Shown in pieces: positions 1 to 64,000 of a stretch of DNA of 64,000 nt. The notes below the pieces were generated by a model. The model was given only the letters and a program-made list of their open reading frames with translations, ran no database searches and was not told the DNA's origin. Numbering within the stretch: the stretch's first letter is position 1; each line of letters starts with the position of its first letter. Source of the DNA: Fulvivirga sp. M361. GTDB lineage: Bacteria; Bacteroidota; Bacteroidia; Cytophagales; Cyclobacteriaceae. Where the stretch lies: positions 124,001-188,000 of the forward strand of contig NZ_VKDC01000003.1 in the NCBI RefSeq assembly GCF_007097395.1, in the 5' to 3' direction. The position numbers and the translations under genes are program-made.

Positions 1-22
1 CAGTTATCGCCTGGAGTTTTAA
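1..22 (+). CDS. C-terminal tail of an outer-membrane barrel protein, probably a TonB-dependent receptor (partial)
   Basis: Only the last six codons and the TAA stop (20-22) are inside the window; read from base 2 they give S-Y-R-L-E-F. An alternating pattern ending in a terminal phenylalanine is the usual outer-membrane beta-barrel end signal. DUF4249 genes in Bacteroidota normally follow a TonB-dependent receptor gene, and the gap to the DUF4249 start is only 6 bases, so a receptor is the natural reading. The identification is an inference from seven codons and context. Confidence 0.45.
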
Positions 23-28
23 ATATAA

Positions 29-901
29 ATGATGAATAGTATGATCTGCCTTCCTAAAATTATTTTCAACAATGCTTTGCTGCTTGTTCTATCTGTTTTT
101 GTTGCCAGTTGTGTAGAAGAGGTAAACCCGAAAGGTTTGGTTAATACAGATCGAAAAGTGGTGATTAATTCTCTCATATCTCCACAAGATTCTATTATTT
201 CTGTTGAGGTCTCATTGTCCAGACCAGTTTTGGGAATTACCAACTTTGGTGCCGATTTGATCACGGATGCAGAGGTTATTATTTCGGATGGTACTGTGAG
301 TAACGTAATTCCCTTTGATGATGTAACTGCGAGGTACAATCTGGAAACGGATGTATTCCCGATACAGGCTGGAAAGCAATATTTTCTCGAGGTAAAAACT
401 GGTGGAAATACATATAAAGCAAGCTGTCAGGTACCTGAAACACCGGCTACTGACATCAGAACGACCATCAGTGAGACTAGGGATGGTTTCCGGCTAAGGG
501 TATTTTGGAGAGACCAGAAAGGTGAAGAGAATTATTACAGAGTATCAGGAGGTTATAAAGATGATGTTGATCGTGATCGCAATTTTTACCTGGGATTGGA
601 TTTTGCTGAAGAAGGCTTTAAGACAGATAATGGCAGGGACGGGGAGGTTATTTCGGCGGATACTGATATTTTGTTGAATTACTTCGTAAATGGTCAAAAG
701 GTATTAATCGATTCGTTAGAAATTCAATTGCTCACTACAGACAAAAATTATTACGAATATCAAAAAGTTTTAGTTGATATCGATCAGAATGAAAATCCGT
801 TTGCCGAGCCCGTCCGGCTTATTAGCACCATAGAAGGTGAGGATGCCTTGGGCATTTTTGCTGCATATCAATCTGTTATAAAAAAGATGAAAGTGGAATG
901 A
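29..901 (+). CDS. DUF4249 family lipoprotein
   Basis: A 290-residue protein with a hydrophobic signal segment (about residues 10-27) and a lipobox-like V-A-S-C ending at Cys28, so it is probably an outer-membrane lipoprotein. The body, with the N-terminal region around V-I-N-S-L-I-S-P-Q-D and an Ig-like beta-rich layout, fits the Bacteroidota DUF4249 family, whose molecular function is unknown. Members usually accompany a TonB-dependent receptor and may serve as an accessory surface lipoprotein; the preceding partial gene fits this. Start codons at 29, 32 and 41 are all possible; each leaves the signal peptide intact. Confidence 0.8.
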   Translation: MMNSMICLPKIIFNNALLLVLSVFVASCVEEVNPKGLVNTDRKVVINSLISPQDSIISVEVSLSRPVLGITNFGADLITDAEVIISDGTVSNVIPFDDVTARYNLETDVFPIQAGKQYFLEVKTGGNTYKASCQVPETPATDIRTTISETRDGFRLRVFWRDQKGEENYYRVSGGYKDDVDRDRNFYLGLDFAEEGFKTDNGRDGEVISADTDILLNYFVNGQKVLIDSLEIQLLTTDKNYYEYQKVLVDIDQNENPFAEPVRLISTIEGEDALGIFAAYQSVIKKMKVE

Positions 902-1204
902 TCTCAGACAAACGTCTGTAGGTTTTTCAATAGATAAACCTGCATCTGCATTTTGGTAAAAAATGACCAAGGTTGGTTATTGTAGGCAAAACAGGTAATG
1001 GCTAGCCTTACAAAGCATTTCGTGTATTGTCGGTATGTCTGGTATGATAGAAGCTACCTGCTAATACAATACACATGCGGTTGAAATGAGTCGCTGGATA
1101 TGAAAACCTTAACAAGGCGAGTCTTTCAATGCAAGAGCTCAGATGAAGTATGGTCCTTATAGTTCCCGATGTCCTTAATGTACTTTAGTAAAACGGTTGG
1201 TCAA
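902..1204. other. 303-base non-coding gap with weak hairpins
   Basis: No convincing gene is visible. Just after the DUF4249 stop there is a short hairpin, CAGAC (905-909) with GTCTG (914-918), followed by a T-run at 923-927, which could be a weak terminator. Farther on GTGTATTG (1022-1029) is perfectly complementary to CAATACAC (1067-1074) across a 37-base loop. No known RNA family was recognised. Confidence 0.4.
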
Positions 1205-2101
1205 ATGAAAGATGTATCAGTGATCTTTATCAATGATAACTCATCATCCTATTCAATGTACTGTGTGAACAGTATTTTGGATAAGTCAAATGATGATCTT
1301 AATTATGAAATCATAATCGTTGATAATAATTCTAACGAATTGGACTATGACCGTTTGAGCCATTTTTGTGAAGAGATAGCCTGTGTATCAGTGATCAGAA
1401 GTAGTGTTACTTTAGGAGTTTCTGAAGGACATATGCTAGGTGCTGAACAATGTGATGGAAAGTATATTTATTTCTTAAGCAATCATGTGGCATTTCTTAA
1501 TGATAATCTCAGGATCCTTTATTTTTTTATGAGAAGTAATAGAGAGGTGGCGTTATGTACTGGTCAAATGTATGATTCAAATAAAAACTTCCATCCTTCT
1601 TTTAACAGCTTTCCCGGTTTGATACGATCGCTATTTGGTGTATCCCTTTTAAATGTTTTTAATCCACTCAAGTACCCGGATCGTAAAAGTGAATTCACCT
1701 TTCCTATACAAGTCGACTTTGTTACTGGTGCAGCAATGTTTGTTGATGGTAAAAAATTTAAGGAAATAGGTGGTTTTGATACTAATTACTTTTTGCACTG
1801 TGGAGAGGAGGACATTGCTATGAGATTTAAAAAAGCTAACTATCCAACTTTTTTAGTTCCGGAAGCAAAGTTCATTTACCATATGCCAAATAAGGCCTGT
1901 GATATAAAAGTCGAAAAAGAATTTTATAAAGCGTTATTCTATTACTATAATAAGTTTTCTGTCAAATTGGAATATAGAGTAATGAAAATATTACTCTTTC
2001 TTAAAAATGTTAAAAGACTATATAAAGGCTTCTATTATCTGGAAATAGCACTCTTTGTTTTAAAAGGAGCAAAAACAGGAGAGTCGTTAAGACACAAGTA
2101 A
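1205..2101 (+). CDS. family 2 glycosyltransferase, orphan
   Basis: A GT-A fold glycosyltransferase of about 298 residues. The N-terminal strand V-S-V-I-F-I-N-D-N-S starts right after the Met at 1205, which is why I prefer this ATG over those at 1169 and 1178. The strand ending I-I-I-V-D-N-N-S (about 37-43) and the acceptor-side motif G-G-F-D-T-N-Y-F with E-E-D-I (C-terminal third) are typical of rhamnosyltransferase-like family 2 enzymes. The segment where relatives usually carry N-P-D reads L-S-N-H (91-94), so the usual metal-binding Asp is missing. The gene is visibly richer in A+T than its neighbours and stands alone, which suggests transfer or relaxed selection. Donor and acceptor are unknown. 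Confidence 0.75.
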   Translation: MKDVSVIFINDNSSSYSMYCVNSILDKSNDDLNYEIIIVDNNSNELDYDRLSHFCEEIACVSVIRSSVTLGVSEGHMLGAEQCDGKYIYFLSNHVAFLNDNLRILYFFMRSNREVALCTGQMYDSNKNFHPSFNSFPGLIRSLFGVSLLNVFNPLKYPDRKSEFTFPIQVDFVTGAAMFVDGKKFKEIGGFDTNYFLHCGEEDIAMRFKKANYPTFLVPEAKFIYHMPNKACDIKVEKEFYKALFYYYNKFSVKLEYRVMKILLFLKNVKRLYKGFYYLEIALFVLKGAKTGESLRHK

Positions 2102-2233
2102 TAAGCACAAAAGTATGTTCGGTTATAATAGGTAAGCGATCTTTTTCTCAAGAGGATTACGCTTGGAGTTACCCTGCTAAAACCAATTCATTAAGGTAAT
2201 AAAGAAGAAGCTATGCAGAAGGGAGTTTTGGAT

Positions 2234-4597
2234 TTACTCACTTCTTAATGATTCTGCCGGATTAGCTTTTGCTGCCCTGAATGCCTGGTTACTTACAATG
2301 ATCAGGGCAAATAACAGTGCCACACCACCGGTTAGAGGAAATACCCACCAGTCGATAGCTGTACGTATGGAGTAGCGGTCCAGGTATTGATCGAGTAGCC
2401 ACCAGGATATGGGGCCTGAAATAGCGAATGAAATGATCACCAGCAGCGAGAATTCCTTCGATACTAAACCGACCAGGCTGGATATGGAAGCACCCAGTAC
2501 TTTACGTATTCCTATTTCTTTCGTACGCTGTTCTGCTGTGAAAGAAGCTAATCCAAATAAACCCAGTCCGGTGATGACAATCGCTAAAGACGCAAATAAT
2601 GTGGCAAGTTTGCTCGTCATCTCCACGGTGGTAAATTTCTTTTGAAAAGCTTCATCTGCAAATGTATATTCAAAAGGATATGCCGGGTTGTGCTTTTCGA
2701 AGATACCTTCTACTTGCGCCAGTGTAGCGTTTAAATCATTTGTTTTTTTCAATCTTACAGAGATGACATTGATCCAATCCGGGTTCATGATCATAAAAAG
2801 GGGTTTGATCGCCTCGTTCGGAGACCCCATAAGTACATTGTCTACTACACCTATGAGTGTTCTTTTACCTCCCCATAAGTCCAGTTCAGTTCCTATTGGC
2901 TCATCGAGGTCCATTAAGTCCAGCGCTGCTTTGTTAATGATAATAGCGGCGGTATCACTTTTAAACTCTCTTGAAAAATCCCGTCCCATAAGCACTTCTA
3001 TGCCCATGGTCCTGGCATAGTCATATTCAGTGGCAACAGTGGTAAATATTACCCTCAGGTCTTCCGGTTTGCCAGGCCACCCGACAAAGTTATTGGAGTT
3101 AATCGTGGTGATAGCCCCATTTGACCTGGTTACAGATAATACAGCGCCGGATTGTTCTAATTCATCTTTGAGTGTGTAATAGTTTTTATCAAGTTCATCA
3201 TTCGTAAAGATGGAGATCAGGTTTTCCTGGTCATAACCAAGGTCACGGCTTTTTACGAGCTGGATCTGACGGAAAATGACTATAGTGCCAATAATGAGTA
3301 AAATGGCAAAACCAAATTGGAGTGTGACCAGTACTTTCCTGGGGGTACTGACCTGTCTGCCTGTGGTGACTTTTCCCTTGAGTACTTTCACTGGCTGAAA
3401 GGAAGAGAGATAAAAGGCCGGATAACTGCCGGAGACAAGGCCCGTAAATAAGATAATACCGATAGAAAACAGCCAGAAAGATAAGGATGCATAAGGTATA
3501 CTAAGTTGTTTATCAACGAGGTCGTTATACGCAGGAAGAACTAATTGAGCCACTAAAAGGGCAACGATAAATGATACTGTTGCAATAAAAAGCGACTCAC
3601 CGAGAAATTGCAAGATCAATTCATAGCGATTAGAGCCAATACTTTTACGTATACCAACTTCTTTAGCCCTGCGCTCTGATCGTGCTGTGGCGAGGTTCAT
3701 GAAGTTGATACATGCAATGACCAGGATGAAAATGGCAATAATGGTGAACAACCGGATAAAATCATTTCTTCCGCCACTTTCCTGACCATTTTCAAAAGTA
3801 GAATGTAATCGCCAGCGATGCATGGGATGTAAAAAGAACTCGGGCTTCATGTCCTCTTCACCGTTTTCCTGCAGCAGGTGTACTATGGCTTGTTCTACTT
3901 CCAATTCATTTTCAGGGTTATTGAGCTCCACATAAACTTGAAAGGAATAGTTACCCCAGTTGTCGTTATTATTCTGTATCCATTCCTTTAAAGCATTTAG
4001 CTTCCAGGTCACAAGAAAGTCAAATTCAAAAGATGAGTTTTCCGGTAGATCCTCTAATACTCCGGTCACTTTGAGATCATACTGATCATTAAAGCGCACC
4101 ACTTTGTTGATCGGATCATCATCGTTGAACAATGCTTTGGCAGTGGATGCGGTGAGTACAATTGAATAAGGATCGTCCAGGACAGTTTCAGCACTACCTG
4201 AAGACAACGAAAACCCGAACATTTCCAGAAATTCTTCACTCACATAATAGGCTGTTTTAGTTACCCGGGTTTCTTCCCACTTTAGAAGGTGTTCTCCACC
4301 CCAGTCTGAAACGGCTGAATTGACAATATTGCTGTTACGGGTTTTCATAGCTTCGTAGGTGGGAAGAGGCACGGAGTTCCATGAATTGATTTCCCCACTA
4401 AACTGGGCATTTACCCATACCTGGTATAATCGCTCACTTTTAGGAATAAAATGATCGTAAGATACCTCATCTTCTACCCAAAGTATGATCAATAAGCTGC
4501 ATACAATGCCGATAGCCAGACCCGTAATGTTGATAAATGAATAAACGGAATTCTTGAAAATATTCCTTAAAGTGACAACAAAGTAATTTTTCAGCAT
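2234..4597 (-). CDS. ABC transporter permease, FtsX/MacB type, duplicated
   Basis: A 787-residue inner-membrane protein built as two copies of the MacB periplasmic core plus FtsX permease unit. A first membrane helix lies at about residues 19-40, followed by a periplasmic domain, three helices with the coupling motif K-E-V-G-I-R-K (about 310), a second periplasmic domain, and a final three-helix unit with K-E-I-G-I-R-K (about 695). This is the common 780-800-residue Bacteroidota form, usually involved in export or stress defence through a separate MacB-like ATPase. No ATPase gene is adjacent, so the partner and substrate are unknown. It is divergent from the TetR gene. Confidence 0.9.
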   Translation of the reverse strand: MLKNYFVVTLRNIFKNSVYSFINITGLAIGIVCSLLIILWVEDEVSYDHFIPKSERLYQVWVNAQFSGEINSWNSVPLPTYEAMKTRNSNIVNSAVSDWGGEHLLKWEETRVTKTAYYVSEEFLEMFGFSLSSGSAETVLDDPYSIVLTASTAKALFNDDDPINKVVRFNDQYDLKVTGVLEDLPENSSFEFDFLVTWKLNALKEWIQNNNDNWGNYSFQVYVELNNPENELEVEQAIVHLLQENGEEDMKPEFFLHPMHRWRLHSTFENGQESGGRNDFIRLFTIIAIFILVIACINFMNLATARSERRAKEVGIRKSIGSNRYELILQFLGESLFIATVSFIVALLVAQLVLPAYNDLVDKQLSIPYASLSFWLFSIGIILFTGLVSGSYPAFYLSSFQPVKVLKGKVTTGRQVSTPRKVLVTLQFGFAILLIIGTIVIFRQIQLVKSRDLGYDQENLISIFTNDELDKNYYTLKDELEQSGAVLSVTRSNGAITTINSNNFVGWPGKPEDLRVIFTTVATEYDYARTMGIEVLMGRDFSREFKSDTAAIIINKAALDLMDLDEPIGTELDLWGGKRTLIGVVDNVLMGSPNEAIKPLFMIMNPDWINVISVRLKKTNDLNATLAQVEGIFEKHNPAYPFEYTFADEAFQKKFTTVEMTSKLATLFASLAIVITGLGLFGLASFTAEQRTKEIGIRKVLGASISSLVGLVSKEFSLLVIISFAISGPISWWLLDQYLDRYSIRTAIDWWVFPLTGGVALLFALIIVSNQAFRAAKANPAESLRSE

Positions 4598-4768
4598 ATT
4601 ACAAGATGGGTTATATCAGGAGTACTCTTTGTTACAGTAAAGGTTACGGGTTAAGAGTTGATTTTTCATTTGATTAAAGACCCTATTAACTTTTAAGAGG
4701 TTGCATGAAAAAGAAAAAAGGAGAAGTTTAATAATTGTGGGAATTTGACTCTGAAACTAATTTTTTTT

Positions 4769-4784
4769 TGAAACGTTTGTTTCA
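4769..4784. promoter_or_regulatory. TetR-type operator O1, overlapping the regulator's start region
   Basis: TGAAACGTTTGTTTCA is an inverted repeat (TGAAAC, 4-base spacer, GTTTCA). It ends 2 bases before the ATG of the TetR gene, so a bound repressor would cover the initiation region; an isolated TGAAAC half-site lies at 4752-4757. The identical 16-mer recurs at 5381-5396 before the dehydrogenase gene. Assignment to this TetR protein is inference from position and repetition. Confidence 0.75.
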
Positions 4785-4786
4785 GT

Positions 4787-5365
4787 ATGCCTAAGTCTGT
4801 TTTGTTTGATCGCGAAGATGTGATAAAAAAAGTAACACAGCTTTTTTTGCACAAAGGCTATAACGCTACATCCATGCAGGACCTGGTAGATGTTACCGGC
4901 TTAAATCGATCCAGTATATACAATTCCTTTGGTGATAAATTCAAACTCTACGAAGAATCTTTGAGGTATTATCAAAAGATGCAAAATGATAACTTGCAAT
5001 CACGTATTAAGTTAGAGGAAAGCCCCAGAGCTGCTATTACCTTTGTGTTCGAAAGTATACGAGATGAAATCATTCAGGGCAAACAAGATAAAGGCTGCCT
5101 GATTACAAACTGTACTACCGAACTAGGTGGCAATGAGCCGAAAATCCGTGACTTTCTCTTAAGAAACCAGGAAAGCATGGTAACTATGTTCTCAACCCTT
5201 ATTGAGCAAGCCCAGGAAATGGGTGAAATAGCGGTTTCGAAAGATCCTAAACAGCTGGCGCTTTACTTGTTTTCCAGTCTTCATGGCCTGAGATTGATCA
5301 GTATTTTAGATCATCAAAGTTCTGATATAGAGGATATTACTAATCAAATTTTAAAAAGTTTATAA
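4787..5365 (+). CDS. TetR/AcrR family transcriptional regulator
   Basis: A 192-residue one-component regulator. The N-terminal helix-turn-helix spans about residues 10-55, with T-S-M-Q-D-L-V and the recognition part N-R-S-S-I-Y-N-S-F-G-D-K typical of the family. The C-terminal half is the ligand and dimer domain and includes C-L-I-T-N-C-T, a segment common in one TetR subgroup. It is followed by the short-chain dehydrogenase at 5441 and both genes are preceded by the same 16-base inverted repeat, so it most likely represses itself and the dehydrogenase. The inducing ligand is unknown; the substrate of the dehydrogenase is the obvious candidate. Confidence 0.9.
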   Translation: MPKSVLFDREDVIKKVTQLFLHKGYNATSMQDLVDVTGLNRSSIYNSFGDKFKLYEESLRYYQKMQNDNLQSRIKLEESPRAAITFVFESIRDEIIQGKQDKGCLITNCTTELGGNEPKIRDFLLRNQESMVTMFSTLIEQAQEMGEIAVSKDPKQLALYLFSSLHGLRLISILDHQSSDIEDITNQILKSL

Positions 5366-5380
5366 AAAGGCCCGTTTATT

Positions 5381-5396
5381 TGAAACGTTTGTTTCA
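5381..5396. promoter_or_regulatory. TetR-type operator O2, exact copy of O1
   Basis: The same TGAAACGTTTGTTTCA sequence as at 4769-4784, here 15 bases after the regulator's stop and 44 bases before the dehydrogenase ATG. Identity even in the spacer argues for a true operator rather than chance. Confidence 0.75.
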
Positions 5397-5409
5397 GTAT
5401 ATCGTTATT

Positions 5410-5425
5410 TGGAATGAACGTTTCA
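5410..5425. promoter_or_regulatory. TetR-type operator O3, imperfect
   Basis: TGGAATGAACGTTTCA has one degenerate half-site (TGGAAT), a 4-base spacer and one perfect half-site (GTTTCA). It lies 13 bases after O2, so two sites stand in tandem before the dehydrogenase gene, suggesting cooperative or graded repression. Confidence 0.5.
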
Positions 5426-5440
5426 AATAAAAAATAAATA

Positions 5441-6190
5441 ATGGGAAAATTAGAAAACAAAGTAGCGCTGATCACCGGGGGTAATAGTGGGATAGGCCTG
5501 GCTACGGCTAAACTATTTGCACAAGAAGGAGCTAAAGTGGTGATCACCGGCAGAAGGCGTGAAGCGCTTGAGCAGGCTGCCAATGCCATATCAGGCGAAG
5601 TCACTTACATTTTGGCAGATGCAGCGAATATTGAGGAAGGTAAGTTAGCGATTCAAAAAACGGTGGAAACCTATGGTAATATTGATATCCTGTTTTTAAA
5701 CGCTGGTATTGCTCCTTTTTTACCAATCCTGGATATCACGGAAGAGCATTTTGATGATTTATTTGATACCAATGTGAAAGGCCCTTTTTTTACAATAAAG
5801 GAGGCAGTGCCGTACATTAATGAGGGAGGGGTAATCATTGGAAATACTTCTATAGTAGGACAAAAAGGCTTTCCGGGTACATCCGTTTATTCAGCCACCA
5901 AGGCAGCGCTAAGGTCGTTGTCCAGGGTATTGGCGAATGAGCTGAAAGAGAAAAAAATACGTTCTGTGAGTGTGGCGCCGGGCCCGATAGATACACCACT
6001 TTATGGTAAAATAGGTTTATCTGAAGATGAAGTACAACAGATGGGAGCAGGTTTTGCGCAGCAGGTGCCACTTGGTCGTTTTGGTTCCTCGGAAGAATTA
6101 GCCAAGACCGTGTTGTTCCTGGCTTCAAATGAGGCCTCTTTTATCAATGGAGTAGAATTGGAAGTGGATGGAGGATTAAGCCAGGTGTAA
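5441..6190 (+). CDS. short-chain dehydrogenase/reductase (classical SDR)
   Basis: A 249-residue cytoplasmic NAD(P)-dependent oxidoreductase of normal classical-SDR length. Visible motifs are the Rossmann glycine motif T-G-G-N-S-G-I-G (12-19), N-A-G (87-89), catalytic Ser137, and Y-S-A-T-K (Tyr150, Lys154), plus the C-terminal S-F-I-N-G-V-E-L-E-V-D-G-G signature. Three arginines after the second beta strand (T-G-R-R-R) suggest NADP(H) preference. The substrate cannot be told from sequence. Two TetR operators precede it, so expression is probably inducible under the upstream regulator. Confidence 0.92.
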   Translation: MGKLENKVALITGGNSGIGLATAKLFAQEGAKVVITGRRREALEQAANAISGEVTYILADAANIEEGKLAIQKTVETYGNIDILFLNAGIAPFLPILDITEEHFDDLFDTNVKGPFFTIKEAVPYINEGGVIIGNTSIVGQKGFPGTSVYSATKAALRSLSRVLANELKEKKIRSVSVAPGPIDTPLYGKIGLSEDEVQQMGAGFAQQVPLGRFGSSEELAKTVLFLASNEASFINGVELEVDGGLSQV

Positions 6191-6210
6191 ACCTGGAGAA
6201 ACAATCCAAC

Positions 6211-6250
6211 AAAAAGAGGTTGTTCTTTTCTTATGAGCAACCCCTTTTTT
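6211..6250. terminator. bidirectional intrinsic terminator between the SDR and MscS genes
   Basis: The arms at 6211-6225 and 6235-6249 form a 15-base stem with one A-C mismatch and one G-U pair around a 9-base loop. The stem starts with AAAAA and ends with a run of T, so it can terminate both the plus-strand dehydrogenase and the minus-strand mscS gene. Confidence 0.8.
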
Positions 6251-6257
6251 GTTTTCA

Positions 6258-7076
6258 TTACTTTTCGTTGTATACGTGTATATCGCGTTGGGGGTAAGGA
6301 ATGGAAATACCTGCTTTGTCAAATTCCAGTTTGACCTTTTCCTGAAGGTCGAAGAAAACACTCCAATAGTCCTCTTTCTTTACCCACGGGCGTACGGCAA
6401 AGTTTACCGAGCTATCTCCAAGTTCACTTACTGCTATGGTGTGTGCCGGGTCTTTGAGTATACGTTCGTCACTTGTAACAATAGATTCCAATAAGTCTTT
6501 TGCGGTTTTTATATCATCGTCGTATCCAATGCCAAATACCATGTCGACTCGTCGTATGGGTTCCGAAGAGTAGTTGACGATGGAATCATTAGATAATGTT
6601 CCGTTTGGAATGGTGATACGTTTGTTATCTGGTGTTATTAAGACCGTATTGAAAATCTGGATTTCTTTTACGGTACCGGAGTGCCCACCTCCGTCAATGT
6701 AATCACCTACTTTAAAAGGCCTGAGCACGAGTATTACCACGCCTCCTGCAAAGTTTTGAAGAGTGCCTTGCAGAGCCAGGCCAATCGCCAGGCCCGCCGC
6801 ACCAACAATAGCTATGAAAGAGGTCATCTGTATACCTATTGTGCTAAGCACGCTAAGGATCAATAGCACCAGGAGGATGTTATAAACCAAACTTCCTAAA
6901 AATGGTTTCAATGATGCATCGACGTTTCTTTTCGATAATAGTTTCTCAAATCCATTACGAATGGCCCTGATAATCCATAATCCAATGACGAGGACAATTA
7001 TCGCTTTCAGGATGGCCAACCCATAGTCTACCGCATAGTCCATGAGTAGATTTTTCATTTGTTCTAAATGCTCCAT
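6258..7076 (-). CDS. small-conductance mechanosensitive channel, MscS family
   Basis: A 272-residue inner-membrane channel, close to the 286 residues of E. coli MscS. Three hydrophobic segments occupy roughly residues 15-40, 62-82 and 87-120. The pore-lining helix is recognisable from the Gly/Ala pattern G-A-A-G-L-A-I-G-L-A-L-Q-G and the following N-F-A-G-G. The beta domain (P-F-K-V-G-D-Y-I) and the soluble cage follow. It releases solutes on hypo-osmotic shock. It lies 90 bases downstream of murA on the same strand and is closed by the bidirectional terminator at 6211-6250. Confidence 0.93.
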   Translation of the reverse strand: MEHLEQMKNLLMDYAVDYGLAILKAIIVLVIGLWIIRAIRNGFEKLLSKRNVDASLKPFLGSLVYNILLVLLILSVLSTIGIQMTSFIAIVGAAGLAIGLALQGTLQNFAGGVVILVLRPFKVGDYIDGGGHSGTVKEIQIFNTVLITPDNKRITIPNGTLSNDSIVNYSSEPIRRVDMVFGIGYDDDIKTAKDLLESIVTSDERILKDPAHTIAVSELGDSSVNFAVRPWVKKEDYWSVFFDLQEKVKLEFDKAGISIPYPQRDIHVYNEK

Positions 7077-7166
7077 TTAAATGTAAAAGGTTTAAGTTGT
7101 AATAGTTTTAAATATAACATATTAAAAATCAATTACATAGAGCCAATTATGAACAAATGATTACGA

Positions 7167-8474
7167 TTATTCTATACGTTGGATGTCGGCTCCAAGTGCT
7201 TTTAACCGATCTTCAATGTCCTGGTATCCGCGGTCAATTTGCTCGACATTGGAGATGATACTTTCACCATCTGCTGACAATGCTGCAATAAGAAGTGATA
7301 CTCCTGCCCGAATATCCGGAGAAGACATGTTGATACCACGAAGGTTCTGTTTTCTGTCTAAACCTATTACCGTGGCACGATGCGGGTCACACAGAATGAT
7401 CTGGGCCCCCATGTCGATCAACTTATCAACGAAGAAGAGCCTGCTTTCAAACATTTTTTGATGTACCAAAACGGTGCCTTTGGCTTGTATAGCTGTTACA
7501 AGTATAATACTCAGCAGGTCCGGTGTAAACCCTGGCCATGGGGCATCTGCTACAGTCATGATAGAACCGTCTATGAAGGTCTCTATTTCGTAATGCTTGT
7601 GTGCGGGAATAATAATATCATCCCCTTCAAAAGTCATCCTGATGCCCAGCCTTTTGAATACCTCAGGTATTAATCCGAGATATTCTACTCCGGCGTTTTT
7701 GATAGTAATGGAAGATTGGGTCATGGCGGCCAAACCAATAAAACTCCCTACTTCGATCATATCAGGAAGTAACGTGTGATCGGTACCGTTCAGACTGCTA
7801 ACTCCTTCAATTTTTAATAGATTAGATCCAATACCTGAAATATTTGCTCCCATACGGTTGAGCATATTGCATAGCTGTTGCAGGTAAGGTTCACATGCTG
7901 CATTGTATATGGTAGTAGTTCCTTCCGCCAGTACGGCAGCCATAATAATATTGGCTGTTCCTGTTACTGAAGCTTCATCCAAATGCATGTAACAACCTTT
8001 CAGATTAGATGCATCAATTTTAAAAAGACCGTCATTTTGCGAATAGTCAAACTTGGCGCCCAGATTTTGAAAGCCTAAAAAGTGAGTGTCTAATCGCCTT
8101 CTTCCTATCTTATCGCCTCCCGGCTTTGGTATTTTGGCTTTACCATATCTGGCCAGAAGCGGGCCAAGGATCATAATAGAGCCTCTTAATGAGGCTGCCT
8201 TGGTTTTGAAATGTTCACTTTCCAGGAAGTTTACATCAATGTTTTTGCAGGTGAACCGGTAGGTCTCGGTATTAAGTTGTTCAACCCGTGCGCCCATATC
8301 ACCAATGAGCTCTATTAATTTGTTAACATCGAGAATATCCGGTACACGGTATACTGTTACAGGATGTTCTGTGAGCAGTACAGCGGATAGTATTTGAAGG
8401 GCCTCGTTTTTGGCTCCTTGTGGAATGATCTCACCAGAGAGTTGTTTACCACCACGGATTTTAAATGAACCCAT
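7167..8474 (-). CDS. murA: UDP-N-acetylglucosamine 1-carboxyvinyltransferase
   Basis: First committed enzyme of peptidoglycan synthesis, transferring enolpyruvate from PEP to UDP-GlcNAc in the cytoplasm. The 435-residue length and motifs fit: catalytic Lys22 in A-K-N-E-A, L-G-P-L-L-A-R-Y, and D-I-R-A-G near the C terminus. The active-site loop reads P-K-P-G-G-D-K-I-G-R-R-R, so the position of E. coli Cys115, the fosfomycin target, is Asp121. An Asp there is known from mycobacterial, chlamydial and Borrelia MurA and makes the enzyme fosfomycin-insensitive. The start overlaps the DUF4290 stop by one base (TAATG), indicating translational coupling. Confidence 0.96.
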   Translation of the reverse strand: MGSFKIRGGKQLSGEIIPQGAKNEALQILSAVLLTEHPVTVYRVPDILDVNKLIELIGDMGARVEQLNTETYRFTCKNIDVNFLESEHFKTKAASLRGSIMILGPLLARYGKAKIPKPGGDKIGRRRLDTHFLGFQNLGAKFDYSQNDGLFKIDASNLKGCYMHLDEASVTGTANIIMAAVLAEGTTTIYNAACEPYLQQLCNMLNRMGANISGIGSNLLKIEGVSSLNGTDHTLLPDMIEVGSFIGLAAMTQSSITIKNAGVEYLGLIPEVFKRLGIRMTFEGDDIIIPAHKHYEIETFIDGSIMTVADAPWPGFTPDLLSIILVTAIQAKGTVLVHQKMFESRLFFVDKLIDMGAQIILCDPHRATVIGLDRKQNLRGINMSSPDIRAGVSLLIAALSADGESIISNVEQIDRGYQDIEDRLKALGADIQRIE

Positions 8475-9124
8475 TATCTTCTTCTGCGGTTCCTTCCACC
8501 TTTTCTGTTATCGTGCTTACCGCCCTGTGATCTGTTATTATTGTTATTGTTAGACTTTTTCCGGTCCTTGTAAAGTCGCTCAAAAAGGTTGCCTTCTCTC
8601 ACTTTTTCAAGATCGATACTCAGGGCGCCGCCTGAAATGGATTGAATGTTATTCAGAATGACTTCATCATCTATTACCTCTTTGTTCCAACTGCTATAGA
8701 AGCTTTTCATTAGCTTACCTATATAGACAATAGCATCTTCACGTTCCTGTGGGTCTTCTTTTTTGATGGCTTCATTTACCAATAATTCTATATTGCGGCC
8801 ATAGTGTCTGTATTTTATTCTGTTATTCACATACCCGACCCGGTCCGGTTTTTTGTCCAGTATTTCCTTTTCAGGGATAGGGTAGGGGCTGTCCACCTCC
8901 AGCTCGAAACCTGCCATAATGAACATATCGTCCCACAGTTTTTGATTTGTTTCATTGGTCTCTTTAACCGTTGGAGCTATTTGCTTCATTAATTCTACCA
9001 ATGTATGCGCGTATTGGGTCCTCTTCTCCTTATCTTCTATTGTTCTTAAGAAGCCAACTAGTTTTTGAATGTTCCTCCCATATTCTTTCAGAATTAAAGG
9101 AGAAAGGCTTGTATTATAATCCAT
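8474..9124 (-). CDS. DUF4290 family protein
   Basis: A cytoplasmic protein of about 216 residues found across Bacteroidota, function unknown. I prefer the Met at 9124, giving an N terminus M-D-Y-N-T followed by K-E-Y-G-R-N-I-Q as in the family; an upstream Met at 9169 would add 15 unconserved residues. It is mostly helical and ends in an Asn run and a strongly basic tail (R-K-G-G-R-N-R-R-R-R) that could contact nucleic acid. It sits between uvrD/pcrA and murA and is coupled to murA by a one-base overlap, so the three are probably co-transcribed. Confidence 0.85.
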   Translation of the reverse strand: MDYNTSLSPLILKEYGRNIQKLVGFLRTIEDKEKRTQYAHTLVELMKQIAPTVKETNETNQKLWDDMFIMAGFELEVDSPYPIPEKEILDKKPDRVGYVNNRIKYRHYGRNIELLVNEAIKKEDPQEREDAIVYIGKLMKSFYSSWNKEVIDDEVILNNIQSISGGALSIDLEKVREGNLFERLYKDRKKSNNNNNNRSQGGKHDNRKGGRNRRRR

Positions 9125-9172
9125 GTAATGCTGTTTGCTGGCCGAAGCTGGTATTAAAGTATTGGCCAATTG

Positions 9173-11431
9173 TTAATTGTCGTGAATCTTGAGTTTAGCA
9201 AAGCTAAGTAATAATGTCTTTTCTCCAAAGTCGTCGAAACTAACTTTGGCCTTACGGTTGGCCCCACTTTCATCCATGTCTACTACTTTACCGTATCCAA
9301 ATTTAGGATGTTCTACTTTCATTCCTTCTTGTAAGTTCGATGTATCGCTTGGTGTAAAATCGGCAGAGGGTTTGTAACTGCTCTTTTTCACCGGTTTCGA
9401 AGACACCGTCTTTTTCATTCCTTTTACAAAGTTTTTTGCATAATCCGGCCGCTCGTTTTGGGTAGTGCTATCTGCCGGATTGTACTTTTTATTTATTTTA
9501 ATGAATGCAGGATCTATTTCTTCAATGAACCGACTCGGTTCACAGTTTTTTAATCTTCCGAAACGGTAACGGCTTAGTGCATACGAGACAAATAGTTTAG
9601 ATTTGGCTCTGGTGATAGCTACATAAAAAAGGCGCCGCTCTTCTTCCAGGTCAGCACGGCTACTTAGCATCATTTGTGATGGGAAAAGATCTTCCTCCAG
9701 TCCTACGATATAAACATGCTGGAATTCCAGGCCCTTTGCCATATGGATGGTCATTAAGGTGATTTTTTCTTCATCATCATCTTTATCATTGTCCAGCCCC
9801 GTCACTAAAGCGATTTCCTGTAAAAAGGCCCCCAGGCTTTTGTCTTCTTTTTCAGGATCGTCTACATATTCTTTAATAGCGTTTAACAGTTCTTGTACGT
9901 TTTCGTATCGGTTAAGGCCTTCAACGGTTTTATCTTCGTACAGCTCTTTCAGAATGCCCGAGGTCTTGGCGATTTGAGTAGCAGCTTCAAAGGCATCTTT
10001 ACTTTCTATTTCCAGTTTAAACCTTTTAATGGTGGTCACAAAATCCATTACAGCATTTGCTGCACGTCCACCCAGGAACGAGTTGGCGTTTTCCAATACT
10101 TCCCACAAACTAATCGCATGATCATTAGCAGCTACAATCATTTTACTTACGGAAGTATCACCCACGCCTCGTCGAGGGTAGTTGATAATACGTTTAAAAG
10201 ACTCTTCATCGTTATGGTTGATGGAAAAGCGGAGATAAGCCATAAGGTCTTTGATCTCCTTGCGCTGATAAAAAGAAAGACCACCTATAATTTTGTATTT
10301 GAGGTTCATTCTCCTGAGCGCCTCTTCAATAGCCCTTGACTGGCTGTTGGTCCGATAAAGCACCGCGACTTCATTATTTTTGATTTGACGATGCATTTTT
10401 TCTTCAAAGATCGCGGAGGCTACCAACTTGCCTTCTTCACCATCGCTATTGGCTTTAAGCAGCTCAATGAGGCTCCCCTCTTCGTTATCTGTCCAGACGT
10501 TTTTCTTGAGCTGGGCTTTATTTTTAAAAATAACGGAGTTCGCAGCGTTAACAATATTGCGTGATGAACGATAGTTTTGCTCCAGCTTGATCACTCTTAG
10601 ATCAGAATAATCTTTTTCAAAATTCAGGATATTCTGAATATCCGCCCCCCTGAAGGCGTAGATACTTTGGGCGTCATCACCTACTACAGCAATGTTCTGG
10701 CGTACGGCGGCTAATTTTTTGGTGATCAGATATTGTGAAATATTGGTGTCCTGAAACTCGTCCACCATAACATAATGAAAGCGTTGCTGATATTTATTGA
10801 GTACGTCTGTGTGTTCTTTGAAAAGCACATTGGTATTGAATAATAGATCGTCAAAATCCATGGCTCCGGCTTTGAAGCAGCGCTCTGCATAGGTTTTATA
10901 AATACGACCGAGCTCAGGCTTCATGTTACTTTCATCGTCAGCCTTGTAAATGGGATTATTTAAATATTCACGCCAGGAGATGAGCCTGTTTTTTGCCCCG
11001 GATATTCGATTGAGCACTACATTTGCCTTATATACCTTGTCATCAAGGTTAAACTCTTTGACGATAGTTCTTATGAGTGATTTGGAATCGTCCGTATCAT
11101 AAATAGTGAAGTTACTGGGGTAGCCTAAATGATCGGCTTCGGCTCTCAGTATTCGTGCAAATACAGAGTGAAAGGTACCCATCCATAAATTACGGGCCTC
11201 AGTACCTACCACTTTTTCAATACGTTCCCGCATTTCTTTAGCGGCCTTGTTGGTAAACGTTAACGCTAGAATGTTAAACGGATCAACTTGCTTATTATCA
11301 ATAAGATAAGCAATTCGATAAGTCAGCACCCGGGTTTTTCCTGAACCTGCTCCTGCTATGATCATTACGGGGCCATCTGTATTAACCACCCCTTCTCTTT
11401 GTGGCTCGTTTAAGCTATTTAAATACTCCAT
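9173..11431 (-). CDS. UvrD/PcrA/Rep-type ATP-dependent DNA helicase
   Basis: A 752-residue superfamily 1A 3'-5' helicase for repair and replication-fork clearance. Visible features are L-N-E-P-Q-R-E (Q motif), Walker A G-A-G-S-G-K-T (27-33), V-D-E-F-Q-D-T-N (motif II, about 228), G-D-D-A-Q-S-I-Y-A-F-R-G-A (motif III), Q-N-Y-R-S (motif IV), T-I-H-M-A-K-G-L-E-F (motif V) and V-A-I-T-R-A (motif VI). The C terminus has the PcrA-like segment H-P-K-F-G-Y-G-K-V, a Tudor-like RNA polymerase-binding domain. It is first in the apparent operon with the DUF4290 gene and murA. UvrD and PcrA cannot be separated by sequence alone. Confidence 0.93.
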   Translation of the reverse strand: MEYLNSLNEPQREGVVNTDGPVMIIAGAGSGKTRVLTYRIAYLIDNKQVDPFNILALTFTNKAAKEMRERIEKVVGTEARNLWMGTFHSVFARILRAEADHLGYPSNFTIYDTDDSKSLIRTIVKEFNLDDKVYKANVVLNRISGAKNRLISWREYLNNPIYKADDESNMKPELGRIYKTYAERCFKAGAMDFDDLLFNTNVLFKEHTDVLNKYQQRFHYVMVDEFQDTNISQYLITKKLAAVRQNIAVVGDDAQSIYAFRGADIQNILNFEKDYSDLRVIKLEQNYRSSRNIVNAANSVIFKNKAQLKKNVWTDNEEGSLIELLKANSDGEEGKLVASAIFEEKMHRQIKNNEVAVLYRTNSQSRAIEEALRRMNLKYKIIGGLSFYQRKEIKDLMAYLRFSINHNDEESFKRIINYPRRGVGDTSVSKMIVAANDHAISLWEVLENANSFLGGRAANAVMDFVTTIKRFKLEIESKDAFEAATQIAKTSGILKELYEDKTVEGLNRYENVQELLNAIKEYVDDPEKEDKSLGAFLQEIALVTGLDNDKDDDEEKITLMTIHMAKGLEFQHVYIVGLEEDLFPSQMMLSSRADLEEERRLFYVAITRAKSKLFVSYALSRYRFGRLKNCEPSRFIEEIDPAFIKINKKYNPADSTTQNERPDYAKNFVKGMKKTVSSKPVKKSSYKPSADFTPSDTSNLQEGMKVEHPKFGYGKVVDMDESGANRKAKVSFDDFGEKTLLLSFAKLKIHDN

Positions 11432-11610
11432 TCTACCTCATTAATCTTTTTGCAATTTACATTTTTGAGGGGATCAAATAAGGGTTCAGAACAACAATTT
11501 GAAGGGTTTGTTCTATAGACCCGATACTACATGATGCAGAAGTGATATCTTACGGTTAACAACCAGCTCATATGGTTAGGAATCATTTTAGAATATATAT
11601 TTTTGAAGTA

Positions 11611-12180
11611 ATGATAGAATTTGGTAAAACGATAATCTCAGATGACATTAAGGATAATTTCTTTGTATGTAATCTTGAAAAGTGTAAAGGAGCGTGTTGT
11701 GTGGAAGGTGATCTGGGAGCGCCTTTGGAAGAAGATGAATTGGACGTGTTGAAACAAGCATATGAAAAGATCAAACCCTTCTTATCGGAAGAAGGTATTC
11801 GTGCTATAGAGCAGCAGGGGCCTTACATTCTGGATGAAGAGGGTGAGTATTCTACACCTACTATAGGAGGAAAAGAATGTGCTTATGCCATTTATGATAA
11901 AGAAGGGATCTTAAAATGCGGGATTGAACAGGCGTATAATGAAAAGCAAACAGATTTTAAGAAACCCATCAGTTGTCACTTATATCCTATTCGCATTACT
12001 AAATATGATGAATTTGATGCACTGAACTATGATCAGTGGGATATTTGTGATGCTGCCTGTCATTTGGGCGCCTCTCTTAATGTGCCGGTCTATAATTTTT
12101 TGAAAGAACCCCTGATCCGGAAATATGGCAAAAGTTGGTATAACGATCTTGTTGATCTTCTGGAGAAGGAAAGCAGCTAA
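11611..12180 (+). CDS. DUF3109 family cysteine-rich protein
   Basis: A cytoplasmic protein of about 189 residues matching the Bacteroidota DUF3109 family. It starts best at the Met at 11611 ([10 protein letters not shown]); the in-frame ATG at 11572 adds 13 residues absent from the expected N terminus. Cysteines are conserved and clustered: Cys20, Cys25, Cys29 and Cys30, then further single ones in G-K-E-C, L-K-C-G, I-S-C-H-L-Y-P and I-C-D-A-A-C. The pattern suggests a bound metal or Fe-S cluster, but no function is established. It converges on the outer-membrane protein gene with 4 bases between stops. Confidence 0.85.
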
Positions 12181-12184
12181 TAAG

Positions 12185-12829
12185 CTAATCGGATAATGGA
12201 ATAAGGAGTGCAAGTCTCAGGTTTAATGCATTATCATTTCCACTGTCTCCAAGTTCTGAAATATTGTCAAGATAGTCGGTATTAGTATTGAATATACCTG
12301 CCTGGAAAGAAAAGCCGAGCTTTCTTTTTGTGAAATAAATGATCCCTATGCTTGTGGGAAGAATAAAACTCAGATTTCTATAAGTTTCACCTTCATTTCG
12401 TGTATCCTCCTGTGACTCCAATACCTCGTCAAATTCATCTTTAGGGGTAAAACGCATGAATCCAATACCCTGGCTTAAGTAGAGGATCAGCTGTTCTTTT
12501 TTTATAATGTTGATATGGAGATCGTAGTTGAAGAAGAGGAAGTTCGTTTTTACGAAATTGTTAGGTGCGGGTGTGCCGGTATTACTTTGAAAACCGAAGG
12601 TCTGGTCTTCACTACTCAAAGAGCCGAATCCAATATTCAGAGCTCCATTCAGTCGTTTCTTTTTGTTAAAAAGTATCCCCGCTTGTATTCCGGGAGACCA
12701 GCTATCGTAGTTGCCTATTTCTCCTTTATAGCTATTTGCGGATACACCTACCTGAAAGTATGATTCCTTTTTTTGTCCGAAAGAAGGAAGTGCAAGCAGC
12801 ACGCAAAGTATACCAATAAAGACCTTCAT
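12185..12829 (-). CDS. predicted outer-membrane beta-barrel protein
   Basis: A protein of about 214 residues with a clear signal peptide (M-K-V-F-I-G-I-L-C-V-L-L-A-L-P-S-F-G-Q) and alternating beta-strand segments typical of small porin-like barrels (outer-membrane beta-barrel or DUF6089-like proteins). The start at 12829 is chosen because it opens the signal peptide; the longer frame from 12898 would translate through the accC-operon terminator. It ends L-I-P-L-S-D rather than in an aromatic residue. Function is unknown. It lies just downstream of the terminator closing the accC operon, so it either has its own promoter or depends on read-through. Confidence 0.7.
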   Translation of the reverse strand: MKVFIGILCVLLALPSFGQKKESYFQVGVSANSYKGEIGNYDSWSPGIQAGILFNKKKRLNGALNIGFGSLSSEDQTFGFQSNTGTPAPNNFVKTNFLFFNYDLHINIIKKEQLILYLSQGIGFMRFTPKDEFDEVLESQEDTRNEGETYRNLSFILPTSIGIIYFTKRKLGFSFQAGIFNTNTDYLDNISELGDSGNDNALNLRLALLIPLSD

Positions 12830-12840
12830 GGATTGTAATA

Positions 12841-12868
12841 TAAAACAAAAGCCTGTAAAATCAGGCTT
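12841..12868 (-). terminator. intrinsic terminator closing the DUF177-accC operon
   Basis: AAGCCTG and CAGGCTT (12849-12868) form a perfect 7-bp stem with a 6-base loop. Read on the minus strand, the stem is followed by TTGTTTTA, a T-rich tail. It is about 80 bases after the accC stop and only 11 bases before the barrel protein's start codon. Confidence 0.75.
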
Positions 12869-12950
12869 CTGTTTTCTGGAAATAATTTTAAATTCCATTT
12901 TGTATTAACCCTTGCATATGCCGGATTGTTTTGCAAGACCGGTATACTAA

Positions 12951-14303
12951 TCACTTCAGGTCGCTAAAATCAAAGTCTTCTAAAAATTTTGTGGTGAACA
13001 TCCCGGATTTGAATATTTCATCATCCATGAGTTTCAGGTGGAATGGAATAGTTGTTTTTATCCCCTCGATGACAAACTCGCTCAGTGCTCTTTTCATTCT
13101 GGTGATCACGTCTTCACGTGTTTGTCCGCTTACAATAAGTTTGGCGATCATGGAATCATAGTTAGGTGGTATGGTATAGCCAGCGTATACATGACTATCC
13201 ACTCGAACGCCATGCCCACCTGGCATATGGAGGTTCGTTATTTTTCCGGGAGATGGCCTGAAATCATTGGACGGATCTTCCGCGTTGATCCTGCATTCCA
13301 TAGCGTAGAGGTTTGGCTCATAGTTATTTCCTGATATCTCTATACCTGCAGCTACTTTGATCTGTTCTTTGATTAGGTCGTAGTCGGTCACTTCTTCCGT
13401 AATAGGATGCTCCACCTGTATCCTTGTGTTCATTTCCATGAAGTAGAAATCACCGTTTTTGTCTACCAAAAATTCAACCGTACCAGCTCCTTCATATTTA
13501 ATAGCCTCTGCTGCTTTTACGGCTGCTTCACCCATCTTATTCCTTAACTCCGGGAATACCGTCATAACGGGTGACGGTGTTTCTTCCAGGAGCTTTTGAT
13601 GCCTTCTTTGAATGCTGCAATCACGCTCGGAAAGATGGCAGGCTTTACCCTTACAATCACCTACTATCTGTATTTCTACATGGCGCGGCTCTTCTACAAA
13701 TTTTTCCAGGTACATGCCGTCATTTCCAAATGCGGCGGCGGATTCCTGTCGTGCCGAATCCCATGCCTTTTCAAATTCAGATTCGTTAGCAACGATACGC
13801 ATACCCCTACCTCCGCCACCTGCTGTAGCTTTCAGAATGACCGGGTATTTGATCTTTTTTGCAATTTTCTTTCCTTCAGCTACAGAACTCAACAAGCCTT
13901 CGGAACCGGGTATGGTAGGGACTCCTGCCGCTTTCATTGTAGCTTTAGCGGTAGCTTTGTCTCCCATATTATTGATCATATCCGGAGAGGCCCCAATGAA
14001 CTTTATATTGTACTCCTGACATACGGAGCTGAACTCGGCATTCTCCGCAAGAAAACCATATCCCGGATGGATGGCATCCGCATTGGTAATTTCTGCAGCG
14101 GCTATTATATTGGGTATGTTAAGATAAGACTCACTGCTTGGAGCTTTTCCAATACATACAGCTTCATCCGCGAAACGTACATGGAGACTGTCTTTGTCAG
14201 CGAGAGAGTAAACAGCTACAGTTCTGATATTCATCTCCTTGCAAGTACGGATTACCCGTAGTGCAATCTCACCTCTATTAGCGATTAGTATTTTATTGAA
14301 CAC
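12951..14303 (-). CDS. accC: acetyl-CoA carboxylase biotin carboxylase subunit
   Basis: Carboxylates the biotin of AccB using ATP and bicarbonate, the first half of malonyl-CoA formation. The 450 residues match the family length. Visible are the N-terminal [26 protein letters not shown], the ATP-grasp glycine loop A-G-G-G-G-R-G-M-R, and [11 protein letters not shown] near the active site. It is the last gene of the operon, 48 bases after accB, and a terminator follows at 12841-12868. AccA and AccD are not in this window. Confidence 0.97.
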
Positions 14304-14351
14304 AATTTTGTCGGTTAAGAGATAATGATTCGATTGAAAAAGACCGCTTCT

Positions 14352-14849
14352 TTAAGAAGGGTCTACCAGAAACAATACCTGGTCGTATTCTACAGGAGAA
14401 GAGTTTTCCACCATGGCTTTCACGATAGTGCCGCTTACTTCCGACTCAATTTCATTGAAAAGTTTCATGGCCTCTACAATACAGAGAGTCTGTCCGACTT
14501 CTATCTTATCTCCAACAGAAACAAAGGAAGGACTGTCAGGATTGGCAGATCGATAAAATGTCCCTATCATGGGAGATTTTACCTCAATATACTGACTACT
14601 GTCTTCAGTACTTTGTGTTGTTGCAGCTTTTGGTGCTGCCGGGGCGATTGTTTCAGCAGGGGCAGGGGCAGGGGGAGGCGCGGCAGCGGCGGCCACAGGA
14701 ATCGCGGACACACCTGATTCAACTATTTTTGTTTTAACATCCGGGGCCCTTTTTATGGAGAGCTTAATCTCCTCGGTTTCTATGTTAACTTCATTAAGAC
14801 CTGTTTGAGAGATAAAGTCTATTAGGTCTCTTATTTCTTTGGATTTCAT
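14352..14849 (-). CDS. accB: acetyl-CoA carboxylase biotin carboxyl carrier protein
   Basis: A 165-residue carrier that holds the covalent biotin between AccC and the carboxyltransferase. A conserved N-terminal region (1-40) is followed by an Ala/Pro-rich flexible linker (about 48-76) and the biotinyl domain (about 86-165). The biotinylated residue is Lys129 in V-E-A-M-K-L. It lies between efp and accC with 23 and 48 bases of spacing and is clearly co-transcribed. Confidence 0.96.
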
Positions 14850-14872
14850 ATCTCAGTGCTTTTGTTGACTGT

Positions 14873-15439
14873 TTATTCTTTGACCCGTTCTACATAAGAA
14901 TTCGTACGGGTATCTACTTTGATTTTTTCATCCTGATTAATAAAAAGAGGTACTTGCACAATTGCTCCGGTTTCCATTGTAGCGGGCTTAGTAGCGTTGG
15001 TAGCTGTGTCACCCCGTAAGCCAGGCTCAGTGTATGTAACGACCAGCTCTACAAATGCCGGTAGTTCACAACCCAGTACTTGTTCTTTCTCAGCATGATA
15101 CAATATATCGACATTCTGACCATCTTTCATGAGGCCAGGATTGTTGATCAGGCTTTCTTCAACGGAGATCTGCTCATAGGTTTCGTTGTCCATGAGGTGA
15201 TATCCCAGGTCATCTTTATATAAAAACTGGTGTGCCCTTCTTTCGACACGCGCTGTGGTAATTTTATGACCGGAAGTAAATGTGTTATCTATTACTTTGC
15301 CCGAGGTCATGCTTTTAAGCTTTGTTCTTACAAAAGCAGGCCCTTTTCCAGGCTTTACATGTTGGAACTCAACGATGGTATAAAGATCGTGGTTGAATTC
15401 AATGCATAGTCCGTTCTTGAAATCGGCGGTTGTTGCCAT
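14873..15439 (-). CDS. efp: elongation factor P
   Basis: A 188-residue, three-domain translation factor that relieves ribosome stalling at polyproline stretches. The tip loop of domain I reads V-K-P-G-K-G-P-A-F, placing the potentially modified Lys at 32. The C-terminal R-T-N-S-Y-V-E-R-V signature is intact. No EpmA/EpmB modification genes are nearby. The gene sits between fabH and accB, the usual neighbourhood in Bacteroidota; the Pro-rich linker of the adjacent AccB is a plausible EF-P substrate (inference). Confidence 0.97.
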   Translation of the reverse strand: MATTADFKNGLCIEFNHDLYTIVEFQHVKPGKGPAFVRTKLKSMTSGKVIDNTFTSGHKITTARVERRAHQFLYKDDLGYHLMDNETYEQISVEESLINNPGLMKDGQNVDILYHAEKEQVLGCELPAFVELVVTYTEPGLRGDTATNATKPATMETGAIVQVPLFINQDEKIKVDTRTNSYVERVKE

Positions 15440-15485
15440 TGAATATAATTTTGGTCTAAGTTATCAATGAATAAAGAAAAAGCAA

Positions 15486-16484
15486 CTATTTGGAGTCATA
15501 TGCCCACTTTAAATAAATAGCACCCCATGTGAACCCGCCACCAAATGCCGCCATTACCAGGTTGTCTCCTTTTTTGAGTTGTGATTCATAATCCCAGAGT
15601 AATAAAGGAATGGTTCCTGCAGTGGTGTTGCCATAGCGCTCTATGTTCATCATTACCTTATCTTCCGTTACACCCATTCTATTGGCCGTGGCGTCTATAA
15701 TTCTTTTGTTAGCCTGGTGAGGAACAAGCCAGGCAACATCGTCTGAGGTGAGATTATTCCGTTCCATGATTTTAGCTGCGTAGTCTGCCATGTTAGTTAC
15801 TGCAAACTTAAATACTGTAGCTCCATCCTGGCGGGCGTAATGCCATTTATTATCTACTGTCTCATGTGATGCCGGATATTGGCTTCCACCGGCTTTCATC
15901 TTAAGGAATTCTACTCCTGTTCCATCACTTTTATGAATAGAGTCTACGATACCTACTTCTTCCAGACTTGGTTCTAATAACACTGCTCCGGCACCATCGC
16001 CAAAAATGATACAGGTAGTCCGGTCTTCGTAATCAATAATGGAAGACATTTTATCTGCACCCACTACGATTACTTTTTTGTAAAGACCCGTTTCTATAAA
16101 CTGACTTGCCGTGGTCAAGGCGTAAAGAAACCCGGAACAGGCGGCTGAAATATCATAGCTGAAAGCATTGACCGCTCCTACATTGGCGGCTATCAGGTTG
16201 GCAGTGGCAGGAAAGACCATGTCCGGTGTTACTGTAGCGCATATGATCAGGTCTATCTCATCGGCTTTAACAGCAGTCTTTTCTAATAAGCCTTTCACCG
16301 CTTTGCTGGCCATCACGCTGGTGCCTTTTCCTTCGCCTTTTAAAATTCTTCTTTCTTTTACACCCGTTCTGCTGGTTATCCATTCATCGCTCGTGTCTAC
16401 AAGTGTTTCAAGTTCCTGGTTGGTAAGGATATAATCGGGTACATATCCATGAACTCCTGTAATGGCAGCCTGTGTTTTAGCCAT
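15486..16484 (-). CDS. fabH: beta-ketoacyl-ACP synthase III
   Basis: Starts fatty-acid synthesis by condensing an acyl-CoA with malonyl-ACP. The 332 residues contain the full catalytic triad: Cys116 in A-A-C-S-G-F, His256 in V-P-H-Q-A-N and Asn286 in Y-G-N-T-T. In Bacteroidota the enzyme often uses branched-chain acyl-CoA primers derived from Ile, Leu and Val, but substrate choice cannot be read here. It is 8 bases after plsX in the same operon. Confidence 0.96.
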
Positions 16485-16492
16485 AGCGTTAG

Positions 16493-17434
16493 TTATTCTT
16501 TAAACTTATCTTTAATCTTCAAATGAATATTGGATTTAGCCATTCTATGAGATAGCAATACCATGTTTTTAATGGCTTTGGCACTCGAAACACCATGACC
16601 TATTACTACGTTCCCATTGATTCCAAGAATAGGACTTCCACCTATTTCTTCATAGTTGAAACGATCGAAATAAGGGTCTTTTATTTTTCGATCCTGGATC
16701 ATATCATAAAATGATTCTGCCATTTTTAGGATCACATTGCCAGTGAAACCGTCACATACGATCACATCGGCCTTGTCATTGAAGAGATCCCTTCCTTCAA
16801 TGTTACCAATAAAATTTAGATTTGAGTTGATTTTGAACAGTTGATATGCTGCTTGTGTCAGAAGGGTGCCTTTCTGTTCCTCTTCTCCGAGATTAACTAA
16901 ACCAACTTTAGGGCTTTCTATATTAAAAACGTGCTTTGCGTACAGTGAGCCGATCTGCCCAAATTGGTATAGAACATCAGGCTTACAGTCGGCATTTGCA
17001 CCCACATCCATGATCAAGCCAAAATCTCCTGATTCCTTAGGAACGAAGCCAACTATACCGGGTCTTATGATACCCTCAATAGATTTTATGGTAAACATGG
17101 CGCCAACGTGCATAGCGCCTGTGTTGCCAGCGCTGCTGAATGATGCAACTTCTCCCGATTTTAACATACCGTAACCTATAGGAATACTGGCCTTAGGTTT
17201 GGTGGAGAAAGCCTTGGTAGGGTGTTCACCCATGTTAATTACATCATCCGCATGTACGATCTCTATTTGTGATGAATTGATATCGTAGCCTTCTAGCTTG
17301 TGCTCAATGACTCCTTTATCTCCTATTAACACAATAGATGTGTCTGCAGGTAGCTCTTTACACGCCAGCACTGCACCGTCAACAGTACTATCGGGGGCAT
17401 AATCGCCTCCCATTGCATCTAATGCAATCTTCAC
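16493..17434 (-). CDS. plsX: phosphate acyltransferase
   Basis: Converts acyl-ACP to acyl-phosphate, the acyl donor for PlsY in phosphatidic-acid synthesis. The N terminus [13 protein letters not shown] is diagnostic, as are G-A-M-H-V-G-A-M-F and V-G-L-V-N-L-G-E-E. At 313 residues it is somewhat shorter than E. coli PlsX (about 356), normal for this phylum. It lies 12 bases downstream of rpmF and 8 bases upstream of fabH, the ancient rpmF-plsX-fabH order. Confidence 0.96.
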
Positions 17435-17446
17435 AGAGCAGTGGGC

Positions 17447-17638
17447 TTATGCTAATACTTCTTTCTCTATTACTACTTTACCTTTATAGTAAAGCTTGCC
17501 TTCATGCCAAAATGCTCTGTGCGGTAAGTGAAACTCTCCTGTAGTAGGGCAAATAGCTAAATGTTTCGCCTCCGCTTTCACGTGAGTTCTTCTTTTGTCC
17601 CTTCTTGACTTTGAAATTTTTCTTTTAGGATGAGCCAT
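17447..17638 (-). CDS. rpmF: 50S ribosomal protein L32
   Basis: A 63-residue basic protein starting [17 protein letters not shown], the L32 signature. It has a single cysteine (I-C-P-T-T-G-E), so it is the zinc-free form. Co-transcription with the DUF177 gene upstream (21 bases) and plsX downstream (12 bases) links ribosome production to lipid synthesis. Confidence 0.97.
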
Positions 17639-17659
17639 TTGTATTAAATATTTAGTTTT

Positions 17660-18181
17660 TTATTCTTTATTTTTTAATCCTTTTAACATTTTCCAACGTG
17701 GATCGATATCCTCTGCTTTGCCGTCCTGATCATTTTGCGAAGAGTAGATCAATTCATCATCTTCATTTTCATCTTTGAACCTTGGGTGCAGCCTTTTCAT
17801 TGGTATTGCCACACCGATGAATTCATAGATATATTGCGCAAAATGAATCCTTTGTCGGTCCCTTTCGATGATCACAATATTATCATCCAGCTCCTTCTCT
17901 TCTTCACCAAATTTGAAGATCATCTCCTCCTGGTCCCGAATTTCAAAATCAAAAGGATCCAAACTTCTGTCACACGTTAACTTTACTGAAAGCGCCATAT
18001 CAAATGTAGCCTTAATAAAATTGTCATTTTTAGCCAACACCATGTTCACTTTGCCGTTCCCTTCCTCAATTACACTTCCCTCATGAGCCGCAAAAAAAGA
18101 ATTACCAATATCAAATTGGTAATTGTGTTCTTTGTTGCTCAGTCTGAAAATGTCAATATCAAATGATTGAAGCACATTCAC
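17660..18181 (-). CDS. DUF177 (YceD-like) protein
   Basis: A 173-residue acidic protein of the DUF177/YceD family, almost always encoded immediately before rpmF. The central C-D-R-S-L-D-P-F-D segment is the part usually conserved (C-x-R-C-L in many relatives). In E. coli and plants the family has been linked to 23S rRNA accumulation; the exact role is unclear. A minus-strand TAACTTTG box at 18209-18216 fits the TAnnTTTG -7 consensus and could start this operon, although no good -33 element was seen. Confidence 0.88.
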   Translation of the reverse strand: MNVLQSFDIDIFRLSNKEHNYQFDIGNSFFAAHEGSVIEEGNGKVNMVLAKNDNFIKATFDMALSVKLTCDRSLDPFDFEIRDQEEMIFKFGEEEKELDDNIVIIERDRQRIHFAQYIYEFIGVAIPMKRLHPRFKDENEDDELIYSSQNDQDGKAEDIDPRWKMLKGLKNKE

Positions 18182-18255
18182 TACGCTCTCCCCCTTAAAT
18201 TAAGTCTGCAAAGTTAATAAGATTATTGAAATAATTAAAAGCTAAAGGAAAACGT

Positions 18256-18642
18256 TTAGGTGTATTTCCTAAAAACCATTTTCTTTAATTCTTCCAAGGT
18301 ATGTTCATGGATTTCTTCCTGAAGGAATTCCACCACATCTTTTTTGAAACCTAATTTGATGGCAATGTCTTTGCAAAAGAGAACTTCCGTATCGAAAATC
18401 TTCTTATCGGCAAGCATTAGATCAATAATGTTGTAAAGGTAATCGAATCTCTGCTCACTGGACAATGCTCCGAGAGTACCGATGGGTTCCGGATTTCGGA
18501 TCAATTCCTTGACCTGATTTGAGGGAAACTGTTTTTTCTTAGCTAAATTAAAAATCATCTCCCTTTCCAGGTGAGAAAAATGTTTGTCAACTTCAGCCAG
18601 CTGAATGAGAATATTGAGTTGTTTTCTGGTAACGATGTCCAT
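18256..18642 (-). CDS. TerB-like helical protein
   Basis: A 128-residue, wholly helical cytoplasmic protein resembling the TerB fold. Two related helices carry the acidic pattern: L-A-E-V-D-K-H-F-S-H-L-E near residues 15-26 and L-A-D-K-K-I-F-D-T-E in the second half, as in TerB-family metal-binding repeats. It is upstream of and co-directional with the DUF177 gene, separated by 74 bases. The function is unknown and tellurite resistance should not be assumed. Confidence 0.65.
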   Translation of the reverse strand: MDIVTRKQLNILIQLAEVDKHFSHLEREMIFNLAKKKQFPSNQVKELIRNPEPIGTLGALSSEQRFDYLYNIIDLMLADKKIFDTEVLFCKDIAIKLGFKKDVVEFLQEEIHEHTLEELKKMVFRKYT

Positions 18643-18767
18643 TATTGGTCGACGAAATCAGGTAAATATAAGGCATTTGGATCATTTAAAACAAGCCACT
18701 TGTAGAAAGAACCTCAACGATTGTATATGAATACCCCTTTTTCGGGGGCAAATTGATGAATATATGC

Positions 18768-19775
18768 TTATCTGTGCTTGTTTTTGAAGATATCATAAGC
18801 CATCATTATTGCCGTGCGCATGGAAGATGCATCTGCAGTGTTCTGGCCAGCAATGCTATAAGCAGTGCCATGGTCAGGCGAAGTTCTGATTATCGGGAGG
18901 CCTGCAGTATAATTTACACCCTGCTGAAATGAAATGGTTTTAAAAGGGATCAAACCCTGATCGTGATACATGGCCATTATGGCATCGAATTTTTTATATT
19001 CTCCCTTTCCAAAAAAACCATCCGCCGGATAAGGACCGAAAATAAGCTTACCGTTATCTTTAAGTCTTTTGACTACAGGACGAATGATGTCATCATCTTC
19101 TTTGCCAAGAAGCCCTTTTTCCCCGGCGTGTGGATTTAGTCCAAGGACAGCTATTTTAGGTTTACTGATGCCAAAGTCATTTTTTAGGGCTCCTTCGAGG
19201 ATGTTGAGTTTTGAGGTGAGCCGGTCGTCAGTGATGTACTTACTGACTTCCTTCAAAGGTATATGACCGGTCACCACACCTACTTTCAAGGTTTCAGTGG
19301 CCATCAGCATTAGACTGTCTTCTACTTCAAAAGCGTCTGTGAAATATTCAGTATGCCCCGGGAAATTAAACTCTTTGCTTTGTATATTATTTTTATTGAT
19401 GGGAGCTGTCACTATGGCGTCGATCATACCTTTTTTTAGGTCTTCCACTGACTTTTGGATGGCCATCCATGCTGCTTTCCCGGATTCGTTGGTCGCTACG
19501 CCTGTCTTGATCTCTATCATTTCACTCCAACAGTTTACGACATTCACTTTCTTTTCGTTGAATTGCTGATCATCTTTCACACTGCCAAACTGAAAATCTT
19601 CTAAACGCAGGTTTTTACGGTAATACGATAGTGCTTTTGTAGAGCCATAGATGACAGGGGTAATGTAATTTAGCAACCTTGAATCGCGTAATGATTTTAT
19701 TATTACTTCCGGTCCTATACCATTCAAATCACCTATCGTTATTCCTATTCTCGGATTCCGTAACTCACTGCTCAT
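18768..19775 (-). CDS. pdxA: 4-hydroxythreonine-4-phosphate dehydrogenase
   Basis: A step of DXP-dependent pyridoxal phosphate synthesis, oxidising 4-phosphohydroxy-L-threonine with NAD. The 335 residues match the family. G-I-T-I-G-D-L-N-G-I-G-P-E-V opens the protein, and the three metal-ligand histidines are visible in P-G-H-T-E-Y-F, L-N-P-H-A-G-E and M-Y-H-D-Q-G. R-T-S-P-D-H-G-T-A marks the C-terminal active-site part. It is divergent from rsmA with 77 bases between starts; the pdxA-rsmA adjacency also occurs in enterobacteria. Confidence 0.96.
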   Translation of the reverse strand: MSSELRNPRIGITIGDLNGIGPEVIIKSLRDSRLLNYITPVIYGSTKALSYYRKNLRLEDFQFGSVKDDQQFNEKKVNVVNCWSEMIEIKTGVATNESGKAAWMAIQKSVEDLKKGMIDAIVTAPINKNNIQSKEFNFPGHTEYFTDAFEVEDSLMLMATETLKVGVVTGHIPLKEVSKYITDDRLTSKLNILEGALKNDFGISKPKIAVLGLNPHAGEKGLLGKEDDDIIRPVVKRLKDNGKLIFGPYPADGFFGKGEYKKFDAIMAMYHDQGLIPFKTISFQQGVNYTAGLPIIRTSPDHGTAYSIAGQNTADASSMRTAIMMAYDIFKNKHR

Positions 19776-19852
19776 TATTTTAATATCTTTACACGTGACA
19801 CAACCTCTTCAATTAAGCTTGCAATTTAACGCATTTATACTGATCTAAAATA

Positions 19853-20620
19853 ATGGTTCAAGCCAAAAAGCATCTCGGACAACACTTCCTCAGAGACCAT
19901 CAAATTGCCCGTGAAATTGTGCAGGCACTGGACCTGGATGAGAATGATGTACTGGAAATAGGACCCGGTACCGGAATACTTAGTGATCACTTACTGAAAA
20001 GAGAGGGACATCGGGTCTTCCTAATGGATGTTGATCATGAATCAATCGAATATCTTCGGCAAAAATACGCATCGAATACAAGCCGGATCATTGAGGCAGA
20101 TTTTCTAAAGACGGATTTAACGTTTTTGTCTGATCAATTCAAGATCATTGGTAATTTACCTTATAATATTTCTTCTCAAATTTTTTTTAGGGTCATCGAA
20201 CTGAAGGATCAGGTTAGCGAAATAGTTTGCATGCTGCAAAAGGAAGTGGCCGAGCGTCTTGCCTCACCTCCCGGCAGTAAAGCCTATGGTATTCTTAGTG
20301 TGCTTTTACAAGCTTATTATACGATCGATTATTTATTTACCGTTGGCCCTGAAGTATTTCAACCTCCTCCAAAAGTGCATTCAGGGGTGATACGCCTGGT
20401 AAGGAATGATACCACACACTTGGAATGTGATGAAAAACTCTTTAAAACTGTTGTTAAACAGGGTTTTCAAAACCGTAGAAAAACATTGCGCAACGCACTG
20501 AAACCACTAAATTTGCCGATTGAAATTACGCGTATGGAGCTTTTAGATCGTCGAGCTGAGACACTTTCAGTTGAGGATTTTGTAGGGCTCACAAAACTTA
20601 TTGAAAAGTGGAGCAACTAG
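19853..20620 (+). CDS. rsmA: 16S rRNA dimethyladenosine transferase
   Basis: SAM-dependent enzyme (also called KsgA) that dimethylates two adjacent adenosines near the 3' end of 16S rRNA during small-subunit maturation; its loss gives kasugamycin resistance. The 255 residues show Q-H-F-L-R-D, the SAM loop E-I-G-P-G-T-G-I-L, and the adenine-methylase motif N-L-P-Y. The end overlaps the mgtE reading frame, so the two are translationally linked. Confidence 0.97.
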   Translation: MVQAKKHLGQHFLRDHQIAREIVQALDLDENDVLEIGPGTGILSDHLLKREGHRVFLMDVDHESIEYLRQKYASNTSRIIEADFLKTDLTFLSDQFKIIGNLPYNISSQIFFRVIELKDQVSEIVCMLQKEVAERLASPPGSKAYGILSVLLQAYYTIDYLFTVGPEVFQPPPKVHSGVIRLVRNDTTHLECDEKLFKTVVKQGFQNRRKTLRNALKPLNLPIEITRMELLDRRAETLSVEDFVGLTKLIEKWSN

Positions 20621-21966
20621 TGCAATTTGAATTGACCAATGAGTTTCTTGAACGTATGCGTACGGCGCTTGCGGAAAGGGATACAGATTTCATTAAAATG
20701 AGTCTTAACGGTGTTATGGCGGCTGATGTGTCTGCTCTACTCACTGAATTCGATACCGAGGACAGCAAGTACGTTCTTGAACTTTTAGATGAAGAGCTGC
20801 GGGCAGAGATCATTAATGACCTGGATGAGGATATTCGTGAAAGATTTCTGAAAGCTTTCAATGCCGGAGAACTGGCGGTTATCATCAATCACCTTGACTC
20901 TGATGATGCGGTAGATATTCTTAACGAATTACCGCTAAAGAACAGGGAAGAGGTCATAGCCAGTCTGGATAACGAAGAAAAAGAATCTCATATTCTTGAC
21001 CTGCTGCGTTACGATGATGATGTGGCCGGAGGTTTGATGGCTAAAGAGTTGATCAAGGCGAATCATAACTGGACCGTAGTGCAGTGTATAGAAGAGATCC
21101 GTCGGCAGGCGGAGAATGTCCAGAAAGTGTACTCTGTATATGTGGTTGATGATGATGATAGGCTGTTAGGTAGGGTTTCACTAAAGAAGATCATACTGGC
21201 CAATGACAGAACCAAGGTTGCTAATATTTTTGAAGATGATGTAATCTCCGTAGAGACGTTTATGTCAGAAGAAGAAGTTATCCAGATTATGACCAAATAT
21301 GATCTGGATGCTGTGCCGGTATTGAATGTTCAGGGAAAGTTATTGGGTAGGATCACCATAGACGATGTGGTGGATGTTATCACAGAGCTGGCTGAAGAGG
21401 AAAGGAATTTGATGGCTGGTATCACGGAAGATGTAGAGGAGGCAGATAGCGTGTGGATGCTTACAAGAGCACGGCTACCCTGGTTGATCGTGGGAGTGTT
21501 TGGTGGTTTTATCAGTGCAAAATTTATAGGTCTCTTTGAGCAGGAGTTGCTGCGGATAACGGCTATCGCTTTTTTTATTCCCCTGATACAGGCTACAGGT
21601 GGTAATGTAGGAATACAATCCTCTTCCATAGTAGTACAGAGTCTGGCTAATCCATCTGCCTTTAGTGATGGGATGTTGAAAAGATTGGTAAAAGTGTTTT
21701 TGGTAGCTATTTTAAATGGGCTGGTCCTGGCATTGATTGTTTACGGATTTAATATCGCTACAGGAGGAGATGCCAGTTTGTCTCTGGTGGTTTCGTTGGC
21801 CTTGTTTGGTGTAGTAATTATTGCCTCATTTTTAGGTACCGTAACACCCTTGATTTTGGATAGGTTTGGGTTGAATCCAGCCCTGGCATCAGGACCTTTT
21901 ATTACCACCACCAATGATCTTTTGGGGTTGGCCGTATACTTTTATGCTGTTCATCTGTTTTTATAA
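20608..21966 (+). CDS. mgtE: magnesium transporter, MgtE family
   Basis: A 452-residue inner-membrane Mg2+ channel. The helical N domain (about 1-130), two CBS domains (about 130-255) and five transmembrane helices (about 285-450) are in the normal order. The N and CBS domains sense cytoplasmic Mg2+ and gate the pore. There is no ATG: GTG at 20608 gives a 13-base overlap with rsmA, and a second in-frame GTG at 20620 would give a one-base TAGTG overlap. Either implies translational coupling to rsmA. Confidence 0.93.
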   Translation: MEQLVQFELTNEFLERMRTALAERDTDFIKMSLNGVMAADVSALLTEFDTEDSKYVLELLDEELRAEIINDLDEDIRERFLKAFNAGELAVIINHLDSDDAVDILNELPLKNREEVIASLDNEEKESHILDLLRYDDDVAGGLMAKELIKANHNWTVVQCIEEIRRQAENVQKVYSVYVVDDDDRLLGRVSLKKIILANDRTKVANIFEDDVISVETFMSEEEVIQIMTKYDLDAVPVLNVQGKLLGRITIDDVVDVITELAEEERNLMAGITEDVEEADSVWMLTRARLPWLIVGVFGGFISAKFIGLFEQELLRITAIAFFIPLIQATGGNVGIQSSSIVVQSLANPSAFSDGMLKRLVKVFLVAILNGLVLALIVYGFNIATGGDASLSLVVSLALFGVVIIASFLGTVTPLILDRFGLNPALASGPFITTTNDLLGLAVYFYAVHLFL

Positions 21967-21969
21967 TAT

Positions 21970-22908
21970 ATGAAATGTTTGGTAGTAGATGAAATGCATG
22001 ATAGCTTGGCCCCAATGCTTGCCGCTATAGGTTGGGAGTGCGTCTATCAGCCGAAAATTACACGAGCGGAGATCATTGATATAATCCCGGACTATGATGG
22101 TCTTATCATTCGAAGCAAGACACGTGTTGACCGGGAATTGGTAGGACATGCCAATAAGCTCAAGTTTGTAGGGCGAGCAGGTGCAGGTATTGATAATCTG
22201 GATGAAGCTGTATTAAAAATTCTGAATATCAGGGTTTTGAATGCTCCTGAGGGAAATCGAAATGCAGTGGCAGAACATACTGTAGGACTTGCCCTCGCAC
22301 TTTTAAATAATTTGACAATTGCCAATGAACAGGTCAGACAAGGAGTCTGGGATAGAGAAGGTAACCGTGGGATGGAATTGGCAAGTCAAACAGTAGGTTT
22401 GCTTGGTTACGGGTTTATGGGAACAGCGGTAGCAAAAAAGCTTACGGCTTTAGGGTGTAAAGTGCTGGTCTATGATAAATACAAGCGGACCACGGATAAT
22501 GGATTGGTTTCTTCCGTAGAAATGGATCAGATTTTTGAGGAGGCGGATATTTTTAGTATTCATGTGCCACTTACTCCGGAAACAAGAAATATGATTGATC
22601 TGAACTACCTCAATCAATTTAAAAAATCTGTTGTGATCATCAATACGGCCAGGGGGGAAGTGCTACAGTTAGAAGGTCTTCTGGAGGCCATGAAATTGGG
22701 TAAAGTAAGGAGTGCCGGGTTGGATGTTTTAGAAAATGAAAAACTTAATAACCTTACTGAAAATCAACAAATGACATTCAGTAAATTAATTAAAAGCTCT
22801 AAAATCATACTTACCCCTCATGTGGCAGGATGGTCGCTAGAGTCTTATAAACGGATCAATGAAGTACTTGCAGAGAAAATAGATGCTGAAATAAACGTAA
22901 ATAACTAA
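21970..22908 (+). CDS. D-isomer-specific 2-hydroxyacid dehydrogenase
   Basis: A 312-residue NAD-dependent dehydrogenase related to phosphoglycerate dehydrogenase. The Rossmann motif is G-Y-G-F-M-G (about 146); N-T-A-R-G-E carries the substrate Arg and T-P-H-V-A-G-W the catalytic His. It lacks the C-terminal ACT domain of long SerA proteins. The PGDH-like segment A-P-E-G-N-R-N-A-V-A-E-H favours a SerA-type or related role, but other D-2-hydroxyacids are possible. It begins 3 bases after mgtE. Confidence 0.85.
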   Translation: MKCLVVDEMHDSLAPMLAAIGWECVYQPKITRAEIIDIIPDYDGLIIRSKTRVDRELVGHANKLKFVGRAGAGIDNLDEAVLKILNIRVLNAPEGNRNAVAEHTVGLALALLNNLTIANEQVRQGVWDREGNRGMELASQTVGLLGYGFMGTAVAKKLTALGCKVLVYDKYKRTTDNGLVSSVEMDQIFEEADIFSIHVPLTPETRNMIDLNYLNQFKKSVVIINTARGEVLQLEGLLEAMKLGKVRSAGLDVLENEKLNNLTENQQMTFSKLIKSSKIILTPHVAGWSLESYKRINEVLAEKIDAEINVNN

Positions 22909-23013
22909 AAATTATTACATATTGTTAAGTTGTTAATTAAATGCAAATTTTCATTTTTCAATTCAATTTTGTTAATATCGTTACCGCGAGTTATTTTTTG
23001 ATATACGGATTTC

Positions 23014-23856
23014 ATGTTTCTTAAAACTCAACTTAAGAAGTTAAAGGACTATGTAAACTCAATCATAGAGCAGCCCATACTCACGTCGTCTATCGTATTA
23101 GGCATTTTGTCGATAGTGGTTCTGGGGCTTAGTTTGAGATACTACCTTCAAGATTTCGACACATTTTTTAGTCAGGTCATGGCTGAGGCACATGGCATGC
23201 TGTTCGATATAGCAGTGATAGGTATTCTCATTTTCTGGTTAAATAAGAATGGTGAGATGCGCCTGCGTATTCGTATGTATAGAGATGAGATAGACGACTT
23301 TCGTCTTTGGGAATCTGAGGAAGCTGCATTTCGTACCGTGGGTAATATTAAAAGGTTGAATCGGCACAATATTTATGAAATGAACCTGGTGAATTGTTAC
23401 TTATCCAGGACCAACTTAAATTATGTGAATTTAGCCGGGTCTAACCTTAACTCTGCAGACATTAGTAATGCCTTTCTTATAGAGACTAACCTGGAGAATA
23501 CGAGGTTGAATCAGACAAATCTGGAAAACTCCAATCTTAACCAGGCACTTTTAAAAGGAGCATATGCAAGTGGTGCAAACTTTAAAGATGCCTACCTGAT
23601 CAAGGCGCAATTGGAAAATGCCTTTTTGATCAAAACTAATTTTAAGAATGCATTTTTGATGGAAGCTAACCTAACAGGATGTTACCTGACAGGTGCTGAT
23701 TTTGAAAATGCCAGTTTGTATAAGGCGGATCTCAGAGGAGCCAAAGGCCTTACCATTGAGCAACTGACCAAGGCAAAGACACTCTATCTTGCCCAGTTTG
23801 ACGATGAAATATTAAATCAAATCAAAACCAATATACCCGAATTAGTGGGTAAGTAG
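23014..23856 (+). CDS. membrane-anchored pentapeptide-repeat protein
   Basis: A 280-residue protein with two membrane helices (about 22-42 and 60-77), a charged linker, and roughly 25 pentapeptide repeats (about 119-245). The repeats mainly follow the A/x-N-L-x-x pattern with Asn more common than Asp, for example E-T-N-L-E and A-N-L-T-G, and should form a right-handed quadrilateral beta helix on the cytoplasmic side. Function is unknown; pentapeptide proteins act as scaffolds or DNA mimics, but the membrane anchor argues against gyrase protection. Confidence 0.85.
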   Translation: MFLKTQLKKLKDYVNSIIEQPILTSSIVLGILSIVVLGLSLRYYLQDFDTFFSQVMAEAHGMLFDIAVIGILIFWLNKNGEMRLRIRMYRDEIDDFRLWESEEAAFRTVGNIKRLNRHNIYEMNLVNCYLSRTNLNYVNLAGSNLNSADISNAFLIETNLENTRLNQTNLENSNLNQALLKGAYASGANFKDAYLIKAQLENAFLIKTNFKNAFLMEANLTGCYLTGADFENASLYKADLRGAKGLTIEQLTKAKTLYLAQFDDEILNQIKTNIPELVGK

Positions 23857-23868
23857 AAGGTGCGTTTT

Positions 23869-23899
23869 TTTGGAGATAAACGATAAAAAACTACCTTTG
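23869..23899 (+). promoter_or_regulatory. Bacteroidota-type promoter for greA
   Basis: TTTG (23869-23872), a 19-base spacer and TACCTTTG (23892-23899) match the -33 TTTG / -7 TAnnTTTG consensus exactly. Transcription would begin near 23906, giving a leader of about 90 bases before the greA ATG at 23998. Confidence 0.75.
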
Positions 23900-23928
23900 T
23901 AATCTATTTAAACAGGATAAAGGCGTAA

Positions 23929-23966
23929 AACGGTTACATGTTTGTGACCGTTCTTTGTTTTTTATG
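23929..23966 (+). promoter_or_regulatory. terminator-like hairpin in the greA leader
   Basis: AACGGTTAC (23929-23937) pairs with GTGACCGTT (23944-23952), nine base pairs with one G-U around a 6-base loop, followed by CTTTGTTTTTTA. It lies between the promoter and the greA start codon. E. coli greA is known to have a leader attenuator, so an analogous pause or termination site is plausible here (inference). Confidence 0.5.
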
Positions 23967-23997
23967 GACTTGTAGTAAATACAATAAATCAGGAATT

Positions 23998-24471
23998 ATG
24001 GGAAATGTGTCATATTATACAAAGGAAGGATTAGATAAGTTAAAAACTGAGTTGAACGATTTGAAAACCAAGGGCAGATCTGATATTGCTCAACAAATAG
24101 CTGAGGCAAGGGACAAAGGTGATCTTAGTGAAAATGCGGAATATGATGCGGCTAAAGATGCGCAAGGACACCTTGAGGCGAAGATAGCCCAATTGGAAGA
24201 AGTAGTAGGTAATGCACGGATTATCGATGAAAGCACGATAGATACTTCGAAGGTCTCTATACTCTCAAAAGTTAAGATCAAGAACAAAAAAAATGGAGCT
24301 ACTTTTACTTACACACTGGTTTCTGAAGAGGAGGCAGACCTTAAATCGAGTAAAATTTCAGTTCAGTCACCGATTGGCAGGGGGTTATTGGGAAAAAAAC
24401 AAGGAGATGCCGCTAAAATACAGACGCCCGGCGGTGAAATAGAATTTGAGGTAGTAGAAATAGGGCTATAA
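23998..24471 (+). CDS. greA: transcription elongation factor GreA
   Basis: Rescues backtracked RNA polymerase by stimulating transcript cleavage. The protein is 157 residues from the ATG at 23998, the standard GreA length; an in-frame ATG at 23938 would add 20 unconserved residues and lies inside the leader hairpin. The coiled-coil N domain includes the tip acidic pair in the G-D-L-S-E-N-A-E-Y motif, and the C-terminal FKBP-like domain ends with P-G-G-E-I-E-F-E-V. Its stop overlaps the HIT gene start by one base. Confidence 0.96.
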   Translation: MGNVSYYTKEGLDKLKTELNDLKTKGRSDIAQQIAEARDKGDLSENAEYDAAKDAQGHLEAKIAQLEEVVGNARIIDESTIDTSKVSILSKVKIKNKKNGATFTYTLVSEEEADLKSSKISVQSPIGRGLLGKKQGDAAKIQTPGGEIEFEVVEIGL

Positions 24472-24863
24472 TGAGTAGTATTTTTAGCAAGATAATCAAC
24501 CGCGAAATCCCGGGGCACATAATTGCTGAGGATGATAATTATATTGCGTTCCTGGACATTAACCCATTAGTTGCCGGGCATTGTTTGGTGGTACCCAAAA
24601 AAGAGATTGATTATATATTTGACCTGGATGATGATACATTGTCCGGGCTCACTATTTTTGTTAAAAAGGTCGCTTTGGCCATCAAAGAAGCCATTCCTTG
24701 CTTACGGATAGGTGTAGCGGTAATCGGTATTGAAGTACCACATACCCATGTTCATCTTGTTCCACTTAACTCGATGGACGATATTAATTTCTCCAGACCC
24801 AAGCTTAACCCTGGTGAGGAAGAACTTAAGCTTGTAGCTGAGAAGATCAGTGCTTTTTTATAA
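24471..24863 (+). CDS. HIT family protein
   Basis: A 130-residue histidine-triad nucleotide-binding protein of the Hint branch, probably hydrolysing nucleoside phosphoramidates or related adenylates. The catalytic triad is H-T-H-V-H-L-V near residue 87. F-L-D-I-N-P-L-V-A-G-H is the other family signature. The start codon shares one base with the greA stop, so the two are co-translated, and the 3' end overlaps the convergent gpsA gene by 6 bases. Confidence 0.93.
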   Translation: MSSIFSKIINREIPGHIIAEDDNYIAFLDINPLVAGHCLVVPKKEIDYIFDLDDDTLSGLTIFVKKVALAIKEAIPCLRIGVAVIGIEVPHTHVHLVPLNSMDDINFSRPKLNPGEEELKLVAEKISAFL

Positions 24864-25913
24864 GAAATCAATATCGACACTGTACGGAAATTTCATTAAT
24901 TGTTGAAGAGCTTCATCCACGGTAAGGTCTTCAAAGAGTACCTGATGTATGGCATCAGTAATAGGCACACGTACTTTGTAGGTATCGGCAAATTTTTTAG
25001 CGATTTGTACGGTATTTACTCCCTCAGCTACTTCATCCATAGAATTGATGATCTCAGCTACCTTCTCACCCTTGGCAAGTCTATGACCTACAGTATAGTT
25101 ACGACTCAGTGTGCTATTACAGGTAGTGACCAGATCACCGATACCGGCCAATCCTAAAAAAGCCTGAACATTACCACCCATTGCCTGGCCTAAATGGATC
25201 ATTTCCACCATCCCGCGACTTACTAATAACCCTTTTGCATTCTGCCCGAATCCCAGCCCGCTAATGGCCCCCGATGCTATGGCAATAACATTTTTTAGCA
25301 CCCCAGCCAGTTCAATGCCTATTAAGTCTTCGTTGCCATAGACCTGAAACATTTCGTTTCTTAATAAATTGCCACCTTCTCGGATCACTTCTTTGAAATG
25401 GCTGGCTACCACGGTTGCAGCCAATTGATTTTCACTCATTTCTTTCGCCAGATTAGGGCCGGCCAGGCACCCTATTCTGAGCACCACGCTCTCATCCATG
25501 ATCACTTCACTCATAGTCTTGATCTGGTCCCGTTCTAACCTGTCAATACTACTCAGAGTCTCCCCTTCTGGTAATGAAATATCCAACCCCTTGGTGCCGT
25601 GAATAAGTATGTGATAAGGGTGAAGGTATGGTGAAAGTAACTGCATCATATCCCGAAATGAAGAGGACGGAACGATCGGAAAAATGATATCACAGGTATT
25701 GGCCAGGTGACTTAAATCACCGGTAGGGGTGATGTTTTTATGCAATGTGTGCCCCCGATGTCGCTTCGTTTCAGCAATTTTTTTTACAACGACGCTGTCT
25801 CGGGCGAAAAGTAAGACTTCAGAATTTTTTGCAAGAATATTAGCAATGGCAGAGCCAAAACTGCCTGCACCAATTACGCCAACAGGTTTTTTAGACTTTT
25901 TTTTCCAATTCAT
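24858..25913 (-). CDS. gpsA: NAD(P)-dependent glycerol-3-phosphate dehydrogenase
   Basis: Makes sn-glycerol 3-phosphate from dihydroxyacetone phosphate for phospholipids. Visible are the Rossmann motif G-A-G-S-F-G-S-A (15-22), the catalytic Lys in A-G-V-L-K-N-V, and S-R-N-Y-T-V-G in the C-terminal helical domain. The 351 residues are normal. The start overlaps the end of the acyltransferase gene by 23 bases, so the gene for the enzyme that makes G3P is coupled to one that probably acylates it. Confidence 0.95.
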   Translation of the reverse strand: MNWKKKSKKPVGVIGAGSFGSAIANILAKNSEVLLFARDSVVVKKIAETKRHRGHTLHKNITPTGDLSHLANTCDIIFPIVPSSSFRDMMQLLSPYLHPYHILIHGTKGLDISLPEGETLSSIDRLERDQIKTMSEVIMDESVVLRIGCLAGPNLAKEMSENQLAATVVASHFKEVIREGGNLLRNEMFQVYGNEDLIGIELAGVLKNVIAIASGAISGLGFGQNAKGLLVSRGMVEMIHLGQAMGGNVQAFLGLAGIGDLVTTCNSTLSRNYTVGHRLAKGEKVAEIINSMDEVAEGVNTVQIAKKFADTYKVRVPITDAIHQVLFEDLTVDEALQQLMKFPYSVDIDFL

Positions 25914-27576
25914 AGCCAGCCATTCTATTGTGATAGTAATAAAGTGTATTGAGATCTTGCGTAATAATAAGTTTGTCTTTAGTAAGTAACAATGGCCTTT
26001 TGGAGTGGTACATACCTACGTTCTCAAGCCCTGTTTTAATGACATCGTCCAGTTCACCTTTTAAGTGAAGTGCTACATTGACCTGCTTTTTTTTGTTAAG
26101 CTTAAAAATAACTTTCCTGACTTTTTCAAACTCACTCTTAAATGTGTCATAAGATATCATTAGTTCTTCCTCAGGAAGTCTGAGGAAATCATACAGGTCT
26201 AGTTTTAAGTATTCTTTTCGCCATATGTTAAAAGCAGTAAACGCTACCAGGTGGCTGGCGAATACCCTGTTTATTTTACGATACTCCTTGACAATAATAT
26301 CACTAAGCCTGCGGGTGTATTCTTTTTCACGTTGCAGGTCAACGGTGATTTTTCCATCCGACATGAAATAATCGCGGGTATCAATGACCCTTCCCTTTGC
26401 GTCTATACTATTTCCTTTTGGGTCTACATAATTGCCGAGAAGGTCCATAGCCCTACCTATTGAAACGGATATATCTGAGCCCTTTGTGAAAAATTTTAAG
26501 AGGAACTTAAGCATCTTATATGAAGTAGAATATTCATCATTTTCCACATAATACCTTTCCTGTCCTTTAATAGACAAATATTCTTTGATCAAAGTAGGAG
26601 CTTCTAATACAAAATTATAGTTGATGGTTACAGGTACAATGAACAGTTTTTTGCCATCATGATTGGGATGATTCATAAAAATGGTGCGCTGGGCTTCCAT
26701 GGCTGATCCCAGTAGTCCCATTTTCAGTGAGGTTTCTATTTTTCCACTGCGTGAACGTGTGCCACCCGGGAAAAATAATGTATGTGCTCCTTCTTGCATA
26801 GCAGCGCTCGAATAGGTTTTCAATGTTTCAAGATAGATAGGATTCTTTTTACGGCGATCGACTTTATAGGCACCCAGACTGTTCATAAAATAAGCCAGTA
26901 TCTTAATATTGAACAGATTTAAACCAGCGCCATAGATGAATGCGGGTAGGCCTAATACATGAATGATCCATCCAATCAGGATAGAATCCAGGTTGCTAAA
27001 ATGAGTAGGTACCATCACCACGGTACCAATTCTTGCTAACTTTCTTAACTGTTTTGCTTTACCGGTGATTTGTATCTTGTCGTTAAGAGAATACTCATTG
27101 GAGAAAAGTGCATTGAAACGTTTTACCCGGGTAGCATTCAATAATTTTGAGAAGCCAAATTTTATTATTTCACGAGCTAATTTGTAACGGCTTTTTTTGA
27201 AATTACCGGCTATTTCATTGGCGTATCTGGAAATAATGCGCTTTAAGATTTCTTCTTCTTTTTCACGAGAACCTGATTTGCTGACCAGCTCTACCAATTC
27301 CTGACGTACAGTATTCCAAAATGAGTAATCATCAGGAGGATCTACAAGCCAGGGATTCTTTTTAATACGAAGCTTCTCCAGGTATAAAGTAGTTTCAAGC
27401 TCTTCCCTAAGATTGTTACGCCTTACATTATCCTTACATATTTTATCAAAGGTCTCTTCAATTACAGTCTCAACAAACTGTTTTCTATTCTTACTTAACT
27501 GGACTACGGGCCAGTCTTTCGTTCCTTCTAAAATAGGTTTATAAGATTTTTGTCTACCGCTGTCCTGGGACTTCAT
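25891..27576 (-). CDS. PlsB-like glycerol-3-phosphate 1-O-acyltransferase
   Basis: A 561-residue membrane-associated acyltransferase. The four catalytic blocks appear in order: P-T-H-F-S-N-L-D-S (His192, Asp197), G-A-Y-K-V-D-R-R (about 235-242), F-P-G-G-T-R-S-R-S-G-K (269-279) and V-P-V-T-I-N-Y. Block order and flanking length fit the PlsB/GPAT group rather than the short PlsC family. The first 150 residues and the C-terminal 170 are specific to this family. Overlap with gpsA supports use of glycerol 3-phosphate. PlsX at 16.5 kb implies that a PlsX/PlsY route may also exist. Confidence 0.82.
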   Translation of the reverse strand: MKSQDSGRQKSYKPILEGTKDWPVVQLSKNRKQFVETVIEETFDKICKDNVRRNNLREELETTLYLEKLRIKKNPWLVDPPDDYSFWNTVRQELVELVSKSGSREKEEEILKRIISRYANEIAGNFKKSRYKLAREIIKFGFSKLLNATRVKRFNALFSNEYSLNDKIQITGKAKQLRKLARIGTVVMVPTHFSNLDSILIGWIIHVLGLPAFIYGAGLNLFNIKILAYFMNSLGAYKVDRRKKNPIYLETLKTYSSAAMQEGAHTLFFPGGTRSRSGKIETSLKMGLLGSAMEAQRTIFMNHPNHDGKKLFIVPVTINYNFVLEAPTLIKEYLSIKGQERYYVENDEYSTSYKMLKFLLKFFTKGSDISVSIGRAMDLLGNYVDPKGNSIDAKGRVIDTRDYFMSDGKITVDLQREKEYTRRLSDIIVKEYRKINRVFASHLVAFTAFNIWRKEYLKLDLYDFLRLPEEELMISYDTFKSEFEKVRKVIFKLNKKKQVNVALHLKGELDDVIKTGLENVGMYHSKRPLLLTKDKLIITQDLNTLYYYHNRMAGYELEKKV

Positions 27577-27646
27577 TCTTTTGATTTTATGGCGCCAAAG
27601 ATAGCAGAAAGAAGTTATTGGATTTTGAACATGTTATTTTTAAACC

Positions 27647-28318
27647 TCATGGGGATACCGGTTGTAAAGCAGCGGTGGATATTGGGCCTTCCATATGCGG
27701 GATCAGCTCTCCTTGTTGATTTTCTTGGTAGTTTACCTGCACATTAGCACTCAGAGGTTCGAAAAGTAACGTAACATAACCATTTTGATAGACCGGCTTT
27801 TCCAGAAGCTCTTTAGAGGCAGTAAACGTTATTTGCTTGCGTTGTAAGGCGTCAAGCCATTCCTTTTCCAAAATGAGTACATAGTATACCGGAGGAGTAT
27901 TACTGGCTTGATACCTGGAAACAAAAGAGACAAAGGATTTTAGGTTTTTAGTGGATGATTTGATGAAAAAGTCAAACTCTTTCACATTCGTAGTGACAGT
28001 GAGTGTGTTGCCTCCTTCATAGCCGTAGTAAAGAAGAAAGAGACCCCCAATAAAGCTGCCCATTGTGAGCCAGGGACTAAAAACATCATTGAACAAAGCG
28101 ATTAACGAAAGAGGACTGATGATCCCTCCTAATATCATAGGGAACATCATTAATTTATCTTGAAAATCAATTTTCTTTATGTCTTCAAGAAGAAAAGAAT
28201 CCAGCTTGCCAGAGCGCCTGATAAATAATCGGGTTTCTGACAGGTAACAGACATTGCTTTCATCCCCTGCTTTTTGTAGATAACAGCTTGCCAGAATGGC
28301 TTCATTCTCAATATACAT
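27647..28318 (-). CDS. conserved hypothetical membrane protein with a possible DUF952-like C-terminal domain
   Basis: A 223-residue protein I do not recognise with confidence. Residues 1-50 look like a small pleckstrin-homology-like beta domain (F-I-R-R-S-G-K-L-D-S-F-L-L-E-D-I). Two membrane helices follow at about 57-77 and 84-100. The C-terminal 80 residues begin V-Y-Y-V-L-I-L-E-K-E-W and end I-P-H-M-E-G-P-I, faintly like the start and the P-H-x-Y-G-P end of DUF952 proteins. It is 3 bases after the 79-residue gene upstream and is probably co-transcribed with it. Confidence 0.6.
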   Translation of the reverse strand: MYIENEAILASCYLQKAGDESNVCYLSETRLFIRRSGKLDSFLLEDIKKIDFQDKLMMFPMILGGIISPLSLIALFNDVFSPWLTMGSFIGGLFLLYYGYEGGNTLTVTTNVKEFDFFIKSSTKNLKSFVSFVSRYQASNTPPVYYVLILEKEWLDALQRKQITFTASKELLEKPVYQNGYVTLLFEPLSANVQVNYQENQQGELIPHMEGPISTAALQPVSP

Positions 28319-28321
28319 AAG

Positions 28322-28561
28322 TTAAATTTCTTGCAAGGCATGCATCAGATCCTCTTGCATAGCCTTAAATCTTTCAAGTGCACTTTCAATAAACTTTTCT
28401 GTCAGTAGATCTTCCAGTTGTTGTGGGCCATAAATATCCAGTTCATCCACTTTAAAGGTTTGTTCCAGGTTATCCTGCTCTAGTTTTATAAGATATTTAC
28501 CGTTCCAATTGAATATGGTGATGCGACAATTATTTTTATTGATTTCTTTGATAATACGCAT
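28322..28561 (-). CDS. small conserved hypothetical protein
   Basis: A 79-residue acidic protein with no recognised domain. The N-terminal half is beta-like (C-R-I-T-I-F-N-W-N-G-K-Y-L-I-K-L-E) and the C-terminal half helical and Glu/Leu-rich. Tight spacing (3 bases) to the membrane protein gene downstream and its own intergenic region upstream support a real two-gene unit. Confidence 0.55.
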   Translation of the reverse strand: MRIIKEINKNNCRITIFNWNGKYLIKLEQDNLEQTFKVDELDIYGPQQLEDLLTEKFIESALERFKAMQEDLMHALQEI

Positions 28562-28619
28562 AAAATGAGGTCTTTAATGTCAGTTATTTACTTTTATAGC
28601 TCTTAATCGGAACTTATTC

Positions 28620-28648
28620 TTTGAAGTGTAACTTATTCTGTAAATTTA
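28620..28648 (+). promoter_or_regulatory. candidate Bacteroidota promoter for the T9SS cargo gene
   Basis: TTTG (28620-28623), a 17-base spacer and TAAATTTA (28641-28648) match TTTG-TAnnTTTG with one mismatch in the -7 box. The expected start near 28655 leaves a 34-base leader. Confidence 0.4.
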
Positions 28649-28688
28649 ATGTTCAAAAAGAGCTTTAGGAATATTTAGTGGACCAGAT

Positions 28689-31628
28689 TTGAAGCGAAAA
28701 TTTTTTTTACATAGCATCCGTTTTCTTATCATAGGCTTAGTAACAATCATTTCCAGTTGTTATCAGCAGCTATATGCTACTCATTTACGAGCGGGAGAGA
28801 TCATTGTTCGAAGGGATAATTGCAGCGCAAATATATTCACAATCACCATCATCGTTTATACGGACACTGGCTCCGATGTACGCTTTGGCGAAGGGATACT
28901 TGATTTCGGGGATGGCTCCGACACATTCACTGTACCTGTCATAAATAATGGAAATGCAGTAACATGGCCTGACGTACAGAACCCGGCAAGTATTGATATT
29001 GATGGATTGGGGAACGAAGTTTCTGCTGCTTCTTTTACCATCGATCACGTCTACTCATCAGCCGCTCCATTCTATGTTATAACATACACTGAACCTAACC
29101 GAAATGAAGGAGTGGTAAATATTGATAACTCGGTAAATACTACCTTCCATTTAGAAACACAGATTAGCTTAGATGCTTCTTTAGGGTGCAATAACTCACC
29201 TGTACTACTTATTCCACCTATTGATCGTGCGTGTGCCGGTGTTGCTTTCTTTCATAATCCAGGAGCCTTTGATCCGGATGGGGACAGCCTCTCTTTTGAA
29301 TTGGTAATCCCTAAGAAAGATGCAGGGACCCTGGTAGATGGATATGAACCGTTAAACGATCCGAGTTTCTATGAGAATTTTGGGCAGGGTAATGAAACCA
29401 GGAATGGACCCCCCACTTTCAGTATCGACCCTGACATAGGTGAAATAGAATGGAATGCACCGGGAAGGTTAGGTGAATATAATATAGCATTTATAGTTAA
29501 AGAATATAGATTTCGTTTTGGAGAATGGTTTCAACTCGGTTTTGTGCGTAGAGATATGCAGATCATTGTGGAGGGTGATTGCCGGAATGAAAGGCCTGAA
29601 CTTCGAATTCCCGAAGACATTTGTGTGGAAGCCGGAACATTGATTGACGAACGAATACTTGGTTTTGATCCTGACGGGGACAGTGTGGTAATAGAAGCAT
29701 TTTCTCAGATAATGGAGGAAGGCGCTGTGGTAGTTGGTGATGGCGTTATTCAATCCTCTGTTCCTCAAGCTGAAGTGAATTTTCGTTGGCAGACAGAGTG
29801 CGAAGATATTAGAGAACAACCCTATCAGGTGGTTTTTAAAATTACAGATCAGCCTGCCGATAATGGGATTAAACTTGTGAGTTTTGCAACCTGGAATATT
29901 ACAGTGGTAGGTCCCGCTCCTACATGGAATGATCCTGATGCTGTGGTTCAGGAAGGTCAATCCTTACGATTATCATGGGAGGACTATGAATGCAGGGGTG
30001 TGGCTACCAATTTGCAGGTTTGGCGCAGGGTCGATTCAAATCCTTATATACCGGATGAATGCGAAACGGGTATAAGGGAGAATGCCGGATATGAACTGAT
30101 TAGTTCTTTGCCGGATAACCAGGACACTTTTCTGGATGAAAATCTGGCCTCAGCTGCTAAGTATTGTTACCGGTTAATTGCCGTATTTCCGGATCCTCCC
30201 GGGGGTGAAAGTATTATATCTGAAGAAAGGTGTTTTGAATTTGTTCCGGCCGAAGAACCTATTATAACACACATTTCAGTAAGAAGCACCAGTGAATCAA
30301 ATGGTGAAGTTTCCATTACCTGGAGAGAACCTTTCGAACTGGGTGGGTTAATACCTCCTTATACGTTCCGGGTTTATCGCTCCACAGGTTTCAATGGAAC
30401 AGGAGATGAAGCATTGGTTTCTACTGATATTGTAAGAGATATAACAGAAACGGATAGCACAAACCTGACCTTTGTCGATACTGGCCTTAATACCCTTAAT
30501 GAGGTCTATCATTATAGAGTGGCTATAGTAGACCCAACCGGCGGAAGTGGTGGTGATGAAATATTTTCTGCCCCTGCTTCTACTGTCAGACTGGAGCTTA
30601 CTCCCCAGTTTGGACAGATCCAGTTGAATTGGAGGGCTGAAGTTCCATGGTCAAATACGATAGCCACTGCTCCCGGCAGCCAACATCTTATCTACCGTGG
30701 ATTAGAAGGAGATACAGATGATGAACTAGATTTTCTGGCAGCTGTAGACGTAACAGAATTTGGTTTTGAATTCATTGATTCAATGAATCTCAGTGATGAT
30801 CAGATATACTGTTATCGTGTACTGACAAAAGGTACGTATGGTAATCCGGCCATCCAGGGGCCTTCACTGGATCCGCTGGTTAATTTTTCACAAATGGCCT
30901 GTGCTCAGCCAAGTGATTCAATACCACCCTGTGCACCGGAGCTAGCACTGACTTTGCCTGATTGTGAGGTATTTACTAGTACCAATACCTGTTCCTTTAA
31001 CGACTTTCGAAATGAGTTATCATGGACCACTGATTTTGATGATGATGCCTGTCAGAATGATATTCGGAACTATGAGGTTCATTATGCTCCTACCACAGAA
31101 AGTGAATTTACAGTAGTAGCGGAGGTGACAAATGAACGCTTTGACCATGAAAACCTGCCCTCATTTAAAGGGTGTTACAAGATTTTGGCGATAGACCGAT
31201 CGGGTAATCCCAGTGAGTTTAGCAATACGATCTGTGTGGATAATTGTCCTAATTATGAATTGCCTAATGTTTTTACTCCAAATGGAGATAAATGTAATGA
31301 AGTATTTAGCGCATATAGCGACACTAATTTTACAGGAGAAGATGGTCAGGTAACAGGCGAGTGTGGGGTGGTAGAGGCTTTCAGGTGCGCCCGCTTTGTG
31401 TTGGCTGTAGACTTTACGGTTTATAACAGATGGGGAAAACCTGTGTATACCTATCAGGGAGATCGTGGCAGCGAAAATAGTATCCTTATCAATTGGGATG
31501 GGAGGGGAGATAATGGTTCTGAACTATCTGCCGGTGTATACTATTACCTCGCACAGGTGACTTTCGATACGGTTGATCCGGGCAACGCTGTCCGTGATAT
31601 CAAAGGATGGGTTCAGATCATCAGATAG
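28689..31628 (+). CDS. large secreted protein with T9SS type B (gliding-motility) C-terminal sorting domain
   Basis: A 979-residue surface or secreted protein. The N-terminal signal peptide runs to about residue 30 (ending around Y-A-T-H-L-R-A-G-E-I, a common mature start in this group). The body has Ig/cadherin-like repeats (F-D-P-D-G-D-S twice) and fibronectin III-like modules. The last 100 residues form the CHU_C domain: P-N-V-F-T-P-N-G-D, Y-N-R-W-G-K-P-V-Y, W-D-G-R-G, S-A-G-V-Y-Y-Y. Such cargo crosses the outer membrane through the type IX system and is often an adhesin. The only good start is TTG at 28689; the frame is closed upstream by TAA at 28647. Confidence 0.9.
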   Translation: MKRKFFLHSIRFLIIGLVTIISSCYQQLYATHLRAGEIIVRRDNCSANIFTITIIVYTDTGSDVRFGEGILDFGDGSDTFTVPVINNGNAVTWPDVQNPASIDIDGLGNEVSAASFTIDHVYSSAAPFYVITYTEPNRNEGVVNIDNSVNTTFHLETQISLDASLGCNNSPVLLIPPIDRACAGVAFFHNPGAFDPDGDSLSFELVIPKKDAGTLVDGYEPLNDPSFYENFGQGNETRNGPPTFSIDPDIGEIEWNAPGRLGEYNIAFIVKEYRFRFGEWFQLGFVRRDMQIIVEGDCRNERPELRIPEDICVEAGTLIDERILGFDPDGDSVVIEAFSQIMEEGAVVVGDGVIQSSVPQAEVNFRWQTECEDIREQPYQVVFKITDQPADNGIKLVSFATWNITVVGPAPTWNDPDAVVQEGQSLRLSWEDYECRGVATNLQVWRRVDSNPYIPDECETGIRENAGYELISSLPDNQDTFLDENLASAAKYCYRLIAVFPDPPGGESIISEERCFEFVPAEEPIITHISVRSTSESNGEVSITWREPFELGGLIPPYTFRVYRSTGFNGTGDEALVSTDIVRDITETDSTNLTFVDTGLNTLNEVYHYRVAIVDPTGGSGGDEIFSAPASTVRLELTPQFGQIQLNWRAEVPWSNTIATAPGSQHLIYRGLEGDTDDELDFLAAVDVTEFGFEFIDSMNLSDDQIYCYRVLTKGTYGNPAIQGPSLDPLVNFSQMACAQPSDSIPPCAPELALTLPDCEVFTSTNTCSFNDFRNELSWTTDFDDDACQNDIRNYEVHYAPTTESEFTVVAEVTNERFDHENLPSFKGCYKILAIDRSGNPSEFSNTICVDNCPNYELPNVFTPNGDKCNEVFSAYSDTNFTGEDGQVTGECGVVEAFRCARFVLAVDFTVYNRWGKPVYTYQGDRGSENSILINWDGRGDNGSELSAGVYYYLAQVTFDTVDPGNAVRDIKGWVQIIR

Positions 31629-32051
31629 TTGCCAGCACACGAAGTTATATTGTTCGATGGGGTTTGTAACCTTTGTAATAATGCCGTTAATTTCGTCATA
31701 GACCATGATAAAGCAGGCCGATTTCGTTTTGCTTCGTTACAATCTGCATATGCCAGTAATTTGCTGGCCTCAGCGAATGTGACCTATCCGTTTCCGGATT
31801 CCATCATCCTTGTAAAAAAAGATAATCAATTAAAATTTAAAAGTACAGCTGCCCTACATATCGCTAAAAAATTAAACGGAGTATGGCCACTTTGTTATAT
31901 TTTTATATTGTTGCCGGCATTTATTCGAGATTACCTTTATGATATTATAGCGAAAAACCGTTATCGCTGGTTTGGAAGACATGATGTCTGTAAAATCCCG
32001 TCTCCGGAATTACAACGACTGTTCTTGGATGTGCAATACAATAAAGGATAA
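31629..32051 (+). CDS. DCC family thiol-disulfide oxidoreductase-like protein
   Basis: A 140-residue DUF393 protein, named for D-x-x-C-x-x-C: here F-D-G-V-C-N-L-C close to the N terminus. F-R-F-A-S-L-Q-S and the C-terminal N-R-Y-R-W-F-G-R are also family features. Proteins of this family are predicted thioredoxin-fold redox proteins; the partner is unknown. TTG at 31629 is the only start and directly abuts the stop of the preceding gene, suggesting translation by re-initiation. Confidence 0.85.
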   Translation: MPAHEVILFDGVCNLCNNAVNFVIDHDKAGRFRFASLQSAYASNLLASANVTYPFPDSIILVKKDNQLKFKSTAALHIAKKLNGVWPLCYIFILLPAFIRDYLYDIIAKNRYRWFGRHDVCKIPSPELQRLFLDVQYNKG

Positions 32052-32122
32052 ACTGATTTTAGGAGATTTCATCCCCGGGCTGATCCTATACCGATCACCT
32101 GACAAACAACAGTACGGTAAAC

Positions 32123-32153
32123 TTGCCCACTCAGTAAATACCATTTAGCTTTG
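32123..32153 (+). promoter_or_regulatory. Bacteroidota-type promoter for fabD
   Basis: TTG (32123-32125), a 20-base spacer and TAGCTTTG (32146-32153) fit the TTG-N(17-23)-TAnnTTTG consensus with a perfect -7 box. Transcription would start about 15 bases before the fabD ATG. Confidence 0.7.
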
Positions 32154-32174
32154 CAGACTTAAAAATAAGACGTT

Positions 32175-33053
32175 ATGAAGGCATATATTTTTCCAGGTCA
32201 GGGCTCTCAGTTTTCAGGTATGGGTAAAGACCTGTATGAAAGTAATCAGAAAGTGAAAACTATTTTTGATTCGGCGAATGATCTTTTAGGGTTCCGCATT
32301 ACAGATACCATGTTTGAAGGAACTGCTGATGCTTTAAAGCAGACAAAAGTTACGCAACCGGCTGTTTTTTTGCATTCAGTAGCTTTGGCTTTAACAGCAG
32401 AAAATTTTAAGCCTGATATGGTGGCAGGTCATTCACTTGGAGAATTTTCCGCACTCGTAGCTAATAAGACTTTATCTTTTGAAGATGGTCTTAAGTTAGT
32501 TTCTCAAAGGGCCTTAGCTATGCAGAAAGCCTGTGAGCTCAACCCTTCTACCATGGCGGCTATATTGGGGTTAGATAATGAAATTATAGAGCAAATATGC
32601 TCAGATATAGACCAGGTAGTAGTACCTGCTAATTACAATAGCCCCGGTCAGGTAGTGATTTCAGGTTCAAATGAAGGAATTGCCATCGCCTGTGAGAAAC
32701 TCAAAGAGGCCGGCGCAAAAAGAGCACTACCGCTTCCGGTAGGAGGAGCGTTTCATTCTGAACTTATGGAGCCCGCGAGAGAAGAATTAGCAATAGCCAT
32801 TGAAGGTACGTCTTTTAACGCACCCGTTTGCCCTATCTACCAAAATGTAAATGCAAAGCCATCTTCTAACGTCAATGACATCAAACAAAACCTCATAGCA
32901 CAGTTAACTGGCCCGGTAAAATGGACCCAGTTAGTAGAGCAGATGATCAAGGATGGTGCTACCGAATTTATTGAGTGTGGACCGGGAAAGGTGTTACAGG
33001 GTTTAGTAAAGAAGATCAATCGCGAAATGGAAGTGAGCGCTATTGATGGTTAA
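32175..33053 (+). CDS. fabD: malonyl-CoA-ACP transacylase
   Basis: Loads malonyl groups onto acyl carrier protein for fatty-acid elongation. The 292 residues contain F-P-G-Q-G-S-Q near the N terminus, the nucleophile elbow G-H-S-L-G-E, and the catalytic His region G-G-A-F-H-S. The gene is alone between the DCC gene and a convergent subtilase and has its own promoter, apart from the fabH operon at 15 kb. Confidence 0.96.
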   Translation: MKAYIFPGQGSQFSGMGKDLYESNQKVKTIFDSANDLLGFRITDTMFEGTADALKQTKVTQPAVFLHSVALALTAENFKPDMVAGHSLGEFSALVANKTLSFEDGLKLVSQRALAMQKACELNPSTMAAILGLDNEIIEQICSDIDQVVVPANYNSPGQVVISGSNEGIAIACEKLKEAGAKRALPLPVGGAFHSELMEPAREELAIAIEGTSFNAPVCPIYQNVNAKPSSNVNDIKQNLIAQLTGPVKWTQLVEQMIKDGATEFIECGPGKVLQGLVKKINREMEVSAIDG

Positions 33054-33073
33054 AAACATCTGACACAAGATGT
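33052..33073 (-). terminator. weak terminator for the subtilase gene
   Basis: ACATCT and AGATGT (33056-33073) form a 6-bp stem with a 6-base loop. On the minus strand a run of five T follows, so it would end transcription of the gene at 33102-34550 just beyond the fabD stop. The short stem makes it uncertain. Confidence 0.4.
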
Positions 33074-33101
33074 AAGAGGCGGGTTAGAGGTGAAGTCAAG
33101 A

Positions 33102-34550
33102 CTAAGGTAATTCCCACTCGATTTCCCAAATATGTGTTTTGGAAGCGACAATGGTGAAAATGGCGTTCTTTTTACGTGAAACATGGCAACCTTCACGTCT
33201 AATAGTTAGCCTTTCCTGTCCCAGGATATTCCTCTTATCGAGAGTATGAAATGCTACCATGTTACTCTGTCTGGATGGAATGATTACAGTGTTATTATCA
33301 CTTTTTATCTGGATGACCGGGATGTGCTTCATATCTGCTTGATGAAGAGCACGCACAATTTTGCGTGCGTCAGGTACACCATGGCCCAGGAAATTATTAG
33401 GCCTGGCGTTTAGATGAGAAGAGGCTAAAATCATGTTTTTAACTTCTTTATTGGATAGTTCCTTATTGGCCTCCATGATGCAAGCTGCTAACCCGGTGAT
33501 AATTGGAGCGGAGAAAGAGGTGCCATCACGCGAGAAGCAGGCTACATCAGGCTTGACGTAGCTCAACGTTCCAGGCCCAACAGAGCTGTAAGGCGCTTTA
33601 GTCCAATAGGGATGATCAGTAGCTCCAACTGTGAGTACTCCTTTGGCATCCGATGGAATAGAAATGACCTTAAACTTTTTATTCCCATCGTTTCCGGCGG
33701 AGATGACGATCAACATACCCTTTTCTTCAGCAGCTATTTGTGCAGCTTGTGTAATAGCACTACTTTTTCCGTCTACGTCAATGGGGGTGTAGTCTTCTTC
33801 TAAAAGATCATACCCATCTGAATAGCCTAGTGAAGAATTCACCAGTCGGACACCCTCGTCGTACATCCATTCCAATGCTGCTACCCAGTTATCTTCTTCA
33901 CCGCGATATTCCCTATCAGACTGATCTGTTCTGGCCAGATAAAAGGAGGCATCGGGAGCAAGTCCTGACATAAGTTTTCCATGTCTTCCCGCTATGGATA
34001 ACCATACTCGGGTACCGTGATAAGCATTACTTTTCCTGGAATCTATGTATGGATCTGAAAGATGTTTTTCAATAAAATTACGATATCCCAATACCCGATC
34101 ATCCATGATTATGTCAGCCAACTTCTTTTCCTTATCGGAGCGATGAAAACCTCCATCTATAATCCCTATTTTGATACCTTTTCCAGAATAACCTGCTTTG
34201 TGCAATGCAGCGCCATTGATTTGACTTATAGGTGTGCTTATTTTTAAAGTGTCAACATTTTCTATTGCCGATGCAATAGTATAACCCATGACAGGTGTAA
34301 TATATTTTATACTATTATTGGATGCCAGAACCTGTAGCTGCCCTTTCGTCAAATAAGCTGAAACAGCCTTAAGCCATTGCGATGTAACCACTGGTTCTAT
34401 CCCTTGTTCTGTGATATTTCTAACTTGTTGATCAAACGTTTGCAGGGTTTGGGGGTTAAAATATATCCAGTACTTTTGCTGGCACCATAAAGAGGTGCTG
34501 GTAGTCAGGAGGAGCACAAAAAGGACCACTTTTAGTCTGCAAGTTTTCAT
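33102..34550 (-). CDS. secreted S8 family serine protease (subtilase)
   Basis: A 482-residue protease with a signal peptide (about 1-24, ending W-C-Q), a short propeptide-like region (25-110) and a catalytic domain. The triad is visible: Asp132 in I-I-D-G-G, His178 in Y-H-G-T-R and Ser345 in D-G-T-S-F-S-A-P, with the oxyanion Asn287 in S-A-G-N-D-G. About 85 residues follow the domain without a recognisable T9SS sorting signal, so it may stay in the periplasm. The start is 43 bases from the divergent aminopeptidase gene. Confidence 0.92.
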   Translation of the reverse strand: MKTCRLKVVLFVLLLTTSTSLWCQQKYWIYFNPQTLQTFDQQVRNITEQGIEPVVTSQWLKAVSAYLTKGQLQVLASNNSIKYITPVMGYTIASAIENVDTLKISTPISQINGAALHKAGYSGKGIKIGIIDGGFHRSDKEKKLADIIMDDRVLGYRNFIEKHLSDPYIDSRKSNAYHGTRVWLSIAGRHGKLMSGLAPDASFYLARTDQSDREYRGEEDNWVAALEWMYDEGVRLVNSSLGYSDGYDLLEEDYTPIDVDGKSSAITQAAQIAAEEKGMLIVISAGNDGNKKFKVISIPSDAKGVLTVGATDHPYWTKAPYSSVGPGTLSYVKPDVACFSRDGTSFSAPIITGLAACIMEANKELSNKEVKNMILASSHLNARPNNFLGHGVPDARKIVRALHQADMKHIPVIQIKSDNNTVIIPSRQSNMVAFHTLDKRNILGQERLTIRREGCHVSRKKNAIFTIVASKTHIWEIEWELP

Positions 34551-34593
34551 ACTAAACGAAACTACGTTTTTACCGGAATTAAATTATAATTAT

Positions 34594-35883
34594 ATGAAAT
34601 ATAAACCACTGAATAAAGAGCTTTACGTTCTTAACCGTAAAAGATTTGCCAAAGAACTCAAATCCAATTCCTTAGCTGTTTTTAATGCGAATGACATTAT
34701 GCCCATTAATGCGGATGGTATGATGGCCTTCCGGCAAAATAGTGATCTCTATTATCTTTCCGGTATTGACCAGGAAGAGACCATCCTTTTATTATATCCC
34801 GATTTTCATAACGGTCAGCTCCGTGAGGTTTTATTTCTTAAAGAAACAGACGAAAATATTGCGGTTTGGGAAGGGCATAAATACACCAAAGAAGAAGCGC
34901 GTGAAGCTTCCGGTATATCATCTGTTTATTGGTTATCTGAGTTTGAGCAGATATTTAAGACATTAATGACCCAGGCTGAATATATTTATCTTAATACAAA
35001 CGAGCATTTACGGGCTGTTATAGAAGTAGAGACACGTGATGCGCGTTTTTCAAAATGGTGTATAGAACATTATCCAATTCACAAGTATGAACGTTCTGCA
35101 CCCGTAATGCACAAGCTACGGGCTATAAAATCTCAGGCAGAGGTAGAGGCCATGCAGATAGCATGTGATATTACAGAAAGGGCATTCAGACGTATATTAA
35201 AGTTTGTGAAACCGGGAGTAATGGAGTATGAGGTTGAGGCGGAATACATCCATGAATTTGTTCGGTCCCGGTCGAAGGGGTTTGCTTATACACCAATAGT
35301 AGCGTCAGGAAGCAATGCCTGTGTACTGCATTATATTGATAACAACGAAGAATGTAAAAGTGGAGATGTACTACTGATGGATGTAGGTGCCGAGTATGCA
35401 AACTATAATGCAGATATGACACGATCGATACCGGTGAATGGTAAATTCTCGCAACGCCAGAAAGACGTATATAATGCAGTTTTGAGAGTGAAACGAGAGG
35501 CTATGCAAATGCTGAAACCAGGGAATACTATTCCGGAATATCATAAGGAAGTAGGTAAATGTATGGAAAGCGAGTTGATAGGGTTAGGCCTGTTGGATGC
35601 AACCGATATTAAAAACCAGGATCCGGAGAAACCAGCCTATAAAAAGTATTTCATGCATGGTACTTCCCACCACTTAGGGCTGGATGTTCATGATGTAGGA
35701 AATATATATCAGAAAATGGAAAAGGGTATGGTATTTACCGTTGAGCCGGGGATTTATATACCTGAAGAAAACCTGGGGATACGTCTTGAAAATGATGTGG
35801 TGATCACTGAGGATGGATTGCTGGATCTCATGAAGAATATTCCAATTGAGGCGGAAGAAATCGAAGAGTTAATGAACACTTGA
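34594..35883 (+). CDS. aminopeptidase P family Xaa-Pro peptidase (M24B)
   Basis: A 429-residue metallopeptidase that removes an N-terminal residue preceding proline. The creatinase-like N domain (about 1-170) is followed by the pita-bread catalytic domain. Metal ligands are visible in M-D-V-G-A-E-Y, N-A-D-M-T-R, T-S-H-H-L-G-L, V-E-P-G-I-Y and E-N-D-V-V-I. The start at 34594 (M-K-Y-K-P-L-N) is chosen; the longer frame from 34495 would run into the divergent subtilase gene. Confidence 0.93.
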   Translation: MKYKPLNKELYVLNRKRFAKELKSNSLAVFNANDIMPINADGMMAFRQNSDLYYLSGIDQEETILLLYPDFHNGQLREVLFLKETDENIAVWEGHKYTKEEAREASGISSVYWLSEFEQIFKTLMTQAEYIYLNTNEHLRAVIEVETRDARFSKWCIEHYPIHKYERSAPVMHKLRAIKSQAEVEAMQIACDITERAFRRILKFVKPGVMEYEVEAEYIHEFVRSRSKGFAYTPIVASGSNACVLHYIDNNEECKSGDVLLMDVGAEYANYNADMTRSIPVNGKFSQRQKDVYNAVLRVKREAMQMLKPGNTIPEYHKEVGKCMESELIGLGLLDATDIKNQDPEKPAYKKYFMHGTSHHLGLDVHDVGNIYQKMEKGMVFTVEPGIYIPEENLGIRLENDVVITEDGLLDLMKNIPIEAEEIEELMNT

Positions 35884-35965
35884 TATTACCTGTAAATGAG
35901 AGGAATAAATTATACGTGGTGAATAACCTGGATGGTATTGCCAAAAGAAAGAATTAGGTTAGATT

Positions 35966-36385
35966 ATGCAACAGACAAGTCACAATTCAGATAGAGCGCC
36001 GGAGCCTGTTGGGCTTTATCCACATGCCCGTCAGGTAGGTAACTTATTATTTTTATCGGGCGTTGGCCCCAGGGAAAAGGGCTCAAAAGATATACCTGGT
36101 GTCACATTGAGCCAAGAGGGGAATGTAATAGCTCATGATATAGAAGCACAGTGCCATTCAGTCTTTAAGAATGTACGATCGATTCTGGAAGCTTCCGGTT
36201 CGAGTTGGATGAACCTGGTAGATGTAACGGTTTTTCTGACCAATATGAAAGAGGATTTTAGTAAATACAATGCGATCTATGCGGAATACTTTAAAGACAA
36301 TCAGCCGTGTAGAACTACGGTAGAAGTAAATGCACTTCCTACACCGATTGCGATCGAGTTAAAGTGCATTGCCATCATGGAGTAA
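35966..36385 (+). CDS. RidA family deaminase
   Basis: A 139-residue YjgF/YER057c/UK114 family protein that hydrolyses reactive enamines or imines. The substrate-carboxylate Arg is in Q-P-C-R-T-T-V-E-V, and P-T-P-I-A-I-E-L-K follows. The N-terminal extension and G-V-G-P-R-E-K-G-S segment resemble the 2-aminomuconate-deaminase-like subgroup, but no aromatic degradation genes are near, so generic RidA activity is the safer call. Its stop codon is part of a perfect inverted repeat. Confidence 0.9.
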   Translation: MQQTSHNSDRAPEPVGLYPHARQVGNLLFLSGVGPREKGSKDIPGVTLSQEGNVIAHDIEAQCHSVFKNVRSILEASGSSWMNLVDVTVFLTNMKEDFSKYNAIYAEYFKDNQPCRTTVEVNALPTPIAIELKCIAIME

Positions 36386-36415
36386 CATTATGATAATTAG
36401 ATTATCATAATGTTA
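36383..36415. repeat. perfect 15-bp inverted repeat at the end of the RidA gene
   Basis: TAACATTATGATAAT (36383-36397), the 3-base loop TAG and ATTATCATAATGTTA (36401-36415) are perfectly complementary. The first three bases are the RidA stop codon. There is no T-run, so it is not a classical terminator; it could be an mRNA 3'-end stabiliser, a Rho-independent end of unusual type, or a protein-binding dyad. Confidence 0.85.
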
Positions 36416-36663
36416 TCAGCCCCTGGTGATTGGTAAGAAAATAGGATTTGGTATATGGAAGAACAGGATATAGGAAGTGCCAAACGTGACGTTAAGTAAG
36501 AATTTTGGCAGTTCACTAAGTATTAGTCCATGTTAACCCGAAATTATGAAGTGTTTGTAGTTGTTTATCTGCAAATAATGCAATTCGTCTAAATTCCGTG
36601 CAAAAATCTAACCTAAGTTTATTTTATTTGTTTATATAAGTACAGCACAAACTTTACCTAAAG

Positions 36664-36864
36664 ATGAAATCAGATAATAAATTGCTTTCCGAGCTTCTCA
36701 GAAGAGGGATAGCGCCATTAATGCCAGCGAATGAAGAAGATGAATACAAAATCAGTGTATTCAAAAAATACTGGCAATCCTTTAATCACAGGGAAATAGA
36801 GCAAATTATGCAACAGGCATATGAGTATAAAACTACTCACACACCTTTTGCAGAGTCTGTTTAA
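36664..36864 (+). CDS. small hypothetical protein
   Basis: A 66-residue, mostly helical, charged protein (M-K-S-D-N-K-L-L-S-E-L-L at the start) without a recognised family. It follows 278 bases of sequence without another gene and ends at the base before the convergent iscA stop. Codon use looks like that of the neighbours and the frame is bounded naturally, so it is probably real, but nothing indicates a function. Confidence 0.5.
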   Translation: MKSDNKLLSELLRRGIAPLMPANEEDEYKISVFKKYWQSFNHREIEQIMQQAYEYKTTHTPFAESV

Positions 36865-37191
36865 TCAAACAGAGAAACTTTCGCCACACCCGCAGGTCCT
36901 CGTGGCATTAGGATTGATGAATTGAAACCCTTTCCCATTCAGGCCATCAGAAAAATCCAGGGTAGTACCTAGCAGATAGAGTAAACTCTTTTTATCTACT
37001 AGAATTTTAATGCCCTTATCTTCAAATATTTCATCATTTTCTTCTGTGGCAGGGTCAAATTTTAGATCATACATCAGCCCGGAACACCCTCCCCCTTGTA
37101 CCAATACTCTAATATTATGATCGTCAGATTTGCCTTCACTTGCACGTAATTCGACAATTCTGTTTTTTGCCTTATCTGTTACACTTATCAT
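36865..37191 (-). CDS. A-type iron-sulfur cluster carrier (IscA/ErpA/SufA family)
   Basis: A 108-residue HesB-like protein that carries Fe-S clusters to target apoproteins. The three invariant cysteines are Cys36 in G-G-G-C-S-G-L and Cys100/Cys102 in T-C-G-C-G-E-S-F. The N terminus I-S-V-T-D-K-A also fits. The exact paralogue cannot be set without a tree; no other suf or isc genes are adjacent. A 136-residue unknown gene lies 10 bases upstream in the same direction. Confidence 0.92.
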   Translation of the reverse strand: MISVTDKAKNRIVELRASEGKSDDHNIRVLVQGGGCSGLMYDLKFDPATEENDEIFEDKGIKILVDKKSLLYLLGTTLDFSDGLNGKGFQFINPNATRTCGCGESFSV

Positions 37192-37201
37192 ACCCTTTTA
37201 A

Positions 37202-37612
37202 TTAAGCTACCGGATTTAAAACAACACTAAAAACTGTGATTATGTTCATATCACGTCCATAATACAATTTGTCCAATGCATCGTATACATTGCTCGCTCT
37301 GAAGTAAGATGTATGAAGCTCTTTGTCGCCTTTAGCGATCCATTGTATCGTATAAGGACTTTCTTTTTCCTTATAGTTTTCTACATACTCCAGCATCTTT
37401 TTTAAGGCATCCACCTTATCAAACCCTAATACGGAGTGGAACAGGAATGACTGGTTATGACGAGGATTAATCGTAATGAGATCAAGTTTCACCTTTCCTT
37501 CAAAGCTGCTATACTCAAAAATTAATGCATTAGTCCTCAGACCTAGATAGCCTTTAATATCTTTCTGTATTTTGGCTGCCTCTACATGCACGTCCGTGGA
37601 TGAATCAATCAT
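37202..37612 (-). CDS. conserved hypothetical protein upstream of the A-type carrier
   Basis: A 136-residue cytoplasmic alpha/beta protein with no recognised domain. It contains a beta-rich centre (K-V-K-L-D-L-I-T-I-N-P-R) and a C-terminal hydrophobic strand (I-I-T-V-F-S-V-V-L-N). The 10-base gap to the iscA-type gene indicates a two-gene operon, so a link to Fe-S metabolism is possible but unproven. Confidence 0.6.
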   Translation of the reverse strand: MIDSSTDVHVEAAKIQKDIKGYLGLRTNALIFEYSSFEGKVKLDLITINPRHNQSFLFHSVLGFDKVDALKKMLEYVENYKEKESPYTIQWIAKGDKELHTSYFRASNVYDALDKLYYGRDMNIITVFSVVLNPVA

Positions 37613-37732
37613 CTATTTTAGCTTCAGAATTTCTTTAAAATTAAATCTACCTCAAAACTTTCTGATCAGACAAAAAGTTTCAATCTTGACAAAGTTAACC
37701 AAATGATTAAATATTTAATATAGACATTGACC

Positions 37733-38146
37733 ATGTTAAGAGTTGAGCACATAGGAGTGGCAGTTAAGAGCCTTGAAAATTCAAATAACTTGTTTTCTAA
37801 ACTTTTTGGTGAAGATCATTATAAAGAAGAATCAGTGGAAGGGGAACAGGTGCGAACTTCCTTCTTTAAAATCGGAGAAACGAAAATTGAATTGCTGGAG
37901 TCTACAGGGCCTGACTCTGCCATAGGTAAGTTCATTGAAAAACGTGGCGAAGGAATACATCATATTGCTTATGAAGTAAGTAATATTGTCAGCGAGGTGG
38001 AGAGATTAAAAAATGAGGGTTTTATAATACTCAATGAAGAGCCTAAAAAAGGTGCTGACAACAAGTTGGTTTGCTTTTTACATCCAAAAAGCACTAATGG
38101 CATATTGGTAGAACTGTGCCAGGAAATTAACGCCTCTTTTGATTGA
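37733..38146 (+). CDS. mce: methylmalonyl-CoA epimerase
   Basis: Interconverts (R)- and (S)-methylmalonyl-CoA in the propionate/succinate pathway. The 137-residue vicinal-oxygen-chelate protein starts M-L-R-V-E-H-I-G-V-A-V, with metal ligands in E-H-I-G, H-H-I-A-Y-E-V and the C-terminal V-E-L-C-Q-E. I use the ATG at 37733 rather than a TTG two codons upstream. The 3' end overlaps a convergent lipoprotein gene by 20 bases. Methylmalonyl-CoA mutase is not in the window. Confidence 0.92.
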   Translation: MLRVEHIGVAVKSLENSNNLFSKLFGEDHYKEESVEGEQVRTSFFKIGETKIELLESTGPDSAIGKFIEKRGEGIHHIAYEVSNIVSEVERLKNEGFIILNEEPKKGADNKLVCFLHPKSTNGILVELCQEINASFD

Positions 38147-38324
38147 AGCTTTTAAATTCCTTTGGAGAAGTTTTACCGTATTGCACTGAATTATAGTATT
38201 TCAATTTCTTTTTTCCCAGGGCAGTCTTGTATTGAGGTTTCTGACCACATGAAGTAAGAAGTACCAATCCGACCAGAATAATTCCGAAGAAAAATACTCC
38301 AATAAATTTGCTAGGTGATTTCAT
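38127..38324 (-). CDS. small lipoprotein
   Basis: A 65-residue protein with a hydrophobic signal segment and the lipobox L-L-T-S-C at about residues 22-26, leaving a short, strongly basic mature chain (K-K-K-L-K-Y-Y and N-Q-K-R-R). It is probably membrane-anchored; function unknown. Its end overlaps the mce gene by 20 bases, tail to tail. Confidence 0.7.
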   Translation of the reverse strand: MKSPSKFIGVFFFGIILVGLVLLTSCGQKPQYKTALGKKKLKYYNSVQYGKTSPKEFKSFNQKRR

Positions 38325-38410
38325 AGTTTAATTGGCAGTTGGTTTACATCTGTAAATCAGGTTTTTAGAGAAACAGTAACCAGCTTAAATTCCAATATCA
38401 GATATTCGAC

Positions 38411-38418
38411 TACTTTTG
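38411..38418 (+). promoter_or_regulatory. candidate -7 box for thiL
   Basis: TACTTTTG matches TAnnTTTG exactly, 51 bases before the thiL ATG. A clear TTG at the -33 position is absent (TTA instead), so confidence is limited. Confidence 0.4.
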
Positions 38419-38469
38419 TACTATAAATGGCAGAATATGCCGGTGAATTACATCACGTAAAAAGAGAAA

Positions 38470-39504
38470 ATGACCGAAAAAAGAACAGAAATAAGTAGTG
38501 TTGGCGAATTTGGTTTGATCAACCGTATCCAGGAAAATGTTTCATTGAACAATACTGAATCAGTGCTGGGAATAGGTGATGATGCAGCGCTCCTGGATAA
38601 CGGAGATGATTATACCGTAATGTCCAGTGACATGCTATTGGAAGGAGTACATTTTGACTTGTCCTATATGCCATTGCAGCACCTGGGCTACAAGGCGGTG
38701 GCGGTCAACGTGTCAGACATAGCCGCCATGAATGCTGTTCCTAAACAAATCCTGTTGAACATAGGTGTCAGCAATCGCTTTTCTGTGGAGGCCCTTGATG
38801 TATTTTATCAGGGTGTGAAAGCAGCTTGCGAGAATTACAAAATAGATCTGGTAGGAGGTGATACCTGTTCATCAGCCAGTGGTTTTGTAATATCAGCTAC
38901 TGCGGTTGGTTCTGTGAAAAAAGACCGTGTTGCTCTTCGCTCCGGAGCCAGGCAGAACGACATAATCTGTGTTACGGGCGACCTGGGCGGCGCCTACCTG
39001 GGTCTGCAAGTACTGGAACGTGAAAAACAGGTCTATCTGACCAATCCTGAAATGCAGCCACAGCTGGACAAATATGATTATATCGTGCAACGTCAACTTA
39101 AACCTGAGGCACGTATGGATATTGTTTATGAGCTGGCTGAAATGAATGTGAAACCTACTTCTATGATTGATATTTCCGATGGACTTGGTTCGGAGTTGTT
39201 GCACCTGAGTAAACAGTCAGCACTTGGGGTGCAGATTTATGAAGATAAGCTGCCTGTAGATAAACAGACGTATGATACCGGATTTGAGTTAGGTATTGAT
39301 TCTACCACCGCCGTGTTGAATGGAGGAGAAGATTATGAGCTTCTATTTACGATAAACCAGGACGATTTTGAAAAACTCAAAAACCATGCGGATATTCATT
39401 TCTTAGGTTATATGAAAGAACCCAAAGACGGTAATATGATGGTGACCAAAGGTGATAATGTGGTGCCCATTGTTGCCCAGGGATGGGACCACTATCGCGA
39501 ATAA
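38470..39504 (+). CDS. thiL: thiamine-monophosphate kinase
   Basis: Phosphorylates thiamine monophosphate to the active cofactor, which AHAS (IlvB, at 48.5 kb) needs. The 344-residue PurM/SelD-like ATPase has G-I-G-D-D-A-A near the N terminus, S-S-D-M-L-L-E-G-V-H-F, V-N-V-S-D-I-A-A-M, L-V-G-G-D-T and I-D-I-S-D-G-L, all ThiL signatures. No TPP riboswitch was recognised upstream. Confidence 0.95.
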   Translation: MTEKRTEISSVGEFGLINRIQENVSLNNTESVLGIGDDAALLDNGDDYTVMSSDMLLEGVHFDLSYMPLQHLGYKAVAVNVSDIAAMNAVPKQILLNIGVSNRFSVEALDVFYQGVKAACENYKIDLVGGDTCSSASGFVISATAVGSVKKDRVALRSGARQNDIICVTGDLGGAYLGLQVLEREKQVYLTNPEMQPQLDKYDYIVQRQLKPEARMDIVYELAEMNVKPTSMIDISDGLGSELLHLSKQSALGVQIYEDKLPVDKQTYDTGFELGIDSTTAVLNGGEDYELLFTINQDDFEKLKNHADIHFLGYMKEPKDGNMMVTKGDNVVPIVAQGWDHYRE

Positions 39505-39548
39505 CCATAGTGATAAGAAAATAGGACAACCGGGTAAATGCAGGAGAT

Positions 39549-41135
39549 TCATTGGGGTAACTTCAATTTAACTTTTTTTTCATGTTGTTGCCGTTCTAAC
39601 GTTTTTCTGGCTTTTTCAGCAATTACGTCCTGTACCCTTTCTTTTTGTATTTTACTTTCCAGCCATGAAATGATGTCAAAGTATATAAATGCTCTCTTTT
39701 CAAATGGATTATTTTGCATGGGTAGCAGCCGTTTTCGTAATTTTTGGAATTCAGGGATTAGGTCCTCCTCTGTAAATTCTCCTGCCAGCTTACGCAAAAA
39801 GTTCAATATTGCCTTTTGAAAGCGGTGTAGGTCATCCTTTTTTAACATAAATCGGTACGTGGAGCGTATGTAATAATCAATTACGTCCATATTACCCAAT
39901 TCGTAATGACTGATCAGGTTCAATATTCGTGCGAAAGAGTGAATGTCCTCTCTCAAATCGATGTTTTCAAAGTATGTGATCCTATTTAACCACTGGATGG
40001 ATTCGCGATAGTTATCATTACCAAAATAAAGACAAGCCACTTTGTAATAGAGAATGATTTTAGAATGATTGTCTAGTTGCGTGATAAAATATTCCAGTCG
40101 AGGTTTTATTTTATTCATAAGAGATACCCCGGAACTGAACTCACCCAGCATAAAGATGCGGTTAAACTCATGTACATAGGTGTATTTAAGTAATTTAAGT
40201 CGGATGTTTTCGTTGATCAGGTTTTTAGGGTAGTGGCGTATTTCTCTTAATCTGCGACTGGTGTCCACAAATGAATGGTACTCATGGCGTTTGTATTGGG
40301 CGATCATCAGGCTATTGATCGCATTCAAATATCCTTCCACACGGAAATAACGCAATTCTTTATGGCTATCAAATAATTGTACCCCTTTCTCAGCGTATTG
40401 ATGTCCCTTTTCAAAATCTTGCAGGAAAAAATAATATCCAACATATAGATTGTAGAGATTTAATTTTTCATTAGGAGAAAGTTCATCCTCATTAAATTTG
40501 GGTAGTTGTGAATTGAACAGACCTGAAATGGTGTCAAGGTCTGTTTGGTTCCTTATGAAACCAATTTTTGTATAAATGGAGTTAAGCTGTGCTGATAAGT
40601 TGGTGAATTTATTAATATTATTGATCCTGGCGCTGACATCTTTTACTTCTTCAATGATCCTGTTTACCCGTGTTTCGTTGTCAGGACCAATCGTTTGGGT
40701 CAGGATATTTTTTTCCCATTTGAGGATCACGAGTTGTAATTCCAGGTTATCAATTTTTTTTGCCCTCTTTTTTGCCTTTTTCAGCATTTCGACGCACTGA
40801 TCATAAAGACTACGGTTAAAAAGTATCTGAGCATGATCTATCATCTCGCGTATCTGAATGTCCATGACAGCGCTTTGATTATACTGCCGGATACATTGCA
40901 GGACTTTTTTGTACAAATGTGCTTTCAGGTTAGACAACTGCTGCGCCTTGATACCTGGTACCGCCTGTATGATTTCCCTCTCATTATAAGTAGTTTGGCT
41001 ATCCATTTGATCAAAAAGCATCAGGTATTTGGTATTGGGATCTTCTAGCCGTGACTGTAATTTGAAATAGCGTTTTTCACTTTTTTTGAGCGACTTTATT
41101 AATTGAAACAAAGCGTCTGATTTTGTCTTAGACAT
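39549..41135 (-). CDS. conserved hypothetical helical (TPR-like) protein
   Basis: A 528-residue cytoplasmic, all-helical protein with no signal peptide or membrane helix. The N-terminal M-S-K-T-K-S-D-A-L-F-Q-L-I-K-S-L-K-K-S-E is basic, and the middle has helix pairs such as L-Y-N-L-Y-V-G-Y-Y-F-F-L-Q-D-F-E-K-G that resemble tetratricopeptide repeats. The C terminus is a charged coiled-coil-like helix. Function is unknown. It converges with thiL and is divergent from leuA, whose control region lies in the 169 bases between. Confidence 0.7.
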   Translation of the reverse strand: MSKTKSDALFQLIKSLKKSEKRYFKLQSRLEDPNTKYLMLFDQMDSQTTYNEREIIQAVPGIKAQQLSNLKAHLYKKVLQCIRQYNQSAVMDIQIREMIDHAQILFNRSLYDQCVEMLKKAKKRAKKIDNLELQLVILKWEKNILTQTIGPDNETRVNRIIEEVKDVSARINNINKFTNLSAQLNSIYTKIGFIRNQTDLDTISGLFNSQLPKFNEDELSPNEKLNLYNLYVGYYFFLQDFEKGHQYAEKGVQLFDSHKELRYFRVEGYLNAINSLMIAQYKRHEYHSFVDTSRRLREIRHYPKNLINENIRLKLLKYTYVHEFNRIFMLGEFSSGVSLMNKIKPRLEYFITQLDNHSKIILYYKVACLYFGNDNYRESIQWLNRITYFENIDLREDIHSFARILNLISHYELGNMDVIDYYIRSTYRFMLKKDDLHRFQKAILNFLRKLAGEFTEEDLIPEFQKLRKRLLPMQNNPFEKRAFIYFDIISWLESKIQKERVQDVIAEKARKTLERQQHEKKVKLKLPQ

Positions 41136-41257
41136 CGTAATTACCTGTTCATTATTTTGTCTTTATTTTAATTTAAGCATAATAATACACAAATCGATCT
41201 CATTTAGCCGTCGTAGATGACGGAATTTTTGGTAGTAGGATAACCTTTGTTTACAAA

Positions 41258-41265
41258 TACTTTTG
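41258..41265 (+). promoter_or_regulatory. candidate -7 box for leuA
   Basis: TACTTTTG is an exact TAnnTTTG match, 39 bases before the leuA ATG. The nearest upstream TTG (41229-41231) is 26 bases away, longer than normal. A small hairpin, CCGTC with GACGG, lies farther upstream near 41205-41220. No leader peptide was found here. Confidence 0.35.
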
Positions 41266-41304
41266 AATGGAGACACTTAATGAGATTTTTTAGAATGACT
41301 TGCT

Positions 41305-42465
41305 ATGAACAATAGAATTCAGATTTTCGATACTACGTTGAGGGATGGTGAGCAAGTGCCCGGTTGCGGGCTGAATAAAGAGGAAAAAATCACCATAGCA
41401 AAAGCCCTTGAAGCATTGGGGGTAGATGTAATAGAAGCAGGTTTCCCCATTTCAAGTCCGGGAGATTTTGAATCAGTGAAAGCACTGGCAGATGTGATAA
41501 AAGATGCTACTGTTTGTGGCCTGTCCAGGGCCGTAAAAAAAGACATAGAATGTGCCGCCGAAGCATTGAAAAAGGCGGTGAAGCCAAGAATACATACTGG
41601 CCTGGGGACATCAGACCAACACGTTTTTACCAAACTTAAAATTTCCAGGGAAGAAGTGCTGATAAGGGCCCATGAATGTGTGTCCTACGCCAAAAAATTT
41701 GTAGAAGATGTAGAGTTCTATGCCGAAGATGCTGGTCGTACGGAGAATGAGTTTTTAGCCCGGGTCATCGAAACAGCAGTGAAGGCAGGAGCTACGGTAG
41801 TCAATATTCCTGATACTACCGGATATTGTTTGCCGGAGGAGTACGGACAAAAGATCAAATATTTAGCAGATAATGTAAGAGGTATAGAAAATGTTACCAT
41901 ATCCACTCATTGTCATAACGACCTTGGTTTATCTACTGCTAACAGCATTGCAGGAATTCAAAATGGAGCTCGTCAGGTAGAATGTACGATAAACGGTGTT
42001 GGTGAACGGGCCGGCAATACTTCGCTCGAAGAAGTGGTCATGATCCTTCGCAAGCATAACTGGTTGAACTTTGAGACCGGCATTAATACTCAGCAACTGT
42101 ACCCAATAAGTCAACTGGTATCTGAGACTATGAACATGCCCATTCAGGCGAATAAAGCTATAGTTGGATCCAATGCCTTTGCACATTCTTCAGGAATACA
42201 CCAGGACGGAGTTATCAAAAACAGGGATAATTATGAGATCATAGATCCTGCTGAAGTAGGAGTAAATAAGTCAAGTATTATTCTTACTGCCCGTAGCGGA
42301 AGGGCGGCGTTGAATTTTAGGTTAGGCCAGATAGGTGTGCACCTGAATAAGGAGGAGTTGGAAGATACTTACCAACGTTTCTTGAAAGTCGCGGATGAAA
42401 TCAATGTGGTCAATGATAAAGACCTTAAAGAATTAGTAGAAGGAATAGCTTCTGTAAACGCTTAA
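41305..42465 (+). CDS. leuA: 2-isopropylmalate synthase, short form
   Basis: First committed step of leucine synthesis: acetyl-CoA plus 2-oxoisovalerate. The TIM-barrel signatures are present: [10 protein letters not shown] (Arg13, Asp14) and S-T-H-C-H-N-D (metal His202 and His204), plus G-I-H-Q-D-G in the lid region. At 386 residues it stops before the C-terminal allosteric domain of about 130 residues found in longer LeuA proteins, so leucine feedback through that domain should be absent. The leuCD and leuB neighbours exclude homocitrate or citramalate synthase as the first choice. Confidence 0.93.
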
Positions 42466-42479
42466 AATGCTCAATGCTG

Positions 42480-43874
42480 ATGGAAGTTAAAACATTATTC
42501 GATAAGATCTGGGATAACCATGTGGTTCATCAAATAGAAAATGGACCTAACGTATTATATATTGATAAGCACTTTATTCATGAGGTGACCAGTCCACAGG
42601 CATTTGCGGGCCTGAAGGAACGTGGAATTGGGGTATACCGTCCTGAACAAACCGTAGCCACTGCGGATCATAATGTGCCTACTCAGGATCAACACCTGCC
42701 GATAAAGGACGCACTTTCCAGGCATCAGGTGGATACCCTGATAAAGAATTGCGATGAGTTTGGAGTAGAGCTCTATGGCCTTGGGCACCCCTATCAGGGA
42801 ATTGTTCATGTTATAGGACCTGAACTGGGTATAACACAACCAGGTATGACCATTGTTTGCGGAGACAGCCATACCTCAACGCATGGGGCCTTCGGAAATA
42901 TTGCCTTTGGAATAGGTACCAGTGAAGTAGAACAGGTATTGGCCACACAATGTGTGTTACAGCGTAAGCCCAAAACCATGAAGATACAGATTGATGGTGT
43001 ACTGAATAAAGGCGTAGTGTCAAAAGACATCATACTTTATGTTATTTCAAAGCTATCTACAAGTGGCGGAACGGGTTACTTTATTGAATTCTGCGGATCA
43101 GCCATTGAAGGGCTTTCCATGGAGGCTCGTATGACCATTTGTAATATGAGTATAGAAATGGGGGCCAGAGGAGGTTTAATAGCCCCTGATGATACTACAT
43201 TTAACTATATAAAAGATCGTGAATTTGCGCCCAAAGGTGAGCTGTGGGAGAGGAAACTTGCATACTGGAAAACCTTAAAATCAGATAAAGGTGCCAGCTT
43301 CGACAAAGAAATACACTTTAAGGCAGAAGATATTGAACCCATGATCACCTATGGCACTAACCCCGGAATGGGTATAGGGGTCAGTGAAACCATTCCTGCG
43401 GTCAACGGTCAATCTGATGTTACTTTGAAAAAGGCGCTGGAATACATGGACCTTACCGGGGGGAGCCAATTATTAGGCAAAAAAGTAGACTACGTCTTTA
43501 TCGGCAGCTGTACTAATTCCAGGATTGAAGATCTAAGGATGGTGGCTGATCTGGTAAAAGGTAAGAAGAAAGCAGAGCATGTAAATGCAATGATCATACC
43601 GGGCTCTAAACAAGTAGAAAAGCAGGCAGTAACTGAGGGAATTGATAAGGTGCTGGCAGAGGCCGGGTTTGAGTTAAGGCAGCCAGGTTGTTCAGCTTGT
43701 TTGGGAATGAACGAGGACAAGGTGCCTAAAGGCAAGTATTGTGTTTCTACCTCCAACAGAAATTTTGAGGGTCGTCAGGGGCCTGGTGCCAGAACCATGT
43801 TGGCAAGCCCGCTGACAGCGGCTGCTTCAGCTATTACAGGACATGTTACTGATGTAAGAGAGATGTTGAATTAA
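42480..43874 (+). CDS. leuC: 3-isopropylmalate dehydratase large subunit
   Basis: Large [4Fe-4S] subunit of isopropylmalate isomerase, with LeuD. The cluster cysteines are in I-G-S-C-T-N-S and [20 protein letters not shown] is also diagnostic. Start at 42480 gives [11 protein letters not shown], matching the family; ATG at 42474 adds two residues. About 464 residues, 14 bases after leuA and 5 before leuD. Confidence 0.96.
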
Positions 43875-43879
43875 CAGAG

Positions 43880-44479
43880 ATGGAAAAATTTAAAACGCTT
43901 AAAAGTACTTGTATCCCACTGCCGTTACAAGATATAGATACTGACCAGATCATTCCGGCAAGATTTCTCAAGGCAACCACACGGGAAGGTTTCGGTGACA
44001 ATCTATTCAGAGATTGGCGTTACAAGGAAAATGACCACCTCAATCCTGATTTTATTCTGAACCAACCAGGAATAACCGGAGACGTGCTGGTAGCCGGTGA
44101 AAATTTTGGATGCGGCTCCAGTAGGGAGCATGCGGCATGGGCATTATTTGATTTCGGATTTAAAGTGGTGATTTCCAGTTTTTTCGCTGACATTTTTAAG
44201 AATAATGCTCTTAATAATGGATTGCTGCCTGTTCAGGTGAGCAATGAATTTCTGAACCTATTGTTTGAAAAAATCCAGGCCGATCCTTCTACTGAAGTGA
44301 ACGTAAGTCTGGAAGATCAGGAAATAAGTATAGCAGGTACTGATTTTAAAGAAAGCTTTGAAATCAATCCCTATAAGAAATATTGCCTCGTACAGGGGTA
44401 TGATGATATAGACTTTCTTATTAGCAAGAAAGAAGAAATTAAGGAGTTTGAAGACAATCGTCTTGAAGTAGCGAGATGA
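43880..44479 (+). CDS. leuD: 3-isopropylmalate dehydratase small subunit
   Basis: Swivel-domain partner of LeuC. The 199 residues include [12 protein letters not shown], the substrate-recognition loop [12 protein letters not shown] and N-N-A-L-N-N-G. It is 5 bases after leuC. A strong terminator starts almost immediately after its stop, separating it from leuB. Confidence 0.96.
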
Positions 44480-44481
44480 TT

Positions 44482-44542
44482 ACAGCCCCCTAAATATTTT
44501 ATTCTAGTGGTTTAGGTTGAAAAGTGGGGGCTGTTTTTTTTT
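44482..44542 (+). terminator. intrinsic terminator between leuD and leuB
   Basis: ACAGCCCCC (44482-44490) pairs with GGGGGCTGT (44526-44534) around a 35-base loop, and nine T residues follow (44534-44542). The CCCTAAA part of the loop entry can instead pair with TTTAGG at 44511-44516, or, as CCCTAAATATTT (44488-44499), perfectly with AAATATTTAGGG at 44559-44570 beyond the T-run. The element therefore has mutually exclusive folds. Confidence 0.8.
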
Positions 44543-44596
44543 GAAAAGAATTGATAAGAAATATTTAGGGACCTTGTTGAATCAGGGAATTGACAC

Positions 44597-45679
44597 ATGA
44601 AAAAGAATATTGCAGTTTTACCGGGAGACGGCATAGGGCCGGAAGTGACAGCGCAGGGAGTAAAAGCACTTAAAGCTGTTGCCGAACTATACGGTCATGA
44701 ATTTACTTACGAAGAGGCTCTGGTAGGTGCCGTTGCGATTGATGCTGCTAATGATCCGTTTCCTGCTGAGACTGAAACGGTTTGTAGGGGCGCTGACGCA
44801 ATTCTTTTTGGAGCTATAGGTCATCCGAAATATGATGATGATCCGAAGGCCAAGGTAAGGCCGGAGCAGGGACTGTTAGCAATGCGCAAAAAGCTGGGAC
44901 TTTTTACCAATGTGAGGCCGGTGACCAGCTATGACGCCCTTTTATCAATTTCTCCTCTTAAAGAGGAAATCATCAAAGGAGTAGATTTTGTGGTTTTCAG
45001 GGAGCTTACAGGAGGTATTTATTTTGGTCAGCCACGAGGTAGGTCGGAAGACGGCACAAACGCTTTTGATACTTGTAACTATTCTAAGGAAGAAATTCTC
45101 AGAGTGAGTAATCTTGCTTTTCAAGCAGCCCGAAACCGGTCAGGAAAAGTGACGCTGGTAGATAAGGCAAATGTATTGGCTACCTCGCGACTTTGGAGAG
45201 AGACTGTTCAGGAATTGGCAAATGACTATCCGGATATAACACTGGACTTTATGTTTGTAGACAATGCTGCCATGAAGATCATCCAGAATCCGGGTTATTT
45301 TGATGTTGTGCTTACTGAAAATATGTTTGGCGACATTATAACGGATGAGGCATCTGTGATTTCAGGTTCATTAGGTATGTTGCCTTCTGCTTCCATTGGT
45401 GTGGAAAGAAGTTTGTTCGAACCTATTCACGGTTCCTATCCTCAGGCGGCAGGGAAAAATATTGCGAATCCTTTTGGAGCTATATTATCGGCCGCCATGC
45501 TTTTAGAGTATGCTTTCGGTTTGATAGAAGAGAGTAAAACCATCAAAGAGGCTGTGATGAAGACAGTCGATAGCGGGGTAGTTACTGAAGATATTGACAA
45601 AGATAAATCCAGCTCTACGGAAGAGGTGGGAGATAAGGTTGTAGCCATGATCCATGAACTATCAGCCGTTAATTTTTAG
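44597..45679 (+). CDS. leuB: 3-isopropylmalate dehydrogenase
   Basis: NAD-dependent oxidative decarboxylation to 2-oxoisocaproate. The 360 residues show L-P-G-D-G-I-G-P-E-V, R-P-E-Q-G-L-L-A-M-R-K, the active-site F-R-E-L-T-G-G-I-Y-F-G and L-T-E-N-M-F-G-D-I-I-T-D-E. It is 117 bases after leuD, beyond a terminator, so its level is probably set separately from leuACD, by read-through or its own promoter. Confidence 0.96.
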   Translation: MKKNIAVLPGDGIGPEVTAQGVKALKAVAELYGHEFTYEEALVGAVAIDAANDPFPAETETVCRGADAILFGAIGHPKYDDDPKAKVRPEQGLLAMRKKLGLFTNVRPVTSYDALLSISPLKEEIIKGVDFVVFRELTGGIYFGQPRGRSEDGTNAFDTCNYSKEEILRVSNLAFQAARNRSGKVTLVDKANVLATSRLWRETVQELANDYPDITLDFMFVDNAAMKIIQNPGYFDVVLTENMFGDIITDEASVISGSLGMLPSASIGVERSLFEPIHGSYPQAAGKNIANPFGAILSAAMLLEYAFGLIEESKTIKEAVMKTVDSGVVTEDIDKDKSSSTEEVGDKVVAMIHELSAVNF

Positions 45680-45707
45680 GTGCGATGAAAAAAAGTGAGG
45701 TTGGATA

Positions 45708-45739
45708 TTGCTTTTGTAAACACTATTTGATTAGCTTTA
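45708..45739 (+). promoter_or_regulatory. candidate promoter of the ilv operon
   Basis: TTG (45708-45710), a 21-base spacer and TAGCTTTA (45732-45739) fit TTG-TAnnTTTG with one mismatch. A TATAAT hexamer overlaps at 45738-45743, with TTGTAA 18 bases upstream. Either reading puts the transcription start at about 45746-45752, just before the leader-peptide ATG. Confidence 0.5.
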
Positions 45740-45754
45740 TAATAAGATTTAGAA

Positions 45755-45826
45755 ATGAGAAATATAAATATCATAGTCCTCGTCATTATTAATGTCATCG
45801 TCAAAACGGCGATCGGGGATAGGTGA
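45755..45826 (+). CDS. ilv operon leader peptide (attenuation)
   Basis: A 23-codon ORF, ATG at 45755 and TGA at 45824-45826. Its core reads N-I-I-V-L-V-I-I-N-V-I-V, and 12 of the 23 residues are Ile (7), Val (4) or Leu (1). It directly precedes a strong intrinsic terminator and the first ilv gene. This is the structure of enterobacterial ilv leader peptides, in which stalling on branched-chain codons prevents termination. The sequence is shown directly; function by analogy. Confidence 0.85.
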   Translation: MRNINIIVLVIINVIVKTAIGDR

Positions 45827-45882
45827 TATTTGCATGCTAATGAAAAATATCAAGCGCCATCCCCCGGGATGGCGCTTTTTTT
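45815..45882 (+). terminator. ilv attenuator: terminator with competing antiterminator
   Basis: AAGCGCCATCC (45852-45862) pairs perfectly with GGATGGCGCTT (45867-45877), an 11-bp stem with a 4-base loop followed by seven T (45876-45882). GGGGAT at 45815-45820, within the last leader codons, is complementary to ATCCCC at 45859-45864 and would break the terminator stem. A ribosome stalled upstream in the Ile/Val codons leaves 45815-45820 free (read-through), whereas one that reaches the stop codon covers it (termination). Confidence 0.85.
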
Positions 45883-45918
45883 ATGTCAAAAAAATAGAAA
45901 CCTGCAACCACATATATC

Positions 45919-46809
45919 ATGTACTACGATGAAAACACCATAATATTCCTCGATGGGAAATGGATACGAGCCAGCGAGGCCCGGACCGGCATGTATAATC
46001 AAACTATGCACTATGGCAACGGGGTGTTCGAAGGAATCAGGGCCTATCAGAATGCCGATGGATGCAATGTGTTTAAGGCAAAAGAGCATTTTGAAAGATT
46101 ACAATATTCTGCCACTAAAATGCATATTGACCTTCCATATTCAATCGATGAATTGATCAATATTTCTTACGAATTGTTGGATAAAAACGATCTGAAAGAT
46201 GCGTACATACGGCCACTGGTATACCTGGGAGCTAATATGTCACTGTTGCCTACGGATGAAGTACATGTTTTAATGGCAGCCTGGAAATGGGAGAAATTGT
46301 TAGGGGAGGAACCACTTAAAGTTATGGTTTCCTCTTACCAACGGCCTAACCCCAGGTCGTGTCACGTGGAGGCTAAAGTGGTGGGACACTATACAAATTC
46401 AATTCTCGCGACTGCCGAAGCTAAGAAATTAGGGTATGATGAAGCGCTACTGCTGGATATACATGGTAATGTAGCGGAGGGTTCCGGAGCTAATTTTTTC
46501 TATGAAAAAGAAGGGATATTATACACTCCTCCGGCAGGTAACATTTTACCTGGAATTACTCGTGCAACTATCATGGACCTGGCAAAAGACCTCGGAATAC
46601 ACGTGACCGAACGTCAATTTACAATAGAAGAGGTCTATAATGCTGATAATGCCTTCTTCGCTGGTACGGCAGCCGAAATAGCGCCTATTGAATCCATTAA
46701 TGGAGAGAAATTCAAAGGTTCATGGCAGGAGTCTGCAGGGCACAGCCTTTATCTGATGTATCGTCAAAAAGTTCAATATAACGAATACCAAGGTTTAACT
46801 ATTGTTTAA
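45919..46809 (+). CDS. ilvE: branched-chain amino-acid aminotransferase
   Basis: Last step of Ile, Leu and Val synthesis, transferring the amino group from glutamate. A fold-type IV PLP enzyme of 296 residues; the PLP Lys is Lys153 in [19 protein letters not shown] and the distal G-T-A-A-E-I-A-P-I motif are typical. First structural gene after the attenuator, 36 bases beyond its T-run and 5 bases before ilvD. Confidence 0.95.
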
Positions 46810-46814
46810 TTCCA

Positions 46815-48494
46815 ATGTCCAAAACACTTAATAAATACAGCCAGCGAGTCACCCAGGACCCTACCCAACCTGCGGCACAGGCTATGTTGCACGCTATAGG
46901 TTTGTCTGAAGAAGACCTTAAAAAACCTCAGGTGGGTATCGTAAGTACCGGTTTTGAGGGTAACCCATGTAACATGCATCTGAATGACCTGGCCCAGGTA
47001 GTGAAAGAAGGTGTCAATGCACACGAGCTGGTAGGTTTAGTATTTAATACCATCGGAGTAAGTGATGGCATTTCTATGGGTACACCCGGGATGCGGTATA
47101 GCCTGCCCTCACGCGACCTTATAGCTGATTCTATAGAAACAGTAGTTAATGCACAATCCTATGATAGCGTAGTGACTGTTGTAGGATGCGACAAAAATAT
47201 GCCTGGCGCCATGATCGCTATGGGACGCTTGAACCGACCCGGTATTTTGATGTACGGTGGAACCATTGCCCCCGGGTGCTACAAAAGTAAAAAGCTTGAC
47301 GTTGTTTCCGCTTTTGAAGCATTAGGAGAGAAAATAGCCGGATCCATTAATGAAGAAGACTATAAAGGTGTGGTGGCCAATGCTTGTCCCGGGCCTGGTG
47401 CCTGTGGAGGGATGTATACAGCCAATACCATGGCTTCAGCAATAGAAACATTAGGTATGAGTTTGCCTTACGGGGCTTCTAATCCTGCTATAAGCGCTGA
47501 TAAGCGAAGAGAGTGTAAGCTGGCAGGGGAGGCTATGAAATATATTTTGGAGCATGACTTGAAACCCAGAGACATTGTCACAAAAGCTTCTTTTGAAAAT
47601 GCTATTAAAATGATAACTGTCCTTGGGGGATCGACAAATGCTGTTCTGCATTTACTGGCCATAGCTAAGGCTTTTGAAATAAAGCTATCTCTGGATGACT
47701 TTACCAGGATCAGCACTGAAACTCCTTTTTTAGCAGACCTTAAGCCCAGTGGTAAATACGTGATGGAAGATCTGCACGAAGTAGGCGGTATCCCGGGAGT
47801 GATGAAATTAATGTTAAAAGAAGGCTTGTTGGATGGAACCTGTAAAACAATCACTGGTAAAACAATTGAAGAAAATGTAGCAGATCTGCCAGGGTTGGAT
47901 ACAGGCCAGAAGGTGATCCATATGGTAGATGATCCTATTAAAAGCTCAGGTCATATCCGCATACTGAAAGGTAATCTGGCACCGGAAGGTTCTGTGGCAA
48001 AAATTACGGGTAAAGAAGGAGAATTGTTTGAGGGCCCTGCGAGGGTGTTTGAAAGTGAATTTGAGGCAAACGATGGATTAACAGCCGGTCAGGTTAAATC
48101 AGGAGAAGTCGTTGTGATACGCTATGAAGGTCCTAGAGGCGGTCCCGGAATGCCGGAAATGCTTAAACCTACTGCTGCTATTATGGGCGCAGGTCTTGGT
48201 AAAGAAGTTGCTCTGATTACAGACGGTCGATTTTCAGGAGGTACACATGGTTTTGTAGTTGGGCATATCACCCCTGAGGCGCAGGAAGGTGGGGCGATCG
48301 CTTTGGTGAAAGATGGTGATATCATTCGCATAGACGCTAAAGAAAATACTATCCAGGTGTTGATCTCCGATGAAGAATTGGCTACACGAAAAAACCAGTG
48401 GCAGGAGCGACCTCTGAAAAAGAAAAGTGGTGTGCTTTATAAATATGCAAGATTTGTTTCATCAGCATCCGAGGGGTGCGTAACGGATTTATAA
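46815..48494 (+). CDS. ilvD: dihydroxy-acid dehydratase
   Basis: Dehydrates dihydroxy-isovalerate and -methylvalerate to the 2-oxoacids. The 559 residues have the cluster-binding cysteines in [16 protein letters not shown] and G-A-C-G-G-M-Y-T-A, consistent with a [2Fe-2S] or [4Fe-4S] enzyme. [10 protein letters not shown] marks the C-terminal domain. Spacing of 5 and 1 bases to ilvE and ilvB shows tight co-transcription. Confidence 0.96.
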
Positions 48495-48495
48495 T

Positions 48496-50223
48496 ATGGA
48501 GACTATAGCAGTTGAAAAAGAAGTTGGAAAGAAAACACAGACCCTTAGTGGTGCCGAGGCGGTTATCCTGTCGCTCATTGAAGAGCAGACAGAATTTATA
48601 TTCGGATATCCGGGTGGAGCTATTATGCCTATCTATGATGCACTGTACGGTTATACAGAACAAGTACAACATGTCCTTACCCGCCATGAGCAAGGTGCTA
48701 TCCATGCTGCCCAGGGATATGCAAGGGTCACAAATCGGCCTGGTGTGGTATTCGCTACTTCCGGTCCGGGTGCTACTAACCTCATCACTGGTTTAGCGGA
48801 CGCCAAAATCGATAGCACTCCCCTGGTATGTATTACCGGGCAGGTGCCTTTTTCACTGCTGGGAACGGATGCATTTCAGGAAACAGACGTGATCAGTCTT
48901 TCCATGCCGGTAACAAAATGGAACTTTCAGGTCACAAAGCCGGAAGATATACCAGGCGCCATTGCCAAAGCATTTTATATTGCTACTTCAGGAAGACCGG
49001 GTCCCGTACTGATAGATATTACTAAAGATGCACAGTTTGCTGACATGGAGTATTCTTATAAGAAATGTACGGGATTTAGAAGTTATATTCCAAAACCTCC
49101 GGTAGATATTGAAAAAATTAAACAGGCGGCTGAACTAATAAATGCAGCAAAAAGACCTTATATCCTCTTTGGACAAGGAGTGATCCTGTCGGAAGCAGAA
49201 GAAGAATTAGCCACATTCGTTGAAAAAACAGGTATTCCTGCTGCATGGACTATTATGGGTTTGTCTGCTATGCCCACTGATCATCCATTAAATGTAGGGA
49301 TGTTAGGTATGCATGGAAATTATGGGCCCAACAAACTGACCAACGAATGTGATGTTTTGATCGCCGTGGGAATGCGTTTTGATGATCGTGTTACCGGTAA
49401 CCTGAGCAGGTATGCAAAACAGGCCAAAGTCGTTCATCTTGAAATCGACCCTGCAGAGATAGATAAGAACGTTCAGACAGATGTTGCAGTGTTAGGGGAT
49501 GCTAAAGAGTCATTGAGACTTCTTGCAGAACATTGTAATACAAATGAGCATAGCGCATGGCTTGACCGTTTTAAGGAATATTCAAAAATAGAATATGACA
49601 AGGTAATTCGTCAGGAATTACAGCCTGAAAAAGAAGGTCTATCTATGGGGGAGGTGATCCGCCGGATCAATGAACTTACGGATGGTGATGCTGTAGTAGT
49701 TACAGATGTCGGTCAGCACCAGATGGTAACATGCCGATACGCTCATTTTAAAAAGACAAAAAGCAACATTACGTCTGGTGGACTGGGTACTATGGGATTC
49801 TGTTTGCCGGCTGCATTAGGTGCAAAGCTTGGTGCTAAGCAACGCGAGGTAATAGCGGTCATCGGAGATGGCGGATTTCAAATGACCCTTCAGGAATTGG
49901 GTACTATTTTTCAGACACAGGCTGCAGTAAAGATCGTTATCCTCAATAACCAGTTTTTAGGTATGGTAAGGCAGTGGCAGCAAATGTTTTTCGATAAACG
50001 CTATTCATCAACCGAATTGATCAATCCTGATTTTGTGGCTATTGCCAGAGGGTTTGGTATAGAGGCAGCTACGGTAAAGGAGCGTAATAACCTGGATGGA
50101 GCCGTAAATACCATGTTTGACCATGACGGCCCCTATTTACTAGAAGTAATGGTTGAAAAAGAAGATAATGTTTTTCCCATGGTACCTAGCGGGGCTTCTG
50201 TAGATGAAATAAGGTTAGAATAA
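48496..50223 (+). CDS. ilvB: acetolactate synthase large subunit
   Basis: Thiamine-diphosphate enzyme (AHAS) making acetolactate and acetohydroxybutyrate. The 575 residues show the catalytic Glu region in L-T-R-H-E-Q-G-A, the FAD-binding central domain (G-M-R-F-D-D-R-V-T-G-N) and the ThDP motif G-D-G-G-F-Q-M-T-L-Q-E-L with N-N-Q-F-L-G-M-V-R-Q-W-Q, a biosynthetic AHAS signature. It follows ilvD after 1 base and precedes its regulatory subunit. Confidence 0.96.
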   Translation: METIAVEKEVGKKTQTLSGAEAVILSLIEEQTEFIFGYPGGAIMPIYDALYGYTEQVQHVLTRHEQGAIHAAQGYARVTNRPGVVFATSGPGATNLITGLADAKIDSTPLVCITGQVPFSLLGTDAFQETDVISLSMPVTKWNFQVTKPEDIPGAIAKAFYIATSGRPGPVLIDITKDAQFADMEYSYKKCTGFRSYIPKPPVDIEKIKQAAELINAAKRPYILFGQGVILSEAEEELATFVEKTGIPAAWTIMGLSAMPTDHPLNVGMLGMHGNYGPNKLTNECDVLIAVGMRFDDRVTGNLSRYAKQAKVVHLEIDPAEIDKNVQTDVAVLGDAKESLRLLAEHCNTNEHSAWLDRFKEYSKIEYDKVIRQELQPEKEGLSMGEVIRRINELTDGDAVVVTDVGQHQMVTCRYAHFKKTKSNITSGGLGTMGFCLPAALGAKLGAKQREVIAVIGDGGFQMTLQELGTIFQTQAAVKIVILNNQFLGMVRQWQQMFFDKRYSSTELINPDFVAIARGFGIEAATVKERNNLDGAVNTMFDHDGPYLLEVMVEKEDNVFPMVPSGASVDEIRLE

Positions 50224-50274
50224 TCATACGCGGAACGAATACAATGTAAAAGTCTAAACTTAACTGACATTAAT

Positions 50275-50823
50275 GTGAAACAGATATTCACCATCGTAAT
50301 ATTTACAGAAAATAAGATAGGCCTCCTTAATAGAGTCACATCTTTGTTCACTCAAAGACATATTAATATTGAGAGCCTCACTACGTCAGAATCTGAATAT
50401 ACCGGTATACACCGCTTTACAGTAGTGATCCATGAACTGGAGGATAAGACCTTTAAAATAGTAAAGCAAATTGAGAAACAAGTGGAGGTGATTAAAGCTT
50501 TTTGCTTTAAAGATGATGAGACTTGCTACAGTGAAATTGCTTTGTATAAATTAAGGCTCGATGAACTTAGCGATATGAAAGAACTTAACCAGGTACTGGA
50601 GGCAAATGAAGCAATAATCAAAGAAGAGCTGGGTGAATTTTTGATCATCGAGAAAACAGGGCATAAAGAAGCAACCCATCAGTTGTTTGAAGACCTGAAA
50701 CCCTTTGGTTTGCATGGGTTCGTTCGATCAGGCAGAGTCTCACTAAGTAAAACGTACAGCACGTTTTCACAGCACTTACAAGACCTTGAAACACATTCAA
50801 AAGAAATTATAACAGTTAATTAA
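50275..50823 (+). CDS. ilvN: acetolactate synthase small (regulatory) subunit
   Basis: Activates the large subunit and mediates valine feedback. The N-terminal ACT domain (about 1-78) has I-V-I-F-T-E-N-K-I-G-L-L-N-R-V and I-N-I-E-S-L-T; the C-terminal half is the ALS_ss_C-type domain. The 182 residues are typical of Bacteroidota. The start is GTG at 50275; an ATG two bases earlier is out of frame and runs straight into a stop. It lies 51 bases after ilvB. Confidence 0.93.
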   Translation: MKQIFTIVIFTENKIGLLNRVTSLFTQRHINIESLTTSESEYTGIHRFTVVIHELEDKTFKIVKQIEKQVEVIKAFCFKDDETCYSEIALYKLRLDELSDMKELNQVLEANEAIIKEELGEFLIIEKTGHKEATHQLFEDLKPFGLHGFVRSGRVSLSKTYSTFSQHLQDLETHSKEIITVN

Positions 50824-50836
50824 TCAATCTATTAAA

Positions 50837-51883
50837 ATGGCAAAGATCAATTTTGGTGGTGTCACCGAAGATGTAGTTACCAGAGAAGAATTTCCCTTAG
50901 CCAAGGCGAATGAAACTCTTAAAGAAGAAACAATTGCAGTGCTCGGATATGGAGTGCAGGGCCCCGGACAGGCGCTTAACCTGAAAGATAATGGGTTTAA
51001 CGTGATTGTAGGACAAAGGAAAAACTCTAAAACCTGGGATAAGGCAATAGCTGATGGCTGGGTGCCCGGTGAAACGTTGTTTGAAATTGAGGAAGCTTGT
51101 CAAAAAGGAACAATCATTCAGTTTCTGCTCTCTGATGCCGGTCAGATCACACTTTGGCCCACAGTAAAAGCAAACCTTACCGCTGGGAAAGCACTTTATT
51201 TTTCACATGGTTTTGGTATTACGTACAAAGAGCGTACAGGTATTGTGCCCCCTGAAGATGTAGATGTTATTTTGGTGGCCCCTAAAGGTTCAGGTACTTC
51301 ATTACGAAGAATGTTCCTGGAGGGAAGAGGGTTGAATTCAAGTTATGCTATTTTTCAGGATGCCACCGGTAAAGCGAAAGAAAGAGCGGTTGCCTTAGGA
51401 ATAGGCGTTGGTTCAGGCTACTTATTTGAAACTACCTTCAAGAAAGAAGTATACAGTGATTTAACAGGTGAACGAGGTACTTTGATGGGCGCTATACAGG
51501 GGATTTTCTCAGCCCAATACGAAGTTTTAAGGGCCAACGGCCATTCTCCGTCAGAAGCATTTAATGAAACAGTGGAGGAGCTTACACAGTCTTTGATGCC
51601 ACTTGTAGCAGAAAATGGAATGGACTGGATGTATGCTAACTGTTCTACTACCGCTCAACGCGGCGCGCTGGACTGGTGGAAGAAATTTAAAGATGCTTCC
51701 AAACCCGTGTTTGAAGAACTCTATGCTGAGGTAGCTGCAGGTAAAGAGGCACAAAAATCCATAGACTCCAACAGCAAGGATGATTACCGTGAAAAGCTGG
51801 AGGTAGAACTGGCAGAGCTTCGTGACTCAGAAATGTGGCAGGCCGGAAGCGCTGTGAGAAAACTCAGACCAGAAGATAACTAA
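50837..51883 (+). CDS. ilvC: ketol-acid reductoisomerase, class I
   Basis: Isomerises and reduces acetohydroxyacids using Mg2+ and NADPH. The Rossmann motif is G-Y-G-V-Q-G (37-42) and the cofactor loop G-Q-R-K-N-S-K has Arg61 and Ser64, compatible with NADPH. S-H-G-F, A-P-K-G-S-G and C-S-T-T-A-Q-R-G-A-L-D-W are the remaining family landmarks. The 348 residues place it in short class I, not the long E. coli type. A hairpin begins 13 bases after its stop. Confidence 0.96.
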   Translation: MAKINFGGVTEDVVTREEFPLAKANETLKEETIAVLGYGVQGPGQALNLKDNGFNVIVGQRKNSKTWDKAIADGWVPGETLFEIEEACQKGTIIQFLLSDAGQITLWPTVKANLTAGKALYFSHGFGITYKERTGIVPPEDVDVILVAPKGSGTSLRRMFLEGRGLNSSYAIFQDATGKAKERAVALGIGVGSGYLFETTFKKEVYSDLTGERGTLMGAIQGIFSAQYEVLRANGHSPSEAFNETVEELTQSLMPLVAENGMDWMYANCSTTAQRGALDWWKKFKDASKPVFEELYAEVAAGKEAQKSIDSNSKDDYREKLEVELAELRDSEMWQAGSAVRKLRPEDN

Positions 51884-51893
51884 TCTAATTACC

Positions 51894-51959
51894 ATGAAGA
51901 CCATCGGATTGTATTACGGTGGTCTTTTGTTAAACCCGTCATTGGGCTCGCAGCTATGA
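51894..51959 (+). CDS. small leucine-rich ORF coupled to ilvA (candidate leader peptide)
   Basis: A 21-codon ORF from ATG 51894 to TGA 51957-51959. The stop overlaps the ilvA ATG (ATGA). Six residues are Leu, including three in a row (G-G-L-L-L-N), encoded immediately after the 3' arm of a hairpin at 51897-51926. Translation of this ORF would open the hairpin and deliver ribosomes to the ilvA start. The ORF and overlap are seen directly; a regulatory role is inference. Confidence 0.5.
   Translation: MKTIGLYYGGLLLNPSLGSQL
51897..51928 (+). terminator. terminator-like hairpin between ilvC and ilvA
   Basis: AAGACCATCG (51897-51906) pairs with CGGTGGTCTT (51917-51926), ten base pairs with one G-U around a 10-base loop, ending in TTTT (51925-51928) then GTT. 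It would partly separate ilvA from the rest of the operon. The hairpin is contained in the small ORF at 51894-51959. Confidence 0.6.
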
Positions 51960-53218
51960 CACAGCTCACTACAACAAAAATATCCATAGATAATATTAAA
52001 CATGCTGCGCACACATTGAAAGATGTGATTGTCCGGACTCCTTTATTGCCCAATCCTTTATTGTCCGACAGGTATGGGGCCTCCATTACATTAAAACGGG
52101 AGGACCTTCAGGTAGTACGTTCTTATAAGATCCGTGGGGCTTACAACAAAATACAAAGCATACCTGCTGCACAACTTACCAATGGAGTAGTATGCGCCAG
52201 TGCCGGAAACCATGCACAGGGTGTAGCGTTGGCTTGCTATAAAAAGAAAATATCAGGCACTATTTTTATGCCCGCGCCTACACCCAGTCAGAAGGTGAAC
52301 CAGGTGAAAATGTTTGGGAAAGAGTATGTGGAAGTGGTGTTGATCGGCGATACCTTTGATGACGCCTTTATTGAAGCCACTCAATTTTCGAAAGATAAGA
52401 ATGCAGCCTTTATTCCACCTTTTGATGATGAAAAGATCATTGAAGGACAAGGTACTGTAGGTAAAGAAATAATAGAAGATACTCTCTCACCTGTTGATTA
52501 TTTAATTTTACCTATTGGTGGCGGAGGGCTGGCAGCTGGCGTTTCCAGCTATTTCAAAGTATTGTCGCCGCATACTAGGATCATTGGTGTGGAACCTGCC
52601 GGAGCTCCTGCTATGAAAGCATCCATTGATCAGGGGGAGGTAGTGGTCCTTAACAAGATCGACAAGTTTGTCGATGGTGCCGCGGTGAAACGGGTGGGAG
52701 ACATTACTTTCCAGGTTTGCAAAGAAAACCTTGACAGAGTGATCACAGTTCCGGAAGGTCAGGTCTGTGGAGATATCTTAAGCTTGTATAATGAGCAAGC
52801 TATTGTGGTGGAACCAGCCGGAGCGCTCTCTATAGCTGCACTGGAGAACCTGCGGGAAGAGATCAAAGGAAAGCATGTGGTTTGCGTAATAAGTGGCAGC
52901 AATAATGACATTACACGTACCATGGAAATCAAAGAACGCTATTTGTTATTCCAGGGACTGAAACATTATTTTATTGTAAACTTTCCGCAACGGGCTGGTG
53001 CACTTCGCGAATTTCTTACCGACGTACTTGGGCCGGATGATGATATTACTCACTTTGAATACTCCAAGAAAAATAGTCGTGAACGTGGACCTGCTCTAAT
53101 TGGCATCGAATTACAGCGACCTGATGATCTAACTTCTTTGATGGATAAAATGCAAAAAAAGAAGTTCAGGTACGAATATGTGAATGACCAACCGGACCTG
53201 TTTCATTATTTGATCTGA
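51956..53218 (+). CDS. ilvA: biosynthetic threonine ammonia-lyase
   Basis: Makes 2-oxobutyrate from threonine, the entry to isoleucine. A 420-residue PLP enzyme: PLP Lys58 in R-S-Y-K-I-R-G-A, S-A-G-N-H-A-Q-G, and the phosphate loop P-I-G-G-G-G-L-A-A-G. One ACT-like regulatory domain (about 330-420) follows, as in Bacillus IlvA, instead of the two in E. coli. The ATG overlaps the stop of a small upstream ORF, suggesting coupling. No clear terminator was seen in the 176 bases before the convergent receptor gene. Confidence 0.94.
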   Translation: MTQLTTTKISIDNIKHAAHTLKDVIVRTPLLPNPLLSDRYGASITLKREDLQVVRSYKIRGAYNKIQSIPAAQLTNGVVCASAGNHAQGVALACYKKKISGTIFMPAPTPSQKVNQVKMFGKEYVEVVLIGDTFDDAFIEATQFSKDKNAAFIPPFDDEKIIEGQGTVGKEIIEDTLSPVDYLILPIGGGGLAAGVSSYFKVLSPHTRIIGVEPAGAPAMKASIDQGEVVVLNKIDKFVDGAAVKRVGDITFQVCKENLDRVITVPEGQVCGDILSLYNEQAIVVEPAGALSIAALENLREEIKGKHVVCVISGSNNDITRTMEIKERYLLFQGLKHYFIVNFPQRAGALREFLTDVLGPDDDITHFEYSKKNSRERGPALIGIELQRPDDLTSLMDKMQKKKFRYEYVNDQPDLFHYLI

Positions 53219-53394
53219 TCTCCAACACTTGTTTATCTGTCAGGCTTTTAAGATAAGTCTTCTCTGAAAATTAAAAACGGATGGAAGGCATCCAATCACC
53301 CGCTATGCTCCAGGCTCTTTGCACTTTGCTCTTAAGGGAAAAGCCCGACAACATAATTGCTGCCAGGCTTCCATCATTGAAACAAAAAGAGTGC

Positions 53395-55581
53395 TTAAAA
53401 AGAGATTGTGGCTCCTGCACCAAACAGATTATGTATTTGTTTGGGGATACCCGTTTGAAAAAAGTCATAACGTTCTACCAAACCAGTGTTGAATATATCT
53501 GTGCCCCAGATGAATATACTGGCTTTACCGTCATTAAATTTTTTAGCTAGTTTGAAATCCAGTCTAAACCTATCTGTATCTTCGTCTATCACGAATCCTG
53601 CACCCTGACGTCCGCCTGGTCTGGATTGCTGATCATAGATGAAGCCGGTATTGGAATGAATGGCTGTTCTGTAAGACCCATTAAACGATAGCTCAATATC
53701 GGGATTAAACGTGAAGTAAGACCGCAGGCGAACCAAATGTTCCGGCATTATAGGGTTATCAGTTTCAGGAACTGTGAATCGTTCTCCTGTCACACTACTG
53801 ATCCTTCCGGTCCGGTCATTTTTGAACCATGCATGGGACAGCTCAAATCGTGCCTTTTCAGAAGGAACATACTTCAGCACCGTTTCCACACCATAGTTCT
53901 CTGCATCAAATGCATTTTTATATAGGATAGCCACCACTGTCTCATCCGGATTAAGTGGTGAGGGTAATGGAGTGCTGCTACCATCAAAACCTATAATACC
54001 GGTAGCCTGTGCATAAAAACCGCTAACGTCTATGCTGAAATTCCCAAACAATCCTTTAAATCCTAGTTCAGCAGTCAAATATTCCGTCTGGTCTATGTCG
54101 TCTGAATTTGTGAAAATAACGGGAGGTAAGCCATCAGGTAAAACACCTGGGATCGGATCTACTTCTTCAACCACTGATAATACTATATTGGTTTGTATAA
54201 AGCCAGGTGTTGTTACACTTCTGGACCCGGCACCCCAAATGGTCGTATTTTCGCTGGGTTTAAATGCCAATCGTAAACTGGGAGATAATTCAGGCGTATT
54301 ATCAATTAAGCTCCATGTTTCTGCTTTTATACCAAGCGTGGCATTGAACTTGTCGCTAAAATTGATTTTATCCTGGGCGAATACCCCCCAAAGATGTTCT
54401 GAGGTATTAGGATCTGTGAAATTCAATCCATATTCTTCCGGGAAGGGTCCAATGCTGAAATCAACTACTCTTGCATTGAGCCCGAAGCTCAGGTTATTTT
54501 TTCCTACGGTAAGATTATCCTGTATTTCCAGATTGCCTATATACGTGTCATTATCTCCACTGCCTTCTTTGTTGCCTGAAATCTGAGCAAAGATAGAATG
54601 GTTTTCACTGAAGTTATGGTCCACCCGTGCAGAAGTGACATAGCGTCTGGAATTCACTTCATACAGGAAAAAGCTTCCCTGTGGTGTCGGAAGGACTCTT
54701 GTTGGTTCAGGTAAATAGGTGTCATAATCGTGCCCTATCATATAAGCGTGACCACTTATCCGTGTGTTGTCGCTTACCTGGGAAACAGCTGAAAATCCGA
54801 CGTTAAACTTTTTGGTAAGGTATACATCATCATTCAGGTTGTTCAATATAGTGGTGTCGCCATTCGTCATTCCTGTAGAAATACCGCTGGCATCTCTTAC
54901 CATTTTAGGAACGGTGACATAATCTCCATTCAATTGATCTAAAGCCTGATAACCATCAAAGAAGTGTCCCTTTGCATGAAATTTTAAAGATGTATTATCG
55001 ATTTTTGTGCCATAACGTACCGAAGGAGCTATAAAACCGTTTGTCCCCTGGTTAAATGTTGCCCGGAAGCCTTGACTGTCCTCAGCTGATTTTGTAAAAA
55101 TGTTAATGATACCGGTAGCTGCGTTAGCGCCATAAATAGTACCACCAGGACCTTTGATCACTTCAATTCTGTCAATTTCCTCCAGATCAATATCATAGTT
55201 TTCATAGTCAAACGTAGAACTATAAACAGACTGTAAGGGAACATTATCTACCAGTACCAACACACTACCTTGTGATCCGTCAGAGACTTCCCGCGCACCT
55301 GAATAGCCGTCATTGTAATCCGTGTGTGCGAAATAAAAACCAGGGACCATGTTTAAAACATCCTGTAGACGTGTAGCTCCGGACCTTTCAATATCTTCTT
55401 GCGTCACTACGTAGATAGATGATGCTACATCCTGCAGCTTTTCCGCTGTCTTGGAAACTGAAGTAATGTCAATGGACATTAATTCCTCTAAACTTAATTC
55501 AAACAGTTCGTCCGTATCCTGGGCTGAGGCCTGACCTACTACCGCGATACATGTAATGATTATACCTAATATTTTTTTCAT
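53395..55581 (-). CDS. TonB-dependent outer-membrane receptor
   Basis: A 728-residue receptor with signal peptide (cleavage near A-S-A-Q, residue 21). A short leader D-E-L-F-E-L-S-L-E-E-L-M-S-I-D precedes the TonB-box-like region; it lacks the N-terminal carboxypeptidase-like domain of SusC proteins. The plug (about 45-170) has D-V-L-N-M-V-P-G-F and I-E-V-I-K-G-P-G-G-T-I-Y-G-A-N-A, and the barrel ends in F-G-A-G-A-T-I-S-F with a terminal Phe. The start of the mature part is typical of receptors encoded next to YfiR proteins. Substrate unknown; a siderophore or metal complex is only a guess. Confidence 0.9.
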   Translation of the reverse strand: MKKILGIIITCIAVVGQASAQDTDELFELSLEELMSIDITSVSKTAEKLQDVASSIYVVTQEDIERSGATRLQDVLNMVPGFYFAHTDYNDGYSGAREVSDGSQGSVLVLVDNVPLQSVYSSTFDYENYDIDLEEIDRIEVIKGPGGTIYGANAATGIINIFTKSAEDSQGFRATFNQGTNGFIAPSVRYGTKIDNTSLKFHAKGHFFDGYQALDQLNGDYVTVPKMVRDASGISTGMTNGDTTILNNLNDDVYLTKKFNVGFSAVSQVSDNTRISGHAYMIGHDYDTYLPEPTRVLPTPQGSFFLYEVNSRRYVTSARVDHNFSENHSIFAQISGNKEGSGDNDTYIGNLEIQDNLTVGKNNLSFGLNARVVDFSIGPFPEEYGLNFTDPNTSEHLWGVFAQDKINFSDKFNATLGIKAETWSLIDNTPELSPSLRLAFKPSENTTIWGAGSRSVTTPGFIQTNIVLSVVEEVDPIPGVLPDGLPPVIFTNSDDIDQTEYLTAELGFKGLFGNFSIDVSGFYAQATGIIGFDGSSTPLPSPLNPDETVVAILYKNAFDAENYGVETVLKYVPSEKARFELSHAWFKNDRTGRISSVTGERFTVPETDNPIMPEHLVRLRSYFTFNPDIELSFNGSYRTAIHSNTGFIYDQQSRPGGRQGAGFVIDEDTDRFRLDFKLAKKFNDGKASIFIWGTDIFNTGLVERYDFFQTGIPKQIHNLFGAGATISF

Positions 55582-55602
55582 GATTATTTCTTTAGCAAAT
55601 GT

Positions 55603-56097
55603 CTATTCTATTATTTTTCCTAATGCAGTGAGTGTACCACTGGCTTTGAGCTGGTAGGCAGCCATGTTCTTAGGACTTATCGCAAATTTCAAGCGTCCTC
55701 CTTCCGTGTAAAATCCAATGCAGGAACCTTTTCCAACATGTTTTTGGCCTTTGGTGACCAATAAAATGTGGTTGCTTTTTGCAGAAGCCACAGCCTGTTG
55801 TAGCGTAGCATCTGTAGTTTCACCAACATATACAATATCACACTCTTCAATTTTTGAAAGACCATCAAGTTGTATTGCTGTAATTTTTCCAGAGCTGGCA
55901 GAAACCTTATTCAGCTCTTTCAATACCATACTGTTGTTCAGTACGCCCACCGTTTTTTTGGCTTTGTTATCAGGCCATTTGATATAGTCACTAAATTTGT
56001 AGATAAATAGTGCTTCAAACCGCTCTGTGCTCTGTCCAAATATGCTTGTCAAACTTCCCGTTAGGACCAGCATAATCACCATAATCATTTTTTCCAT
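55603..56097 (-). CDS. YfiR-like (DUF4154) periplasmic protein
   Basis: A secreted protein of about 164 residues. After the signal peptide (M-I-M-V-I-M-L-V-L-T-G-S, ending F-G-Q) come the family features F-I-Y-K-F-S-D-Y-I-K-W-P, then G-V-L-N-N and a C-terminal K-F-A-I-S-P-K-N-M. In Pseudomonas, YfiR restrains the diguanylate cyclase YfiN; no YfiN or YfiB gene is near, and here the partner is the TonB receptor 21 bases downstream. I choose ATG 56097 because a minus-strand TAGATTTG box at 56123-56130 would place the transcription start near 56116, after the ATG at 56118. Confidence 0.82.
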   Translation of the reverse strand: MEKMIMVIMLVLTGSLTSIFGQSTERFEALFIYKFSDYIKWPDNKAKKTVGVLNNSMVLKELNKVSASSGKITAIQLDGLSKIEECDIVYVGETTDATLQQAVASAKSNHILLVTKGQKHVGKGSCIGFYTEGGRLKFAISPKNMAAYQLKASGTLTALGKIIE

Positions 56098-56118
56098 ACC
56101 CTTCTTTTTTTCAATCAT

Positions 56119-56470
56119 CTTACAAATCTAGAGAGGGCAAATGCACTATGTAATCAGCGATTGGTCGTATTCTTATTAAGTGTTTTAGCGTATTTATTGG
56201 CGTAATCAACTGTTTTGTAGGTATTTATGTCTATAGTACGTGAGGATGGAGCAGACATGAATTTGAATTTGAACCATTGGTATATGCAATAACATCAGTC
56301 CGACGGGGCATCATTCATTTGTTAATTCAATACAAAATCAGCGATCCTATTGTAGTTTTGTCTGAACTGTATTATTGATGGCGCGTTCCGGAACATCGTG
56401 GGCCATTTAGCATGATAATAAAACAAATGACCGGGTAAATCAAAATCTATTGAAACGTCGTTATTAGCGT
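56119..56470. other. 352-base divergent intergenic region
   Basis: It separates the yfiR-like gene (minus) from the HExxH gene (plus). On the minus strand TAGATTTG (56123-56130) is a good -7 box for the yfiR-receptor pair. On the plus strand TAGTTTTG (56353-56360) is also an exact -7 match, but has no well-spaced -33 element. The palindrome GTTCCGGAAC lies near 56385-56394. No ORF or known RNA was recognised. Confidence 0.45.
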
Positions 56471-57079
56471 ATGACTTTAAAGGGGTTTATATTATCGTTT
56501 GCTGTGGTGATGACGGGAGGCCTGGAGCTGATCGGGCAACCTGATAACATTAAATACTATGATAAAGAGACCTTCGGGCCAAAACTGGATACATTAAGAC
56601 TATTGAATGGAAATGCTGTAACGCCACAAGGTGACCCATTGGAATTGGCAGTAAACATTGCTTTGCAGCACTACCCCGAACTGAAAGGGCGTGATATCCG
56701 CATCAAGTACAAGAAAAACGTGCGACACCCGATCACCGCAAGTTGGGCGGCAGGTAATGTATTCAGGTCCAGGAAGAAGCATAAGTATGTTTTACTCATA
56801 GCGTCTAATGCCTTTATAAAACATATCTCTCTAAATGATCAGGTAGGCGTTTTTGGTCATGAAATGGCACATTTCAAATATTATAGCGAACACCCTTCTA
56901 TTCACATGCTATGGTGGGCGGCCAAATATCTAACCTCTAAGAAGTTTCACTATGAATTTGAACGTGAGGCAGACAGGACGGCCATTGATCATGGACTGGG
57001 CCATCAACTTTTGGGAATAGCATTTTATCTTAAAAGAAGTGAGATTGAAGATTATATGAAAAAGAGTGGAGCGTTTTGA
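56471..57079 (+). CDS. small secreted HExxH (M48-like) metalloprotease
   Basis: A 202-residue protein with a signal peptide (about 1-23, ending L-I-G-Q). The zinc motif is F-G-H-E-M-A-H (His130, Glu131, His134), and F-E-R-E-A-D offers the third ligand as Glu164, in the ExxAD arrangement of M48 peptidases. It has no membrane helices or C-terminal repeats, so it is a near-minimal gluzincin domain, probably periplasmic. Substrate unknown. It stands alone, 358 bases before the sigma factor gene. Confidence 0.75.
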   Translation: MTLKGFILSFAVVMTGGLELIGQPDNIKYYDKETFGPKLDTLRLLNGNAVTPQGDPLELAVNIALQHYPELKGRDIRIKYKKNVRHPITASWAAGNVFRSRKKHKYVLLIASNAFIKHISLNDQVGVFGHEMAHFKYYSEHPSIHMLWWAAKYLTSKKFHYEFEREADRTAIDHGLGHQLLGIAFYLKRSEIEDYMKKSGAF

Positions 57080-57437
57080 TCCATAGGGCCTAAACCGGAG
57101 TGCAACGACTGATGACTAAATAGGGAAGTATCTTTTATTTTTTTTACTGACTAACTTCAAGTTTTAATTTGATTTTTTTTATAATATATCCTTACATCAT
57201 AAAAAAAAATGGTTCAGATTCATTTTTAGCAATATCTTGAAGATGCTTTTAGGAAATTAATGCGCTAATTTTCAGGCTGTTAACTTTTTAGTTTCCCTTC
57301 AGTCAGTTATCTTAATAAGTCATTCTGTGAAATAGTGATGGAGGAGGTGGTTGATTCGTCCTCTTTAATCTCTTAAATTGTAAAAGGGTTTTAAAAATAG
57401 GATACTGACGAAAGAACTTTATACGGATAATGAGCTG
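57080..57437. other. 358-base A+T-rich region before the sigma factor gene
   Basis: Very rich in T and A tracts, including runs of eight or nine, with no ORF of note. A short hairpin, GAGGA with TCCTC near 57341-57362, is the only structure seen. The frame of the sigma gene is open from 57384, so the last 50 bases may encode its N terminus. Confidence 0.4.
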
Positions 57438-57986
57438 GTGAAGCTGCTCCAAAAGGGAGATGATAGTGCTTTTGAAATTATTTACAACAAGCACTGGGAA
57501 TCTATGTATGCAATGGCTTATAATCGCTTGAGATCACGAGAGGTGGCGGAAGGTATCATCCAGGATATTTTTACGGACCTTTGGGTGAAACGTCAGGACC
57601 TGACAATCTATAAATCATTAACATCTTATTTGTTTTCTGCTTTAAAGTATAAAACACTCAATGTTATTGCTCACCAGTCTGTGAGAAGAAAATATATTCA
57701 GGAACAACAACCCTTTTCCGTTTCTTATAAAAACAGTACAGACGATACATTGTCCTTTAACGAATTGTACGAACTTATCTCACAGACTATAGACGAACTA
57801 CCAAAAAAATGCCGGTTGGTTTTTCGACTTAAATACGATGAAAACTATAGTACAAAACAGATAGCAGATGAGCTGGATATTTCTCCCCGGACAGTGGAAA
57901 CACATGTTGGCCAAGCAAAGAAAATACTGAAATCGAAGTTGACAAGGTATTTGGGTGTTTCTGTTTGCCTATTGCTGTCATTGTAA
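57438..57986 (+). CDS. ECF RNA polymerase sigma factor (Bacteroidota SusCD/FecI-like group)
   Basis: A sigma factor of at least 182 residues. Region 2 contains S-A-F-E-I-I-Y-N-K-H-W and F-T-D-L-W-V-K-R; region 4 has L-P-K-K-C-R-L-V-F-R-L-K and the helix-turn-helix S-T-K-Q-I-A-D-E-L-D-I-S-P-R-T-V-E-T-H. It is paired with FecR and an STN-domain SusC, the surface-signalling arrangement. The first conventional start is GTG 57438, but the upstream codons in frame read L-Y-T-D-N-E-L, which resembles the normal ECF N terminus; a CTG at 57405 could be the true start. Confidence 0.92.
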   Translation: MKLLQKGDDSAFEIIYNKHWESMYAMAYNRLRSREVAEGIIQDIFTDLWVKRQDLTIYKSLTSYLFSALKYKTLNVIAHQSVRRKYIQEQQPFSVSYKNSTDDTLSFNELYELISQTIDELPKKCRLVFRLKYDENYSTKQIADELDISPRTVETHVGQAKKILKSKLTRYLGVSVCLLLSL

Positions 57987-58164
57987 CCATTCTGCTATCT
58001 ACTCCTGTCTGACGGATATCTTAAGGGCCACAAAACTCAATATTTTTCGTTTTAACTATCTGATTTTTAATTGATTTAGATATTTTTTAATTTTTTTTCT
58101 TTGCTCACTACGTAGTTTGGGCCGCTGAACTGACTTTATATAAAGGCCAGAACTATTCACTCCC

Positions 58165-59220
58165 ATGAGACAAGAGAAATTGGAAAAACTAATTCGTAAA
58201 TATTTGAAGGGTCAAGCCAGCCTTGAGGAGCAACAAAAGGTGGATAAGTGGTATACTTCTTTTGATGATACTGAAGTGCTCATGGTGGGTGATCCAGACA
58301 ATAAAGAGGAGATCCGAAAGAAAATGTTCTCCAATATTCAATCAGGTCTAGTGGTACAGCGACTGAGAGACCACTATGCCGCAAGGAGAAAAAGGAGGCG
58401 TTTTATAGGTACCAGTGTAGCGGCTGTTCTACTATTAGTATTGGTTGCTACAGGTGTGATCTCAAGATATTATATGAAACAAAGTCATTTTTCAGCTGCT
58501 GGTATTGTATATGTCGATCGGCATACCGAAGCGGGACAAAAACGGACCATGACGCTTCCGGATGGGTCAAGGGTGCGCTTGAATGCAGGCAGCGAGATCC
58601 GATTTCCTGAAAAATTTTCTAAAGAAAGTCGAAATGTTTTTTTGAAAGGAGAGGCATTCTTTGAGGTAACTAAAAACCCTTCAAAGCCCTTTATTGTTAC
58701 TTCCGGACAGTTTACTACTTCCGTATTAGGGACTTCCTTTAACGTAAAGTATTATCCTGAAGAGGACCAGATGCAAGTGACGGTGGCCTCAGGAAAGGTA
58801 AATGTCACACATGAGGACAACGCTGTGATACTTGAAAAGAATCAAAGAGTAGTATTTAGTAGTGCTGACAGTGCCTGGATAAAAAGAGTGGTAACAGCCC
58901 AGGATTATATTGCGTGGAAAGACGGCTGGTTGGTATTTCAAAATGAGCCACTTGATGAGGTGATGCCTGCATTGGAGCGTTGGTATGGTGTTAAGATAGT
59001 AACAAAGAGTATTCATGAAAACCCAAAAATAAATAAGTTCTTAAAAGTAGGCTTACTTAAAAGAAGGGTTACCCTAAAACAACAGAACCAGTCATTGAGT
59101 GCTGTGTTAAAGGCTTTGGGGCATGCTGGAAATTTTACTTATGAAATGAGAAATGATTCTGTCATGATTACAATATCACCTCAGAAGTTTTATCTGAACA
59201 AAGATTTAGTAACCAATTAA
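58165..59220 (+). CDS. FecR family anti-sigma factor
   Basis: A 351-residue inner-membrane regulator. The cytoplasmic N-terminal part (about 1-78) binds the sigma factor, a helix at about 80-100 crosses the membrane, and the periplasmic FecR domain follows (T-L-P-D-G-S-R-V-R-L-N-A-G-S, F-E-V-T-K-N-P-S-K-P-F, V-L-G-T-S-F-N-V) with a C-terminal DUF4974 domain (about 265-345). It transmits the signal from the STN domain of the SusC receptor. It is 178 bases after the sigma gene. Confidence 0.94.
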   Translation: MRQEKLEKLIRKYLKGQASLEEQQKVDKWYTSFDDTEVLMVGDPDNKEEIRKKMFSNIQSGLVVQRLRDHYAARRKRRRFIGTSVAAVLLLVLVATGVISRYYMKQSHFSAAGIVYVDRHTEAGQKRTMTLPDGSRVRLNAGSEIRFPEKFSKESRNVFLKGEAFFEVTKNPSKPFIVTSGQFTTSVLGTSFNVKYYPEEDQMQVTVASGKVNVTHEDNAVILEKNQRVVFSSADSAWIKRVVTAQDYIAWKDGWLVFQNEPLDEVMPALERWYGVKIVTKSIHENPKINKFLKVGLLKRRVTLKQQNQSLSAVLKALGHAGNFTYEMRNDSVMITISPQKFYLNKDLVTN

Positions 59221-59261
59221 ATCAAAATGAAAATATAGCGTCAAAAACCATATAAATAAAA

Positions 59262-59291
59262 GAGCGAAAGTACGGCCAGGTACTTTCGCTC
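59262..59291 (+). promoter_or_regulatory. perfect 12-bp hairpin between fecR and susC
   Basis: GAGCGAAAGTAC (59262-59273), loop GGCCAG, and GTACTTTCGCTC (59280-59291) form a perfect stem. AAAATTTC follows, not a T-run, so it is not a normal terminator on this strand. It may act as an mRNA processing or stability element between the regulator and the abundant receptor message. Confidence 0.7.
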
Positions 59292-59336
59292 AAAATTTCA
59301 CGATTAACTATTGTTTCACAATTAACCGTATTGCTT

Positions 59337-62300
59337 ATGCACAAATTTACCAAAAACGATTGGGTTAAAACAATTCTAACAATGTCGAGGAGGATTTTTT
59401 TGATGTGGATGATAACCAGCACCTTATCGGGTGTGTTATTGGCCCATACCGGGGAGTCTCAAAAGCTGTTGAGTGACTATAAAGTCATCCTGACACCTGG
59501 AGTAAAAACACTCTCTAACGTACTCACTGAGATTGAGACCCAAACTGATTTTACTTTCACCTACTTTGATGAACTTGATGAAAAGATTGAAGTAAGGGTA
59601 GATGCCCGCAAAAAGCGCCTGGATAAGGTGTTAGAGCTGATAGCTGAAAAAAAAGACCTTCACTTTAAGCGGGTGAATAACCTTATTTCTGTTCGTAAAA
59701 AGCTCGTCGTAAAGCTGTCAAATGGTCTCTTGAAAGAGAAGAGCCTGGATTATGTTATTAAAGGTAAAGTGCTTGACGAGAGGGGAAATGGACTCCCGGG
59801 AGCGAGTGTGGTTGTCACGGGTACTACTATAGGTGCTATTACAGATATTGATGGAAATTACACTTTGAGAGTTCCTGAAGACGCTACTACTTTGACGTTT
59901 TCTTTTATCGGATATACTTCTTTTAAGGAGGAAATTAGTGGTCGGACTGAAGTGAATGTGACCATGAATCCTGACATTGCTCAACTGCAAGAGGTAGTGG
60001 TGATTGGTTATGGGAATGTAGAACGTAGGGATTTAACAGGAACTGTATCTACCATTAAAGCTAAGGATATGGAGGCGCTGCCTGTAAACATCAATATTGA
60101 TCAGGCTTTACAAGGGCAAGCAGCGGGTGTTTATGTAGTTCAGGAAAGTGGACAGCCAGGTAGTGCAGCACGGGTGCGTATCCGGGGATCTACTTCATTA
60201 CTTGGCTCAAATCAACCATTATATGTTATTGATGGTATACCTGTTGTCGCTACGAGTAATATACCAAGCAACGCCAATAATTTGAATGGAGAATTACTTA
60301 ATGAGGGGGTGAATAGTCCTTTGGGTAATATCAATACATCAGATATTGAATCCGTTAATATTTTGAAAGATGCTTCAGCCACAGCTATTTATGGATCAAG
60401 GGCTGCCAATGGAGTGATTATTATCACCACTAAAAGAGGTGGAGAAGGTCAAAAACCAATTTTTAATGCAAATTTCAGTGTAAACAGAGGAGAAGCGCAA
60501 ACAGTTGACTTGCTTAATGCAGAACAATTTCGGGGTGTATGGACTGAAGCCGTAGTGAATTCGGGATCCACCAACGGCTTTGCTCAAAGTGTACTTGATA
60601 GTACTTATTTTGGTGATGCCGATACTAATTGGGAAGATGAGGTGAGTGTCACGAATCCAGTGACCACGAATTTTAACTTATCTGCCAGTGGAGGATCCAA
60701 AAACACTAAATATTATGTGGGTTTGGGAATTAGGGATCAGGATGGCGTTTTTGAGAATTCTGCATTTGAACGCTATTCACTTAATTTGAATTTAGATACT
60801 GAACTAAGTGATGCATTAACAATAGGGACGAGTATAAGTCTTTCGCACTCGAATCAAATCATACCGGATCCAGGTTTATTGAATACTATTAACCGCTTCC
60901 GTCCGGATGTGCCTGTATTTGATGAAAATGGTGATTATTTTGTTTCAGGTACATTTCGCGAACAAAACCCGGTAGCTTTGTCTACAGCTAAAACGGAGAA
61001 TGTTACCAGTCTTCTACTTGGGTCGGTCTATGGTCAACTTGATATTTTTGAAGGGTTATATTTTAAATCATTTCTGTCTTTCAACTACAATGCAGGTAAT
61101 CGTGAAAGTTTTTACCCTAGTCATACTGGTCAAGGTGGTCTGAATACGATAACCGGGGCATTGGGAAGCGGATATGCTGTTCATGGCAACTCAGATCTTT
61201 TATCTCATGTATGGGAGAATACGGTACACTATGACCGTCAGTTGGACAAACATTTGTTTAATGCTGTACTTGGAGTTAGCTGGCAAGGTGATCAGAGTAG
61301 TTATTTGGAAGCTTCAGGTGAGGGCTTTCCGCAAGATGATGTGTTAACAAACCTGGGCAGTGCTACCAGTGATTTCCTGATAGACTCATATGAATCTGAA
61401 AATGGACTAACTTCCTATTTCGGCAGAGTAAACTATACCTACGATGATCGTTACTATATAACTTTGGCAGGAAGGGTTGACGGATCTTCTAAGTTTGCTG
61501 ACAATAATAAATGGGCGTTTTTCCCAACAGCTGCCTTGGCCTGGAGGATTTCTAGTGAAGAATTTATGTCCGGTGCGCGAATTTTTGATGACCTTAAACT
61601 TAGGGCGAGTATTGGTGTTACCGGTCAACAGGATTTTGGAGACTATCAATGGCGAACTCTTTTTGAATCAAGTACTTATGGAGGTTTGCCGGCAGTTGTA
61701 CAAAATCAATTGGGAAATAGCGATTTAAAATGGGAAACTAGTCAGCAATTTGACCTTGGTTTAGACTTTTCAATGCTATCAGGAAGACTTAGCGGATCAG
61801 TAGTCTATTATCAAAAGAGTACAAATGATCTATTATATTTTGCTAATATTCCCAGAAACGCTGGTTTCACCAGGGTGATAAGCAATCTTGGGGATACAGA
61901 AAATGAAGGGATTGAATTAGAATTGACGGCTGACATTATTCGTTCAGAAAACTTTGGTTGGCAACTTTCAGGTAACATCAGTCGAAACCGCAATAGACTT
62001 ACAAGTATTAACGATGATTTCCTTGATGAGGACACAAATACGATCAACCCTCCAAATACTGGTTCGAGACTTAAGGTGGGTGAGCCCATAGGGCTTATCT
62101 TCGGATATGTAGCCGATGGTATTTTCCAAGAGCAATCCGAAATTGATGCTCTTAACGCCTCTGCGCCTGATGGCAGTTACCAAAGAGATGGAACGGCACC
62201 CGGTGATTTGAGATTTCTTGATATTAACGGGCCGGATGGAATACCGGATGGAGAGGTTAATGCTTTCGATCAAACAATTATTGGTGACACTCAAGCGGAT

Positions 62301-62804
62301 TGGTTCGGTGGTTTTACCAATACGCTTACTTATAAAGGTCTTACGTTAACAGCCTTATTTACTTATTCCATCGGCAATGACTTGTTTTGGGAAAGTCAAC
62401 GTGTAGGTATTACGTTTGCAAGTGCCTTTGCCAGCGAGAATAAGATCGCTGAAGTGTTAAATAATTGGACAGCAGAAAACCCTACCGATCAGCCAAGATC
62501 GGTTTTTCTTGACCCAAATGATAATGACCGTTTTTCAAGCTATTATGTGCATGATGCTTCTTATCTCCGCTTGAAAAATATCAGTTTGTCATATCAATTG
62601 CCTGCATCTATCTTGAAAAGAACGAAATTCATTAACACCTGTGTGTTCCATGTATCGGCAACTAATCTATTAACATTTACTAACTATCCCGGTGCAGATC
62701 CCGAGACTAACAATTTGTTTAACAATGATGTAAGCTCAGGCAGGGATAATAATCGCTTTCCACAAGCAAGGTTATACAGCGGGGGAGTAAGAATAAGCTT
62801 TTAA
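59337..62804 (+). CDS. SusC/RagA-type TonB-linked outer-membrane protein with STN signalling domain
   Basis: A 1155-residue TonB-dependent importer. Order: signal peptide (to about 38), STN domain (about 48-120, L-S-N-V-L-T-E-I-E-T-Q-T-D-F), carboxypeptidase-like domain (143-213, G-K-V-L-D-E-R-G-N-G-L-P-G-A), TonB box E-V-V-V-I-G-Y-G (219-226), plug (L-Q-G-Q-A-A-G-V and A-T-A-I-Y-G-S-R-A-A-N-G-V-I) and barrel ending Y-S-G-G-V-R-I-S-F. The STN domain means it signals to FecR and the sigma factor. ATG 59337 is preferred over the TTG two codons upstream. Its partner SusD follows after 20 bases. No glycoside hydrolase is visible, so the nutrient is unknown. Confidence 0.95.
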   Translation: MHKFTKNDWVKTILTMSRRIFLMWMITSTLSGVLLAHTGESQKLLSDYKVILTPGVKTLSNVLTEIETQTDFTFTYFDELDEKIEVRVDARKKRLDKVLELIAEKKDLHFKRVNNLISVRKKLVVKLSNGLLKEKSLDYVIKGKVLDERGNGLPGASVVVTGTTIGAITDIDGNYTLRVPEDATTLTFSFIGYTSFKEEISGRTEVNVTMNPDIAQLQEVVVIGYGNVERRDLTGTVSTIKAKDMEALPVNINIDQALQGQAAGVYVVQESGQPGSAARVRIRGSTSLLGSNQPLYVIDGIPVVATSNIPSNANNLNGELLNEGVNSPLGNINTSDIESVNILKDASATAIYGSRAANGVIIITTKRGGEGQKPIFNANFSVNRGEAQTVDLLNAEQFRGVWTEAVVNSGSTNGFAQSVLDSTYFGDADTNWEDEVSVTNPVTTNFNLSASGGSKNTKYYVGLGIRDQDGVFENSAFERYSLNLNLDTELSDALTIGTSISLSHSNQIIPDPGLLNTINRFRPDVPVFDENGDYFVSGTFREQNPVALSTAKTENVTSLLLGSVYGQLDIFEGLYFKSFLSFNYNAGNRESFYPSHTGQGGLNTITGALGSGYAVHGNSDLLSHVWENTVHYDRQLDKHLFNAVLGVSWQGDQSSYLEASGEGFPQDDVLTNLGSATSDFLIDSYESENGLTSYFGRVNYTYDDRYYITLAGRVDGSSKFADNNKWAFFPTAALAWRISSEEFMSGARIFDDLKLRASIGVTGQQDFGDYQWRTLFESSTYGGLPAVVQNQLGNSDLKWETSQQFDLGLDFSMLSGRLSGSVVYYQKSTNDLLYFANIPRNAGFTRVISNLGDTENEGIELELTADIIRSENFGWQLSGNISRNRNRLTSINDDFLDEDTNTINPPNTGSRLKVGEPIGLIFGYVADGIFQEQSEIDALNASAPDGSYQRDGTAPGDLRFLDINGPDGIPDGEVNAFDQTIIGDTQADWFGGFTNTLTYKGLTLTALFTYSIGNDLFWESQRVGITFASAFASENKIAEVLNNWTAENPTDQPRSVFLDPNDNDRFSSYYVHDASYLRLKNISLSYQLPASILKRTKFINTCVFHVSATNLLTFTNYPGADPETNNLFNNDVSSGRDNNRFPQARLYSGGVRISF

Positions 62805-62824
62805 TATAATTCAAACTGATAAAT

Positions 62825-64000
62825 ATGAAGCATATATATATAATACTTATAATTATTTTAACCATTACAGGATGTGGCTTAACGGATGTCTTAGATAATG
62901 AACCACCTAATAATCTTGTTCCTGAAAATGTGGTTAATGATGTATCAGGTGCTGAAAATCTACTCAATGGCGCTTATGCCACACTAAATGAGCAGGGTTA
63001 TTATTTGCATACAGAGTATACACCGGGTCTGTTGAGTGGTAGTATGGAAATTCGTACGACTATAGGTGATGCGCAATTGGAGCAAAATGCTGTTGAGACT
63101 GATAATTCAGTTACTTTGCCAACGCTGTGGGGTGTATTTTATGAGATGATCAATGCGGCTAACAATGTTATTGATTTAGTTCCTGAATTGGATGACAACC
63201 TATTCTTGAACGGCCGTAAGGAAGAAATAATTGGCGAAGCCCATTTTCTAAGAGCTATGGCTCATTTCGATGCACTCAGGTATTTTGGGCAGTTCTATGA
63301 CCTTAATAGCGCACTAGGGGTAATAACTCGTACAGAACCATCTGATTTTGTAACAAGGAACCTGGGACGAAGTAGTGTGAGAGATGTTTATGAATTGATT
63401 ATAGAAGATCTGGATGTTGCTATTAATCAATCGCCTGATCTCACTGTGCCCTATTACAGTTCAAAAACGTCGGCGAAAGCACTGAAAGCGCGAGTTAGGC
63501 TGTACATGGGTGAATACGCTGAGGCGGCCGTATTGGCTGATGAAGTGATTGAGGAAGGTCTCGTTTCACTCAGTTCTACATTTGCCGATGTATTTGATGA
63601 TGGAATTACATCAGATGAGATGATCTTTATGCGCTATCGGGATGATGTGAATTTTAACAGTGCGCTATTAAATAGGAAAAGATTTCAATATGGCTTTAGA
63701 TGGTATCAAGCTGGTGAATGGCTTGTGGATCTTATGGGCACTGATCCCAGAGCAGGTGAGACTTATTCTTTGAGTAATTTAAGTATACAGAAAGTCTATA
63801 ATATTGATACTTATAATCCTACATATTATATACGTCTGGCTGAGATGTATCTTATTAAGTCAGAAGGACTGGCCCGGAGTGGAGCTTCGTTAGAAGAAGC
63901 TAAAGCTCCCTTGGAAGAAATACGGTCGCGTGCGTTCGGATCACCACAAATTTCTGCTGCTACCACGATCCCTGAGCTACTTGACGAAATTTATACAGAA
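62825..64000 (+). CDS. SusD/RagB-type nutrient-binding outer-membrane lipoprotein (partial)
   Basis: The first 392 codons are present and the gene runs off the right edge. A hydrophobic signal is followed by a lipobox T-I-T-G-C with Cys17. N-G-A-Y-A-T-L-N near the mature N terminus, the helical A-H-F-L-R-A-M-A-H-F-D-A-L-R-Y-F-G and I-R-L-A-E-M-Y-L-I-K-S-E-G are SusD signatures. It forms the lid over the SusC barrel at 59.3 kb and binds the ligand at the cell surface. Confidence 0.94.
   Translation, partial: MKHIYIILIIILTITGCGLTDVLDNEPPNNLVPENVVNDVSGAENLLNGAYATLNEQGYYLHTEYTPGLLSGSMEIRTTIGDAQLEQNAVETDNSVTLPTLWGVFYEMINAANNVIDLVPELDDNLFLNGRKEEIIGEAHFLRAMAHFDALRYFGQFYDLNSALGVITRTEPSDFVTRNLGRSSVRDVYELIIEDLDVAINQSPDLTVPYYSSKTSAKALKARVRLYMGEYAEAAVLADEVIEEGLVSLSSTFADVFDDGITSDEMIFMRYRDDVNFNSALLNRKRFQYGFRWYQAGEWLVDLMGTDPRAGETYSLSNLSIQKVYNIDTYNPTYYIRLAEMYLIKSEGLARSGASLEEAKAPLEEIRSRAFGSPQISAATTIPELLDEIYTE

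Follow-up and report, generated by a model that had tools for sequence, protein, structure and literature searches.

Introduction

Leader-peptide attenuation is a textbook mechanism in Escherichia coli and is best known from Proteobacteria and Actinobacteria. The nearest classical counterparts of the locus described here are, we take it, the leader attenuators of the enterobacterial ilvGMEDA and ilvBN operons. These share with it a short leader rich in Ile, Val and Leu, a protector, an antiterminator and a terminator ahead of ilv genes, a likeness from which we claim no common descent, such elements being too short and too divergent for that. Bacteroidota start translation without Shine-Dalgarno sequences, and the leader that we describe from Fulvivirga differs from the enterobacterial ones: it has no visible Shine-Dalgarno sequence, its 5′ UTR is probably short, and the strand that can join either the protector or the antiterminator (segment 2) is made up of the final leader codons together with the stop.

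Attenuation of the E. coli ilv genes is mentioned in PMC10272879, and leaders of related appearance have been described elsewhere. The ilvB leaders of Actinobacteria (PMC1262725; the ilvB-II motif, PMC10272879) likewise place an ORF rich in branched-chain amino acid codons and a terminator before ilv genes, but they belong to another phylum and precede another first gene, and their ORFs, as these sources describe them, overlap the terminator hairpins. According to PMC1262725, a similar-looking ilvB leader of Streptomyces coelicolor did not respond to codon changes, which counsels caution for the reading given below. Staphylococcus aureus, one of the Bacillota, has a leucine-rich ilv attenuator (PMC5794164), which is also a leader-peptide attenuator of a branched-chain amino acid operon outside Proteobacteria; that system is described as leucine-responsive, whereas the Fulvivirga leader is dominated by Ile and Val. 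Two leader ORFs in series before one operon are known from Salmonella mgtCBR (PMC3641672), where the two units are reported to sense different signals, ATP and proline; the paired units that we find in Bacteroidota are rich in the same amino acids.

Within the phylum, a 2021 transcriptome of Flavobacterium psychrophilum reported "strong clues" of leader-peptide attenuation before amino-acid operons (PMC9723704), and a map of Bacteroides thetaiotaomicron noted sORFs "reminiscent of leader peptides" (PMC7366714), so that this kind of regulation is known and the phylum is not untouched. The F. psychrophilum clues concern amino-acid biosynthesis operons, as here; they come from transcript data, and the passage reporting them gives no leader sequences, structures or conservation. 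In the open-licence literature, which does not take in Lopatovskaya et al. (2010), the likeliest earlier survey, we found no description of an ilv attenuator in Bacteroidota. What is added here is sequence-level evidence over many relatives, a full predicted structure at one locus, and a serial variant.

Results

A leader ORF and a terminator precede ilvE

We analyzed a window of 64,000 nt from Fulvivirga sp. M361 (assembly GCF_007097395.1, contig NZ_VKDC01000003.1, forward strand, positions 124,001-188,000); all coordinates below are those of the window and all features lie on its plus strand. The ORF list gives the gene order leuA-leuC-leuD-leuB, a 239-nt gap, and ilvE-ilvD-ilvB-ilvN-ilvC-ilvA, the names being our reading of the ORF proteins rather than the outcome of a family search. 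ilvE, for a branched-chain aminotransferase (45919-46809), is the first gene 3′ of the leader, and ilvD, ilvB, ilvN, ilvC and ilvA follow it up to 53218.

Leader ORF and terminator both lie inside the leuB-ilvE gap, the leader beginning 75 nt after the end of leuB. A preliminary description had claimed an ORF of 23 codons, 12 of them for Ile, Val or Leu, followed within 26 bases by a GC-rich 11-bp terminator with seven T just before ilvE, and direct reading and folding confirm this. The ORF (45755-45826; ATG at 45755, TGA at 45824-45826) encodes MRNINIIVLVIINVIVKTAIGDR, with no Shine-Dalgarno sequence before it that we could see by eye. The terminator stem (45852-45862 with 45867-45877) has 11 bp and a 4-nt loop (-19.9 kcal/mol, z -5.75) and runs into seven T at 45876-45882; from the stop codon to its first A-U pair is 25 nt, and to its first G-C pair 27 nt. 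By sequence and fold, an intrinsic terminator stands between the leader and the first structural gene.

When we scanned for leaders rich in Ile, Leu and Val or in repeated codons, this was the sole leader/terminator unit of its kind in the window, at one of eight strong terminators on both strands. An attenuator was also looked for upstream of leuA in the window, and none was found. We conclude with high confidence that the region before ilvE is a ribosome-mediated (leader-peptide) transcription attenuator, which would respond to charged tRNA-Ile and tRNA-Val and less to tRNA-Leu.

The leader evolves as a coding sequence

The leader was aligned over 11 close relatives, comprising ten genus members (the window included) and one locus from a neighbouring genus (L018); L016, a genus member of another type, is outside this set. 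Of the single-base codon differences, 58% are synonymous when read in frame; the two shifted frames give 22% and 20%. Every gap within the ORF has a length divisible by three, and the columns for Leu11, Ile13 and Val16 are invariant. Judged by these patterns, the leader evolves as a protein, and together with the scan controls given below they mark it as a short ORF rich in codons for the regulated amino acids. Across 78 units, the residues are 21% Ile, 14% Val and 9.5% Leu, and on these shares we infer that Ile and Val are the likely signals. At L040, 137 nt before ilvE, the leader frame seems disrupted by comparison with L038 and L039 while the terminator is kept; this locus (7/24 I/L/V) was retained in the counts.

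Units of this kind recur before ilvE and ilvD in relatives

ilvE of this type was found in 13 of the 15 genomes of the genus and in 63 of 148 genomes of the family. Conservation was counted among loci having this ilvE, leaving out two partial matches (G141, G059) and two loci lacking upstream DNA (L015, L077). An Ile/Val/Leu-rich ORF ending just before a terminator is present in 67 of 72 ilvE upstream regions, the window included. Two of the five misses (L009, L078) hold only 65 nt; the other three (L031, L068, L072) have no unit. With a fixed scan of the 69 regions of at least 500 nt, a unit was called in 64 forward strands and 4 reverse strands, and in 2, 0 and 0 of 69 in three dinucleotide-preserving shuffle sets. 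Applied to 45 his, hom and trp loci of relatives, the same scan gave an "ILV" call in 9; we inspected eight of these calls, and most proved to be ORFs next to genuine trp or his terminators. Since the unit is the only one in the window under our scan and recurs in relatives, it is not a chance arrangement. The preliminary description had looked to related ilvE upstream regions for conserved leader codons and compensatory changes; the alignment and the pairing tests below found both, the ORF and the pairing being conserved in relatives.

In a second set of ilvE loci (4 of the 50 repeat family loci), a unit was found in 43 of 50, compared with 0 of 26 from other phyla; L208 and L215 carry the label of other phyla but are perhaps wrongly binned, and L204, L206, L244 and L250 were excluded from the comparison for short upstream DNA. 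ilvD is present in 145 of 198 genomes of the phylum, and 69 ilvD upstream loci were inspected. Among the 29 best-scoring of these beside the window, a looser scan (at least 5 I/L/V, 25%), run without a shuffle control, called a unit in 22, some of them weak (L085, L088, L089). A stricter 3-kb scan of 40 more loci from many families, two of them from the window's own, gave 10 calls, of which we believe 7 (L115, L116, L120, L121, L146, L147, L148); L109, L110 and L112 were judged to be ends of longer genes or chance ORFs. L145 had been fetched 381 nt too far upstream, so that the DNA beside its ilvD falls outside the scan. Scans anchored on ilvE and ilvD miss operons that begin at another gene. 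The second set and the ilvD loci together indicate that the unit is spread well outside the family too.

A covariance model of the close relatives, built for a survey of the phylum, finds the window copy at E 1.8e-18 and no convincing second copy in the same genome (next E 0.16). Across 194 genomes of the order it gave matches at E ≤ 0.01 in 6, one of them the window's. Beside the window, two matches (L290, L291) coincide by coordinates with scan units in L045 and L047; the others (L287-L289) were rejected, one lacking a unit and two having unconvincing ORFs. With so few genomes matched, distribution was judged by the scans upstream of ilvE and ilvD.

Protector, antiterminator and terminator helices

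Within the control codons, segment 1 (45765-45782) pairs with segment 2 (45814-45832), which comprises the last leader codons, the stop and the next 6 nt; an inner hairpin of this 1:2 structure (45797-45813) is a possible pause hairpin. Folding of the window gives the 1:2 helix -22.4 kcal/mol (z -3.69), and RNAalifold recovers both helix and hairpin from the 11 close relatives. Across these relatives, 84.8% of helix and hairpin positions are paired, against at most 58.1% when the strands are slid, and four pairs show two-sided change, a number reached by 27 of 500 shuffles. The pair at columns 41-87 is broken in 8 of the 11 sequences, and the count of two-sided cells, which covers the 11 close relatives, is not clearly above shuffles (91/500). 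A protector helix is thus present in the window and in its close relatives, imperfectly in some.

Segment 2 can instead pair with segment 3 (45852-45864), which is the 5′ arm of the terminator with the start of its loop and also the 3′ strand of the antiterminator. The preliminary description had proposed GGGGAT (45815-45820) with ATCCCC (45859-45864); positions and pairing hold, and the antiterminator proves longer than those six pairs. In the fold, GGGGAT-(A bulge)-GGT pairs with GCCATCCCC, and stacked inside is an A/T helix of GATATTT, from segment 2, with AAATATC, an A/T-rich spacer strand (45845-45851), for -19.4 kcal/mol in all. This inner helix is also compatible with the terminator, formed by segment 3 with segment 4 (45867-45882; the 3′ arm and U tract). 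When both alternatives are folded together with no ribosome, the terminator is preferred (-26.4 kcal/mol). Similar A/T spacer helices were seen by eye in L030 and L033.

The terminator covaries by our counts: 95.4% of its cells are paired, and five pairs show two-sided change, which 0 of 500 shuffles reach. For the antiterminator, comparison of the duplex with shuffles gives p ≤ 0.05 for 69 of 81 units and a higher value for the other 12. Three units that are ends of longer genes (L030 -566, L034 -378, L055 -700) were then removed before the swap test, the promoter-box count and the geometry. Each unit's own terminator arm pairs better than swapped arms, with z -14.9 over the remaining 78 units and, over 59 distinct arms, z -12.8 and 0 of 10,000 permutations. 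The own arm ranks in the top tenth in 55 of 78 units and first in 7, seldom because similar arms are common to many relatives. Strand and arm change together, as in GGATTGG/CCAATCC (L014), GGAATGG/CCATTCC (L020) and GAGGTGG/CCACCTC (L023). On a plain MAFFT alignment the antiterminator is 80.6% paired, against at most 55.8% when slid; two-sided changes there number three pairs and eight cells, which is not above column shuffles (362 and 58 of 500), partly because close relatives carry a one-base bulge at this place. As the comparisons stand, the strong evidence for a covarying antiterminator that excludes the terminator is the swap test, and the plain alignment count is weaker.

Geometry fits ribosome-mediated attenuation

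The preliminary description held the positions to be right for the enterobacterial mechanism, and codon-to-strand distances and the end of the strand at the stop agree. In the window, a distance of 15 nt or more separates 11 of the 12 control codons from the antiterminator strand downstream of them. The end of this strand falls within the stop codon according to the duplex test and 5 nt beyond it according to the fold; in relatives the strand occupies the final leader codons or the surroundings of the stop. None of the 78 units has fewer than four control codons at a distance of 15 nt or more on the 5′ side of segment 2, and segment 2 ends no more than 12 nt past the stop in 75 of 78. A ribosome at the stop reaching 12 nt beyond it would therefore cover segment 2 in those 75. 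These counts assume a ribosome reach of 12-15 nt and are partly by construction, segment 2 having been sought from 42 nt upstream of the stop codon's last base onward. Under that reach, the codons are placed such that stalling would free segment 2 and a ribosome at the stop would cover it.

The predicted 1:2, 2:3 and 3:4 pairings are the classical set, among which, in our model, the order of transcription and the ribosome decide. With tRNA-Ile and tRNA-Val charged, the ribosome would run to the stop at 45824 and cover segment 2, whereupon segments 3 and 4 would form the terminator and RNA polymerase would stop before ilvE. With these charged tRNAs scarce, it would stall in the Ile/Val run (codons 4-16) and open the 1:2 helix without covering segment 2; the latter could then pair with segment 3, and RNA polymerase would read on. 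An untranslated leader would form 1:2, so that the terminator would work by default, and the ilv genes behind ilvE would fall under the same switch. We infer from these features that the leader is translated and that the response runs in this direction.

Alternative explanations

Given that leuB ends 75 nt before the leader, the terminator could merely end a leuACDB transcript, with ilvE served by a separate promoter and the ORF a chance product of A/T-rich DNA, which gives Ile-rich ORFs. leuB does lie upstream on the same strand in 21 of the 67 loci, but was not found upstream in the other 46 (tblastn, 1e-10). Codon-frame conservation, the scan controls and antiterminator covariation demand a function of the leader, and his and trp versions have matching codons, which makes this reading very improbable. 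We give slightly less credence still to a metabolite- or tRNA-binding RNA (a riboswitch or T-box), or an RNA-binding protein, choosing the structure with the ORF incidental. Alternative structures of this kind are common to such systems, but covariance-model searches with Rfam, which presumably includes the T-box among its families, returned zero matches at gathering score anywhere in the window. Aptamer-level conservation outside the pairing strands is absent, as the six matched genomes of 194 in the order indicate; the conserved parts are frame and codons.

A variant closer to our proposal keeps the ribosome and dispenses with the protector helix in most relatives, giving a three-segment device in which lack of translation would lead to read-through rather than termination. 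The 1:2 pairing was counted in the 11 close relatives and is imperfect there, and in other clades possible 1:2 pairings were seen by eye only; the window, however, folds the strong 1:2 helix given above. We think this variant unlikely, though clearly less so than the two preceding explanations.

A candidate promoter box and near-leaderless leaders

The TAnnTTTG promoter box is placed at -12 to -5 in PMC9723704. The exact box is absent at the window leader, where a candidate -7 box, TAGCTTTA (45732-45739), matches it at 7 of 8 positions; initiation there would leave a 5′ UTR of about 11 nt. Of the 67 first units, 10 have an exact TAnnTTTG whose end is 4-16 nt upstream of the start codon; mononucleotide shuffles give a mean of 1.3% and at most 6%. 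None of 11 later (second) units has such a box close before it, as expected if one promoter serves both. In nine loci (L020, L021, L030, L032, L033, L034, L036, L074, L076) the box ends 8-11 nt before the leader ATG; with the published box position this gives a 5′ UTR of about 4-7 nt, implying a leader ORF that is almost leaderless. L019 and L024 have leaders whose start codon shares bases with the stop codon of leuB (TAATG); such an attenuator would lie inside the operon, and ribosomes probably reach its leader through translational coupling.

Further probable attenuators and serial units

In the same genome, hisG is preceded by MTIISSTYHHHHHSIPDQARGSMC (L159, His5) and trpE by MKRNNFYNAWWWYFHNI (L189, Trp3), each with a terminator. 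His leaders were found at 8 of 13 loci. For trp, the scan covered 12 of 19 PF04715 loci, all but the 7 weakest, and 10 of these 12 have a leader. The antiterminator duplex passes 0.05 in 5 of 8 his units and 9 of 14 trp units, and a thr-type leader was found before homoserine dehydrogenase in 0 of 20 loci. With his and trp leaders beside the ilv leader, attenuation seems to be a general habit of this lineage.

Two units stand in series in 11 of the 67 family loci (L016, of the window's own genus, L026, L029, L042, L043, L044, L045, L047, L048, L066, L071), and both duplexes pass 0.05 in 9 of the 11. On forward strands the fixed scan called at least two units in 15 of 69 regions, and neither the reverse strands nor the shuffles yielded any such call. 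One spurious two-unit call (L223) was removed from the second set, where serial units then remain in 13 of 50; two-unit loci there include L211, L214, L224, L225, L229, L230, L232 and L233. All units pass 0.05 in 9 of the 13, and neither does in L240. Carriers include Tenacibaculum caenipelagi, Roseivirga pacifica and Pontibacter indicus, and L228 has three units in series, which span the DNA between 436 and about 40 nt upstream of ilvE. At L183, L186, L187 and L191, trpE is preceded by two Trp-rich (WWWH) leaders in tandem, and every one of these leaders has a terminator to itself.

It is an even call whether much of Bacteroidota controls its amino-acid operons through ribosome-mediated attenuators that are frequently doubled or tripled as complete serial units for the same amino acids (ilv, trp), setting RNA polymerase two independent ribosome checks, with some leaders near-leaderless or starting on the stop of the preceding gene. 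If so, transcription and translation would be closely coupled in bacteria that use no Shine-Dalgarno sequences, and a series of attenuators could steepen or widen the response. The covariation and coding evidence suggests a ribosome near enough behind RNA polymerase to decide termination; coupling would thereby become testable with a simple reporter, and the tandem units would offer a natural series for what is gained from serial attenuation.

The serial units also vary in composition. At L228, peptides two and three hardly differ, which points to a recent duplication. At L043 and L048 the first unit, rich in Leu and Val, contains one Ile; the second contains more.
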